The notes beneath the pieces are model-generated. The model ran no database searches and was not told where the DNA came from. It saw nothing but the letters and a program-made list of their open reading frames with translations. From contig CAMWMF010000020.1 of the NCBI GenBank assembly GCA_947175335.1, positions 1-35,146 of the forward strand: a DNA stretch of 35,146 bases. Direction: 5' to 3'. How positions within the stretch are numbered: position 1 is the stretch's first letter; every line of letters begins with the position of its first letter. This DNA comes from an uncultured Clostridia bacterium. Lineage in GTDB: Bacteria > Bacillota > Clostridia > Christensenellales > Pumilibacteraceae. The position numbers and the translations under genes are program-made. Of the stretch, positions 1 through 35,146 are shown piece by piece.

Positions 1-3000
1 GTTCCACGCATCGGTGCAAGCGACGTCCTTAAACCAGCCGTCGAAGGTATAGCCTTCTTTGGTAGGCTCTTCGGGCGCGGTTATCTTTTGGTTATATTCG
101 GCCGTTGCGGCAAGAGCCGACAATTCGGTTTCGCCGTCCATAAACGTTACGTTAATCATCGATACTTCGATGTCGAACGTAGCCGTAAGTGTGCCGTAGG
201 TTACCGTAACGGTTACGGTGCCGAGCGTGTCGGTATTGTTGCCGCTGAGCGTGTAATCGGTAATCGTCTTGGTCAAGCCTTCGGTATCGGTGGCCGTTAC
301 AACCAAGCCCTCGGCGTCGAAGTCCTCGCCCTTGAAGTAATTCGTTTTGGTGGGTTCGGTCTTGACAGCAATGGCCGCGATTTCCGCGGGCACGTAAGCC
401 TTGATAGTCAGCTTGCCGCCTACCGAATCGTAAACGATATCGTACAAGCCGTCGGTGAGCGCCGCGAGCGTAATGTTGCGGTCACTGTTAAGATTGAGCT
501 GGGTGCCGACTGCGACAAAGTTGCCGCCCTTCCAAGTGCCGTTATCCACAATCTTGAACGCGTCGTTCTTTTTCAGATATACGCCGCGGAAGGTGTAAAC
601 GCCGTTATTGTTAAGTACGGTTACAGCCTCGCTTTCGGTAGACCAGTCTTGGTGATACAAGAAGCCGCCGGTAAAGTTACCAGCAATGAATATCTTGTCG
701 TCAGGTCTTGCGCCGAACGTCAACGTGCCCTCGCCGTCCGTCGCGCGGCTTTCGTCCGCGTTCTTGGAAAGCTCGATGCTTATGGAGTTGGCGTACCCTT
801 CCTTTTTGATATACAGCTTCCACACCGCGTCTGCGTATGCGGGGTTGATAGCCGTTACTATATAGTTATCGCCGTCGACGCCTATGGTGATAATATCGTC
901 ACAGCCGCCGTATTGAGTAAAGCCGTCCGCGCTTGCGTGATACCAATCGCCGCCCTTGTATGCGAGGAATTTGACGCCCACAGCCAGGTGTACGCCGTCT
1001 ACTATTACCTCGCCGCTGTTTTCGGGATTTATCGCGGCGTCCACGTCCTCCCACGTTTCGGGATTGGTTTGGGTAAGAATATGCAGGTAATAACCTACGC
1101 TTTCGTCCTCCGTCCACTTGGCGTAAATGGTGGTGGTGCTCGTAATCTTATCGGAATCGAAGTTCCACGCTGCGGTGTAATTTTCGTCCTTGAACCAGCC
1201 GTCGAATATATATCCGTACTTTGTAGGATCGGCGGGTTGGGTAACAGTGCCGTTGTAATCGACTTCCTGCGCCTCGACCGCGCTGCCGCCCTTGCTGTCG
1301 AACGTGACGGTATAGCTGGATTGCGGTTCGTTTACCGTTACGCTAAACGTTTTGGTCTTGCCTTGGTATGTGACCGTTACCGTTTGCGTACCAGTCTGAG
1401 CCTTGTTGTAGCCGGTTATCGAGCAAGCGGAAAGCGCAACGTCCGATTTGTAGCCGTTGGTGTATACCGCTTTTACGGTCAAGCCCGCGGTATCGAGATT
1501 GTCGCCTACCGTGTATTCCGTTCTTGCGGGCGGTGTGATTTCGATACCGCTAAGAGTAATCGCCGCGTACGCTTTGATAGTAAGCTTATTATTTACGGAA
1601 TCGTAAACAAGATCGTATTTGCCGGTAGTCAGCGCGAAAAGCATAATGTTGTCGCCGTCGCCGATATCAAACTGCGTGCCTACCGCGGTAAAGCTGCCGC
1701 CCAGCCAAGAACCGTTATTTACAATCTTGAACCTGTCGCCCTGTTTGAGGTACACGCCGCGGAATACGTAAATTCCGTCGCTGCCGAGTACCGTCATTTT
1801 GGTGCTTTCGGTAGACCAGTCTACGTGGTACTTAAAGTCGTCGGTAAAGTTACCGGCAATGTAAATCTTGTCGCCTACGCCGTCGCCGAACGTCAATTTG
1901 CCGTTGCCATCGGGAGTACGGTTTTCGACGCCGTTTTGCGGAAGCTCCAAATAGACGTAAGTGCCATCCAGCTTAATGGTCATCGTCCAAGACACGTTTA
2001 AGTACGCGCTGTCAATCCGCGTCACTTCATAATTGTCGCCGTTGCCGACGATAGTTATAATATTATCGTAGTTGTGAGCGAAGTATTCGCTGCTGGAATG
2101 ATACCAATCGGTACCGTCTTGCTTGTAGTCTACGACAAGGAATTTAGTACCTACTTGCAGCTTGACTCCGGTAACCTTCCACTCGGCGCCGTAGTCACCG
2201 TCCTGCCAAACGGCGGTGTACTTCTCCTCCCACTTATCGGCGGCGATATCTGTAAGAATGTACAGATACGAGCCCGTTTTGGAATTCCTTACGTCAATCT
2301 TTACCCAGCCTTCCAAGCCGCTGTAGCTGACGGAGAACCACTTTTCGCCCGGTGTGGACATGTCGGGAGCGTTAATCGTATACCCCGAAATGAGCGCCCT
2401 TACGCCGTCCGAGTTTACAGTTCTGACGTTCAAGTCGTTCTTGACAACGGTATCGCCAACTTTAAAAATCTTATCGGGATTTCTAAGCTCGACTTCAAGA
2501 CCAGTTAAAGTAGCTTCCGTATACTTCTTTATACGAAGCGTGCTGTCGTAGGTATTGTAAACGATGTCGTACCAACCGTTGTTGATAGACGTGAGCGCTA
2601 TGTCCTCGGAATAATCGCCGTGGATCCAGAACTCTTGATCGAGCGCTTCAAAGTTGCCGCTCAGCCAGTTGCCGTTATTGACAATCTTGAACGCATCGTT
2701 CTTTTTGAGATAGACACGACGGAAGGTGTAAGTACCCCAGCTTTCAAGCACTTTTATCGCAGTGCTTTCGGTAGACCATCTTTTTTCATACTTAAAGCCG
2801 TCGGTAAACGTACCGGCAATAAATATCTTGTCGTTAGGCCTATCTTCGCTGAACGTCCAATCCACGTTGTTCGTAACGGCGGGACTGCGTTTTTCGTTGG
2901 CGTTGCGGGGAACAAGGCTTATGCCCCAGCCGTCCTTTTTGATGTAAAGCGTCCACGAAAGATTTGCGTAACCGCTTGCCATCTTGGTAACTTTAAAGTT

Positions 3001-5211
3001 GCCGTCGTTGTAGACAACGGTAATAACGTCGTTGGCGTTCCATTGCGTAAAGCCGTCTTGAGCGTTGTACCAATTATCCCAGCCGTCGCCATGCTCGACA
3101 ACTAGGAATTCCGTACCCACTTGCAGCTTGATTTCCGCAACTTTCCACTCGCTGTCCTCGTTATGACTGCTAATCTTGTCGCCGTACTTATCTTCCCAAG
3201 GGCTGTTGTCGTTAGCGCGAACACGCATAAACGTGCCCTGCTGTACGTTATACGTCCAGCTTGCGACAAGAGTAATATCGCCCGTGATGGGAGTATTAAA
3301 GTCGAACGTGCTGCCGTACAGCGTCCAGCCGTTAAAGCCATGCAAGTCTTTGACGGGGTTGGCGGGCTTTGTAGCCGGCTTGTTGTATTCCACCTGCTGA
3401 GTTTGATGTTCTTCCTCGCCATTGTCAGCGTCGAACATTACGGTGTACACAGCAATGTTCCACTTGGCGTAAAGCGTGGTGTCCGCTGTGACCGTATCGA
3501 CGTCGAAGTCCCAAGTGTCGGTGCAGTCTACGTCCGTAAACCAACCGTCAAAGTTGTAGCCGGTGCGCGTAGGCGCGGGATTAAGCGCCGTGGCAAGCGT
3601 TCCCTCTTGAACGTTGGCGGTTTTGGTTATAGGCGTTTCGTCGTAGTTGTAATTGAACGTTACCGTAAACGTCTTGATAGCGGCTATACGCGCATAGAAC
3701 GTTTTTTCGCCCGTCGAGCCGAGCTCGATACCAGTTACCTTGTGCGCGTTGTCGTAAACGGCGTTGCCGTCCTCATCCTCGCCCACCTCGTCGTACCAGC
3801 CGATAAAGGTGTAGCCCTCTTTGATGTCGGTAGGATCGAGCAAGTCCACGACGTCCTCTATGGTGTACGTTACCTTTTCGGGCGCGGTGGCGTAGGGATT
3901 GCCGTCCTCGTCGTTTTCTATAACGTAGTTAATGGCATACTCGATAGCCGTCCATTTTGCGGTGAGCGTAAAGTATTCGGTCACCTCGGAGTCAAAGTCG
4001 TACGCTTGGTCTTCGCCGTCCTTGAACCAGCCGTCAAAGGTGTAGCCGACGCGCTCGAAATCGCCCTCGGGCCGCGTGATTTTTGCGTATTTATCCACGG
4101 TCTGCGCGGCAGGGTTTTCCATGCCGACAACGCCCGTGACAAAGCTTACCGTGCGTTCTGCCTGCGTAACGGTAACGATAAAGCTGTCTTCAAAATTCTT
4201 ATACGAAATAGTTACGGTTTGGTCGCCTTCTTCGGAGCTGTCAAAGCCCGATACGTCAAAGTCGCCCTCGGTCAAATATTCGGTGTGGATAATGGTTTGG
4301 TCGTTGGCGTAATCGGCCGTTACGACTATGCCCGTCAAATCCAGTCTGTCGCCGACGTCGTAGTCGGTTTTGTCGGGGTATGTTATGATTTGGACTCTTT
4401 CGAGATACGCTACCGTAACGGCAAACGTTTTGAACTTGCCGCCGTAGGTGACGGTAACCGTTTGATCGCCGAGCACGTCCTTGTTGTAGCCCGTGACTTC
4501 GCAATCGGCAATTTCTAAGTTTTCCTCGCTTTCGTCGGTGTATACCGCGGTTACGGTTAAGCCGGTCAGGTCAAGCTCCTCGCCTACCGTGTATATCCTT
4601 TTGGTAGGGGGCACAATGTTTATATAGTCGAGTGCACGCGCGGCGGAAGCAACGGTAAAATTAACCGCTTTGGTCTTGCCGCCGTAAGAAACGGTAATCG
4701 TCTTTTGCCCTGCGGTCGACATGTCGGGGTTGGGAGTGTATGTAAAATCGGTAACCGCGCGCTCGGAGCCATCCGAATACTTGGCGGTAACCGTTATATC
4801 GCTCTTGTTGAACGTGTCGCCCACCTTGTACTGCTTGGTTACCGACGCGTCGATTTCCGTAAGCGTGGGCGATACAATATTATTGTCCTGCCACTGCGCA
4901 TACAGCTTTAAGTCCGCGGCGACAAGTGCGGAAAAGTTGTACGAAACATTTCCTGCCGCATCGACCGTCCAGTCCGTGAACGTATAATTCGCCCGTGTGG
5001 GATTTGTCGGCTTTTTTGCCGCCGTATTTGCATCCACACTGTCCGTGCGGTAAACCCCATTGTTGGGCGCACCGTCGTAGTTGTAATAGTACGTTACGGT
5101 GTACGTTTTTTCCTTATTGTCGGGCGCCTTAACTTCCGAACAAGCCACGGCAAATCCGGCTGTCAATGCCAAAACAAAGACAATAAACAATATCCCTATT
5201 CTTTTCCTCAT
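1..5211 (-). CDS. Giant modular surface lipoprotein with InlB-type repeats, Ig-like domains and a triplicated module (5' part, runs off window)
   Basis: An open minus-strand frame of 1737 codons without a stop continues past base 1. The ATG at 5211 is preferred to the one at 5214 because a GGGGG ribosome binding site (5217-5221) lies 5 nt from it. The N-terminus is a basic, hydrophobic signal peptide ending in AVAC, with Cys about residue 25, so lipid anchoring is likely. After that come an InlB B-like repeat (about 5130-4900; Listeria-Bacteroides repeat, GWF/KW motifs), three Ig-like repeats of the form YTVGEELDLTGLTVTAVY (about 4890-4180), further InlB-like repeats (about 4165-3245), then three copies of a module of about 240 residues (3240-2515, 2280-1560, 1105-385) separated by Ig-like and InlB-like domains. 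The module carries KLQVGTKFLVV, DWYH, KIFIAGNFT and GVYLKKNDAFKIVNNG. I do not recognise it; the aromatic-rich repeats would suit carbohydrate or surface binding, but that is inference. Confidence 0.9.
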   Translation of the reverse strand, partial: MRKRIGILFIVFVLALTAGFAVACSEVKAPDNKEKTYTVTYYYNYDGAPNNGVYRTDSVDANTAAKKPTNPTRANYTFTDWTVDAAGNVSYNFSALVAADLKLYAQWQDNNIVSPTLTEIDASVTKQYKVGDTFNKSDITVTAKYSDGSERAVTDFTYTPNPDMSTAGQKTITVSYGGKTKAVNFTVASAARALDYINIVPPTKRIYTVGEELDLTGLTVTAVYTDESEENLEIADCEVTGYNKDVLGDQTVTVTYGGKFKTFAVTVAYLERVQIITYPDKTDYDVGDRLDLTGIVVTADYANDQTIIHTEYLTEGDFDVSGFDSSEEGDQTVTISYKNFEDSFIVTVTQAERTVSFVTGVVGMENPAAQTVDKYAKITRPEGDFERVGYTFDGWFKDGEDQAYDFDSEVTEYFTLTAKWTAIEYAINYVIENDEDGNPYATAPEKVTYTIEDVVDLLDPTDIKEGYTFIGWYDEVGEDEDGNAVYDNAHKVTGIELGSTGEKTFYARIAAIKTFTVTFNYNYDETPITKTANVQEGTLATALNPAPTRTGYNFDGWFTDVDCTDTWDFDVDTVTADTTLYAKWNIAVYTVMFDADNGEEEHQTQQVEYNKPATKPANPVKDLHGFNGWTLYGSTFDFNTPITGDITLVASWTYNVQQGTFMRVRANDNSPWEDKYGDKISSHNEDSEWKVAEIKLQVGTEFLVVEHGDGWDNWYNAQDGFTQWNANDVITVVYNDGNFKVTKMASGYANLSWTLYIKKDGWGISLVPRNANEKRSPAVTNNVDWTFSEDRPNDKIFIAGTFTDGFKYEKRWSTESTAIKVLESWGTYTFRRVYLKKNDAFKIVNNGNWLSGNFEALDQEFWIHGDYSEDIALTSINNGWYDIVYNTYDSTLRIKKYTEATLTGLEVELRNPDKIFKVGDTVVKNDLNVRTVNSDGVRALISGYTINAPDMSTPGEKWFSVSYSGLEGWVKIDVRNSKTGSYLYILTDIAADKWEEKYTAVWQDGDYGAEWKVTGVKLQVGTKFLVVDYKQDGTDWYHSSSEYFAHNYDNIITIVGNGDNYEVTRIDSAYLNVSWTMTIKLDGTYVYLELPQNGVENRTPDGNGKLTFGDGVGDKIYIAGNFTDDFKYHVDWSTESTKMTVLGSDGIYVFRGVYLKQGDRFKIVNNGSWLGGSFTAVGTQFDIGDGDNIMLFALTTGKYDLVYDSVNNKLTIKAYAAITLSGIEITPPARTEYTVGDNLDTAGLTVKAVYTNGYKSDVALSACSITGYNKAQTGTQTVTVTYQGKTKTFSVTVNEPQSSYTVTFDSKGGSAVEAQEVDYNGTVTQPADPTKYGYIFDGWFKDENYTAAWNFDSDKITSTTTIYAKWTEDESVGYYLHILTQTNPETWEDVDAAINPENSGEVIVDGVHLAVGVKFLAYKGGDWYHASADGFTQYGGCDDIITIGVDGDNYIVTAINPAYADAVWKLYIKKEGYANSISIELSKNADESRATDGEGTLTFGARPDDKIFIAGNFTGGFLYHQDWSTESEAVTVLNNNGVYTFRGVYLKKNDAFKIVDNGTWKGGNFVAVGTQLNLNSDRNITLAALTDGLYDIVYDSVGGKLTIKAYVPAEIAAIAVKTEPTKTNYFKGEDFDAEGLVVTATDTEGLTKTITDYTLSGNNTDTLGTVTVTVTYGTLTATFDIEVSMINVTFMDGETELSALAATAEYNQKITAPEEPTKEGYTFDGWFKDVACTDAWN

Positions 5212-5261
5212 CATTACCCCCAACTATATGTGTCAGTGCACACTTTTAGTTGATACATTAT

Positions 5262-5290
5262 ATGATACTACTTTTGCCATAGTTTGTCAA
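5262..5290 (-). promoter_or_regulatory. Sigma-A promoter of the giant lipoprotein gene
   Basis: On the minus strand TTGACA (5290-5285) is followed after exactly 17 nt by TATCAT (5267-5262). The expected start near 5255 gives a leader of about 45 nt that contains the GGGGG ribosome binding site, so this gene has an ordinary leader, unlike its divergent neighbour. Confidence 0.7.
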
Positions 5291-5359
5291 TAGCAAATTT
5301 TACATTTCTTCAAACCAAAATATCTCATTTTAATACCCGTATAGCGTGTTTTTGCGATA

Positions 5360-5388
5360 TTGACAACGTTTAATCGCGGTGATATAAT
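5360..5388 (+). promoter_or_regulatory. Consensus promoter placing transcription start on the ATG (leaderless)
   Basis: TTGACA (5360-5365), a 17-nt spacer and TATAAT (5383-5388) match the sigma-A consensus perfectly. Only 6 nt separate the -10 box from the ATG at 5395, so the expected +1 falls on or next to the start codon. The only GGTGA-like string upstream (5378-5382) overlaps the promoter and would not be transcribed. Confidence 0.8.
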
Positions 5389-5394
5389 GAATAT

Positions 5395-6138
5395 ATGAAG
5401 CTGATATCCAACAAAACCGACCTGACAAGCATGGACTGCCATATCCACAGTACGTTCTCCCCCGACGCACGCAGTTGCGGCGCGGACGAACCGCAGATAA
5501 TAGCGGACAGAGTGCGCGAAGCGGGCTTGCGCGGCTTTATAGTAACCGACCACTTGGATATGAGCCACTGGGACGGATATATAATAGACTTCGACAAGTA
5601 TTTCGACGCGTGGCAACGCGTGCGCGACAACAATCCCGACCTTACAATATATATAGGGTTGGAAGTCGGGTTCGAACAAAAGCACGCAAGCGAAACGGCA
5701 AAGCTTATCAAAGACCTGCCGCTCGAATACGTGATTAACAGCGTGCATTACTGGGAACATCCCGTACCCGCACCCAAGGGTATGCCGCCCTACCTTACGT
5801 ACTTGCAAGCAATACACAGCTCGCTGGACGCCGATTACGAGTTTAACACTATCGGGCATATCGGTTTTTTGGAAAGGTATATAAATACGCCGATGGAGTA
5901 TGCCGAGTATAAAGATATTATGGACGATATTATCAAGACCGCCGTGGCGCGCGGGTTGCGGATAGAGGAAAACACCAACGCCGCACTGCCACCCCGCCAA
6001 CCGCGCGCCGACTTTTTACGCGCGTACAAAGCGGCGGGCGGAGTAAAGCCGGTGCTCGGCTCGGACGCTCACACCTCGGACAAAATCGGTCAGCACTTCA
6101 CCGAAGCCGCCGAGTTTTTGAATAAAATATTCGATTAA
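5395..6138 (+). CDS. PHP-domain phosphoesterase, histidinol-phosphatase (HisK/HisJ) type
   Basis: The 247-residue protein has the full PHP metal-site pattern: HIHS at residues 16-19, TDHLD at 51-55, a GLEVGFE motif, NSVHYWE, IGHIGF and a C-terminal GSDAH. These supply the His/Asp/Glu ligands for the metal centre that hydrolyses phosphate monoesters. Length and motif order fit the PHP-type histidinol-phosphatase, which makes histidinol from histidinol phosphate. No other histidine genes are nearby, so the substrate could differ. The gene stands alone on the plus strand between two minus-strand genes and ends at a two-way terminator. It has no ribosome binding site in the position expected for a leadered mRNA and its promoter predicts a leaderless transcript. 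Confidence 0.85.
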   Translation: MKLISNKTDLTSMDCHIHSTFSPDARSCGADEPQIIADRVREAGLRGFIVTDHLDMSHWDGYIIDFDKYFDAWQRVRDNNPDLTIYIGLEVGFEQKHASETAKLIKDLPLEYVINSVHYWEHPVPAPKGMPPYLTYLQAIHSSLDADYEFNTIGHIGFLERYINTPMEYAEYKDIMDDIIKTAVARGLRIEENTNAALPPRQPRADFLRAYKAAGGVKPVLGSDAHTSDKIGQHFTEAAEFLNKIFD

Positions 6139-6151
6139 AATTAAGGACACA

Positions 6152-6190
6152 ACAAAAAACGCACCTATATACACAAGGTGCGTTTTTTGT
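6152..6190. terminator. Two-way intrinsic terminator between convergent genes
   Basis: A perfect 15-bp stem starts with A-rich bases and ends with GCACCT / AGGTGC and T-rich bases (arms 6152-6166 and 6176-6190, 9-nt loop). A run of A on the left and T on the right lets it serve both the PHP gene (+) and the alcohol dehydrogenase gene (-). Confidence 0.9.
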
Positions 6191-6206
6191 TTGCATGTTT
6201 TAATTA

Positions 6207-7373
6207 TTACAAGCTTGCTTTTAGTATAGCGCGGATTTCGGATTTATCCAGCACCTTATAACCACCGTCCATGATAAGCGTGCTTTCCGTTATGCCGTCC
6301 AGCATTTTTTCAGTCGCGCCGAGATCGGTTATGTTCATTACGAGCCCTATGCTCTTCATCCAGCTTTCCATTGCCGCAAGGCCTTGCTCGGCGGTCTGCT
6401 GCTCCGTCTTGCCGTCGGGGTTTACGCCCCAAACGTTTACGGCATACCGCGCGAACTTTTTCAGTCCGTACGGCATGATAAATCTGTAATAGGGCATCGA
6501 TACCGCCGCGAGCGTCATTCCGTGCGTGGCGTCGGTATGCGCGCCCACCGCTTGACCGAGCATGTGCACTTCCCAGTCGGTGGTCTTGCCCTTGGCGACA
6601 AGGGTGTTGAGCGCCCACATGGCTATCCACATTATGTTGCTGCGCGCCTCGTAGTCGGTAGGGTTGCTTACCGCTATATTCGCGCTGTGTATAAGCGAGC
6701 GTAACAGCCCTTCCATTATATAATCGCTGGTGTTGTCGTCCTCACCCGAAAAATACTGTTCGAGTATGTGCGACATTATGTCGTATATGCCCGACACCAT
6801 TTGGTACTTGGGAAGCGTATACGTAAATTCGGGATTGAGTACCGAGAACTTGGGAAACACGTTCTCGTCGAACACGTGCCCGATTTTCAGCTTTTGCGCG
6901 TGGTTGGTTATAACCGAGCCGCCGTTCATTTCGCTGCCGGTGCCGACCATAGTCAGCACGCACCCGACGGGAATAATATCGCACGTCGGCTCCTCGAAAC
7001 GGATAAAGTATTTATCCCACGGATCGTCGTTGCAGTTGACCGACACCGACACCGCTTTGGCGTAGTCGCACACCGACCCGCCGCCGACCGCGAGTATCAA
7101 ATCGGCCTTGGCTTTTTTGGCGCGCTCTATCCCCTCGTTAAGCTTGTCCGACGTGGGATTGGGCATTACGCCGCCATCCTCGTAAACGTTCTTACCGTTG
7201 GCTTTGAGTATGGCGACAACCTTGTCGTATATGCCGTTCTTTTTGATAGACCCGCCGCCGTATACGAGCAGTACGTTTTTGCCGTACTTAGGCAGCTCCT
7301 CGTTAAGTCCATCAAGCGCGTCCTTGCCGAAGTAAAGCTTTGTCGGGTTGCAGTACGTAAAATTTCCGAGCAT
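6207..7373 (-). CDS. Iron-containing alcohol dehydrogenase (BdhA/YqhD-like)
   Basis: This 388-residue protein belongs to the group III Fe-dependent alcohol dehydrogenases, which reduce aldehydes with NAD(P)H. The nucleotide-binding loop GGGS is at residues 97-100. The metal ligands are visible as Asp198 and His202 in YDIMSH, His270 in WEVHMLG, and His284 in TDATHG. Length and N-terminal pattern (FTYCNPTKLYFGKDAL) resemble butanol dehydrogenases and YqhD rather than the lactaldehyde type. The start has AAAGGAG at 7382-7388. It lies 60 nt downstream of fakA with an AATTCGG repeat between them. Butanal or another short aldehyde is a plausible substrate; no linked fermentation operon settles this. 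Confidence 0.9.
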   Translation of the reverse strand: MLGNFTYCNPTKLYFGKDALDGLNEELPKYGKNVLLVYGGGSIKKNGIYDKVVAILKANGKNVYEDGGVMPNPTSDKLNEGIERAKKAKADLILAVGGGSVCDYAKAVSVSVNCNDDPWDKYFIRFEEPTCDIIPVGCVLTMVGTGSEMNGGSVITNHAQKLKIGHVFDENVFPKFSVLNPEFTYTLPKYQMVSGIYDIMSHILEQYFSGEDDNTSDYIMEGLLRSLIHSANIAVSNPTDYEARSNIMWIAMWALNTLVAKGKTTDWEVHMLGQAVGAHTDATHGMTLAAVSMPYYRFIMPYGLKKFARYAVNVWGVNPDGKTEQQTAEQGLAAMESWMKSIGLVMNITDLGATEKMLDGITESTLIMDGGYKVLDKSEIRAILKASL

Positions 7374-7389
7374 GATTTAACTCCTTTTT

Positions 7390-7426
7390 AATTCCGAATT
7401 CATAATTCCGAATTCCGAATTCATAG
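7390..7426. repeat. AATTCGG-family intergenic repeat, copy 1
   Basis: Tandem AATTCCG/AATTC units separated by CATA fill the gap between the fakA stop codon (7434) and the alcohol dehydrogenase ribosome binding site. The same arrangement returns at 31064, 32142 and 33264. Confidence 0.85.
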
Positions 7427-7433
7427 TTATGTT

Positions 7434-9101
7434 CTATTCAACGACAAAGATAAAAGAATACACGTCTTGCCCGCCGTCGAAGTCGTAGAATTCCAAGTCG
7501 GAATAATTGTTGCGCACGTGCGCCGCCACCTTGGCAACGTCCTCCGCGCTTGCGCCCTTGCCGCGCATTGCTATAATAACCGCCTTGTCCGTCTTGTCAA
7601 TTTTATCCAACAGCTCGCACGCGGCGCCAATCATATCCCCGTTGCACGCAAGTAACGTTTTATCGGCAAAGCCCAAAAAGTCGCCTTTTTTTATGTCCAT
7701 ACCGCTTATGTGGCTGTCGCGCACGGCGTACGTTACAAGCCCCGTTTCCACCGTGCTTACGGCGTCCGCGAATGTCGCTTTAATCTTATCCACGTCGTCC
7801 GCGGTATAGTCGTGCATCGACAGCGCCGAATATCCCTCGGCAAGCGTCTTGCTTTCGATTACGACCACTTGCGACTTGGTGTACAGCTCCGCCGCCTGCT
7901 TGGCGGTGAGTATTATGTTGGAATTGTTGGGCAGTACGAAAATGACCTGCGCATTGACCTCGTCGAACGCCGCTATAAAGTCCTGCGCCGACGGGTTCAT
8001 TGTCTGCTTGCCGTCCACGACGTAGTCGGCGCCCAGCGACTTGAACTGTTCTATAATACCGTCGCCGTCGGCAACCGCAACGCAAGCGTACTTTTGCCTA
8101 TTTGCATTTTTGGGCGATTGCCGCACAAACCGATTGCGCACAACAGCTTCGGTGTGCTGAACGGACATGTTCTCCACCTTGACCGCCACAAGCTCGCCCA
8201 CCGTCAGGCAGTAAGCAAGAACCTTGTCAGGCTCGAAGGTATGCACGTGTACCTTTATGCGCGTGCCCGTCTTGAACGCGACAATCGAGTCGCCGCCTAT
8301 CGATTCCAAATACGATATAAGCGTTTTTACGTCGTAGGCTTCTACGTCCGTCTTTTTGCTCGTAAGCTGCGCGATAACCTCGGTGCAGTAGCCGAACTTC
8401 ATCTCGCTGTTTTCGTCGAAGTTATCTGCGGCCGAAGTAGCCGCGACTTCCGCATGCGCGTGAGCGTTTTGAACACTGTCCGCAGTGCCGAGCAGTGCGC
8501 GGTTCATTCCTTCCACTATGTACACAAACCCCGCGCCGCCGCTGTCGATAACGCCCGATTCTTTGAGTACGGGAAGCAGCTCGGGCGTGCGTTCGAGCGA
8601 CGCGTACATTTCGTCGATAAACACCGAGAAGTATTTATCCGTACTTTCGTCGTCGCCTACTTTACTCGCGCCGTCGGTGGCCTCGCGCATTACCGTGAGT
8701 ATCGTGCCCTCGGTGGGCTGAACGACCGCGGCATACGCTTGCTTTACACCTGCGGTAAACGCCGCTTTAAGCTCCTTGATCCCCGCCTGCTTTACGCCGA
8801 CAAGTCCGCGCCGAACGCCCTCGAAAAACTGCGAAAGTATTACGCCGCTGTTGCCGCGCGCCGACAAAAGCATGCCGCGGGCAAGCTCCGCCGCCACTGC
8901 GGAAATATCCGCACTGTCCACCGCCGCGAGCGCATTTATGCCGCCCTCGATGGTGCGCGCCATATTCTCGCCGGTGTCGCCATCGGGTATGGGAAAAACG
9001 TTAAGCTCGTTTACCGTCTGCGCGTTGTTTCTAAGATTGACCGCTCCGCTCCTTACCATGTCGGCAAAAGCGTAGCCGTCCAACTTGTAAGTTATAGCCA
9101 T
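7434..9101 (-). CDS. fakA: Fatty acid kinase catalytic subunit (DAK2-domain protein, YloV family)
   Basis: The 555-residue length matches FakA/YloV. FakA phosphorylates a fatty acid presented by FakB, giving acyl phosphate for phospholipid synthesis. The N-terminal DAK2-like kinase domain shows NELNVFPIPDGDTGENM at 31-47, with Asp40 and Asp42 as the likely Mg-ATP ligands, and ARGNSGVILSQFFEG at 81-95. The middle domain and the C-terminal DegV-like region ending in DFDGGQDVYSFIFVVE are also family features. The start codon lies 19 nt after the fakB stop, so the two genes form one operon, which supports the assignment over the older dihydroxyacetone-kinase label. It ends with TAG just before repeat copy 1. 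Confidence 0.92.
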   Translation of the reverse strand: MAITYKLDGYAFADMVRSGAVNLRNNAQTVNELNVFPIPDGDTGENMARTIEGGINALAAVDSADISAVAAELARGMLLSARGNSGVILSQFFEGVRRGLVGVKQAGIKELKAAFTAGVKQAYAAVVQPTEGTILTVMREATDGASKVGDDESTDKYFSVFIDEMYASLERTPELLPVLKESGVIDSGGAGFVYIVEGMNRALLGTADSVQNAHAHAEVAATSAADNFDENSEMKFGYCTEVIAQLTSKKTDVEAYDVKTLISYLESIGGDSIVAFKTGTRIKVHVHTFEPDKVLAYCLTVGELVAVKVENMSVQHTEAVVRNRFVRQSPKNANRQKYACVAVADGDGIIEQFKSLGADYVVDGKQTMNPSAQDFIAAFDEVNAQVIFVLPNNSNIILTAKQAAELYTKSQVVVIESKTLAEGYSALSMHDYTADDVDKIKATFADAVSTVETGLVTYAVRDSHISGMDIKKGDFLGFADKTLLACNGDMIGAACELLDKIDKTDKAVIIAMRGKGASAEDVAKVAAHVRNNYSDLEFYDFDGGQDVYSFIFVVE

Positions 9102-9120
9102 ATAGTCACCTATTACGGCG

Positions 9121-10020
9121 TTATTCGCCTAACGTTGCGTACTGATCGCCGAACGCGTAAAGAGCAACCGTTTCGGGACCTACCGACGCGCCTATGGTGG
9201 GGCCTATTTCGTTGATAACGATTTCTTTGGGATTGATTTTTGCCTTGACCTGCTCGGCAAGATATTGCGCGTCCGCTTCGCAATCGGCGTGCGCGACGAA
9301 AACCGTTTGCTCGGACGCTGGATATTCCGGATCGGTAAGCGAAGCCGCAAGCATATTGACGATTTCGTCGAGCGAATTTTTACGCCCCTTAACCTTTTTG
9401 ACTGCCTCGTTTTCGCCTATTTTGTTGCTGATGAGAATGGGCTTGATGCCGAACAGATTGCCGAAAAACGCTGCGGTAGCCTTTACCCTGCCGGCGCGTT
9501 TTAAGTACGACAAATCTCCGATAGCGGCAAACTGCATTGCTTTGGGCGAAATAGCCTCGGCATGCGCCGCAACCTCCTCCACACTCGCGCCGAGCGCGGC
9601 AAGCTTAGCCGCCTCGATAGCCACAATCAATTCGCCGCACACCGAGTTTTTGGGGTCGACACAAATTATCTTTTGATCGGGATATTTTTCCATCAAGCGC
9701 TTTGCTTCTTGCATACCGAGGTTGTACGAACCGGACAGCGCCGACGAACACGCAACGTACACTATGTCGTAGCCTTGTTCTAAGTACAGCGTAAACACGC
9801 GTTCGAATTCGGGGCCGGAAACCTGCTGGGTTATTATGCGCTTGCCTGCGCGCATTGCGTCGTACATATCCTTAAAGGTGAATACGTCCTGATCGCAGGA
9901 GGCAGGCACTTCCTTGCCGTCCCATACAAGGCTCATAAGAGCGTAGTCGAAATTGTATTTTTCGCGCAATTCCTTGCAAGGATCTGCACAGGAATCGGTA
10001 ATTACTTTAACTTTGTTCAT
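9121..10020 (-). CDS. fakB: DegV-family fatty acid-binding protein, FakB partner of FakA
   Basis: The 299-residue DegV protein has the family landmarks TDSCAD (8-13), SSALSGSYN (92-100) and DLSYLKRAGRV (169-179). FakB proteins hold a fatty acid so that FakA can phosphorylate its carboxylate. Two sites differ from the usual family text: the TSQ motif reads TQQ (64-66), and the GTHVGPG-type motif near the C-terminus reads GASVGPE (277-283), placing Ser279 where a carboxylate-binding His is normally seen. It is directly upstream of fakA with a 19-nt gap. The ribosome binding site GGAG is about 10 nt from the ATG. Either an altered FakB specificity or a natural variant is possible. Confidence 0.88.
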   Translation of the reverse strand: MNKVKVITDSCADPCKELREKYNFDYALMSLVWDGKEVPASCDQDVFTFKDMYDAMRAGKRIITQQVSGPEFERVFTLYLEQGYDIVYVACSSALSGSYNLGMQEAKRLMEKYPDQKIICVDPKNSVCGELIVAIEAAKLAALGASVEEVAAHAEAISPKAMQFAAIGDLSYLKRAGRVKATAAFFGNLFGIKPILISNKIGENEAVKKVKGRKNSLDEIVNMLAASLTDPEYPASEQTVFVAHADCEADAQYLAEQVKAKINPKEIVINEIGPTIGASVGPETVALYAFGDQYATLGE

Positions 10021-10076
10021 AATAATTTTTCTCCGAAAGTATTTGTATGAATAGCTAAACCGCTACTCACTTGTGA

Positions 10077-10106
10077 ATAGTATCATATACGTGCATATTT
10101 TGTCAA
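10077..10106 (-). promoter_or_regulatory. Promoter of the fakB-fakA operon
   Basis: On the minus strand TTGACA (10106-10101), an 18-nt spacer and TACTAT (10082-10077). It begins only a few bases after the terminator that closes the upstream operon. Confidence 0.65.
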
Positions 10107-10112
10107 ACATAA

Positions 10113-10139
10113 AAAGGCAACTCGTTACTCGTTGCCTTT
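10113..10139 (-). terminator. Intrinsic terminator with the upstream gene's stop codon inside its loop
   Basis: Perfect arms AAAGGCAAC (10113-10121) and GTTGCCTTT (10131-10139) enclose a 9-nt loop. On the minus strand the second arm is followed by more T residues. The TAA stop of the membrane protein gene (10127-10125) lies in the loop. Confidence 0.85.
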
Positions 10140-10793
10140 GTTGTTGTCGTCATGTTTTATTTCGTACCCGAATATATCGTATTCCGGTTGCTTTTTTTCT
10201 CCGTCGGGCGTTTGCTCCGCTTGTTTCTTTTGCTTGATCAGTTCGGCTTTGGTAAGATTTGCCGGAAGCTTTTTGAGCACCGTAACGGACAGTGCACAAA
10301 ACATAAAGTCTAACGAAACAAGCACGGCAGTTGAGATAACAGCAAGCACGGCGTAACCGCCCACCTTGCTCACCCAAATATTTACGTCTATATCCAAGCC
10401 CACCGTAAGCACGTTGGTCGCTATAAGGTACACCACGCCGACGGTCAGGTTGAAAAACGCTATTGCAATTACAGCGCGAATAAGCGCAGTTTTCCACTTG
10501 AAATAAGTTAGTTTTTCCGCGAACGCCGCAAGCACACCGTACGGCGCGAATATAAGTACGAACATAAGCCACTTGACGGACAGCCCGCTCATAAGGAACA
10601 TGAGCCCTATCGACGCCGCGGCACACAGCAGTCCGTATACGATACTGCCGCGCTTACACGCCAAAAATATGCAAAATGCCGCTAAGTATAACGGCATAAA
10701 GCTAAGCGGAAGATACGCCGTAGCGGCGCACATTATTACGGCAAGCGCGGTACATACCGCCGCCGTCGTTAATTTTTTGGTTTGAACCTTCAT
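10125..10793 (-). CDS. Integral membrane protein, possibly ECF-type substrate-binding component
   Basis: About 222 residues from the ATG at 10793. That start is fixed by a TGATG overlap in which its ATG shares one base with the stop of the J-like gene. The protein opens with KKLTTAAVCTALAVIM, followed by about five hydrophobic segments over residues 5-165 and a charged cytoplasmic tail rich in Lys, Gln and Glu. A short basic start followed by TTAA(L/V)xxALA is common in S components of energy-coupling-factor transporters, but no substrate motif is recognisable, so this is a weak suggestion. Translational coupling to the DUF5685/J-like pair suggests a shared role at the membrane. Confidence 0.75.
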   Translation of the reverse strand: MKVQTKKLTTAAVCTALAVIMCAATAYLPLSFMPLYLAAFCIFLACKRGSIVYGLLCAAASIGLMFLMSGLSVKWLMFVLIFAPYGVLAAFAEKLTYFKWKTALIRAVIAIAFFNLTVGVVYLIATNVLTVGLDIDVNIWVSKVGGYAVLAVISTAVLVSLDFMFCALSVTVLKKLPANLTKAELIKQKKQAEQTPDGEKKQPEYDIFGYEIKHDDNNKGNE

Positions 10794-11449
10794 CAGCAGC
10801 AACGCATTGCATTGCAAAGGCAGTCGGTAAGGCAGTACGCACAGCAGCACGTGGACAGGCAGTTTGCCATATCCTGCGGTTGCTGGCCGCCGCCGTAATC
10901 GTAGTAACCGCCGCCGTTTTGACCGCCGTAGTTGTTGGGATTGGGGTTTGTGTTTTGGTTGTTTTGTTGATTTTGGTTTTGCGTCGCGTGCTGACCGACG
11001 CCCATTGCGAGATTAAGCTTATCCAGCGACGCGCGGTACTTGGAATTGTTGGGGTCTTCACGTAACGCCATTTCCAGCTGCGTTTTGGAATCGGTCAACC
11101 ACTCGCGCTTATAGAAAATAATCGCCTGCATGTAGTGCCATTCGCCGTTGCGGTCTTGAATGCAATCGAGCATATCCTGCGCCTCGTCGTACTTGCCTTG
11201 GCGGATAAGCTCGTCAACAGTGCCGAAGTCCACAGCAGTACCGCCGCTTACGTTATCGTGACTTAAATCGGCGGAAATCAAAGCCCACGCTTCTTCAAGC
11301 TCTTGAAGCTTGCGCGCGCCCTCGTTGCCCTCCTCGCCCGAACGGAAGCGTTGCTCGCCGTACAGGTCGTGAAGCTCTTGATATTTGGCTCTTATCGTTT
11401 CGGGGTCGGCGGATTTGTCCAGTCCCAAAACCTTGTAAGGATCTTTCAT
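10793..11449 (-). CDS. J-domain-like protein lacking HPD, with Cys-rich tail
   Basis: The ATG at 11449 is chosen over an upstream TTG (11455) because AAGGAG lies 7 nt away. The N-terminus DPYKVLGLDKSADPETIRAKY is a clear J-domain start, but HPD, the motif that stimulates Hsp70, is replaced by GEQ at about residues 31-33. Residues 75-140 look like helical TPR-type repeats. A low-complexity Asn/Gln/Gly linker follows, and the last 22 residues contain nine cysteines. This resembles the layout of eukaryotic cysteine-string proteins, though only by analogy. The gene lies between the DUF5685 gene and a membrane protein gene. An Hsp70 co-chaperone role is doubtful without HPD. Confidence 0.85.
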   Translation of the reverse strand: MKDPYKVLGLDKSADPETIRAKYQELHDLYGEQRFRSGEEGNEGARKLQELEEAWALISADLSHDNVSGGTAVDFGTVDELIRQGKYDEAQDMLDCIQDRNGEWHYMQAIIFYKREWLTDSKTQLEMALREDPNNSKYRASLDKLNLAMGVGQHATQNQNQQNNQNTNPNPNNYGGQNGGGYYDYGGGQQPQDMANCLSTCCCAYCLTDCLCNAMRCC

Positions 11450-11461
11450 AGTCAACTCCTT

Positions 11462-12331
11462 TTAAACACGCGGACTTTTGAGTTTTTTATCGGACTGCAA
11501 CAACTCTTTCACTTTGCTTTGCAAGCCGTCGAAAACTATGTTGCGGATTAACGCGTAGCTTTGCGTAAACTTCATTGCTTGGAAGCATTCCCGCGCCCGC
11601 GCGCAAATGCCGTTAAAGCAAAATTCCAGCTCGTCCTTGTGTTCGGCAATAAAGCCTTTTCTGTTTGTAAAGTTGCCATACGCCGCCAAAAACGGATTGT
11701 ACCGCTTGTGCTTAGCATCCTCGGTTATGTCGTCCAGCGCGTCGGCAAGATAAACAAACTTACCTATATTATAGCACAGTCCTTTAAGATTGTCATCTGT
11801 TTGCACGCCCAAAATAAGTTCGGGCAACTTTTTGAGCAGCGACGCAAACGGATCGGCGGCGCGGTCTATGCTGTTTACACCCGATTGTTCCACTTTGCGC
11901 TGCGCCGCATACGCCTTTTCTATCGCTTCGTAGATTTGCGGGTACGCCTTTTTCGCCGCACGGAACGGCTTTTTCAGCGCACGCATAACAATCCTGTACT
12001 TCACGCCGTCGCCGTCTATAACGCCGTCGTTCGCCTTTTGGTAGGACAGCAGTATGTTGGCGGCAACAAGCCGTTCCAAGAGCGGATTGGGTTGAAGTAT
12101 CGCCTTCTTTTTGGGATTGAGTATGCAGCCGTGTTCCTCGATAACCACGTTTTGCGCGGAATAGTCGTGCAGCAACGCCGAAAAGAATGCAAAGTCGTAG
12201 TTGGTGGTGAACCGCGGCATATTGCCGTACAGCACCCCCGTTTGACAGCACATTCCGCAATAGAACGATCGGTAAAGCACGTAGTCGCTCATCCTAAGCG
12301 TCGATTTGTCGGGAACAACGTAGCCGTACAT
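11462..12331 (-). CDS. DUF5685 family protein
   Basis: The start at 12331 is fixed by a TAATG overlap with the trpS stop codon; a longer in-frame extension into trpS is not needed. The 289-residue protein begins MYGYVVPDKSTLRMSDY and has YRSFYCGMCC, TTNYDFAF and CYNIGKFVYLADALDDITED, which are typical of DUF5685. The DALDDITED string resembles the Asp-rich metal motif of isoprenoid synthases and the protein is predicted helical, but the second Asp-rich motif is not evident. Function is unknown. The neighbouring J-like gene is a recurrent partner of this family in Clostridia, from memory and not checked here. Confidence 0.85.
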   Translation of the reverse strand: MYGYVVPDKSTLRMSDYVLYRSFYCGMCCQTGVLYGNMPRFTTNYDFAFFSALLHDYSAQNVVIEEHGCILNPKKKAILQPNPLLERLVAANILLSYQKANDGVIDGDGVKYRIVMRALKKPFRAAKKAYPQIYEAIEKAYAAQRKVEQSGVNSIDRAADPFASLLKKLPELILGVQTDDNLKGLCYNIGKFVYLADALDDITEDAKHKRYNPFLAAYGNFTNRKGFIAEHKDELEFCFNGICARARECFQAMKFTQSYALIRNIVFDGLQSKVKELLQSDKKLKSPRV

Positions 12332-13353
12332 TATACGCGCACAAACCCTATTTTTTTGTAAACCTTGTCGAGCGTTTTGCGCGCAAGATACGCCGCCTTT
12401 TGCGCACCCATTTTCATAAGCTCGCAAAGCGCGTTGTCGTCGGCGCGCAGCTTTTCGTACTTTTCGCGTATAGGCCTGAGCGTTTCAACCGTCGCCTCGC
12501 CCACACGCTTTTTAAAGTCGGCATACGAGCAGTTTTGGAACTCGCGCTCGGCTTGTTCGATAGTAATATCGTTTTCCGCCGCGTATATGGTGAGCAGGTT
12601 GGTTATGCCGGGTTTGCTCTCGCTCGCCTTTATTTCGGTGTCGCAATCGGTTACCGCGCGTTTGAACTTGCGCATAATGGCCTCGGGCGTGTCGAGTATG
12701 AATATCGAGCCGTCGCCCTCGCCCTCGCTTTTGCCCATCTTGGCGGTGGGGTCGGAAAGCGAGTGTATGCGCGCGCCGTAAGTGGGAATCTTACCCACAG
12801 GCACGGTAAACGTAGGAGTGTAACGGTTGTTGAACCTATTGGCTATCGTGCGGCAAAGCTCGACGTGTTGAAGCTGGTCCTCGCCGACGGGCACGATATC
12901 CGCTTGGTACAGCAAAATATCCGCTGCCATAAGCACGGGATAGTCGAACAATCCGACGTTGATATTGTCGGGGTTCTTTTTGCTCTTGTCCTTGAATTGC
13001 GTCATACGGCTTGCCTCGCCGAACATGGTGTAGTTGTTCAAAAGCCAGCTGAGCTCGGCGTGCGCGGTAACGTGCGATTGCAAAAATACTACGTCGCGTT
13101 CGGGGTCTATTCCCACCGCGATGAGTAGCGCAAAAAGCCGCTTGCTGTTTTCCCTAAGCTCCTTAGGTTCGATAGCAACGGTAATGGCGTGCAAGTCGGC
13201 AACTGCAAACAAGGTATCGCAATCCTTGCCCATATTCCCCCAGTACTTCATAGCGCCGAGGTAGTTGCCGAGCGTAGGGTTGCCCGTGGGTTTTATGGCG
13301 GAAAACACGCGCTTGCGCTTTTCCGTATTTTGCTGTAAGTTTTGTTCGTTCAT
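12331..13353 (-). CDS. trpS: Tryptophanyl-tRNA synthetase
   Basis: The 340-residue class I synthetase charges tRNA-Trp. The HIGH-type signature is PTGNPTLGNYLGA (22-34) and the KMSKS loop reads KMGKS (205-209). Other TrpS landmarks are NNYTMFGEASRMTQFKDKS, DYPVLMAADILLYQ and VPVGEDQLQHVEL, which bind tryptophan and ATP. Length is normal for a bacterial enzyme. It follows thrC after 19 nt and overlaps the DUF5685 gene by one base, so it sits inside a long co-transcribed run. No good ribosome binding site is visible before the ATG, so expression may rely on coupling or weak initiation. No T-box leader is seen, as expected for an internal operon gene. Confidence 0.95.
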   Translation of the reverse strand: MNEQNLQQNTEKRKRVFSAIKPTGNPTLGNYLGAMKYWGNMGKDCDTLFAVADLHAITVAIEPKELRENSKRLFALLIAVGIDPERDVVFLQSHVTAHAELSWLLNNYTMFGEASRMTQFKDKSKKNPDNINVGLFDYPVLMAADILLYQADIVPVGEDQLQHVELCRTIANRFNNRYTPTFTVPVGKIPTYGARIHSLSDPTAKMGKSEGEGDGSIFILDTPEAIMRKFKRAVTDCDTEIKASESKPGITNLLTIYAAENDITIEQAEREFQNCSYADFKKRVGEATVETLRPIREKYEKLRADDNALCELMKMGAQKAAYLARKTLDKVYKKIGFVRV

Positions 13354-13372
13354 GATAATACTTTTTATACTC

Positions 13373-14809
13373 TTAATTTTTGCAATACCGCTCGGTCAAG
13401 AACTTTAATATATCCTGCGGCGGTATAACGTCGTTGTGTATTTGTTTTGTCGAGTATGCGGCTATCAAGTCCTCGGGTGCGTCCAGCGCGGTAACGTCCT
13501 CCATTTGCCGCATAAGCCGTACGCTGTCCGACGGAATTTTTTCGCCGAGCGCGGTCATCACCCACTTTGCCGACCTGTACGGGCTGGCTATGGACAGCAC
13601 CACAGTCGGGTGGACAAAATCCCTTTCGATTGCAACGGCATATGCCGCGGCGGTGTGAGTGTTGGCAAGATAACCGTATTCATCAAACAAATCGGCTATC
13701 ACATCCAGCGCGTCGTCCATTTCCGCAATGCCGCCGGCAAGAATGTTGCGCAGCTCATGTATTTCGTCTTCCGTTACCGAAAACCTGCCGCTGCTTTTCA
13801 ACTCGTCCATGCGCTCGGCGGTAAGCCGGGCATTGCCGCCGCTTATGCCGAAAATCAACCGTTCTAGGTTACCGAGCAGCGGCGCGTCGGGGCGGCGACT
13901 CATGCTGTTTATGTCGTACGCACCCGAATTGATAAAGTCTATAAGCGCGGTAAAGTTGGTCGCCGCAATCGCAAGCTTATTGATAGGCAATCCCATCTTG
14001 GCCGCGTAGTAGCCAGCTATCATTCCGCCGAAGTTGCCGACGGGCATTACAAAATCTATTTTGTCGCCCGCAGCTATTTCGCCCGAATTTACAAGGTCGC
14101 AGTATGCCGAAAAGTAATAGGCTATTTGCGGCACCACTGTGCCGATATTGACCGAGTTAGCCGACGACAAAACGATATTATTCTCACCGAGCGCGGCGTT
14201 TAAACGCTTGTCGGTAAGCGCGCCTTTTATCGCGGCTTGCAGCTCGTCGTAGTCCGAGCTCACGCCCACTACGGTAACGTTACTTTGGTCGAGAGACCGA
14301 AGCTCCGCCAGCTGCAAATCGTTAAGCTCGTTCTGCGGATAGAACACGCACAGCTGCGTGCCATCCGCTTTGTCGAATGCAAGCGCGGCCGCCTTTCCTA
14401 TATCGCCCGCAGTGGCTATAGGTATCAGCGTTGTTGACGTTATGTTCTTTTGCGCTTTGGCGCGGTTGATAAGCTCGGGCAAAAGTGCAAGAGCAATATC
14501 CTTGGACGAATGGCTTTTGCCATGCCACAGCTCGGACACAAACGCATTGTCGTCCACCTTGACGGTGGGCGCGGGATCGTCCTCGCCGCCGAACACTTGT
14601 TTTGCTATTCCGCTTACATCGAAGTCGAAAAATGCTTTGAGCGTTTTGTTTACGCGCGCCGCAAAGTCGAGGTCGAGCATATCCGTATAGCTAAGCGCGG
14701 GCAGCTCCCGCGGCACATACAGCCCGCCGTCAGGCGCAAAGCCGTTGAGCACCGCAGTCGCTCCGTCCACCACTACCTCCGCGTCGCGGGTAGAAGTGTA
14801 ATTAATCAT
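13373..14809 (-). CDS. thrC: Threonine synthase-like PLP enzyme, divergent
   Basis: The 478-residue protein aligns with class II threonine synthases from end to end: it starts INYTSTRDA and FAPDGGLYVP, keeps SANSVNIG (216-223), PVGNFGGMIAGYYAAKMGLP (256-275) and a Lys103-Asp104 pair in the PLP-lysine region. That region reads HGKSHSSKD rather than the usual HGxTxAFKD. The phosphate loop reads TAGDIG (133-138) instead of TSGDTG, GVSxxQxxQM is lost, and the SPSMDI-type substrate segment becomes RRPDAPLLGNLERL (305-318). It could be a threonine synthase that has drifted, or a paralogue with another substrate. No homoserine genes are nearby. It overlaps the upstream ATPase gene by 8 nt. Confidence 0.85.
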   Translation of the reverse strand: MINYTSTRDAEVVVDGATAVLNGFAPDGGLYVPRELPALSYTDMLDLDFAARVNKTLKAFFDFDVSGIAKQVFGGEDDPAPTVKVDDNAFVSELWHGKSHSSKDIALALLPELINRAKAQKNITSTTLIPIATAGDIGKAAALAFDKADGTQLCVFYPQNELNDLQLAELRSLDQSNVTVVGVSSDYDELQAAIKGALTDKRLNAALGENNIVLSSANSVNIGTVVPQIAYYFSAYCDLVNSGEIAAGDKIDFVMPVGNFGGMIAGYYAAKMGLPINKLAIAATNFTALIDFINSGAYDINSMSRRPDAPLLGNLERLIFGISGGNARLTAERMDELKSSGRFSVTEDEIHELRNILAGGIAEMDDALDVIADLFDEYGYLANTHTAAAYAVAIERDFVHPTVVLSIASPYRSAKWVMTALGEKIPSDSVRLMRQMEDVTALDAPEDLIAAYSTKQIHNDVIPPQDILKFLTERYCKN

Positions 14810-15203
14810 TGATTATATTGAACTTATTGAAGAAGTTGGGAAGCTTATCGCCCGACACGGTCGCCGTGAATTCGGTAGCCGTAAACTTTTCCATCGTATC
14901 GAAAATGGGTTTGAGCGCTTCGGGATCGACGTTGAGCAGTCTGTTAAGCCCGTCGATAAACACGTACTGAATATCGAAGTTGGTTGCGAGCATGCCCTTT
15001 AAGAATCCGCTAAGCTCGTATGTATTTCTTACGCCGTACTCCGCAACGTTGACGAACCGAATGTTGGGATTGAGCCCGAGCGACTGGTTGTTGTCAGTGA
15101 TAAAGATTACCTGACCGGTCGCTTTTTCGACTGCGGCATTGGCAGCGTCCATGACGCGCTTGGTTTTGCCCGTTCCTTTGGTTCCGTAGATAACTGAAAT
15201 CAT
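14802..15203 (-). CDS. Small P-loop ATPase-like protein
   Basis: The 133-residue protein starts ISVIYGTKGTGKTKRVMDAA, with a Walker A motif GTKGTGKT at residues 7-14. YVFIDGLNRLL is a plausible Walker B strand. The compact size leaves room for one nucleotide-binding fold only. Similar short proteins in Clostridia are often labelled twitching motility protein PilT, but it is far too short and lacks PilT His/Asp boxes, so I do not use that name. AAAGGAGT lies upstream of the ATG. It overlaps thrC by 8 nt, which makes translational coupling likely. Its role is unknown. Confidence 0.75.
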   Translation of the reverse strand: MISVIYGTKGTGKTKRVMDAANAAVEKATGQVIFITDNNQSLGLNPNIRFVNVAEYGVRNTYELSGFLKGMLATNFDIQYVFIDGLNRLLNVDPEALKPIFDTMEKFTATEFTATVSGDKLPNFFNKFNIIND

Positions 15204-15224
15204 GATATTTACACTCCTTTTGGG

Positions 15225-16427
15225 TTATTTATCTTTTAATTGCGATATAAACGCGGCTATGGCGTCCAGTCCGCGTTCTATGTCTATTTCGGACGCCGCG
15301 TACGACAGCCTAACGTATTCGGGTGCGCCGAAGCTTTCGCACGGTATGACCGCGACCAACGCTTGATCGAGCAGTACGGAAGCAAAGTCGAACGCAGACC
15401 GTATGCACTGTCCGTCCAAATGCTTGCCTATAAACTTGCTTATCGACATCATAACGTAAAACGCGCCCTTAGGCTCGATAAAATCGACGTTCAGTCTTTG
15501 AAGCCGAAGCATCATAAGCGCACGACGCGCGTCGAAGGTCGCCTTCATTCCTTCCAAAAACGCCTCGCCGTGAAGCTTGTCGGTAAGCGCCGCCACCGAC
15601 GCGTACTGCGCTATGGAATTGGCGTTGGACGTGCTGTGGCTTTGCATGCTCGACATAGCGTAAGCAATATGCTCCTCTGCCGCCGCATAGCCCACGCGCC
15701 AGCCCGTCATGGCGTACGTCTTGCTCAGTCCGTTTATTACGATAGTGCGTTCTTTTAGTATATCCGAATACGCCGCTATGGAATGGTGCTTGCGCTCATA
15801 CGTCAGCTTTTCGTAAATCTCGTCGGACACGACAAAAATTTCGTGCTTTTCTATCTCGTTAGCCAGCGCGTTAATCTCACTGCGGGTGTACACCGCGCCC
15901 GTCGGATTGTTGGGGTTGTTGAGTATAAACGCCTTAGTCTTAGGGGTTACTGCCGCGGCAAGCTCGGCGGGAGTTATCTTAAAACTGTTTTCTGCCTTGG
16001 TCTGAACGAATACTGGAACGCCGCCCGCCATCTTGACGATTTCGGGATAGCTAAGCCAGTACGGCGACGGAATGATAACCTCGTCACCGACATTGAGTAT
16101 TGCCATAAACGCGTTGAACAGCGAATGCTTGGCGCCGTTGCTCACCACGATATTGGACGGCTCGTAGTCGAGCGCGTTGTCGTTTTTCAGCTTTTGGCAA
16201 ATCGCAGTTCTAAGCGCAGGCGTACCCGCCGCGGGCGTGTACTTGGTAATGCCTTTGTCCAAGGCCTCCCGCCCGGCGTTCACTATATATTCGGGCGTGA
16301 CAAAGTCGGGCTCGCCCGCCGCAAACGAAACCACGCGCATACCGTCCGCTTTCATCTTTTTCGCTCGCGCCGTTATCTCTAAGGTCAACGACGGCGAAAT
16401 CTGTTTTGCGCGTTTTGCTATTTCCAA
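15225..16427 (-). CDS. Class I pyridoxal-phosphate aminotransferase, aspartate aminotransferase-like
   Basis: The 400-residue fold type I enzyme has SFAAGEPDF (34-42), NNPNNPTGAVY (170-180), SDEIYEKL (201-208) and SKTYAMTGWRVGY (235-247), where Lys236 forms the PLP Schiff base. The C-terminal PEYVRLSYA supplies the Arg that binds the substrate alpha-carboxylate. This subgroup (AspB/AspC type) usually moves amino groups between aspartate and 2-oxoglutarate; exact specificity cannot be read from the sequence. The start codon is TTG at 16427, selected because AGGAG is about 7 nt upstream and no ATG fits. It is the first gene of the run down to 10125 and has its own promoter. Confidence 0.9.
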   Translation of the reverse strand: MEIAKRAKQISPSLTLEITARAKKMKADGMRVVSFAAGEPDFVTPEYIVNAGREALDKGITKYTPAAGTPALRTAICQKLKNDNALDYEPSNIVVSNGAKHSLFNAFMAILNVGDEVIIPSPYWLSYPEIVKMAGGVPVFVQTKAENSFKITPAELAAAVTPKTKAFILNNPNNPTGAVYTRSEINALANEIEKHEIFVVSDEIYEKLTYERKHHSIAAYSDILKERTIVINGLSKTYAMTGWRVGYAAAEEHIAYAMSSMQSHSTSNANSIAQYASVAALTDKLHGEAFLEGMKATFDARRALMMLRLQRLNVDFIEPKGAFYVMMSISKFIGKHLDGQCIRSAFDFASVLLDQALVAVIPCESFGAPEYVRLSYAASEIDIERGLDAIAAFISQLKDK

Positions 16428-16468
16428 ATGCTTTCTCCTTATAGCCGAAGCTAAAATGCGTTTTATAT

Positions 16469-16497
16469 ATTATACACTATTGATAAGGTAAAATCAA
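16469..16497 (-). promoter_or_regulatory. Promoter of the aminotransferase-to-membrane protein operon
   Basis: TTGATT (16497-16492), a 17-nt spacer and TATAAT (16474-16469) on the minus strand, leaving a leader of roughly 35-40 nt with a clear ribosome binding site before the TTG start. Confidence 0.7.
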
Positions 16498-16508
16498 GTA
16501 CCTTCGCC

Positions 16509-16600
16509 AATTCGGAATTATTGAAAAAATTTAATCAAATAAGGGCGCGAAGCGCAGTCCGACATTATTCACTATTCACTATTATTTATTCACTATTCCA
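16509..16600. repeat. Partial AATTCGG repeat and TATTCACTATT tandem repeat at the nadE 3' end
   Basis: AATTCGGAATTA at 16509-16520 is a short member of the AATTCGG family. From 16564 to 16600 the string ATTCACTATT recurs in tandem. Read on the minus strand, the last unit GAATAG contributes the TAG stop of nadE (16595-16593). Confidence 0.6.
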
Positions 16601-18428
16601 CGTCGCTCGGCAGTCTGAAATCGGAGCGCGGCGAGAATGATATAGAGCCGATTTTTACGCCGTCGGGCATACAAGAACGCTTGAACTGCGACGCAAAAAA
16701 CCGCTTAAAGAACGTGTCGAGCGCCTTTTTTATTTGCTCGTCCGCTACGTCGTAAAACGCCGTCTTTAACAAGAATTCTATCTTTTTCCGCGTAAAACCG
16801 TAACGGCAATAATAGTACATAATAAAGTCCAAAAGGTCGTACTTGCCCAGAATGTCCTCGGTCTTTTGCGCTATATTTCCTTTGCTGTCGGCGGGCAACA
16901 GCTCGGGCGAAATGTCGGTGTTCAAAATATCTTGGAGCACTGCCTTAGCTTCGCCGCCCAAGCGCTCCGCCTCGTATGCGATAAGGTGCTTGGCAAGCGT
17001 TTTGGGCACGCCGGCGTTCACGCCGTAGGACGCCATATGATCGCCGTTGTACGTGCACCAGCCGAGCGCAAGCTCGCTCATATCGCCCGTGCCCACAACC
17101 AAGCCGTTTACTTGGTTGGCAATGTCGAACAAAGTCATGGTGCGTACGCGTGCCTGCGCGTTTTCGTACACCACGTCCGTTTTGTCATGCCCTATGTCGG
17201 CAAGATGACTGTTGACCGTATCCTTGATATCTATTACTTTGATTTTTATGCCCAGCGCGGCGCAAAGCTTTTCGGCATTGCCCTTTGTGCGCGCGGTTGT
17301 GCCGAAGCACGGCATTGTTACCGCCGTTATCTTATCCTTGCTTACCGCGTTGTTGCAAACGAGCAGCGCAAGCGCCGAATCGAGCCCGCCCGAAACGCCG
17401 AGCACAAGCGCGTTAGCCTTTGTCGCGGCAAAGCGCTTTTTAAGTCCCGCCGTCTGCATGGCGATAATAAGCTCGGCGCGGTAATTGAATTCGTCCGCGG
17501 GAATAAACGGATAACGCGGCACTTGGCGGCAAATGCGCTCGCCGTGCATTTTGTCGTCCAGCTTAAAGGTTACAAGCTCGTATTTTTTATCTGTCGGCTT
17601 TACGCCGATTTTACGGCGTTCGTACGTAATCCGTTCTACGTCTATATCGCACATTGCGTTGTCGCCGTCAAACGGGTCGCTGTCGTCCAGTATAGTACCG
17701 TTTTCGGCTATCATGTTGTGGCCCGAAAACACCACGTCAGTGGACGATTCGCCCGCGCCCGCATCCGCATAAATGTATGCGCAATGCTGTTTGCCCGACG
17801 TGCTTTTTACCAGCAGCTCGCGGTACTCGGCTTTGCCGACAACCTCGTCGGACGCCGAAAGATTGGCTATTACCGTCGCACCCGCGCGGCACATAAACGC
17901 CGACGGCGGAACATCCGCCCACATATCCTCGCAAATTTCGCAACCGAGTACAAGGTCTGGATAATTCTTACACTTGAACAAAACGTTGCCCATAGGCACG
18001 CCGTAATCGTCGCTTGTTACCACTCCGTCAAAGGCGGGCGCAAAATACCGCTTTTCGTAAAACTCGCCGTAATCGGGCAACTCGGTTTTGGGCACAATAC
18101 CCAAAATCTCTCCAGCCGACATGACGATAGCGCAGTTGTACAAATTGCCGCAATGTATAACGGGCGCACCCACAACGACTACCATATTTGCGGGCACGTC
18201 GGCGGCGATAGCTTTTACCGCCTTTTCGGTCTTTTTCATAAGCTCGCGCGTAAGAAACAAATCGGCGCACGTATAGCCGCACACGCAAAGCTCGGGAAAC
18301 ACTGCTATTTCCACGCCTGCGTCCGCGGCGCGCTTAATCAGCTCGATTATCGCCTTGCCATTGTAATCGGGATTGCCTACCTTTATTTCGGGCGTGTATG
18401 CGCCCACTCTTACCATGCCGTATTGCAT
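16593..18428 (-). CDS. nadE: Glutamine-dependent NAD+ synthetase
   Basis: The 611-residue two-domain enzyme makes NAD+ from deamido-NAD+ using ammonia released from glutamine. The N-terminal nitrilase-type glutaminase domain has its catalytic triad visible as Glu46 (FPELCVCGYT), Lys114 (VPKTELPDY) and Cys166 (GCEICEDMW). The synthetase domain has the PP-loop SGGLDS at 346-351 and later GTGDMSELALGW. Length suits the glutamine-dependent form rather than the short ammonia-dependent one. It starts 14 nt after the dnaX stop with AGAGGTAA before the ATG, so it is probably transcribed from the dnaX promoter. Confidence 0.95.
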   Translation of the reverse strand: MQYGMVRVGAYTPEIKVGNPDYNGKAIIELIKRAADAGVEIAVFPELCVCGYTCADLFLTRELMKKTEKAVKAIAADVPANMVVVVGAPVIHCGNLYNCAIVMSAGEILGIVPKTELPDYGEFYEKRYFAPAFDGVVTSDDYGVPMGNVLFKCKNYPDLVLGCEICEDMWADVPPSAFMCRAGATVIANLSASDEVVGKAEYRELLVKSTSGKQHCAYIYADAGAGESSTDVVFSGHNMIAENGTILDDSDPFDGDNAMCDIDVERITYERRKIGVKPTDKKYELVTFKLDDKMHGERICRQVPRYPFIPADEFNYRAELIIAMQTAGLKKRFAATKANALVLGVSGGLDSALALLVCNNAVSKDKITAVTMPCFGTTARTKGNAEKLCAALGIKIKVIDIKDTVNSHLADIGHDKTDVVYENAQARVRTMTLFDIANQVNGLVVGTGDMSELALGWCTYNGDHMASYGVNAGVPKTLAKHLIAYEAERLGGEAKAVLQDILNTDISPELLPADSKGNIAQKTEDILGKYDLLDFIMYYYCRYGFTRKKIEFLLKTAFYDVADEQIKKALDTFFKRFFASQFKRSCMPDGVKIGSISFSPRSDFRLPSDVE

Positions 18429-18442
18429 ATTATTTACCTCTG

Positions 18443-20206
18443 TTACTCGGCTATTATAACTCCGTCACGCGTAAACAAAACTTTTGCACGCGCTATATCC
18501 TGCTGGTACAAATCGTCCTCGGTGCGTTCTATATGGGCGCGCTTTTTTACGCCCAACGCATCAAGCGCCTGTTCCAGTACGCTCTTTACGCTCGGGTCGC
18601 CCATTGCCAAAAACACGTCGTCGGGCGAAACAAACGCTATGTATTCGTCACGCTCGCGTACAGTAACACCGTGCGACAACAGTCGCATAACGCGCGCCGA
18701 GGACGGCGCATCCGACTTGCGCAAAGTGCGCACTATTTTGCCTTGAAGCTCCAACCCCTGCTCCGCCGTAGCCTTTAAATGCCAAAACTCGCCCTCGTCG
18801 GCTGCTGCGACCTCGCTCTTGCCGACACGCGGCTTTTGAGCGGCGCGCATAGGCGCGGGCTCGGGCGGAGGTGCGTTGTATGTTTCGGGCGGGGGCTCCG
18901 GTTCGTAATCGGGTACGCTCTGCGGCGGTGCCTTCGGTTTCGGCTGCTCTGTCGGCTTAGCCTGCGCCGTCGGCTGCGCGATAGGCTTAGTCGGCGCAGT
19001 TGTCGGTTCGGTAGGATTTGCCGCAGGCTGCGATGTTATTTTATTTTTTTTTTGCTCCGCGGGAATGCCTGCGGAGTTTTCGAGCGCTGTAAGTCTGCGC
19101 AAAATATCGTCTTCTTTTTGTCCGCCGCACACCGTTTTGATGAGCGCCGTTTCCAAAAATACGCGCGGGTTGACCGAATATTTAAGCCCGCTCTCGGCGT
19201 TGCCCAGCTCGGTAAGTATGCGCGAAATTTCGGTCATGCTATACTTGTCCGCCGACTGCGCTATGTTTTGCACTGTGGCCTTGTCGGCGTTTATCAGTCC
19301 GCCCGCTACGGCCTTGTCCTTGCCAACCGACTTGCACACCAAAACGTTGCGCGTGTAGTCTATAAGCTGACGGCACACAGCCGACATGGACTTGCCGCTT
19401 TTTACGAGTTTATCGATAACGGTAAGCACGCCCGTAAGGTCGCGCGAAGCTGTGTTGTCGAACAATGCGGAAATTGCCGCGTTGTCGCCCGCGCCCGTGA
19501 GCGCAAGCACGACTTCGGGCGTAATTTCCTCTGCCGCAGAAGCGAGCGTATCGGCAACGGAAAGCGCGTCGCGCACGCTGCCTTCACCCAGCCGCGCAAT
19601 TTCCTCGGCGGCGTCGGGCGTATACTTAATGCCTTCCGCGTCGTAAATGCGCGCTATGTGCTTGGCAAGAATATCGGTGGGAACAAGCCTGAAATCGAAC
19701 CTAATGCACCGCGACAAAATTGTCTGCGGCAGCTTTTGCGGCTCGGTGGTTGCGAGTATAAATATTACGTGCTCGGGCGGCTCCTCTATAGTCTTTAACA
19801 GTGCGTTAAACGCACCGCCCGTCAGCATATGCACCTCGTCGATTATATACACTTTATATTTGCATGCGACGGGCAAGTACTTTACCTTTTCCCTAATATC
19901 GCGCGCGTCGTCCACGCCGTTGTTAGACGCGGCGTCCATTTCTATAATATCGACGTTGTCGGCAGCGAGCTTTTTGCACGCCTCGCACTCCCCGCACGGG
20001 CTGCCGTTTACGGGATGTAGGCAGTTGACCGCCCGCGCAAAAATACGCGCGCACGACGTTTTGCCCACGCCGCGACTGCCGGTAAACAGATACGCGTGTC
20101 CGATACGGTTAAGTTTAATTTGATTGGTCAGCGTGGTGACGATTGGGTCTTGCCCTATAACGTCCTCAAACCTTTGCGACCGATATTTTCTGTACAATGT
20201 AGCCAT
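18443..20206 (-). CDS. dnaX: DNA polymerase III gamma/tau subunit
   Basis: The 587-residue clamp-loader ATPase has Walker A GSRGVGKT (43-50), a zinc module with Cys62, Cys71, Cys74 and Cys77, Walker B IIDEVHML (121-128) and the SRC motif (165-167). Domains I-III end near residue 370. A Pro/Thr/Lys-rich linker and a tau-type C-terminal domain follow. At codons 385-388 the mRNA has a run of ten A residues just after a GC-rich hairpin; loss or gain of one base in that run brings a stop within three codons, giving a gamma-like protein of about 388 residues. The ATG has no ribosome binding site and starts 6 nt after the -10 box. The next gene downstream is nadE. Confidence 0.95.
   Translation of the reverse strand: MATLYRKYRSQRFEDVIGQDPIVTTLTNQIKLNRIGHAYLFTGSRGVGKTSCARIFARAVNCLHPVNGSPCGECEACKKLAADNVDIIEMDAASNNGVDDARDIREKVKYLPVACKYKVYIIDEVHMLTGGAFNALLKTIEEPPEHVIFILATTEPQKLPQTILSRCIRFDFRLVPTDILAKHIARIYDAEGIKYTPDAAEEIARLGEGSVRDALSVADTLASAAEEITPEVVLALTGAGDNAAISALFDNTASRDLTGVLTVIDKLVKSGKSMSAVCRQLIDYTRNVLVCKSVGKDKAVAGGLINADKATVQNIAQSADKYSMTEISRILTELGNAESGLKYSVNPRVFLETALIKTVCGGQKEDDILRRLTALENSAGIPAEQKKNKITSQPAANPTEPTTAPTKPIAQPTAQAKPTEQPKPKAPPQSVPDYEPEPPPETYNAPPPEPAPMRAAQKPRVGKSEVAAADEGEFWHLKATAEQGLELQGKIVRTLRKSDAPSSARVMRLLSHGVTVRERDEYIAFVSPDDVFLAMGDPSVKSVLEQALDALGVKKRAHIERTEDDLYQQDIARAKVLFTRDGVIIAE
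19044..19076 (-). promoter_or_regulatory. Candidate programmed slippage site in dnaX (hairpin plus A10)
   Basis: On the minus strand CTCCGC (19076-19071) pairs with GCGGAG (19060-19055) across a 10-nt loop. One C follows and then ten A (19053-19044). The normal frame reads CAA AAA AAA AAT AAA. One extra A gives CAA AAA AAA AAA TAA; one fewer gives CAA AAA AAA ATA AAA TAA. Confidence 0.7.
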
Positions 20207-20212
20207 ACGCTA

Positions 20213-20241
20213 AGTATAATACGAAAAGGACGGTTTGTCAA
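20213..20241 (-). promoter_or_regulatory. Promoter of dnaX, start predicted on the ATG (leaderless)
   Basis: TTGACA (20241-20236), a 17-nt spacer, TATACT (20218-20213), then 6 nt to the ATG at 20206. Between the promoter and the ATG there is no purine-rich ribosome binding site. Confidence 0.8.
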
Positions 20242-20243
20242 GA

Positions 20244-20263
20244 CAATTCGGAATTCCGAATTA
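20244..20263. repeat. AATTCGG-family repeat at the exporter 3' end
   Basis: AATTCGGAATTCCGAATTA. Read on the minus strand the final TAA of the exporter gene (20263-20261) is the first base triplet of the repeat, which then abuts the dnaX promoter. Confidence 0.75.
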
Positions 20264-21280
20264 TAATCCGAATATGCTTTGCGGCATGGCGTTTATTACC
20301 ATGCCGAGCGCGACGGAAACGACGTACATTACCGCGATTACGAGCACGGTATTTTTTACCGGCTTGTTTTGCTTGGCAAGCACGGCGTAGCCTATGCCCG
20401 CACCCACGCACAGTCCCGCAACCGCGCCGCCCAAGGACAGTCCGCCCACAACGTACAGCTCGGTTATAACGACGGACGCGGCGCAGTTGGGTATAAGCCC
20501 GACAAGTCCCGCAAGCACGGGCTGGAAATATCCCGTCGAACCTATAAACTCTGCAATGCGATTTTCGCCCACGTAATACACCGCTATGCCGAAAATCACG
20601 TTGACTATAAATATAAAGAATATTACGGTAGCGGTATGCAGTAGCGGGTGCTTTATGTACAAATCAAACACGCGCTTAGCCTTTTGCTTTTTGGTCGCGT
20701 TTTCGCCGTCCCACTCGTCCTCGTCTATGTTATGGTGGTGGCAGCCGTGTATATGTACAGCCTTTCCCTCGTCGTGGTCATGCTCGTGATTGTGGTCATG
20801 TTCATGCTCATGGTCGTGATTATGTTCGTGCTCATGCTCGTCTATATGCGCGTCGGTTGCGGCGTTTTCGGCTGCCGTAACACTACGCTTTTGCATAAGC
20901 TTTTGCGCGGCAAATGCGATATATCCGACAAGGAGTGCAAATATTATTTTGATTATTATTACGGGTAATATTTTGGTAACGCCCGCGTAGCTGGACAGCA
21001 TTATGGGCAATGCCTCGTCGCTGGTGGCTATGTACACGGCAAGGAGCGTGCCCAATGCTATTTTGCGCTTGGTGTACAGCTCGGTAGCGACCACCGAAAA
21101 TCCGCACTGCGGTACTATTCCGACCGCCGTGCCGATTAGCGGAGCAAACCCGCCGCTCATTGCCTTTTGAACTCTTACGTTTGACTTGTACTCCAAAATC
21201 TCTATAATGAAATTCATTATCAGCAAAAACGGCAGAACTTTGAGCGTATCGATAAACGCGTCTAAAAACACCTCGCCCAT
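20261..21280 (-). CDS. Putative heavy-metal/manganese exporter with His-rich loop (ArsP_2-like, 10 TM)
   Basis: The 339-residue membrane protein has two related halves. Each contains a Pro-Cys/Asn-Cys helix motif: GIVPQCGFSVVATELY (54-69) and GLIPNCAASVVITELY (261-276). This internal repeat and overall length fit the PF11449 putative 10-TM metal exporter family, often called putative manganese transporter. The central loop (about 145-184) has alternating His, Asp and Glu plus HIHGCHHH, an evident metal-binding stretch between the halves. Its ATG shares one base with the stop of the upstream ATPase-like gene (TGATG), so translation is coupled. The transported metal is not proven. No manganese riboswitch was seen upstream of the pair. 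Confidence 0.85.
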   Translation of the reverse strand: MGEVFLDAFIDTLKVLPFLLIMNFIIEILEYKSNVRVQKAMSGGFAPLIGTAVGIVPQCGFSVVATELYTKRKIALGTLLAVYIATSDEALPIMLSSYAGVTKILPVIIIKIIFALLVGYIAFAAQKLMQKRSVTAAENAATDAHIDEHEHEHNHDHEHEHDHNHEHDHDEGKAVHIHGCHHHNIDEDEWDGENATKKQKAKRVFDLYIKHPLLHTATVIFFIFIVNVIFGIAVYYVGENRIAEFIGSTGYFQPVLAGLVGLIPNCAASVVITELYVVGGLSLGGAVAGLCVGAGIGYAVLAKQNKPVKNTVLVIAVMYVVSVALGMVINAMPQSIFGL

Positions 21281-22407
21281 CAGTCACACCTCTTTTGCGC
21301 ATACGTACATTCTATAAGATCGGCTATTTGCTTTGCCGCTCTAGGACTGCGCCCGCCTTTTTTGCGTGCGGCAAGCTCGGCGACCGAGCCGTATTCGTCA
21401 CGCCACTTTATGGCACGCGACCTTAGTATTTGCTTTAATATATCGACAAAGCCGTCGCTGTCCGGGCTTAAGTACGTGACAACAAGCCCGAACCTATCGA
21501 ACAAGGCTAGCTCGGACTGACTGTACGAAAGCGCGTCCCGTCTTTCGCCGTCGCGGGCGCGGTCGATTGTGCAGTACACCAAATAATTATCGGGCGCGTC
21601 GTCCAGCACTCTGTCGATAGCGGCACGGTTAGCTTGCCACGCGTCAACGTCCACCGCGTCGGCAAAGATGATAAACCTTTGTTTGAGCCCGCGTATTTTT
21701 TTGACAAGCTCTTGTAGCTCGGATATGTCGGCTATCTCTATCAGTTTCAGCCTGCCGCTAAACTCGCCCGCCACCGCGCGCACCGTAGCCGACTTGCCCA
21801 TGCCGCGTTCGCCGTACAGCAGCGTGTGGAATGCGGGTAAACCGTCCACAAAGCTTTTTGTGTTTTTTTCTATCTCGTATTTTTCCTCTATGTAACCTTT
21901 TAGGTCGGACAGTCTTTCGCTTCGCGCCGCCGCAGCCTTAAACGCACCGTCGCGGTACACAAAGCTATCCCCGCCGCTCAATACCCCGCAGCCGTTATTT
22001 GCGTACGCTTGCAGCAGCCCGTCGTAAGTGACGGCAAACCCGCCGAACCCGAACTGCGGAAAGAACGGTGCATCGCCGCTGAACTCGCTCGGCTTGACAA
22101 GCGACAGCTGCTTAAAGGTGAGCAGCTCGTTTTGCACTTGCGCTTTTATTTTGGGCGAAATGCGCTCGCCCCTTGCCGCCGCGCGGCTGAACGGATTGTC
22201 GTCGGCAAGCACAAGCTTTTTTATCCACTCGCCCGTGCTGTCGCAGTCGCTATCCGCAACGGCACGAAAAACCTCCGCCGCAGATTGTACGCGGTGGGAC
22301 GAATCGGTTGCGGCAATCAGCTCGGCAAGCGGCCTTGCCGCAGCCGCCACAGCCGAATATACCGACACCGATTTGTATTGCAAATAAAGCTTATGCATAT
22401 TGTCCAT
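21280..22407 (-). CDS. AAA-like ATPase, DUF815 family
   Basis: The protein has a P-loop GERGMGKS about residue 204-211 of the longest frame, a Walker B-like strand RFIIFADAVD (249-258) and SELALFDRFGLVV, the SLSDRFGL-type motif of DUF815 ATPases. Residues 1-190 form a helical N-terminal region with no match that I can name. The longest frame begins at ATG 22422, but that codon touches the -10 box and would lie upstream of the transcript start, so I prefer ATG 22407 (ATG 22398 is also possible). No ribosome binding site is visible for any of them. The stop overlaps the exporter start. Joint action, such as regulation or assembly of the exporter, is inference. Confidence 0.8.
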   Translation of the reverse strand: MDNMHKLYLQYKSVSVYSAVAAAARPLAELIAATDSSHRVQSAAEVFRAVADSDCDSTGEWIKKLVLADDNPFSRAAARGERISPKIKAQVQNELLTFKQLSLVKPSEFSGDAPFFPQFGFGGFAVTYDGLLQAYANNGCGVLSGGDSFVYRDGAFKAAAARSERLSDLKGYIEEKYEIEKNTKSFVDGLPAFHTLLYGERGMGKSATVRAVAGEFSGRLKLIEIADISELQELVKKIRGLKQRFIIFADAVDVDAWQANRAAIDRVLDDAPDNYLVYCTIDRARDGERRDALSYSQSELALFDRFGLVVTYLSPDSDGFVDILKQILRSRAIKWRDEYGSVAELAARKKGGRSPRAAKQIADLIECTYAQKRCD

Positions 22408-22422
22408 AATATAGTCAGCCAT

Positions 22423-22451
22423 AGTGTACTACTTGTTTGCGAATTTGTCAA
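22423..22451 (-). promoter_or_regulatory. Promoter of the ATPase-exporter operon
   Basis: TTGACA (22451-22446), a 17-nt spacer and TACACT (22428-22423) on the minus strand. The -35 region lies in the left arm of an inverted repeat shared with the divergent promoter at 22498. Confidence 0.75.
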
Positions 22452-22513
22452 CAAAGGTAAAACACGCAAAATCACTTTCGACAAACCTTATCCCCGTTTG
22501 ACAAAATTCGCAA
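22437..22513. promoter_or_regulatory. Inverted repeat spanning the -35 boxes of two divergent promoters
   Basis: Left arm TTGCGAATTTGTCAAC (22437-22452) is almost the reverse complement of right arm GTTTGACAAAATTCGCAA (22496-22513). The arms differ by two single-base insertions. Each arm contains TTGACA and the first bases of the spacer. A shared operator would explain the match. Confidence 0.55.
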
Positions 22514-22526
22514 TATAATATACAAT
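22498..22526 (+). promoter_or_regulatory. Promoter of the AlkZ-related gene, start predicted on the ATG (leaderless)
   Basis: TTGACA (22498-22503), a 17-nt spacer, TACAAT (22521-22526), then 6 nt to the ATG at 22533. A better-looking TATAAT at 22514-22519 would leave only a 10-nt spacer, so it is less likely. No ribosome binding site lies before the ATG. Confidence 0.75.
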
Positions 22527-22532
22527 ATTTGT

Positions 22533-23138
22533 ATGGAAAGAATATTCACTGTTGACGATATAATAGACTGCGTAAACGAGTACGGCATACTTCCGTTTTG
22601 GGCGGAAGACGAGTTTTCCGCGTGGCAGCTTAGCGGCGTAAGCTTTATGAAGCTGTGGAATATGCGCGAAAAAGCGATAAATTCCAAAAAGATTGCGTAC
22701 GGCAAATTTGTCAACAAAAAATCGACGTTCGTGTCGCTGGAAGCCTTCCCCTACCTGTGCGCGCTCCGTCGCGACGGATACGACTTCGATTCGCTTTCCG
22801 ACGAGGGACGTGCTCCGCGACGGGAAATAGAATTGATGAACGCCGTCGGCAACGAACCCACGCGGTCGTACAGACTGAAACAATCGCTGAACATGAAAGG
22901 TTTTGACGGCGTTGTCACCTCGCTTCAAAACAAGACATATCTGTGCCTTACCTTTGAAAAAAGCTATATGGGTACGGCAATGCTAAGCCGCCCCGAAGAC
23001 GTTTTCGGTTACGACTACGTGCGCTCGGCGTATAATCTTTCGGTCGAGGAAAACGCAGCCAAGCTTTCAGAGCTGTGCAAAGGACTGTACGAATTCGACG
23101 AAAAAACTCGATCGAAAATTCTATCGCCGGCAATTTAA
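22533..23138 (+). CDS. AlkZ-related winged-helix protein
   Basis: This 201-residue protein resembles the AlkZ-related group of Firmicutes proteins, a short relative of the AlkZ/YcaQ DNA glycosylases that unhook interstrand crosslinks. Visible features are FTVDDIIDCVNEYGILPFW at the N-terminus, then RSYRLKQSLNMKGFDGVVTSLQNKTYLCL (positions about 110-138, split here only for naming) and a C-terminal segment with EDVFGYDYVRSAY. The catalytic QxQ/QxR motif of true AlkZ is not obvious, so DNA repair activity is uncertain. It is transcribed divergently from the ATPase-exporter operon and stops before a strong two-way terminator. Its promoter predicts a leaderless mRNA. Confidence 0.65.
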   Translation: MERIFTVDDIIDCVNEYGILPFWAEDEFSAWQLSGVSFMKLWNMREKAINSKKIAYGKFVNKKSTFVSLEAFPYLCALRRDGYDFDSLSDEGRAPRREIELMNAVGNEPTRSYRLKQSLNMKGFDGVVTSLQNKTYLCLTFEKSYMGTAMLSRPEDVFGYDYVRSAYNLSVEENAAKLSELCKGLYEFDEKTRSKILSPAI

Positions 23139-23152
23139 TAAAAAAATAATCC

Positions 23153-23189
23153 CAAACAAAAAACCACCTTTCAGGTGGTTTTTTGTTTG
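23153..23189. terminator. Two-way intrinsic terminator
   Basis: A perfect 17-bp stem with arms 23153-23169 and 23173-23189 and a TTC loop; core ACCACCT / AGGTGGT, with A-rich left and T-rich right flanks. It serves the AlkZ-related gene (+) and the coiled-coil gene (-). Confidence 0.92.
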
Positions 23190-23197
23190 TTGACTTT

Positions 23198-23422
23198 TTA
23201 CAGCGTTTCGAGCTTACGGTTGAGTTTGGCAAGCTGCTCGCGTTTGAGTTCGATTTCCGCCGAATAGGTGCGGAAGAACTGCACGTCTTGCTCCTCGGGG
23301 TCCTGCTTGCTGATAAGCGCATCGATAATCGACGCCTGCGACCTGGAACGCTTGATTTCAAGCTGTTTGATTTCTTCCTCAAGCGATTTGATTTCCTTTG
23401 CAAGTTCCTTTTTGAAAGACAT
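23198..23422 (-). CDS. Small coiled-coil protein
   Basis: The 74-residue protein is nearly all charged heptads: SFKKELAKEIKSLEEEIKQL, a short break around SKQDPEEQD, then a second helix ending LKREQLAKLNRKLETL. This suggests a helical hairpin or dimeric coiled coil. There are no Cys residues, signal peptide or membrane segment. AAGGAG lies 7 nt before the ATG. The gene starts 15 nt after the stop of the large surface protein, so the two are co-transcribed. Because that protein has its own cytoplasmic coiled coil, a direct partnership is plausible but unproven. I do not recognise a family. Confidence 0.8.
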   Translation of the reverse strand: MSFKKELAKEIKSLEEEIKQLEIKRSRSQASIIDALISKQDPEEQDVQFFRTYSAEIELKREQLAKLNRKLETL

Positions 23423-23437
23423 ATTATTTCTCCTTGT

Positions 23438-26296
23438 TTATTTTTTATTTTGTGACGGTTTCTTTGCCGTCGAGGTTTTGGATTGTGCAGGCTTTTTAGC
23501 GGTGGACGGTTTCTTTTTGGTCGCCGCAGTTTCCGCCTTAGGCTCTTCCGCAGTTCCTTCTACCGTAGGCGCAGCAGGTGCTTGCTCGGTCGGGGCTTCT
23601 ACGGGCGCAGCAGTGGGTTCTTGCACAGGCGCGGGCGTAGGCTCGGGCTTGAGCTCTTCCGTCCCGTCAGGCGCAGTACCTTGTTCGGGGTTGGCAGTTT
23701 CACGCATGCGGTTGGCAAGCTGCTGTATGGCCTCTGCGCGCTCGCGCATCTTTTCGGCACGAGCTTCGGCCTTGCGCGCTTTTTCTTCCAGCGCGGCTAT
23801 CTTCAAGTCGACAGGCAGTGCTTTCTGCTCGGCGGCTCTTGCCTTGCGCGCTTCCTTTTGTTCCTCGCGCTTTGCTTCGGCCTCGCGTTGTTGATTGACT
23901 TCGTCCATTTGCTGTTTGTATTCGTAGTTCTTTTTGCTGGCACGGATAGCCGCAACAGTGGCGTCCACCGCTGCCTGAGTGCGGATGTCTATCATCAGCT
24001 TGTCGGTGAGAATACGAAGCACGCCCTTCTTGATAAGTACTAATACGATAAGCGCAACAATGAGCAGTGCGCCAATCACTATAAGCACCGTCGCCCACAC
24101 GGGAATACCCGGTTTTTCGTGGATTGCAAATACCGTGCTGTATTCCAGTCCGTCGTAGTCGCCGGAGCCGATTACAATCGCGGTAAGGGTGTACATACCC
24201 GCTTTAGCGGAGCTAAGCTTGTTTACACCGGTAACGTTGTTGTAGATATCCTTACCGTCGCCGTCCTTAATTACGATATTAACGTCGCCGTATAGCGGCT
24301 TTGCAACGGGCAAGTTGGTCGATTTGAATTGTCCCTCCGTCCAAACGACAACAGCGGGCGTGACATCCCATCTATTGGACGCGCGGAATATTCTGAACGG
24401 CACGCCGCGCGGCATAAGCGCTTTGTAATTGGTGCTGCCCTTGACAGCGGCAAACAAGTAGTACGTGCCCGCGGGAAGCGCGGTAAGCGACTCCGCCACG
24501 TCGTCGGATACAAGCCCGTCCGTCAAAGTGAAGGACGCCAACACATCGGCCGCGGGGGTTTCGCCGGCTTGGTCGGTAGTTATCTTAAACGACAGATCGG
24601 CATTGTTGTCGAGATAAGTCGGTCTGGCTGTGATAAGGTTCATTTGCTTATCGTAGTTACCGTATGTCCAATACATGATGCTCGGCACGTCCTGCCACGA
24701 ATTGACAGCAGGAGTGATTTCGTACACTTCGTCAAACGGAACCGAGCCGATAAAGTTGCCTTTGCCGACAAACACGAACGACGCTTTGCCCACTTTTACG
24801 CTTTCGCTGGTCAACTCGTAGTCCTCAAGCGGCACGAGTTCGACGCCGCGGAACGTTACTACAGCTTGCGGCACGTTGTTGTTTGTCGCGTTATATTCCA
24901 CTTTGTCGGTCAAAAGCTTTATGGTTATGTCCTTGTTGTCCGCTTCGTCAAGGCTGACATTTTCGGCGTTAACCTCGTAGCAAGCGACGCCAAAGTCGTA
25001 GGTACGGGAAAGGGAGCAAAATACAACGCCTGCCGCCTCGTGTTCATTATTATCCCACCACCAGTGTTCATGATCGTCGGTGGAGGTGTAAGCGGGCACG
25101 TACACGTTGAGCGTGTAATTACCTACTTCAAGCAGATCGAGTTGAGCGGCGTAGTAATCGTCGTCCAGTTCTTTGGTCGTATCAATTACATATTCGCCCT
25201 GCCCCATCTGTACGTCATAATATTTAATGACAGTGCTGCTGCCGGTGCCGCTGTACTGTACTGCAAAACGCGAAAGCACCTTGTCGCCGTTTGCAAGCGT
25301 GAACACTGCATAGTCGCCATGCTCGGGACGAATGTCCAGTGCGGAAACTTCGCTGCCGAGTGCCCAGCCCTCTACCACCGTGTCCTTATCGCCTTCAAGC
25401 GTTCTAAGTGCGTTGTGGAGGGTGACTATGTACCAATCCTTGGTGAGCGTAATTGTTTTTTCACCGTTATCCAACACCCAGTTATCGGCAAGGGTAATCG
25501 TCGCGGTAGTGGTTATTTTGTTTACCTTGTTCGCTTCGCCCGCAGCGGTTTGCGCTTCGTAGCTAACGCTTACCGCAGACATGTAGTCGTTAAGCGTTTT
25601 ATTATCGTTTATTTGATAGTTCTTGTTGAGCTCGACCGTGTATTCGTCGCCGGTATAGCGCACGTACGAATTGTAAAGCATACCGATCTTTACACTGGCA
25701 CCGTACTCGCTGTTATACTCCTCGTCGGGATCGAAGTACGTCATGCAGTCGCCGAGCGCCGTATCGTTTTCGCCGTCGGTAAGCATCCAAAGCCTATTGG
25801 GTTCACCGTCGCCGTGGTAGTCGGCAAAGTCGCTGTCGCTCAGGTCGAGCACGGCCGGAGCAATGGTAAACGTTATCTTTTTGTCGGCATCGGCAATATC
25901 CGTAGACGCGCCGTCTATTGTTGCCGTGTAGTTGGCGGCGTTTGCGACAGTAGTAGCGCTCTCCTCCCCAATAGCAAACGACAAGTGCATGTCCTGCGAG
26001 TCATAATAAACCTCGGTGACATTATCCCCATCTTTTACTTCGGCACGTATCCGATCGATATAATCCACACCATCGTCGTACGTATACAGGGTCGTGCCGT
26101 TTACGAACGAATGCCATTCTCCGTTAGACACCTGATATTTCCATGTCACAGTGCAGGTAGCTTCTTCCGTATCGGTCTCGTCCGCAGATGCCACGCTGCG
26201 CGGCAATAGCAAAACTACCGCAAAAGCGACGGCAAGCGCACAAAGCACGGTAATAAGCGCCTTGATAAGCTCGGTCTTTTTCAGTTTAAACGTCAT
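23438..26296 (-). CDS. Large surface protein with C-terminal membrane anchor and cytoplasmic coiled-coil tail
   Basis: The 952-residue protein begins with a basic, hydrophobic signal sequence (residues about 1-38, ending near ASADE). About 690 residues of extracellular beta-rich repeats follow, with MBG-like segments such as VEYNATNNNVPQAVVTFRGV and SYDF/TYDFG motifs. A single transmembrane helix lies about 730-757 (WATVLIVIGALLIVALIVLV). After it come 195 cytoplasmic residues: a Lys/Glu/Ala-rich coiled coil (about 780-870), a Pro/Glu/Thr-rich linker and a Lys-rich end with repeated TAKKP. Such a long cytoplasmic tail is unusual for a surface protein with one membrane helix. GGAGGG precedes the ATG. 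The next gene encodes a small coiled-coil protein. Confidence 0.88.
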   Translation of the reverse strand: MTFKLKKTELIKALITVLCALAVAFAVVLLLPRSVASADETDTEEATCTVTWKYQVSNGEWHSFVNGTTLYTYDDGVDYIDRIRAEVKDGDNVTEVYYDSQDMHLSFAIGEESATTVANAANYTATIDGASTDIADADKKITFTIAPAVLDLSDSDFADYHGDGEPNRLWMLTDGENDTALGDCMTYFDPDEEYNSEYGASVKIGMLYNSYVRYTGDEYTVELNKNYQINDNKTLNDYMSAVSVSYEAQTAAGEANKVNKITTTATITLADNWVLDNGEKTITLTKDWYIVTLHNALRTLEGDKDTVVEGWALGSEVSALDIRPEHGDYAVFTLANGDKVLSRFAVQYSGTGSSTVIKYYDVQMGQGEYVIDTTKELDDDYYAAQLDLLEVGNYTLNVYVPAYTSTDDHEHWWWDNNEHEAAGVVFCSLSRTYDFGVACYEVNAENVSLDEADNKDITIKLLTDKVEYNATNNNVPQAVVTFRGVELVPLEDYELTSESVKVGKASFVFVGKGNFIGSVPFDEVYEITPAVNSWQDVPSIMYWTYGNYDKQMNLITARPTYLDNNADLSFKITTDQAGETPAADVLASFTLTDGLVSDDVAESLTALPAGTYYLFAAVKGSTNYKALMPRGVPFRIFRASNRWDVTPAVVVWTEGQFKSTNLPVAKPLYGDVNIVIKDGDGKDIYNNVTGVNKLSSAKAGMYTLTAIVIGSGDYDGLEYSTVFAIHEKPGIPVWATVLIVIGALLIVALIVLVLIKKGVLRILTDKLMIDIRTQAAVDATVAAIRASKKNYEYKQQMDEVNQQREAEAKREEQKEARKARAAEQKALPVDLKIAALEEKARKAEARAEKMRERAEAIQQLANRMRETANPEQGTAPDGTEELKPEPTPAPVQEPTAAPVEAPTEQAPAAPTVEGTAEEPKAETAATKKKPSTAKKPAQSKTSTAKKPSQNKK

Positions 26297-26379
26297 GGTA
26301 ATCCCTCCGTAAACGTTTGGATGCTTTTTCTGCCGATTTAAAAAACGACAAAAAGCGCGTATACATATATACTATTGTA

Positions 26380-26408
26380 TTATATATGTTACGCACCCTT
26401 TATGTCAA
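26380..26408 (-). promoter_or_regulatory. Promoter of the surface protein operon
   Basis: TTGACA (26408-26403) then, after 17 nt, TATATA (26385-26380); TATAAT overlaps at 19 nt. The leader is about 80 nt long and ends with the GGAGGG ribosome binding site. Confidence 0.6.
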
Positions 26409-26425
26409 GTACTTTAAGGAAATCC

Positions 26426-26462
26426 CATACTTCTTTTTGAAAAAAGAAGTATGCAAGAAAAA
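26426..26462. repeat. TACTTCTTT hairpin repeat, copy 1
   Basis: A perfect 13-bp stem (CATACTTCTTTTT at 26426-26438, AAAAAGAAGTATG at 26441-26453) with a GA tip, then GCAAGAAAAAC. It lies 17 bp upstream of the -35 box of the surface protein gene. A second copy is at 30903. Confidence 0.75.
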
Positions 26463-26471
26463 CTTAATTCA

Positions 26472-26514
26472 TATGTTTTGTAGGAAAAATGCCTGCCTAT
26501 TCTATCAAAACATA
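26472..26514. repeat. Inverted repeat in the gap after ppk
   Basis: TATGTTTTG (26472-26480) and CAAAACATA (26506-26514) form a 9-bp stem with a 25-nt loop. It could end the ppk transcript, though no clear T run follows. The rest of the 279-bp gap 26297-26575 holds the surface-gene promoter and the hairpin repeat; I see no gene in it. Confidence 0.4.
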
Positions 26515-26575
26515 ATCGCTATCGAACGTTTATGCCGCGGAAAGAAGTAGAGGCAATTAAAGCTTTATCACTATA

Positions 26576-28642
26576 TTATAACGTAAATTTACCTTTTAAA
26601 AAGCGTTCTTGGCTGTTTACTTCCTCGCCTATCACGTCGACAGGAGTGTACGTGCCGAGCTCGGTAAGCTTACGCGCCTTTACGTTGTCGGCGAGCATGA
26701 CCGACAGCATACCGTAAATTTTGTCGGCTATTTCGCCGTCCAGCACGGGCGTGGCTATTTCCACGCGCTTGTCGGTGTTGCGCGTCATAAGGTCTGCGCT
26801 GCTTATAAATACGGCTCTGTCATCCTTATCGCCAAAGCTGTATATGCGTGAATGTTCGAGCAGCCTGCCGACAATGCTTATTACCGAAATGTTTTCGGTC
26901 TTACCCTTTACACCAGGCACAAGGCAGCAAATGCCGCGCACTACCAATTTTATTTTTACGCCCGCCTTGCTCGCCGCTATCAGCTTGTCGATAATAGGCT
27001 TGTCGGTAAGGCTGTTCATTTTTGCGGAGATGTATGCGGGCTTGCCGCTTGCCGCCTTTTGCGTTTCGCGCTCGATGTACTTTATGATTCCGCTTTTGAG
27101 CGATTTGGGCGCGATAAGCAGCTTGGAATAATCGCCGTTTTCTATATTGCAAATTGCGAGGTTGCGGAAGAACGCTACCGCGTCCGCCCCCACGCTTTCG
27201 TCCGAAGTTATTATGTTCAGATCGGTATACAGCTTGCTCGTTTGCTCGTTGTAGTTGCCCGTGCCGAGGTGAGTAATGTACCGCAGCTTATCGCCGTCGG
27301 TGAGCACGATTGAAATAATTTTGGAATGCACCTTGTAGTTGCCGCAGCCGAATATGACCGTACAGCCCGCTTCTTTAAGCACTTCCGAAAAATACAGATT
27401 GTTCTCCTCGTCGAAGCGCGCGCAAAGCTCTATTACAACAGTCACTTCCTTGCCGTTCTCACTCGCCTTTTTGAGCGCGTCCACAATGCGCGAACGGTGA
27501 TCGAGTCTGTAAATGGTTATCTTTATCGACGCAACGCGCGGATCGACGGCGCACTCGTCGAGCAGTCGCACCAACGTGTCCATGCTGTCGAACGGGTATG
27601 CCAAAAATATATCGTGATTTAGCGCCGCTTCCAGCACCGAACAGTCGGGAGAAACGGGTGGCATCAACGGGCGTTGCGGCTTATATTTTAGCGCGTCCAC
27701 GTATTCGGGATTTATATACCCGCCGAGCGACATAAGGAATTTAAAATCGAACCCGTGCCGCGCGGTGAAGCAATACTGTTTTTTAATGCCGAGCAGTTTA
27801 AGCAAAAACGCCTTTATATCGGGCGCGCCGTCGTCTATCTGAAGCCGCACCGCGTCCTGCGTGCCGCGCAGCTCCACCTTGTGTTTGAGAAACTTGGAAA
27901 AATCGAAATCGCGTTCTATATCGTTGTCGTCCAGATTGGCGTCGAAGTCTGCGTTGCGCGTAAGCCTGAGCATAGCCTGACTGCGTATCTTATACCCCTC
28001 GAACGCCATATATCCGAACGTGCGGATAAGCTCTTCCACCGTGATTATGTTCACCTTTTTGCCGCCGTCTATCTTGTACACGCGCGGCAATTTTTGGTTG
28101 ATAGCCATAACGCCGTACATAAGCCTGTCGGACTTAGTCAGCTCGAACATCATGTAGCTGTTCATGTTCTCGAACTTGATCATAGGATGCTTGGCGTCAA
28201 GCACCATCGGCGACAGCAGCGGCAACACCGATTGGGTAAAGTAATGCTTGCACTTGGCATACTGCTTTTGCGACAGCTCCTTGCCAGAGCGTATTCTCAA
28301 CCCGTTCTTGTTAAGCTCCGATTTAAGCTTAACGTACACGGCGTCGGCGGTCTTGTAGTAATCCTTGGTTAGCTTGAGTATGCCCTCTACCTGCTCGGTT
28401 GCGGTAAGGTCGGTCTTGTTCTCCTTGGCGTCGCCGTTCACCTTGGCGTCGCTCAAAAGACTGCCCACGCGCACCATAAAGAATTCGTCCAGGTTGGAAT
28501 GGAATATGGACAAAAACTTGCACTTTTCGAGTAGCGGGTTGGTGGCGTCCGTCGCCTGATCCAATACGCGCTTGTTAAACATCAACCACGAATACTCGCG
28601 GTTTATGTATACGTCCTTTATAAACTTGTTTTCGTTTGACAT
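26576..28642 (-). CDS. ppk: Polyphosphate kinase 1
   Basis: The 688-residue enzyme builds inorganic polyphosphate from ATP and can run in reverse. Family landmarks are REYSWLMFNKRVL near the N-terminus, HSNLDEFFMVRVG (48-60), His439 in NYKVHSKI as the phosphorylated active-site residue, HLGTGNYNEQTSKLYTDL (458-475) and the second essential His597 in LLEHSRIY. Length is normal for Ppk1. AAGGA lies 5 nt before the ATG. It starts 25 nt after the ppx stop, so the genes that make and break polyphosphate are co-transcribed. Confidence 0.95.
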   Translation of the reverse strand: MSNENKFIKDVYINREYSWLMFNKRVLDQATDATNPLLEKCKFLSIFHSNLDEFFMVRVGSLLSDAKVNGDAKENKTDLTATEQVEGILKLTKDYYKTADAVYVKLKSELNKNGLRIRSGKELSQKQYAKCKHYFTQSVLPLLSPMVLDAKHPMIKFENMNSYMMFELTKSDRLMYGVMAINQKLPRVYKIDGGKKVNIITVEELIRTFGYMAFEGYKIRSQAMLRLTRNADFDANLDDNDIERDFDFSKFLKHKVELRGTQDAVRLQIDDGAPDIKAFLLKLLGIKKQYCFTARHGFDFKFLMSLGGYINPEYVDALKYKPQRPLMPPVSPDCSVLEAALNHDIFLAYPFDSMDTLVRLLDECAVDPRVASIKITIYRLDHRSRIVDALKKASENGKEVTVVIELCARFDEENNLYFSEVLKEAGCTVIFGCGNYKVHSKIISIVLTDGDKLRYITHLGTGNYNEQTSKLYTDLNIITSDESVGADAVAFFRNLAICNIENGDYSKLLIAPKSLKSGIIKYIERETQKAASGKPAYISAKMNSLTDKPIIDKLIAASKAGVKIKLVVRGICCLVPGVKGKTENISVISIVGRLLEHSRIYSFGDKDDRAVFISSADLMTRNTDKRVEIATPVLDGEIADKIYGMLSVMLADNVKARKLTELGTYTPVDVIGEEVNSQERFLKGKFTL

Positions 28643-28667
28643 GATTGTCCTTAAATATTATTTGGAA

Positions 28668-29672
28668 TTAGTCCGATTTCTTTCCGTTGCTTTTCTTTTT
28701 GCGCTTGGGCTGCGGCGGTTCGGGCATGTACGTGGGAATGCTCTCGTTAAGGTCGATTGGTACGCCCGTCTCCGCGCCGATTGCAACAAGCGACAAGTAC
28801 CCTTCCTTAACGCCGCAATCGCTTATCATAACGCTGTCCGGCTTGAACCTACGCAGCATTTCTTTCAGTACTATGGCAGCCACAGGCAAAACGTGAATCT
28901 TTTCGGGCGCGACCTTCATTATAAGCCGAGTGCGGTCGGACGACGAAAGCAGCCATTTGCAAAACTGCTTGTATTTGGTATAGTCGAATTCGGTGCTCAT
29001 ACGCTCCTTTTCGCAATACTCGCTGTAAGCCGCATATATAGCGTCATTGATAGACCCGACAAGCACCGCCGTGGTGAACTCATTCTTCCCCGCAAGATTT
29101 GCTTCGTCCGACTTTTTGCGCACGTACTTTTTAATGCTCTTGGCTTGGTCGTCGGTCGGGTAAATGTCTACCGTGTACTTGTTGCGCAGCTTGATCGGCC
29201 CGAAGTCCAAGCACACCATTTCGTCCTTGCGTTCTTTTTTAAAGTCGCAAAGCTCCACGCTGCCGCCGCCGATGTCGATAAGGATAACCTTTTCGTACGC
29301 CATATATTTGCGGTTGGACAAAAAGTCGCAGTACGCTTCGGTAACGCCGTCGAGGTAGTTGATGACGATACCCGTGCGCATACGAATTTTTTCCGCAACT
29401 TCTTCTATGTTATCTATATTGCGCAGCGCCGCCGTGGAAATGCAATAGCACTCATCCACGCCCATCGCCTTGACGGTGGAGCGCGCCGTGATGAGCGCGT
29501 CGATAAGTTTTTCGATGCCGCGACGGGAAATGGAATGCCCCTCGAAGTAATCGGCAACGGCAATGTTGGCGCGGTCTTTGTACACCGCCGTAAAAATGCC
29601 CGTAGCCTTGTCGCCCTCGGCAACAACTATCGACACACCCGTCGAGCTAAGGTCTATAACTGCGTATTTCAT
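28668..29672 (-). CDS. ppx: Exopolyphosphatase of the Ppx/GppA family
   Basis: The 334-residue protein has the ASKHA-fold landmarks of Ppx/GppA phosphatases: an N-terminal phosphate loop AVIDLSSTGVSI, STAALRN in place of the usual SAxRxA, a Glu in DGVTEAY (Glu112) that fits the catalytic Glu, DIGGGSVEL (133-141) and SDCGVKEGYL near the C-terminus. It is the short two-domain form. It releases terminal phosphate from polyphosphate; some relatives act on pppGpp. The tail ends in a Lys-rich low-complexity stretch. AGGTGA lies before the ATG. It is placed 25 nt before ppk. Confidence 0.9.
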   Translation of the reverse strand: MKYAVIDLSSTGVSIVVAEGDKATGIFTAVYKDRANIAVADYFEGHSISRRGIEKLIDALITARSTVKAMGVDECYCISTAALRNIDNIEEVAEKIRMRTGIVINYLDGVTEAYCDFLSNRKYMAYEKVILIDIGGGSVELCDFKKERKDEMVCLDFGPIKLRNKYTVDIYPTDDQAKSIKKYVRKKSDEANLAGKNEFTTAVLVGSINDAIYAAYSEYCEKERMSTEFDYTKYKQFCKWLLSSSDRTRLIMKVAPEKIHVLPVAAIVLKEMLRRFKPDSVMISDCGVKEGYLSLVAIGAETGVPIDLNESIPTYMPEPPQPKRKKKSNGKKSD

Positions 29673-29707
29673 ATTTCACCTAATTATAAAAAGTTTATAA
29701 ATATTTC

Positions 29708-29768
29708 TTTTTGTCATTCTGAGCGTAGCGAAGAATCTCATCCTTATTCCTATCCGCATTCCGAATTA
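29708..29768. repeat. Composite repeat: GTCATTCTGAGC module plus AATTCGG module, at the pfk 3' end
   Basis: The module GTCATTCTGAGCG...GAATCTCATCC (29712-29743) is followed by a degenerate AATTCGG unit (29756-29768) whose last bases give the TAA stop of the phosphofructokinase gene (29768-29766). The same two-part unit is at 32108-32179. Confidence 0.8.
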
Positions 29769-30830
29769 GCGTCCGAAGGACACTCCAATGCTCTCCGCCG
29801 CCTTAATCTCTTGACAATCGACGGGAACAAGCTTGGCCTTGCCCGCTATATCGGCAAGCGCGTTATACGTAACCTTGCCGCCGACGAGCGCGACCGTCAC
29901 GCCGAACTTGCCTTCCTCCACCAGCTTGCCGGCAAAGCTGCCGAACTCGGTGGAAAGCACACGGTCATACGGCGAAGGACTGCCGCCGCGCTGGATATGC
30001 CCGGGCACAACCACGCGCGTTTCGACTTTGGCCTTTTCGGCTATTATCTTGGCGAGCGAATTGGTTATGGTGGTGTCGTTGCCACGCGCCGCCGCACGCT
30101 CCTTCTTTTTCATCTTGCTTTCGGCTACCGTCATTGCACCCTCGGCAACGGCTACTATGCTGAACGCCTTGCCCGCGTCGGCACGCCGCTCGACGGCCTT
30201 TGCGACCTTTTCGGGCGAAAACGGAATTTCAGGCAAAAGTATAACGTCCGCGCCGCCGGCGATACCGGCAAACAGCGTAAGCCAGCCCGCCTTGTTACCC
30301 ATGATTTCCACAAGCATCGTTCTGCCGTGGCTCGCCGCGGTGGTGTGTATTCTGTCTATGCAGTCGGTCGCAATGTCCAGCGCAGTGTGGAAGCCGAACG
30401 TCACGTCCGTGCCCCAAATATCGTTGTCGATGGTTTTGGGCAAGCCGATAACGTTGCAGCCCTCGGCGGAGAGTAGCGCCGCCGTCTTATGCGTGCCCGC
30501 GCCGCCAAGCGTGAGCAGGCAGTCAAGCCCCATCTTTTTGTAATTCTTTTTCATGAGGTCGAGCCGCGTCGTGCTGTTTTCGTCCTCGACGGTCATCAGC
30601 TTGAACGGCTGGCGCGAAGTGCCGAGTATGGTTCCGCCCAGCGTGAGTATGCCGGTGAAGTCGGCGGGCGACATTTTGCGGCACTCGCCGCGAATAAGTC
30701 CGCCGTAGCCGTCGGCAATGCCGATAAGCTCAACGTTCTTTATGTTCTCGAAAGCGTACTTGCCGAATCCGCGGATAACGGCGTTAAGTCCGGGGCAATC
30801 CCCGCCCGATGTAAGTATACCTATTCTCAT
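29766..30830 (-). CDS. 6-phosphofructokinase, group III/mixed-substrate type
   Basis: The start MRIGILTSGGDCPGLNA at 30830 has GGAGGGAG just upstream; a longer frame extends to 30965 but crosses the promoter. The 354-residue enzyme makes fructose 1,6-bisphosphate. TSGGDCPGLNA (7-17) and PKTIDND (131-137) are clear. Lys132 in PKTIDND and Gly112 in the GGxGT loop together suit the mixed-substrate group III type rather than classical ATP or PPi enzymes. The residue before that Gly, usually Asp, Glu or Asn and linked to Mg binding, is Ala111 (LGGAGTHKTA). CIDRIHTTAASHGRTM and AGGADVILLPEIPF also match group III. Phosphoryl donor is therefore open: ATP, PPi or polyphosphate. Confidence 0.9.
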   Translation of the reverse strand: MRIGILTSGGDCPGLNAVIRGFGKYAFENIKNVELIGIADGYGGLIRGECRKMSPADFTGILTLGGTILGTSRQPFKLMTVEDENSTTRLDLMKKNYKKMGLDCLLTLGGAGTHKTAALLSAEGCNVIGLPKTIDNDIWGTDVTFGFHTALDIATDCIDRIHTTAASHGRTMLVEIMGNKAGWLTLFAGIAGGADVILLPEIPFSPEKVAKAVERRADAGKAFSIVAVAEGAMTVAESKMKKKERAAARGNDTTITNSLAKIIAEKAKVETRVVVPGHIQRGGSPSPYDRVLSTEFGSFAGKLVEEGKFGVTVALVGGKVTYNALADIAGKAKLVPVDCQEIKAAESIGVSFGR

Positions 30831-30851
30831 ACTCCCTCCAATGTTACAGAA

Positions 30852-30880
30852 AGTATACCACCTTTTACTAAAACAGTCAA
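30852..30880 (-). promoter_or_regulatory. Promoter of the pfk-ppx-ppk block
   Basis: TTGACT (30880-30875), a 17-nt spacer and TATACT (30857-30852) on the minus strand, with a leader of about 20 nt holding the GGAGGGAG ribosome binding site. Confidence 0.75.
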
Positions 30881-30887
30881 CAAGATA

Positions 30888-31128
30888 ATTCGGAATTCGG
30901 AACCTACTTCTTTGAAAAGAAGTAGGCAAGAAACTTTTATACGTATTGCTTATATAGAACAGCAAACTCTAACCACCCATCCTACGAAGCACCGAAGGTA
31001 TTTCGACAGAAGCGGAGAAATCTAGGCGAACCGCCGCAAGGTGAAGTATATGTTCCACCATCAATTCCGAATTCATCATTCCGAATTCCGAATTAAAAAA
31101 AGAAGCGCCGACTCTCGCGCTCCTTTTT
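30888..31128. repeat. Non-coding segment bracketed by inverted AATTCGG repeats, with hairpin repeat and orphan terminator
   Basis: The left end has AATTCGGAATTCGGAA (30888-30903) and the right end TTCCGAATTCCGAATT (31079-31094), an inverted pair. Inside are a TACTTCTTT hairpin (30903-30926, then GCAAGAAAC) and a degraded GAGAAATCT-type repeat around 31000-31030. At 31097-31128 a hairpin AAAAAG-AGCGC / GCGCT-CTTTTT with one mismatch looks like an intrinsic terminator, but no plus-strand gene precedes it. No open frame of convincing character is present between 30830 and 31240. Confidence 0.65.
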
Positions 31129-31182
31129 CCCCTGCAATCATATTCTTCCTTTTATCCTTGCAGATTTACCTAACACTATACT

Positions 31183-31227
31183 AAACCAAAAAACTTGGTT
31201 TGTCAAGTATTTTACCAAATTTTTTGG
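31183..31227. promoter_or_regulatory. Two CCAA-N5-TTGG operator-like inverted repeats before the XRE gene
   Basis: CCAA-N5-TTGG occurs at 31186-31198 and again at 31215-31227, 29 bp apart. The first extends to AAACCAA-N5-TTGGTTT. The two 13-mers are nearly reverse complements of each other. They lie just upstream of the regulator gene, as expected for autoregulation. Confidence 0.5.
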
Positions 31228-31239
31228 CAAAATACAATT

Positions 31240-31458
31240 ATGAGAGATAACGCGAACTTAAAGGAAATACGTTTTGCCGAAAACCTGAGGAATTTGAGAA
31301 AAAGCAAAAACTTAAAGCAACGTGAACTCGCTCAAATGCTGAACGTCGACAAGCGCACAATCAGCGCGTGGGAAAACAAGGTGTGCGAACCCAGCCTTAC
31401 CATGCTCGCCAAGCTATGCGAGATTTTCGACGAGTCTTTCGATAATATTCTCACCTAA
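31240..31458 (+). CDS. XRE-family helix-turn-helix regulator
   Basis: The 72-residue protein is a single Cro/C1-type HTH: FAENLRNLRKSKNLKQRELA, then MLNVDKRTISAWENKVCEPS as helices 2-3 and LAKLCEIFDESFDNIL. The start ATG at 31240 has no clear ribosome binding site, and TACAAT at 31233-31238 sits right before it, so the true promoter and start are uncertain. An in-frame TTG further upstream (31195) lies inside a candidate operator and is unlikely. The protein has no effector domain, so it is probably a small DNA-binding regulator of itself and perhaps of the flavin reductase-like gene 66 bp downstream. Confidence 0.85.
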   Translation: MRDNANLKEIRFAENLRNLRKSKNLKQRELAQMLNVDKRTISAWENKVCEPSLTMLAKLCEIFDESFDNILT

Positions 31459-31474
31459 AATTTTTCGTAACATA

Positions 31475-31504
31475 TTGAAAATTGCGTTCCACATATGATA
31501 TAAT
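31475..31504 (+). promoter_or_regulatory. Promoter of the flavin reductase-like gene
   Basis: TTGAAA (31475-31480), an 18-nt spacer and TATAAT (31499-31504). The expected start is close to the AAGGTGG ribosome binding site (31510-31516), so the leader is about 15 nt. Confidence 0.7.
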
Positions 31505-31524
31505 CAGTTAAGGTGGTATTAAAT

Positions 31525-32007
31525 ATGGGGAACGTTTTGACCGATAAAGATAGAACGCTGTTAATGTCCGCTATGAACAATACGGGCATATTCGTAACGC
31601 TTGGGCAAAAAACGCCAAACGTTATGGTTGCGCATTGGGGAATGTTCGGCAAAATGTGGGGGCGCGACGTGTTTATGTTGCCTATCCGTAGCAGCAAATA
31701 TTCCTACCAAATAATAACGCAAACAAAAAGCTTTGCCTTGAATGTGCCTGCGCACGACATGCGCGGCGAGATATCGCGGTGCGACGCTATTTCGGGATAC
31801 AGCTGCAACAAGTTTCAAGAGCTGGGCTTGCACGCCAAACGCGCCAAGTCGATAGAAGCATACGTACTCGGCGAATGCGGACTTATTGTGGAATGCAACG
31901 TAATCGCGCAAATCCCGCCCGACGCTATAACTACCTACAACGACACAAAAATATCATCCCATACCCTATTCGTCGGCGAAATTGCCAACTGCTACAAATT
32001 GAATTAG
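31525..32007 (+). CDS. Flavin reductase-like FMN-binding protein
   Basis: The ATG at 31525 has AAGGTGG 8 nt upstream; an in-frame GTG at 31513 falls inside that site. The 160-residue protein fits the flavin reductase-like split-barrel family: NNTGIFVTLGQKTPNVMVAHWGMFG at the N-terminus (about 16-40), SKYSYQIITQTKSFALNVP, DAISGYSCNKFQELGL and EAYVLGECGLIVECNV. Such proteins bind FMN and reduce flavin or quinone-like substrates with NAD(P)H. The C-terminus HTLFVGEIANCY is typical. It could be controlled by the XRE protein upstream. The stop TAG is the first part of an AATTCGG repeat. Confidence 0.8.
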   Translation: MGNVLTDKDRTLLMSAMNNTGIFVTLGQKTPNVMVAHWGMFGKMWGRDVFMLPIRSSKYSYQIITQTKSFALNVPAHDMRGEISRCDAISGYSCNKFQELGLHAKRAKSIEAYVLGECGLIVECNVIAQIPPDAITTYNDTKISSHTLFVGEIANCYKLN

Positions 32008-32179
32008 GAATTCGGAATGCGGAATTAGGAATTATAAAAGGATGAGATTCCTCACTGCGTTCGGAATAAGCCCAAGGGCTTGCTTCGTAGGACAATAAAT
32101 TAACTTTTGTCACTCTGAGCGAAGCGAAGAGTCTCATCCTTATTTCAATTCCGAATTCATAATTCCGAATTCCGAATTA
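32005..32179. repeat. Head-to-head pair of composite repeats between convergent genes
   Basis: The left copy (32005-32050) begins with the TAG stop of the flavin reductase-like gene and reads AATTCGG units, then AAGGATGAGATTC. The right copy (32108-32179) reads GTCACTCTGAGCG, TCTCATCCTT, then AATTCCG units, and ends at the TAA stop of the minus-strand gene. AAGGATGAGA (32038-32047) can pair with TCTCATCCTT (32132-32141), and the AATTCGG arms pair further out, so the whole gap could fold as one large hairpin and act on both transcripts. Confidence 0.75.
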
Positions 32180-32800
32180 CCTTATAAAATTAGTATAAAC
32201 CTTCTTTTCGTTTTGCGGTTTGTTTATGCCGGCGTCCTCGCCTGCCTTTATGCACTTTAACAGCCACGCCATGTTGTGCGCGAGATTGCGCATCGTTTGC
32301 AAGCCTTCGAGATCTTGCTTAACCTCGTCGGGCGTTTTGCCGTGAACCATATTCCAATACGTGGACGAAACCACCGGCATTTGCGCTATGGTAAGGTGTT
32401 TGGTAAGCGCGTCAAGCGACGCAGTCGTGCCAGCGCGCCGCGCCGAAACTACCACCGACGCAGGCTTTTGCGCAAAGTTAGCGCCGCCCGCGTAGAACAT
32501 TCTGTCCATAACGCACAGTATACGACCGTCGGGATGGGCGTAGTATACGGGCGAACCGAATACGAATCCGTCGGCGGAAGCGGCTTTTTCTATCCATTCG
32601 TTCACGTCGTCGTCCGTGAATATGCACTTGCCTTTGCCCGCGCACCCGCCGCAGCCTATGCAGTCGCGCACGGGCTTGTTGCCAAGCCAAACAATTTCCG
32701 TTTCGATACCCTCTGCGTTGAGCGTTGCCGCCACCTCGCTTAACGCAGTAAACGTGCAGCCGTTCGCCCTCGGACTTCCGTTAAATAACAATACCTTCAT
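32177..32800 (-). CDS. NADPH-dependent FMN reductase/iron-sulfur flavoprotein-like
   Basis: The ATG at 32800 has AGAGGTG 4-5 nt upstream; an in-frame GTG at 32806 lies in that site. The 207-residue flavodoxin-like protein has the phosphate loop LLFNGSPRANGCT (4-16) and a compact cysteine cluster Cys47, Cys50, Cys53, Cys59 in DCIGCGGCAGKGKC, the pattern that binds a 4Fe-4S cluster in Isf-type flavoproteins. FGSPVYYAHPDGRILCVMDR is the flavin-binding loop. It likely moves electrons between reduced carriers and small acceptors. It has its own promoter. Its TAA stop comes from the adjacent repeat. Confidence 0.88.
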   Translation of the reverse strand: MKVLLFNGSPRANGCTFTALSEVAATLNAEGIETEIVWLGNKPVRDCIGCGGCAGKGKCIFTDDDVNEWIEKAASADGFVFGSPVYYAHPDGRILCVMDRMFYAGGANFAQKPASVVVSARRAGTTASLDALTKHLTIAQMPVVSSTYWNMVHGKTPDEVKQDLEGLQTMRNLAHNMAWLLKCIKAGEDAGINKPQNEKKVYTNFIR

Positions 32801-32821
32801 ACTCACCTCTCTTTATGCAAA

Positions 32822-32850
32822 AGGATAGCACAAAATCCGTGCGTTGTCAA
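32822..32850 (-). promoter_or_regulatory. Promoter of the iron-sulfur flavoprotein-like gene
   Basis: TTGACA (32850-32845), a 17-nt spacer and TATCCT (32827-32822). It overlaps the 3' end of the DUF1801 gene, whose stop is at 32853. Confidence 0.7.
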
Positions 32851-32852
32851 TA

Positions 32853-33173
32853 TCACATAGACAGTGTTTCGGCAAACACTTTTGTCAAAATTTCATACGG
32901 TACTGCTTGACCAATATTAATTTGCAACATGTTTTTGGGCGTGAATTTGTAATCGGATAATTGCGCTTTGTGGTTTATCAACGCCGCCGCCTCGATATTG
33001 ATATGGTCTTTAAACGGTATCAAGCGCAAAAACTTTTCCCCTACGTAATAACTGGGAATCCCCGCCCACAGCCGCTCCTCAACGGTAGGCACAACGGCAA
33101 AAACCAAATCATTAAGCCGCGAAAACAAATCGCGTATTTCATCTGAGTATTTGATTAACTTTTCTTCAAACAT
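32853..33173 (-). CDS. DUF1801/YdhG-like protein
   Basis: The 106-residue protein matches the DUF1801 pattern: VVPTVEERLWAGIPSYYVGE, FKDHINIEAAA and a C-terminal half with YKFTPKNMLQINIGQAVPYE. Members are small iron-chaperone-like alpha/beta proteins of unknown molecular role. GAGG lies 9 nt upstream of the ATG, and a TTGACG-N17-TATCAT promoter precedes it. No operon partner is evident, because the downstream gene has its own promoter. Confidence 0.78.
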   Translation of the reverse strand: MFEEKLIKYSDEIRDLFSRLNDLVFAVVPTVEERLWAGIPSYYVGEKFLRLIPFKDHINIEAAALINHKAQLSDYKFTPKNMLQINIGQAVPYEILTKVFAETLSM

Positions 33174-33193
33174 ATTCTCGTACCTCGCCCGTC

Positions 33194-33222
33194 ATGATAG
33201 CACAAAAACGCTGCACCGTCAA
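33194..33222 (-). promoter_or_regulatory. Promoter of the DUF1801 gene
   Basis: TTGACG (33222-33217), a 17-nt spacer and TATCAT (33199-33194) on the minus strand. Confidence 0.65.
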
Positions 33223-33263
33223 TACGCTATTATGATTAAAAACGGACGCGCCCAACACAGTTA

Positions 33264-33297
33264 TAATTCCGAATTCATAATTCCGAATTCCGAATTA
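33264..33297. repeat. AATTCGG-family repeat supplying the deacetylase stop codon
   Basis: Units ATTCCGAATTC, CATA and ATTCCGAATTCCGAATTA. On the minus strand the TAA stop of the deacetylase gene (33297-33295) is the first triplet of the repeat. Identical in order to the copies at 7390 and 32142. Confidence 0.85.
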
Positions 33298-34374
33298 TTT
33301 ATAATACCCGCCTTTATACGAAAATGGGCGGAAGCGGGTATCGTCGTAAATGGCGCGCGTGTCGGCAAGGTGCGCGTACGACTTTTGATACAGCCTTAAT
33401 GCCGTGCCGTCAAACGGCAAGCGGTACATATACTTGGCGTCGGTTGCGGCGCGTTCGTAGTCCGTTCCCGCAAAGTTACCCACGCACAAAAATATATCAA
33501 AGTCGTATTTTTTAAAGATATCGTTCTTGGCGCTTTTTGCCTTGTGCTCGCCCGCCGGATAACAAAGCACCCGTGTTTCGCCCACTATCGGCGCAATATA
33601 CTTTTGCCACATTGCGCAATCCTTTTCTATCATGCTCGCCGTACAGCTGTTAAAATACTTGTGGTAATACGTATGCGAAGCGAAGGTGTAGCCGAGTTCT
33701 TTGAGCGCGGCGACCACCTTTTTGCACTCCTCGATTTCCTCGGCTTGCTTTTGCTCGGACACCTTGCAGTCGGGCGTACACCTATAACCGAGAATGCCGT
33801 TATAGCCGTTTACGCACAGCGTTGCCCGCGCTCCGCCAAACGAAAAGTCGGGATGCTCCTCGATAAAGCTTTCGAGTATGGTAACGTTTTCACGCTCGCG
33901 CGATACTTGCGGCTCGGCGTTTTTTGTGTAGTCGCAAATCTTGCCGTCAGATAAAATAATCTTGTCTATGCACCCGCGGTTAAACGTGTCATAGGTCATA
34001 TCGTCAAACGACATAACGAGCGGCTTTTTGCCGCGCGGCACGGCGATTGGCTCACCGTCTATTACCCTATCGAGCGACACAAGCACGTAACCGTTTTTGT
34101 ATAATTCGCCTAATAACGCCTTAAATTCCTTAGCCGTCAAGTGATCTTTGTCGAAGCAGTCGCGCACCGAATTATTCGGCGAAAACGCCTTTGCCGTGTC
34201 GAAAACCAACTCGTGCGTAAATATATGTTCAACCTTTCCGTCGTATTCAACAGGCTCCGTGTCCGCATGCGCTTTTCCCGAAAATCCGAAGGACACAATA
34301 AAACACGCCGCAATTATAACAATAACAACCGCCGCAAATATTCGCCGTTTATAAATACCGATTATATTATACAT
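33295..34374 (-). CDS. Membrane-anchored polysaccharide deacetylase family protein
   Basis: The 359-residue protein has a membrane helix at about 10-31, then a short linker and a NodB-like domain. The metal/catalytic Asp pair appears in VMSFDDMTYD (Asp124, Asp125) and the metal His pair in SHTYYHKYF (His234, His238). A long Glu/Lys-rich insert (about 140-220) separates these motifs. The likely substrate is an N-acetylated cell-wall or surface sugar outside the membrane, but other family members act on different amides. It has no clear ribosome binding site, and the AT-rich upstream region gave no confident promoter. The stop codon lies in an AATTCGG repeat. Confidence 0.85.
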   Translation of the reverse strand: MYNIIGIYKRRIFAAVVIVIIAACFIVSFGFSGKAHADTEPVEYDGKVEHIFTHELVFDTAKAFSPNNSVRDCFDKDHLTAKEFKALLGELYKNGYVLVSLDRVIDGEPIAVPRGKKPLVMSFDDMTYDTFNRGCIDKIILSDGKICDYTKNAEPQVSRERENVTILESFIEEHPDFSFGGARATLCVNGYNGILGYRCTPDCKVSEQKQAEEIEECKKVVAALKELGYTFASHTYYHKYFNSCTASMIEKDCAMWQKYIAPIVGETRVLCYPAGEHKAKSAKNDIFKKYDFDIFLCVGNFAGTDYERAATDAKYMYRLPFDGTALRLYQKSYAHLADTRAIYDDTRFRPFSYKGGYYK

Positions 34375-34426
34375 ATTTATATCTTGCGTTATTGCGGGAT
34401 ATAAATACGTGATTGAATACTAATTA

Positions 34427-34798
34427 TTATTTAAGTTTTTTAACCGCCCTATCGTACGACATATCGATAAGCCGTTGCAATATTTCGTTTGGCACGCCGT
34501 ATACCGCTACCGTGCTTTTATACTTGGCTTGAACGGGCGGACAGTGCCAGCCCCTAACAATGATGCCTTCATAATCGTTGCGCAGGCTTTGAGCCGTAGC
34601 TTCATCCGTCGAAAATGTTAATTTTAGCTCACGTTCAAGCACAAAGATTTCCGCAAAGATTATGCTTTTGCGCGGATTTTTAACCTTAACAGTTATGTAA
34701 TCTTTGCCAAACGGATAATCGACGTACGAACCGCTTTTTTGCAAGCAGTAATCAAGTATTCCCGTGTCCTGAATATAATCCGTCAGTTCGCTGTTCAT
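34427..34798 (-). CDS. MmcQ/YjbR family protein
   Basis: The 123-residue protein has DYPFGKDYITVKVK, FAEIFVLERELKLTF, LRNDYEGIIVRGWHCPP and LIDMSYDRAVKKL, matching the MmcQ/YjbR (DUF419) fold, which resembles a double-wing DNA-binding domain. The usual role is not established; cytoplasmic. The middle Lys/Trp pattern differs slightly from longer members. AGAGGT lies 4 nt before the ATG and a TTGCAA-N17-TAATCT promoter precedes it. Confidence 0.82.
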   Translation of the reverse strand: MNSELTDYIQDTGILDYCLQKSGSYVDYPFGKDYITVKVKNPRKSIIFAEIFVLERELKLTFSTDEATAQSLRNDYEGIIVRGWHCPPVQAKYKSTVAVYGVPNEILQRLIDMSYDRAVKKLK

Positions 34799-34813
34799 GG
34801 TTACCTCTTTATA

Positions 34814-34842
34814 AGATTATCACTTTCGCCACATAATTGCAA
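34814..34842 (-). promoter_or_regulatory. Promoter of the MmcQ/YjbR gene
   Basis: TTGCAA (34842-34837), a 17-nt spacer and TAATCT (34819-34814) on the minus strand. Confidence 0.55.
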
Positions 34843-34881
34843 GCATAAAGTATTATTTCAAATAAACGCTTACATATAAAA

Positions 34882-35063
34882 GGTACGGCGGCAACTGGAT
34901 TGCCCGCGGACTGCGCGGGCGGCCTTTGGCGCAAGCGCCAAGCGGCTAGCGAACCCCCGCAGAAAAATATTTATCGTTATCATAATAAACTGTATCATTA
35001 ATATTTATCGCTTATATTTACAAACAAGACTGCGGGTGTTTCGCGCAGACAGTTGCCGCTACC
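34882..35063. other. Palindromic structured element (candidate ncRNA or small mobile element)
   Basis: The ends form a 14-bp stem with a 2-nt bulge: GGTA and GCGGCAACTG (34882-34897) pair with CAGTTGCCGC and TACC (35050-35063). Inside are a 7-bp hairpin GCCCGCG-GACTG-CGCGGGC (34902-34920), a 7-bp hairpin TTGGCGC-AA-GCGCCAA (34926-34941) and a long-range pair CCCGCAG (34956-34962) with CTGCGGG (35030-35036). The last encloses an AT-rich spacer with ATATTTATCG repeated at 34967 and 35001. No protein frame fits. Neither strand nor function can be decided from sequence alone. The remaining part of 34799-35146 holds a promoter, a terminator and a tRNA-like sequence. Confidence 0.6.
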
Positions 35064-35066
35064 ACG

Positions 35067-35091
35067 AAAAAAGCACCCGTTAAGGGTGCTT
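35067..35091 (-). terminator. Strong intrinsic terminator for a minus-strand transcript entering from the right edge
   Basis: Arms AAGCACCC (35071-35078) and GGGTGCTT (35084-35091) with a 5-nt loop. On the minus strand the stem is followed by four more T. On the plus strand the tail is only TTATTAT, so minus-strand use is preferred. Confidence 0.75.
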
Positions 35092-35097
35092 ATTATA

Positions 35098-35146
35098 GGT
35101 AGATGAAACTGGATTAGAAACAGTGACCAAAAGAGTATTAACCAAA
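35098..35146 (-). pseudogene. Possible degenerate tRNA 3' half (partial, runs off window)
   Basis: On the minus strand GGTC-ACTGT-TTCTAAT-CCAGT-TTCATCT-ACC has the order of a variable loop, T-arm, acceptor strand and CC end. A normal tRNA would read ACTGG-TTCGAAT-CCAGT and end CCA. The T-stem has one mismatch, the T-loop lacks the usual purine, and the end reads CCT. The terminator follows directly, as often seen after tRNA genes. It may be a decayed tRNA, an unusual tRNA, or chance; the 5' half is outside the window. Confidence 0.25.

Follow-up and report, generated by a model that had tools for sequence, protein, structure and literature searches.

The window, that is, the whole stretch of 35,146 nt analysed here, contains a gene for a PHP-domain protein whose promoter ends only six nucleotides before the start codon. 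The locus raises the question of whether the mRNA of this gene begins directly with its start codon, and whether such an arrangement is a coincidence or the mark of a class of leaderless genes, as was proposed in a preliminary description of this DNA.

Three promoters with identical spacing to the start codon

Direct reading of the sequence and a pattern search both revealed, on the forward strand, TTGACA-N17-TATAAT-GAATAT-ATG (positions 5360-5397), i.e. the perfect promoter, six nucleotides and ATG that had been described for the PHP gene. The -35 hexamer TTGACA occupies positions 5360..5365, and the -10 hexamer TATAAT, 17 nt past it, occupies positions 5383..5388, 6 nt (GAATAT) ahead of the ATG. 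The open reading frame that follows (5395..6138, forward strand) codes for a PHP-domain protein of the HisJ-like histidinol-phosphatase family, as judged by matches to Pfam PF02811 and TIGR01856 and by the N-termini of orthologues, and is predicted to be leaderless, with +1 at the A of the ATG at 5395.

The same two methods located TTGACA-N17-TATACT-TAGCGT-ATG on the reverse strand (20241-20204), in front of dnaX, the gene for DNA polymerase III gamma/tau (18443..20206, reverse strand; NF004046, TIGR02397). The -35 hexamer TTGACA (20236..20241) lies within the 54-nt gap after an arsenic efflux gene, the -10 hexamer TATACT (20213..20218) is 6 nt (TAGCGT) ahead of the ATG, and the predicted +1 of a leaderless transcript is the A of the ATG at 20206. 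The third site, TTGACA-N17-TACAAT-ATTTGT-ATG (22498-22535, forward strand), was found in the same way and precedes a gene for an AlkZ-related protein (22533..23138, forward strand; Pfam PF24741). Its -35 hexamer TTGACA is at 22498..22503, its -10 hexamer TACAAT at 22521..22526, 6 nt (ATTTGT) ahead of the ATG, and its gene, too, is predicted to be leaderless, with +1 at the A of the ATG at 22533.

These three sites (5360, 20241 on the reverse strand, and 22498) are the only matches to TTGACA-N17-TANANT-N6-ATG in the window, and none was found in any of 100 dinucleotide shuffles of it. When up to two mismatches were allowed, the window contained 6 matches, versus 0.44 expected from the shuffles. 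The identical spacing that had been noted at the three genes is therefore confirmed, as is the lack of a ribosome binding site: the upstream regions of all three were inspected, and no Shine-Dalgarno (SD)-like word was present ahead of the ATG of the PHP gene, dnaX or the AlkZ-related gene. The accompanying claim, that other genes here have clear ribosome binding sites, holds for only part of them, since 12 of the 29 window ORFs delimited with a simple gene caller have an SD-like word, 4 nt or longer, at the called start. The GC content of the window is 48-53%; neither tRNAs nor Rfam matches at gathering score were found in it.

Promoters six nucleotides from ATG are in excess genome-wide

The assembly that holds the window is 1.96 Mb long and 94% complete. 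From it, a gene sample of 835 kb was compiled, consisting of 40 stretches of 20 kb each (800 kb) and the window, in which 598 genes were called by hexamer score; the called genes cover 77% of the sample, and some genes were missed. In-frame ATGs were examined from the upstream stop codon to 60 codons past the called start, which gave 1402 gene-ATG pairs. A promoter was considered strong, or full, when it matched at least 5 of the 6 letters of the -10 hexamer and at least 4 of the 6 letters of the -35 hexamer.

A full promoter ending exactly 6 nt before an in-frame ATG (an N6 site) was observed for 26 genes, versus 1.02 (sd 1.01, maximum 6) in 200 dinucleotide shuffles. At other distances the counts were 1 (N5), 2 (N7), 1 (N8) and 3 (9 nt), those at 5, 7 and 8 nt being at background. 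The N6 excess amounts to 24.5 genes, or 4.1% of the 598. The summed excess of full promoters at distances of 15-60 nt was ca. 87, a sum in which one gene may count repeatedly; by arithmetic from these excesses, with longer leaders uncounted, N6 sites make up ca. 22% of strong promoters within 60 nt of an ATG. In the whole assembly, the pattern TTGACA-N16-18-TANNNT-N4-9-ATG had 61 matches, and the reversed pattern had 3.

The peak was also seen when individual elements were counted. In the 835-kb sample, TATAAT was found 6 nt before an in-frame ATG 16 times, while each other distance between 0 and 20 gave 0-4; at the same distance before an out-of-frame ATG, a GTG or a TTG it was found 0, 1 and 0 times, respectively. 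The GTG and TTG values are at background level, and few GTG starts would be expected anyway among 598 genes. In separate promoter counts, TTGnnn-N16-18-TATAAT was followed by an ORF-starting ATG at 6 nt in 14 cases (0-5 at other distances), and TTGACA with any TANNNT in 6 cases (0-4 at other distances). With TANNNT alone, a distance of 6 did not stand out (47, versus 14-43 at other distances of 1-20, 55 at 0, 59 at 25 and 52 at 28), and we conclude that the -35 element and the remaining letters of the -10 element matter. Thus, N6-spaced promoter-ATG sites are a class of their own, as had been proposed from the three window sites, and not a coincidence: N6 alone is in large excess over the shuffles (26 versus 1.0 ± 1.0), the outcome expected from coincidence, no excess, was not observed, and the spacing recurs family-wide (see below).

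Properties of the N6 sites and their genes

The spacer between the two hexamers is 17 nt long in 22 of the 26 N6 sites, and 12 sites contain TGn ahead of the -10 element. An SD-like word between -20 and -4 was present at a single site. The base preceding the ATG is T in 22 cases, C in 3 and A in 1, i.e. a pyrimidine in 25 of 26. Bacterial RNA polymerase usually prefers to start on an A that is preceded by a pyrimidine, and the observed bias agrees with +1 at the A of the ATG; the extra support is modest, since 130 of 178 SD-led ATGs also have a pyrimidine at this position (Fisher p = 0.007 for the difference).

Coding score selects the N6 ATG as start in 17 of the 26 genes. In two weaker cases the N6 ATG precedes the coding-score start by 43 and 73 codons, respectively, and about one of the 26 sites is expected by chance. 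A further N6 ATG, 17 codons before the coding-score start, belongs to the GluQRS gene, whose product matches its family from residue 3.

Out of 23 N6 proteins encoded outside the window, 20 were scanned against NCBIfam at 1e-10; 11 had a match at this threshold, and 9 had none. Matches above the models' own cut-offs were obtained for GluQRS and Rpe. For RdgB/HAM1, an NAD-kinase-like protein, an RsuA-type pseudouridine synthase, a RarA-like ATPase and one of two HAD-type proteins, the matching models were below their cut-offs. The remaining matches were to RlmD, a biotin ligase, an amidohydrolase and the second HAD-type protein. Residue 3 of GluQRS aligned with profile position 4 and residue 2 of Rpe with position 3, while residue 1 aligned with position 1 in RdgB, the RsuA-type synthase and the RarA-like ATPase (the models of the latter three being those below cut-off). 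These N-terminal matches indicate that in all five genes the N6 ATG is likely the true start. Overall, the N6 genes look like ordinary housekeeping enzymes without a visible common pathway.

Conservation of the spacing in orthologues

The window's DnaX matches its family models from its residue 3, in agreement with the N6 start. Matches to dnaX were found in all 74 family genomes searched, and the 30 best-scoring loci were read. In every one of the 20 genus members, source genome included, precisely 6 nt separate the -10 element from the ATG. Among the 10 loci from other genera, the distance is 6 nt in 2, 7 nt in 2 and 9 nt in 1; in 2 loci a GAGG-type SD sequence lies within a leader of 17 nt, 1 has a weak site at 39 nt, and 2 have none. 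The 22 dnaX sites with a distance of 6 nt, two of which come from other genera, contain 16 distinct six-letter strings, so that the length is kept while the letters vary.

Several dnaX loci deserve separate mention. In two loci of another genus (L173 and L177) the -10 element ends 17 nt before the ATG, with the GAGG-type SD sequence in between, i.e. a leaderless-to-leadered difference is seen at one gene. In loci L164 and L165, the -35 element is directly adjoined by an inverted repeat that probably represents the preceding gene's terminator. At L169 (dnaX of genome G004) the match is split in two pieces in different frames with internal stops, which may be due to an assembly error, a broken gene or a frameshift.

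The AlkZ-related gene behaved similarly. It had no match in 1 of the 20 genus genomes searched; in the 19 loci found (source genome included), the distance is 6 nt in 17, 9 nt in one, and one has no such promoter, and the 17 sites at 6 nt contain 14 distinct six-letter strings. As judged from these alignments, the N6 spacing of dnaX and the AlkZ-related gene is kept by selection between species of the genus.

Of 25 loci retrieved for the PHP gene, 3 were left aside because their alignment began at residue 14, 2 had no hit, and two represented the same stretch, which left 19 distinct loci. The -10-to-start distance is 6 nt in 5, 7 nt in 3, 9 nt in 2 and 28-43 nt in 5 of them, and 4 have no such promoter. 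The spacing of this gene is thus labile, with predicted leaderless or near-leaderless transcripts in the closest relatives and leadered ones in others. The architecture said to be shared by the three genes is therefore robust for dnaX (20 of 20) and the AlkZ-related gene (17 of 19), and least conserved for the PHP gene (5 of 19), the very gene for which it was first noted.

Distribution in the family, order and phylum

The pattern TTGACA-N16-18-TANNNT-N6-ATG was present in all 74 family genomes examined, in 5-43 copies each (14-29 copies per genome within the genus), while the reversed control gave 0-4. Among 299 genomes across the phylum, the source genome contained 20 matches in 2.0 Mb, and the next highest count, read by eye, was 13, in a 7.3-Mb genome. 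In 248 genomes of the order, N6 matches totalled 1552, versus 684 matches for a control spacing of 12 nt (N12; counts copied by hand). N6 exceeded N12 at p < 0.001 in 11 of the 33 families of the order (144 genomes), with p-values that treat related genomes as independent and are consequently too small. The largest N6/N12 ratios were those of f130 (2 genomes), f147 and the window's own family, f1 (235 versus 40). No N6 excess was observed in f154 (39 versus 39) and f146 (29 versus 42), and many of the remaining families are represented by few genomes. One family, f126, had the opposite preference, with N12 clearly above N6 (89 versus 48), perhaps a sign of SD-led genes whose leaders are very short.

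A comparison of DnaX with named sequences had mostly Clostridia MAGs at the top, the best match being Candidatus Caccovivens faecavium at 52% identity. In the 17 genomes behind the named loci, N6 counts were 1-13 each, with 0-6 for the reversed pattern, which was the control for this set. Two MAGs of 0.9-1.0 Mb had the highest counts (13 and 12), together with Eisenbergiella tayi, which has 12 in a 7.6-Mb genome; for Ca. Caccovivens, 9 N6 matches were counted in 1.1 Mb, with a reversed control of 0. Raw counts from a single genome can mislead: in G215, from another family, a single sequence, probably a repeated element, accounts in identical copies for 4 of the 11 N6 matches.

Shine-Dalgarno initiation in the source genome

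A permissive count revealed an SD-like word near some in-frame start of 358 out of 596 genes, and AGGAG was strongly peaked at the usual SD distance before ATG in the sample of the source genome. Since SD words are enriched at their usual distance, SD initiation must work in this organism; it is the main route, and SD sites serve most other genes. Absence of IF3 was considered as a reason for the leaderless class and ruled out, because infC is present. S1-domain matches are also present in the genome, three of them within one open frame of 694 codons. No match to 16S rRNA was found in the source assembly (94% complete).

Alternative explanations

AT-rich upstream regions could by chance yield -10-like words near ATGs, an explanation that fits the TANNNT-alone counts, in which a distance of 6 is matched or exceeded at 0, 25 and 28. 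It fails for full promoters, which stand out from the shuffles at 6 nt and are at background at 5, 7 and 8 nt, for the TATAAT peak, which among the ATG classes is seen at in-frame ATGs only, and for dnaX and the AlkZ-related gene, whose orthologues conserve the spacing. As an account of the class, chance is rejected by the window shuffles, shifted distances, dinucleotide shuffles, reversed pattern and N12 spacing, and we consider it extremely improbable; a single gene could still owe its site to chance. If the promoters are real, the ATG might nevertheless not be the start, with translation beginning at a downstream codon and the apparent beginning of the coding sequence serving as a leader. 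The PHP gene has an internal ATG at 5431, beside the PHP motif, and 10 of 20 aligned rows have Met at this position. The remaining 10, however, have Ile or Leu, no SD word precedes 5431, and the 12 residues upstream of the PHP motif show recognisable conservation within the genus. In addition, several N6 gene products, DnaX, GluQRS, Rpe and RdgB among them, match their families from the N6 ATG onwards. A wrong start is thus rejected for the genes with informative N-termini, by orthologues and family profiles, and is very unlikely in general.

More weight, while still on the unlikely side, is given to the view that the class is near-leaderless and not strictly leaderless, with leaders of just 1-3 nt, or with a mixture of starts in which upstream promoters add leadered mRNA. 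Orthologues of the PHP gene, the AlkZ-related gene and dnaX with distances of 7 or 9 nt do exist, and leaderless starts of C. phytofermentans are reported to be generally accompanied by a second, upstream start. In the source genome, however, the peak is at 6 nt alone (2 full promoters at 7 nt and 3 at 9 nt), and 25 of the 26 N6 sites have no SD-like word.

A model for leaderless initiation at N6 sites

The reading that we prefer, and hold to be very probable, is that N6 sites are housekeeping promoters in which the A of the ATG serves as +1, which would yield leaderless mRNAs for ca. 4% of the genes of an otherwise SD-using genome. The position of a promoter of the sigma-70/sigma-A type would make RNA polymerase initiate at this A, 7 nt past the -10 box, and the resulting mRNA would begin with 5'-AUG and have no leader. 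Leaderless mRNAs are bound directly at their 5'-terminal AUG by a 70S ribosome, or by a 30S subunit with initiator tRNA, and the transcripts of N6 genes would be expected to enter translation by the same route. Relative resistance to kasugamycin is a further trait expected of leaderless translation. At the sequence level, the model is supported by the presence of both hexamers, the mostly 17-nt spacer, the exact distance of 6 nt, the pyrimidine at -1, the lack of SD sequences, and the conservation of the spacing while letters change. N6 genes may, besides leaderless mRNAs, also produce leadered transcripts, given that leaderless genes of C. phytofermentans are described as generally having an upstream start with a ribosome binding site.

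A broader proposal, which we regard as possible but somewhat less likely than its negation, is that one part of the order uses DNA-encoded leaderless initiation as a stable, AUG-only second route. Genes such as dnaX would be held in the class by selection on the 6-nt spacing across the genus, others would switch between leaderless and SD-led states by promoter moves, and sister families would be without the class, which would make the lineage a natural experiment in gain and loss. The uneven occurrence of the class among the families of a single order provides a comparative system for the study of what makes genes become or stay leaderless. Further, should the transcripts prove leaderless, any gene-start prediction or expression model built on SD sequences will be in error for several percent of the genes of this group, dnaX included.

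Comparison with known leaderless systems

Leaderless genes as such are well known; what is new here is the lineage and the degree, and the class is unusual for its degree and its conservation. Among the titles listed by a literature search on leaderless genes, none concerned this lineage, which is not a claim of absence from print. In Actinobacteria, GTG also serves as a leaderless start. Of the 209 Firmicutes genomes covered by Zheng et al. 2011 (PMC3160421), 56 were reported to have leaderless genes, at 4.2% (2.4-16.6); the cases were concentrated in Lactobacillales and Mycoplasma, and the text contains no word starting with "clostridi". Like the TA-signal leaderless genes described there, N6 genes have a -10-like signal close to the start codon and no SD sequence, and are a minority class in Firmicutes. 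The TAtaaT form of the signal is described as typical of medium-GC groups, to which the window, with its GC content, is alike. Unlike those cases, the strict set of N6 sites also has a good -35 element, which is partly due to how the set was selected.

In Deinococcus-Thermus (PMC12340547), a -10 motif ca. 6-7 bp before the ORF drives leaderless genes, and the spacing requirement was shown experimentally; the distance is alike here. Most of those leaderless genes are reported to be without a classical -35 element, unlike the N6 genes, and PprI of Deinococcus is described as starting with GTG, whereas here GTG and TTG at 6 nt are at background (1 and 0), in a gene sample where few GTG starts are expected. 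StartLink predicts leaderless transcription in 21.6% of bacterial species, and its authors also cite antibiotics to which leaderless transcripts are not sensitive.

The preliminary description held leaderless initiation to be less well known in Clostridia. That is correct, but the phenomenon is not unknown there, ca. 1-4% having already been measured in several Clostridia. Reported values include leaderless transcripts at 4% of transcription start sites between genes in C. phytofermentans, ca. 2-3% in three solventogenic clostridia and ca. 2% of starts, with leaders under 10 nt, in C. autoethanogenum; 15 leaderless genes are reported for C. difficile, and 11 leaderless ORFs, all with ATG, in a transcription start site map of A. 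bakii. These percentages and ours differ in denominator, mapped starts in the published Clostridia and called genes here. The predicted outcome is the same in mapped Clostridia, which belong to the same broad class, and restriction to ATG is shared with A. bakii. In the accounts of the mapped Clostridia leaderless genes are called rare, while here the promoter-ATG spacing is fixed and recurs throughout a family, with no ribosome binding site at 25 of 26 sites; leaderless starts look unusually common in this lineage.
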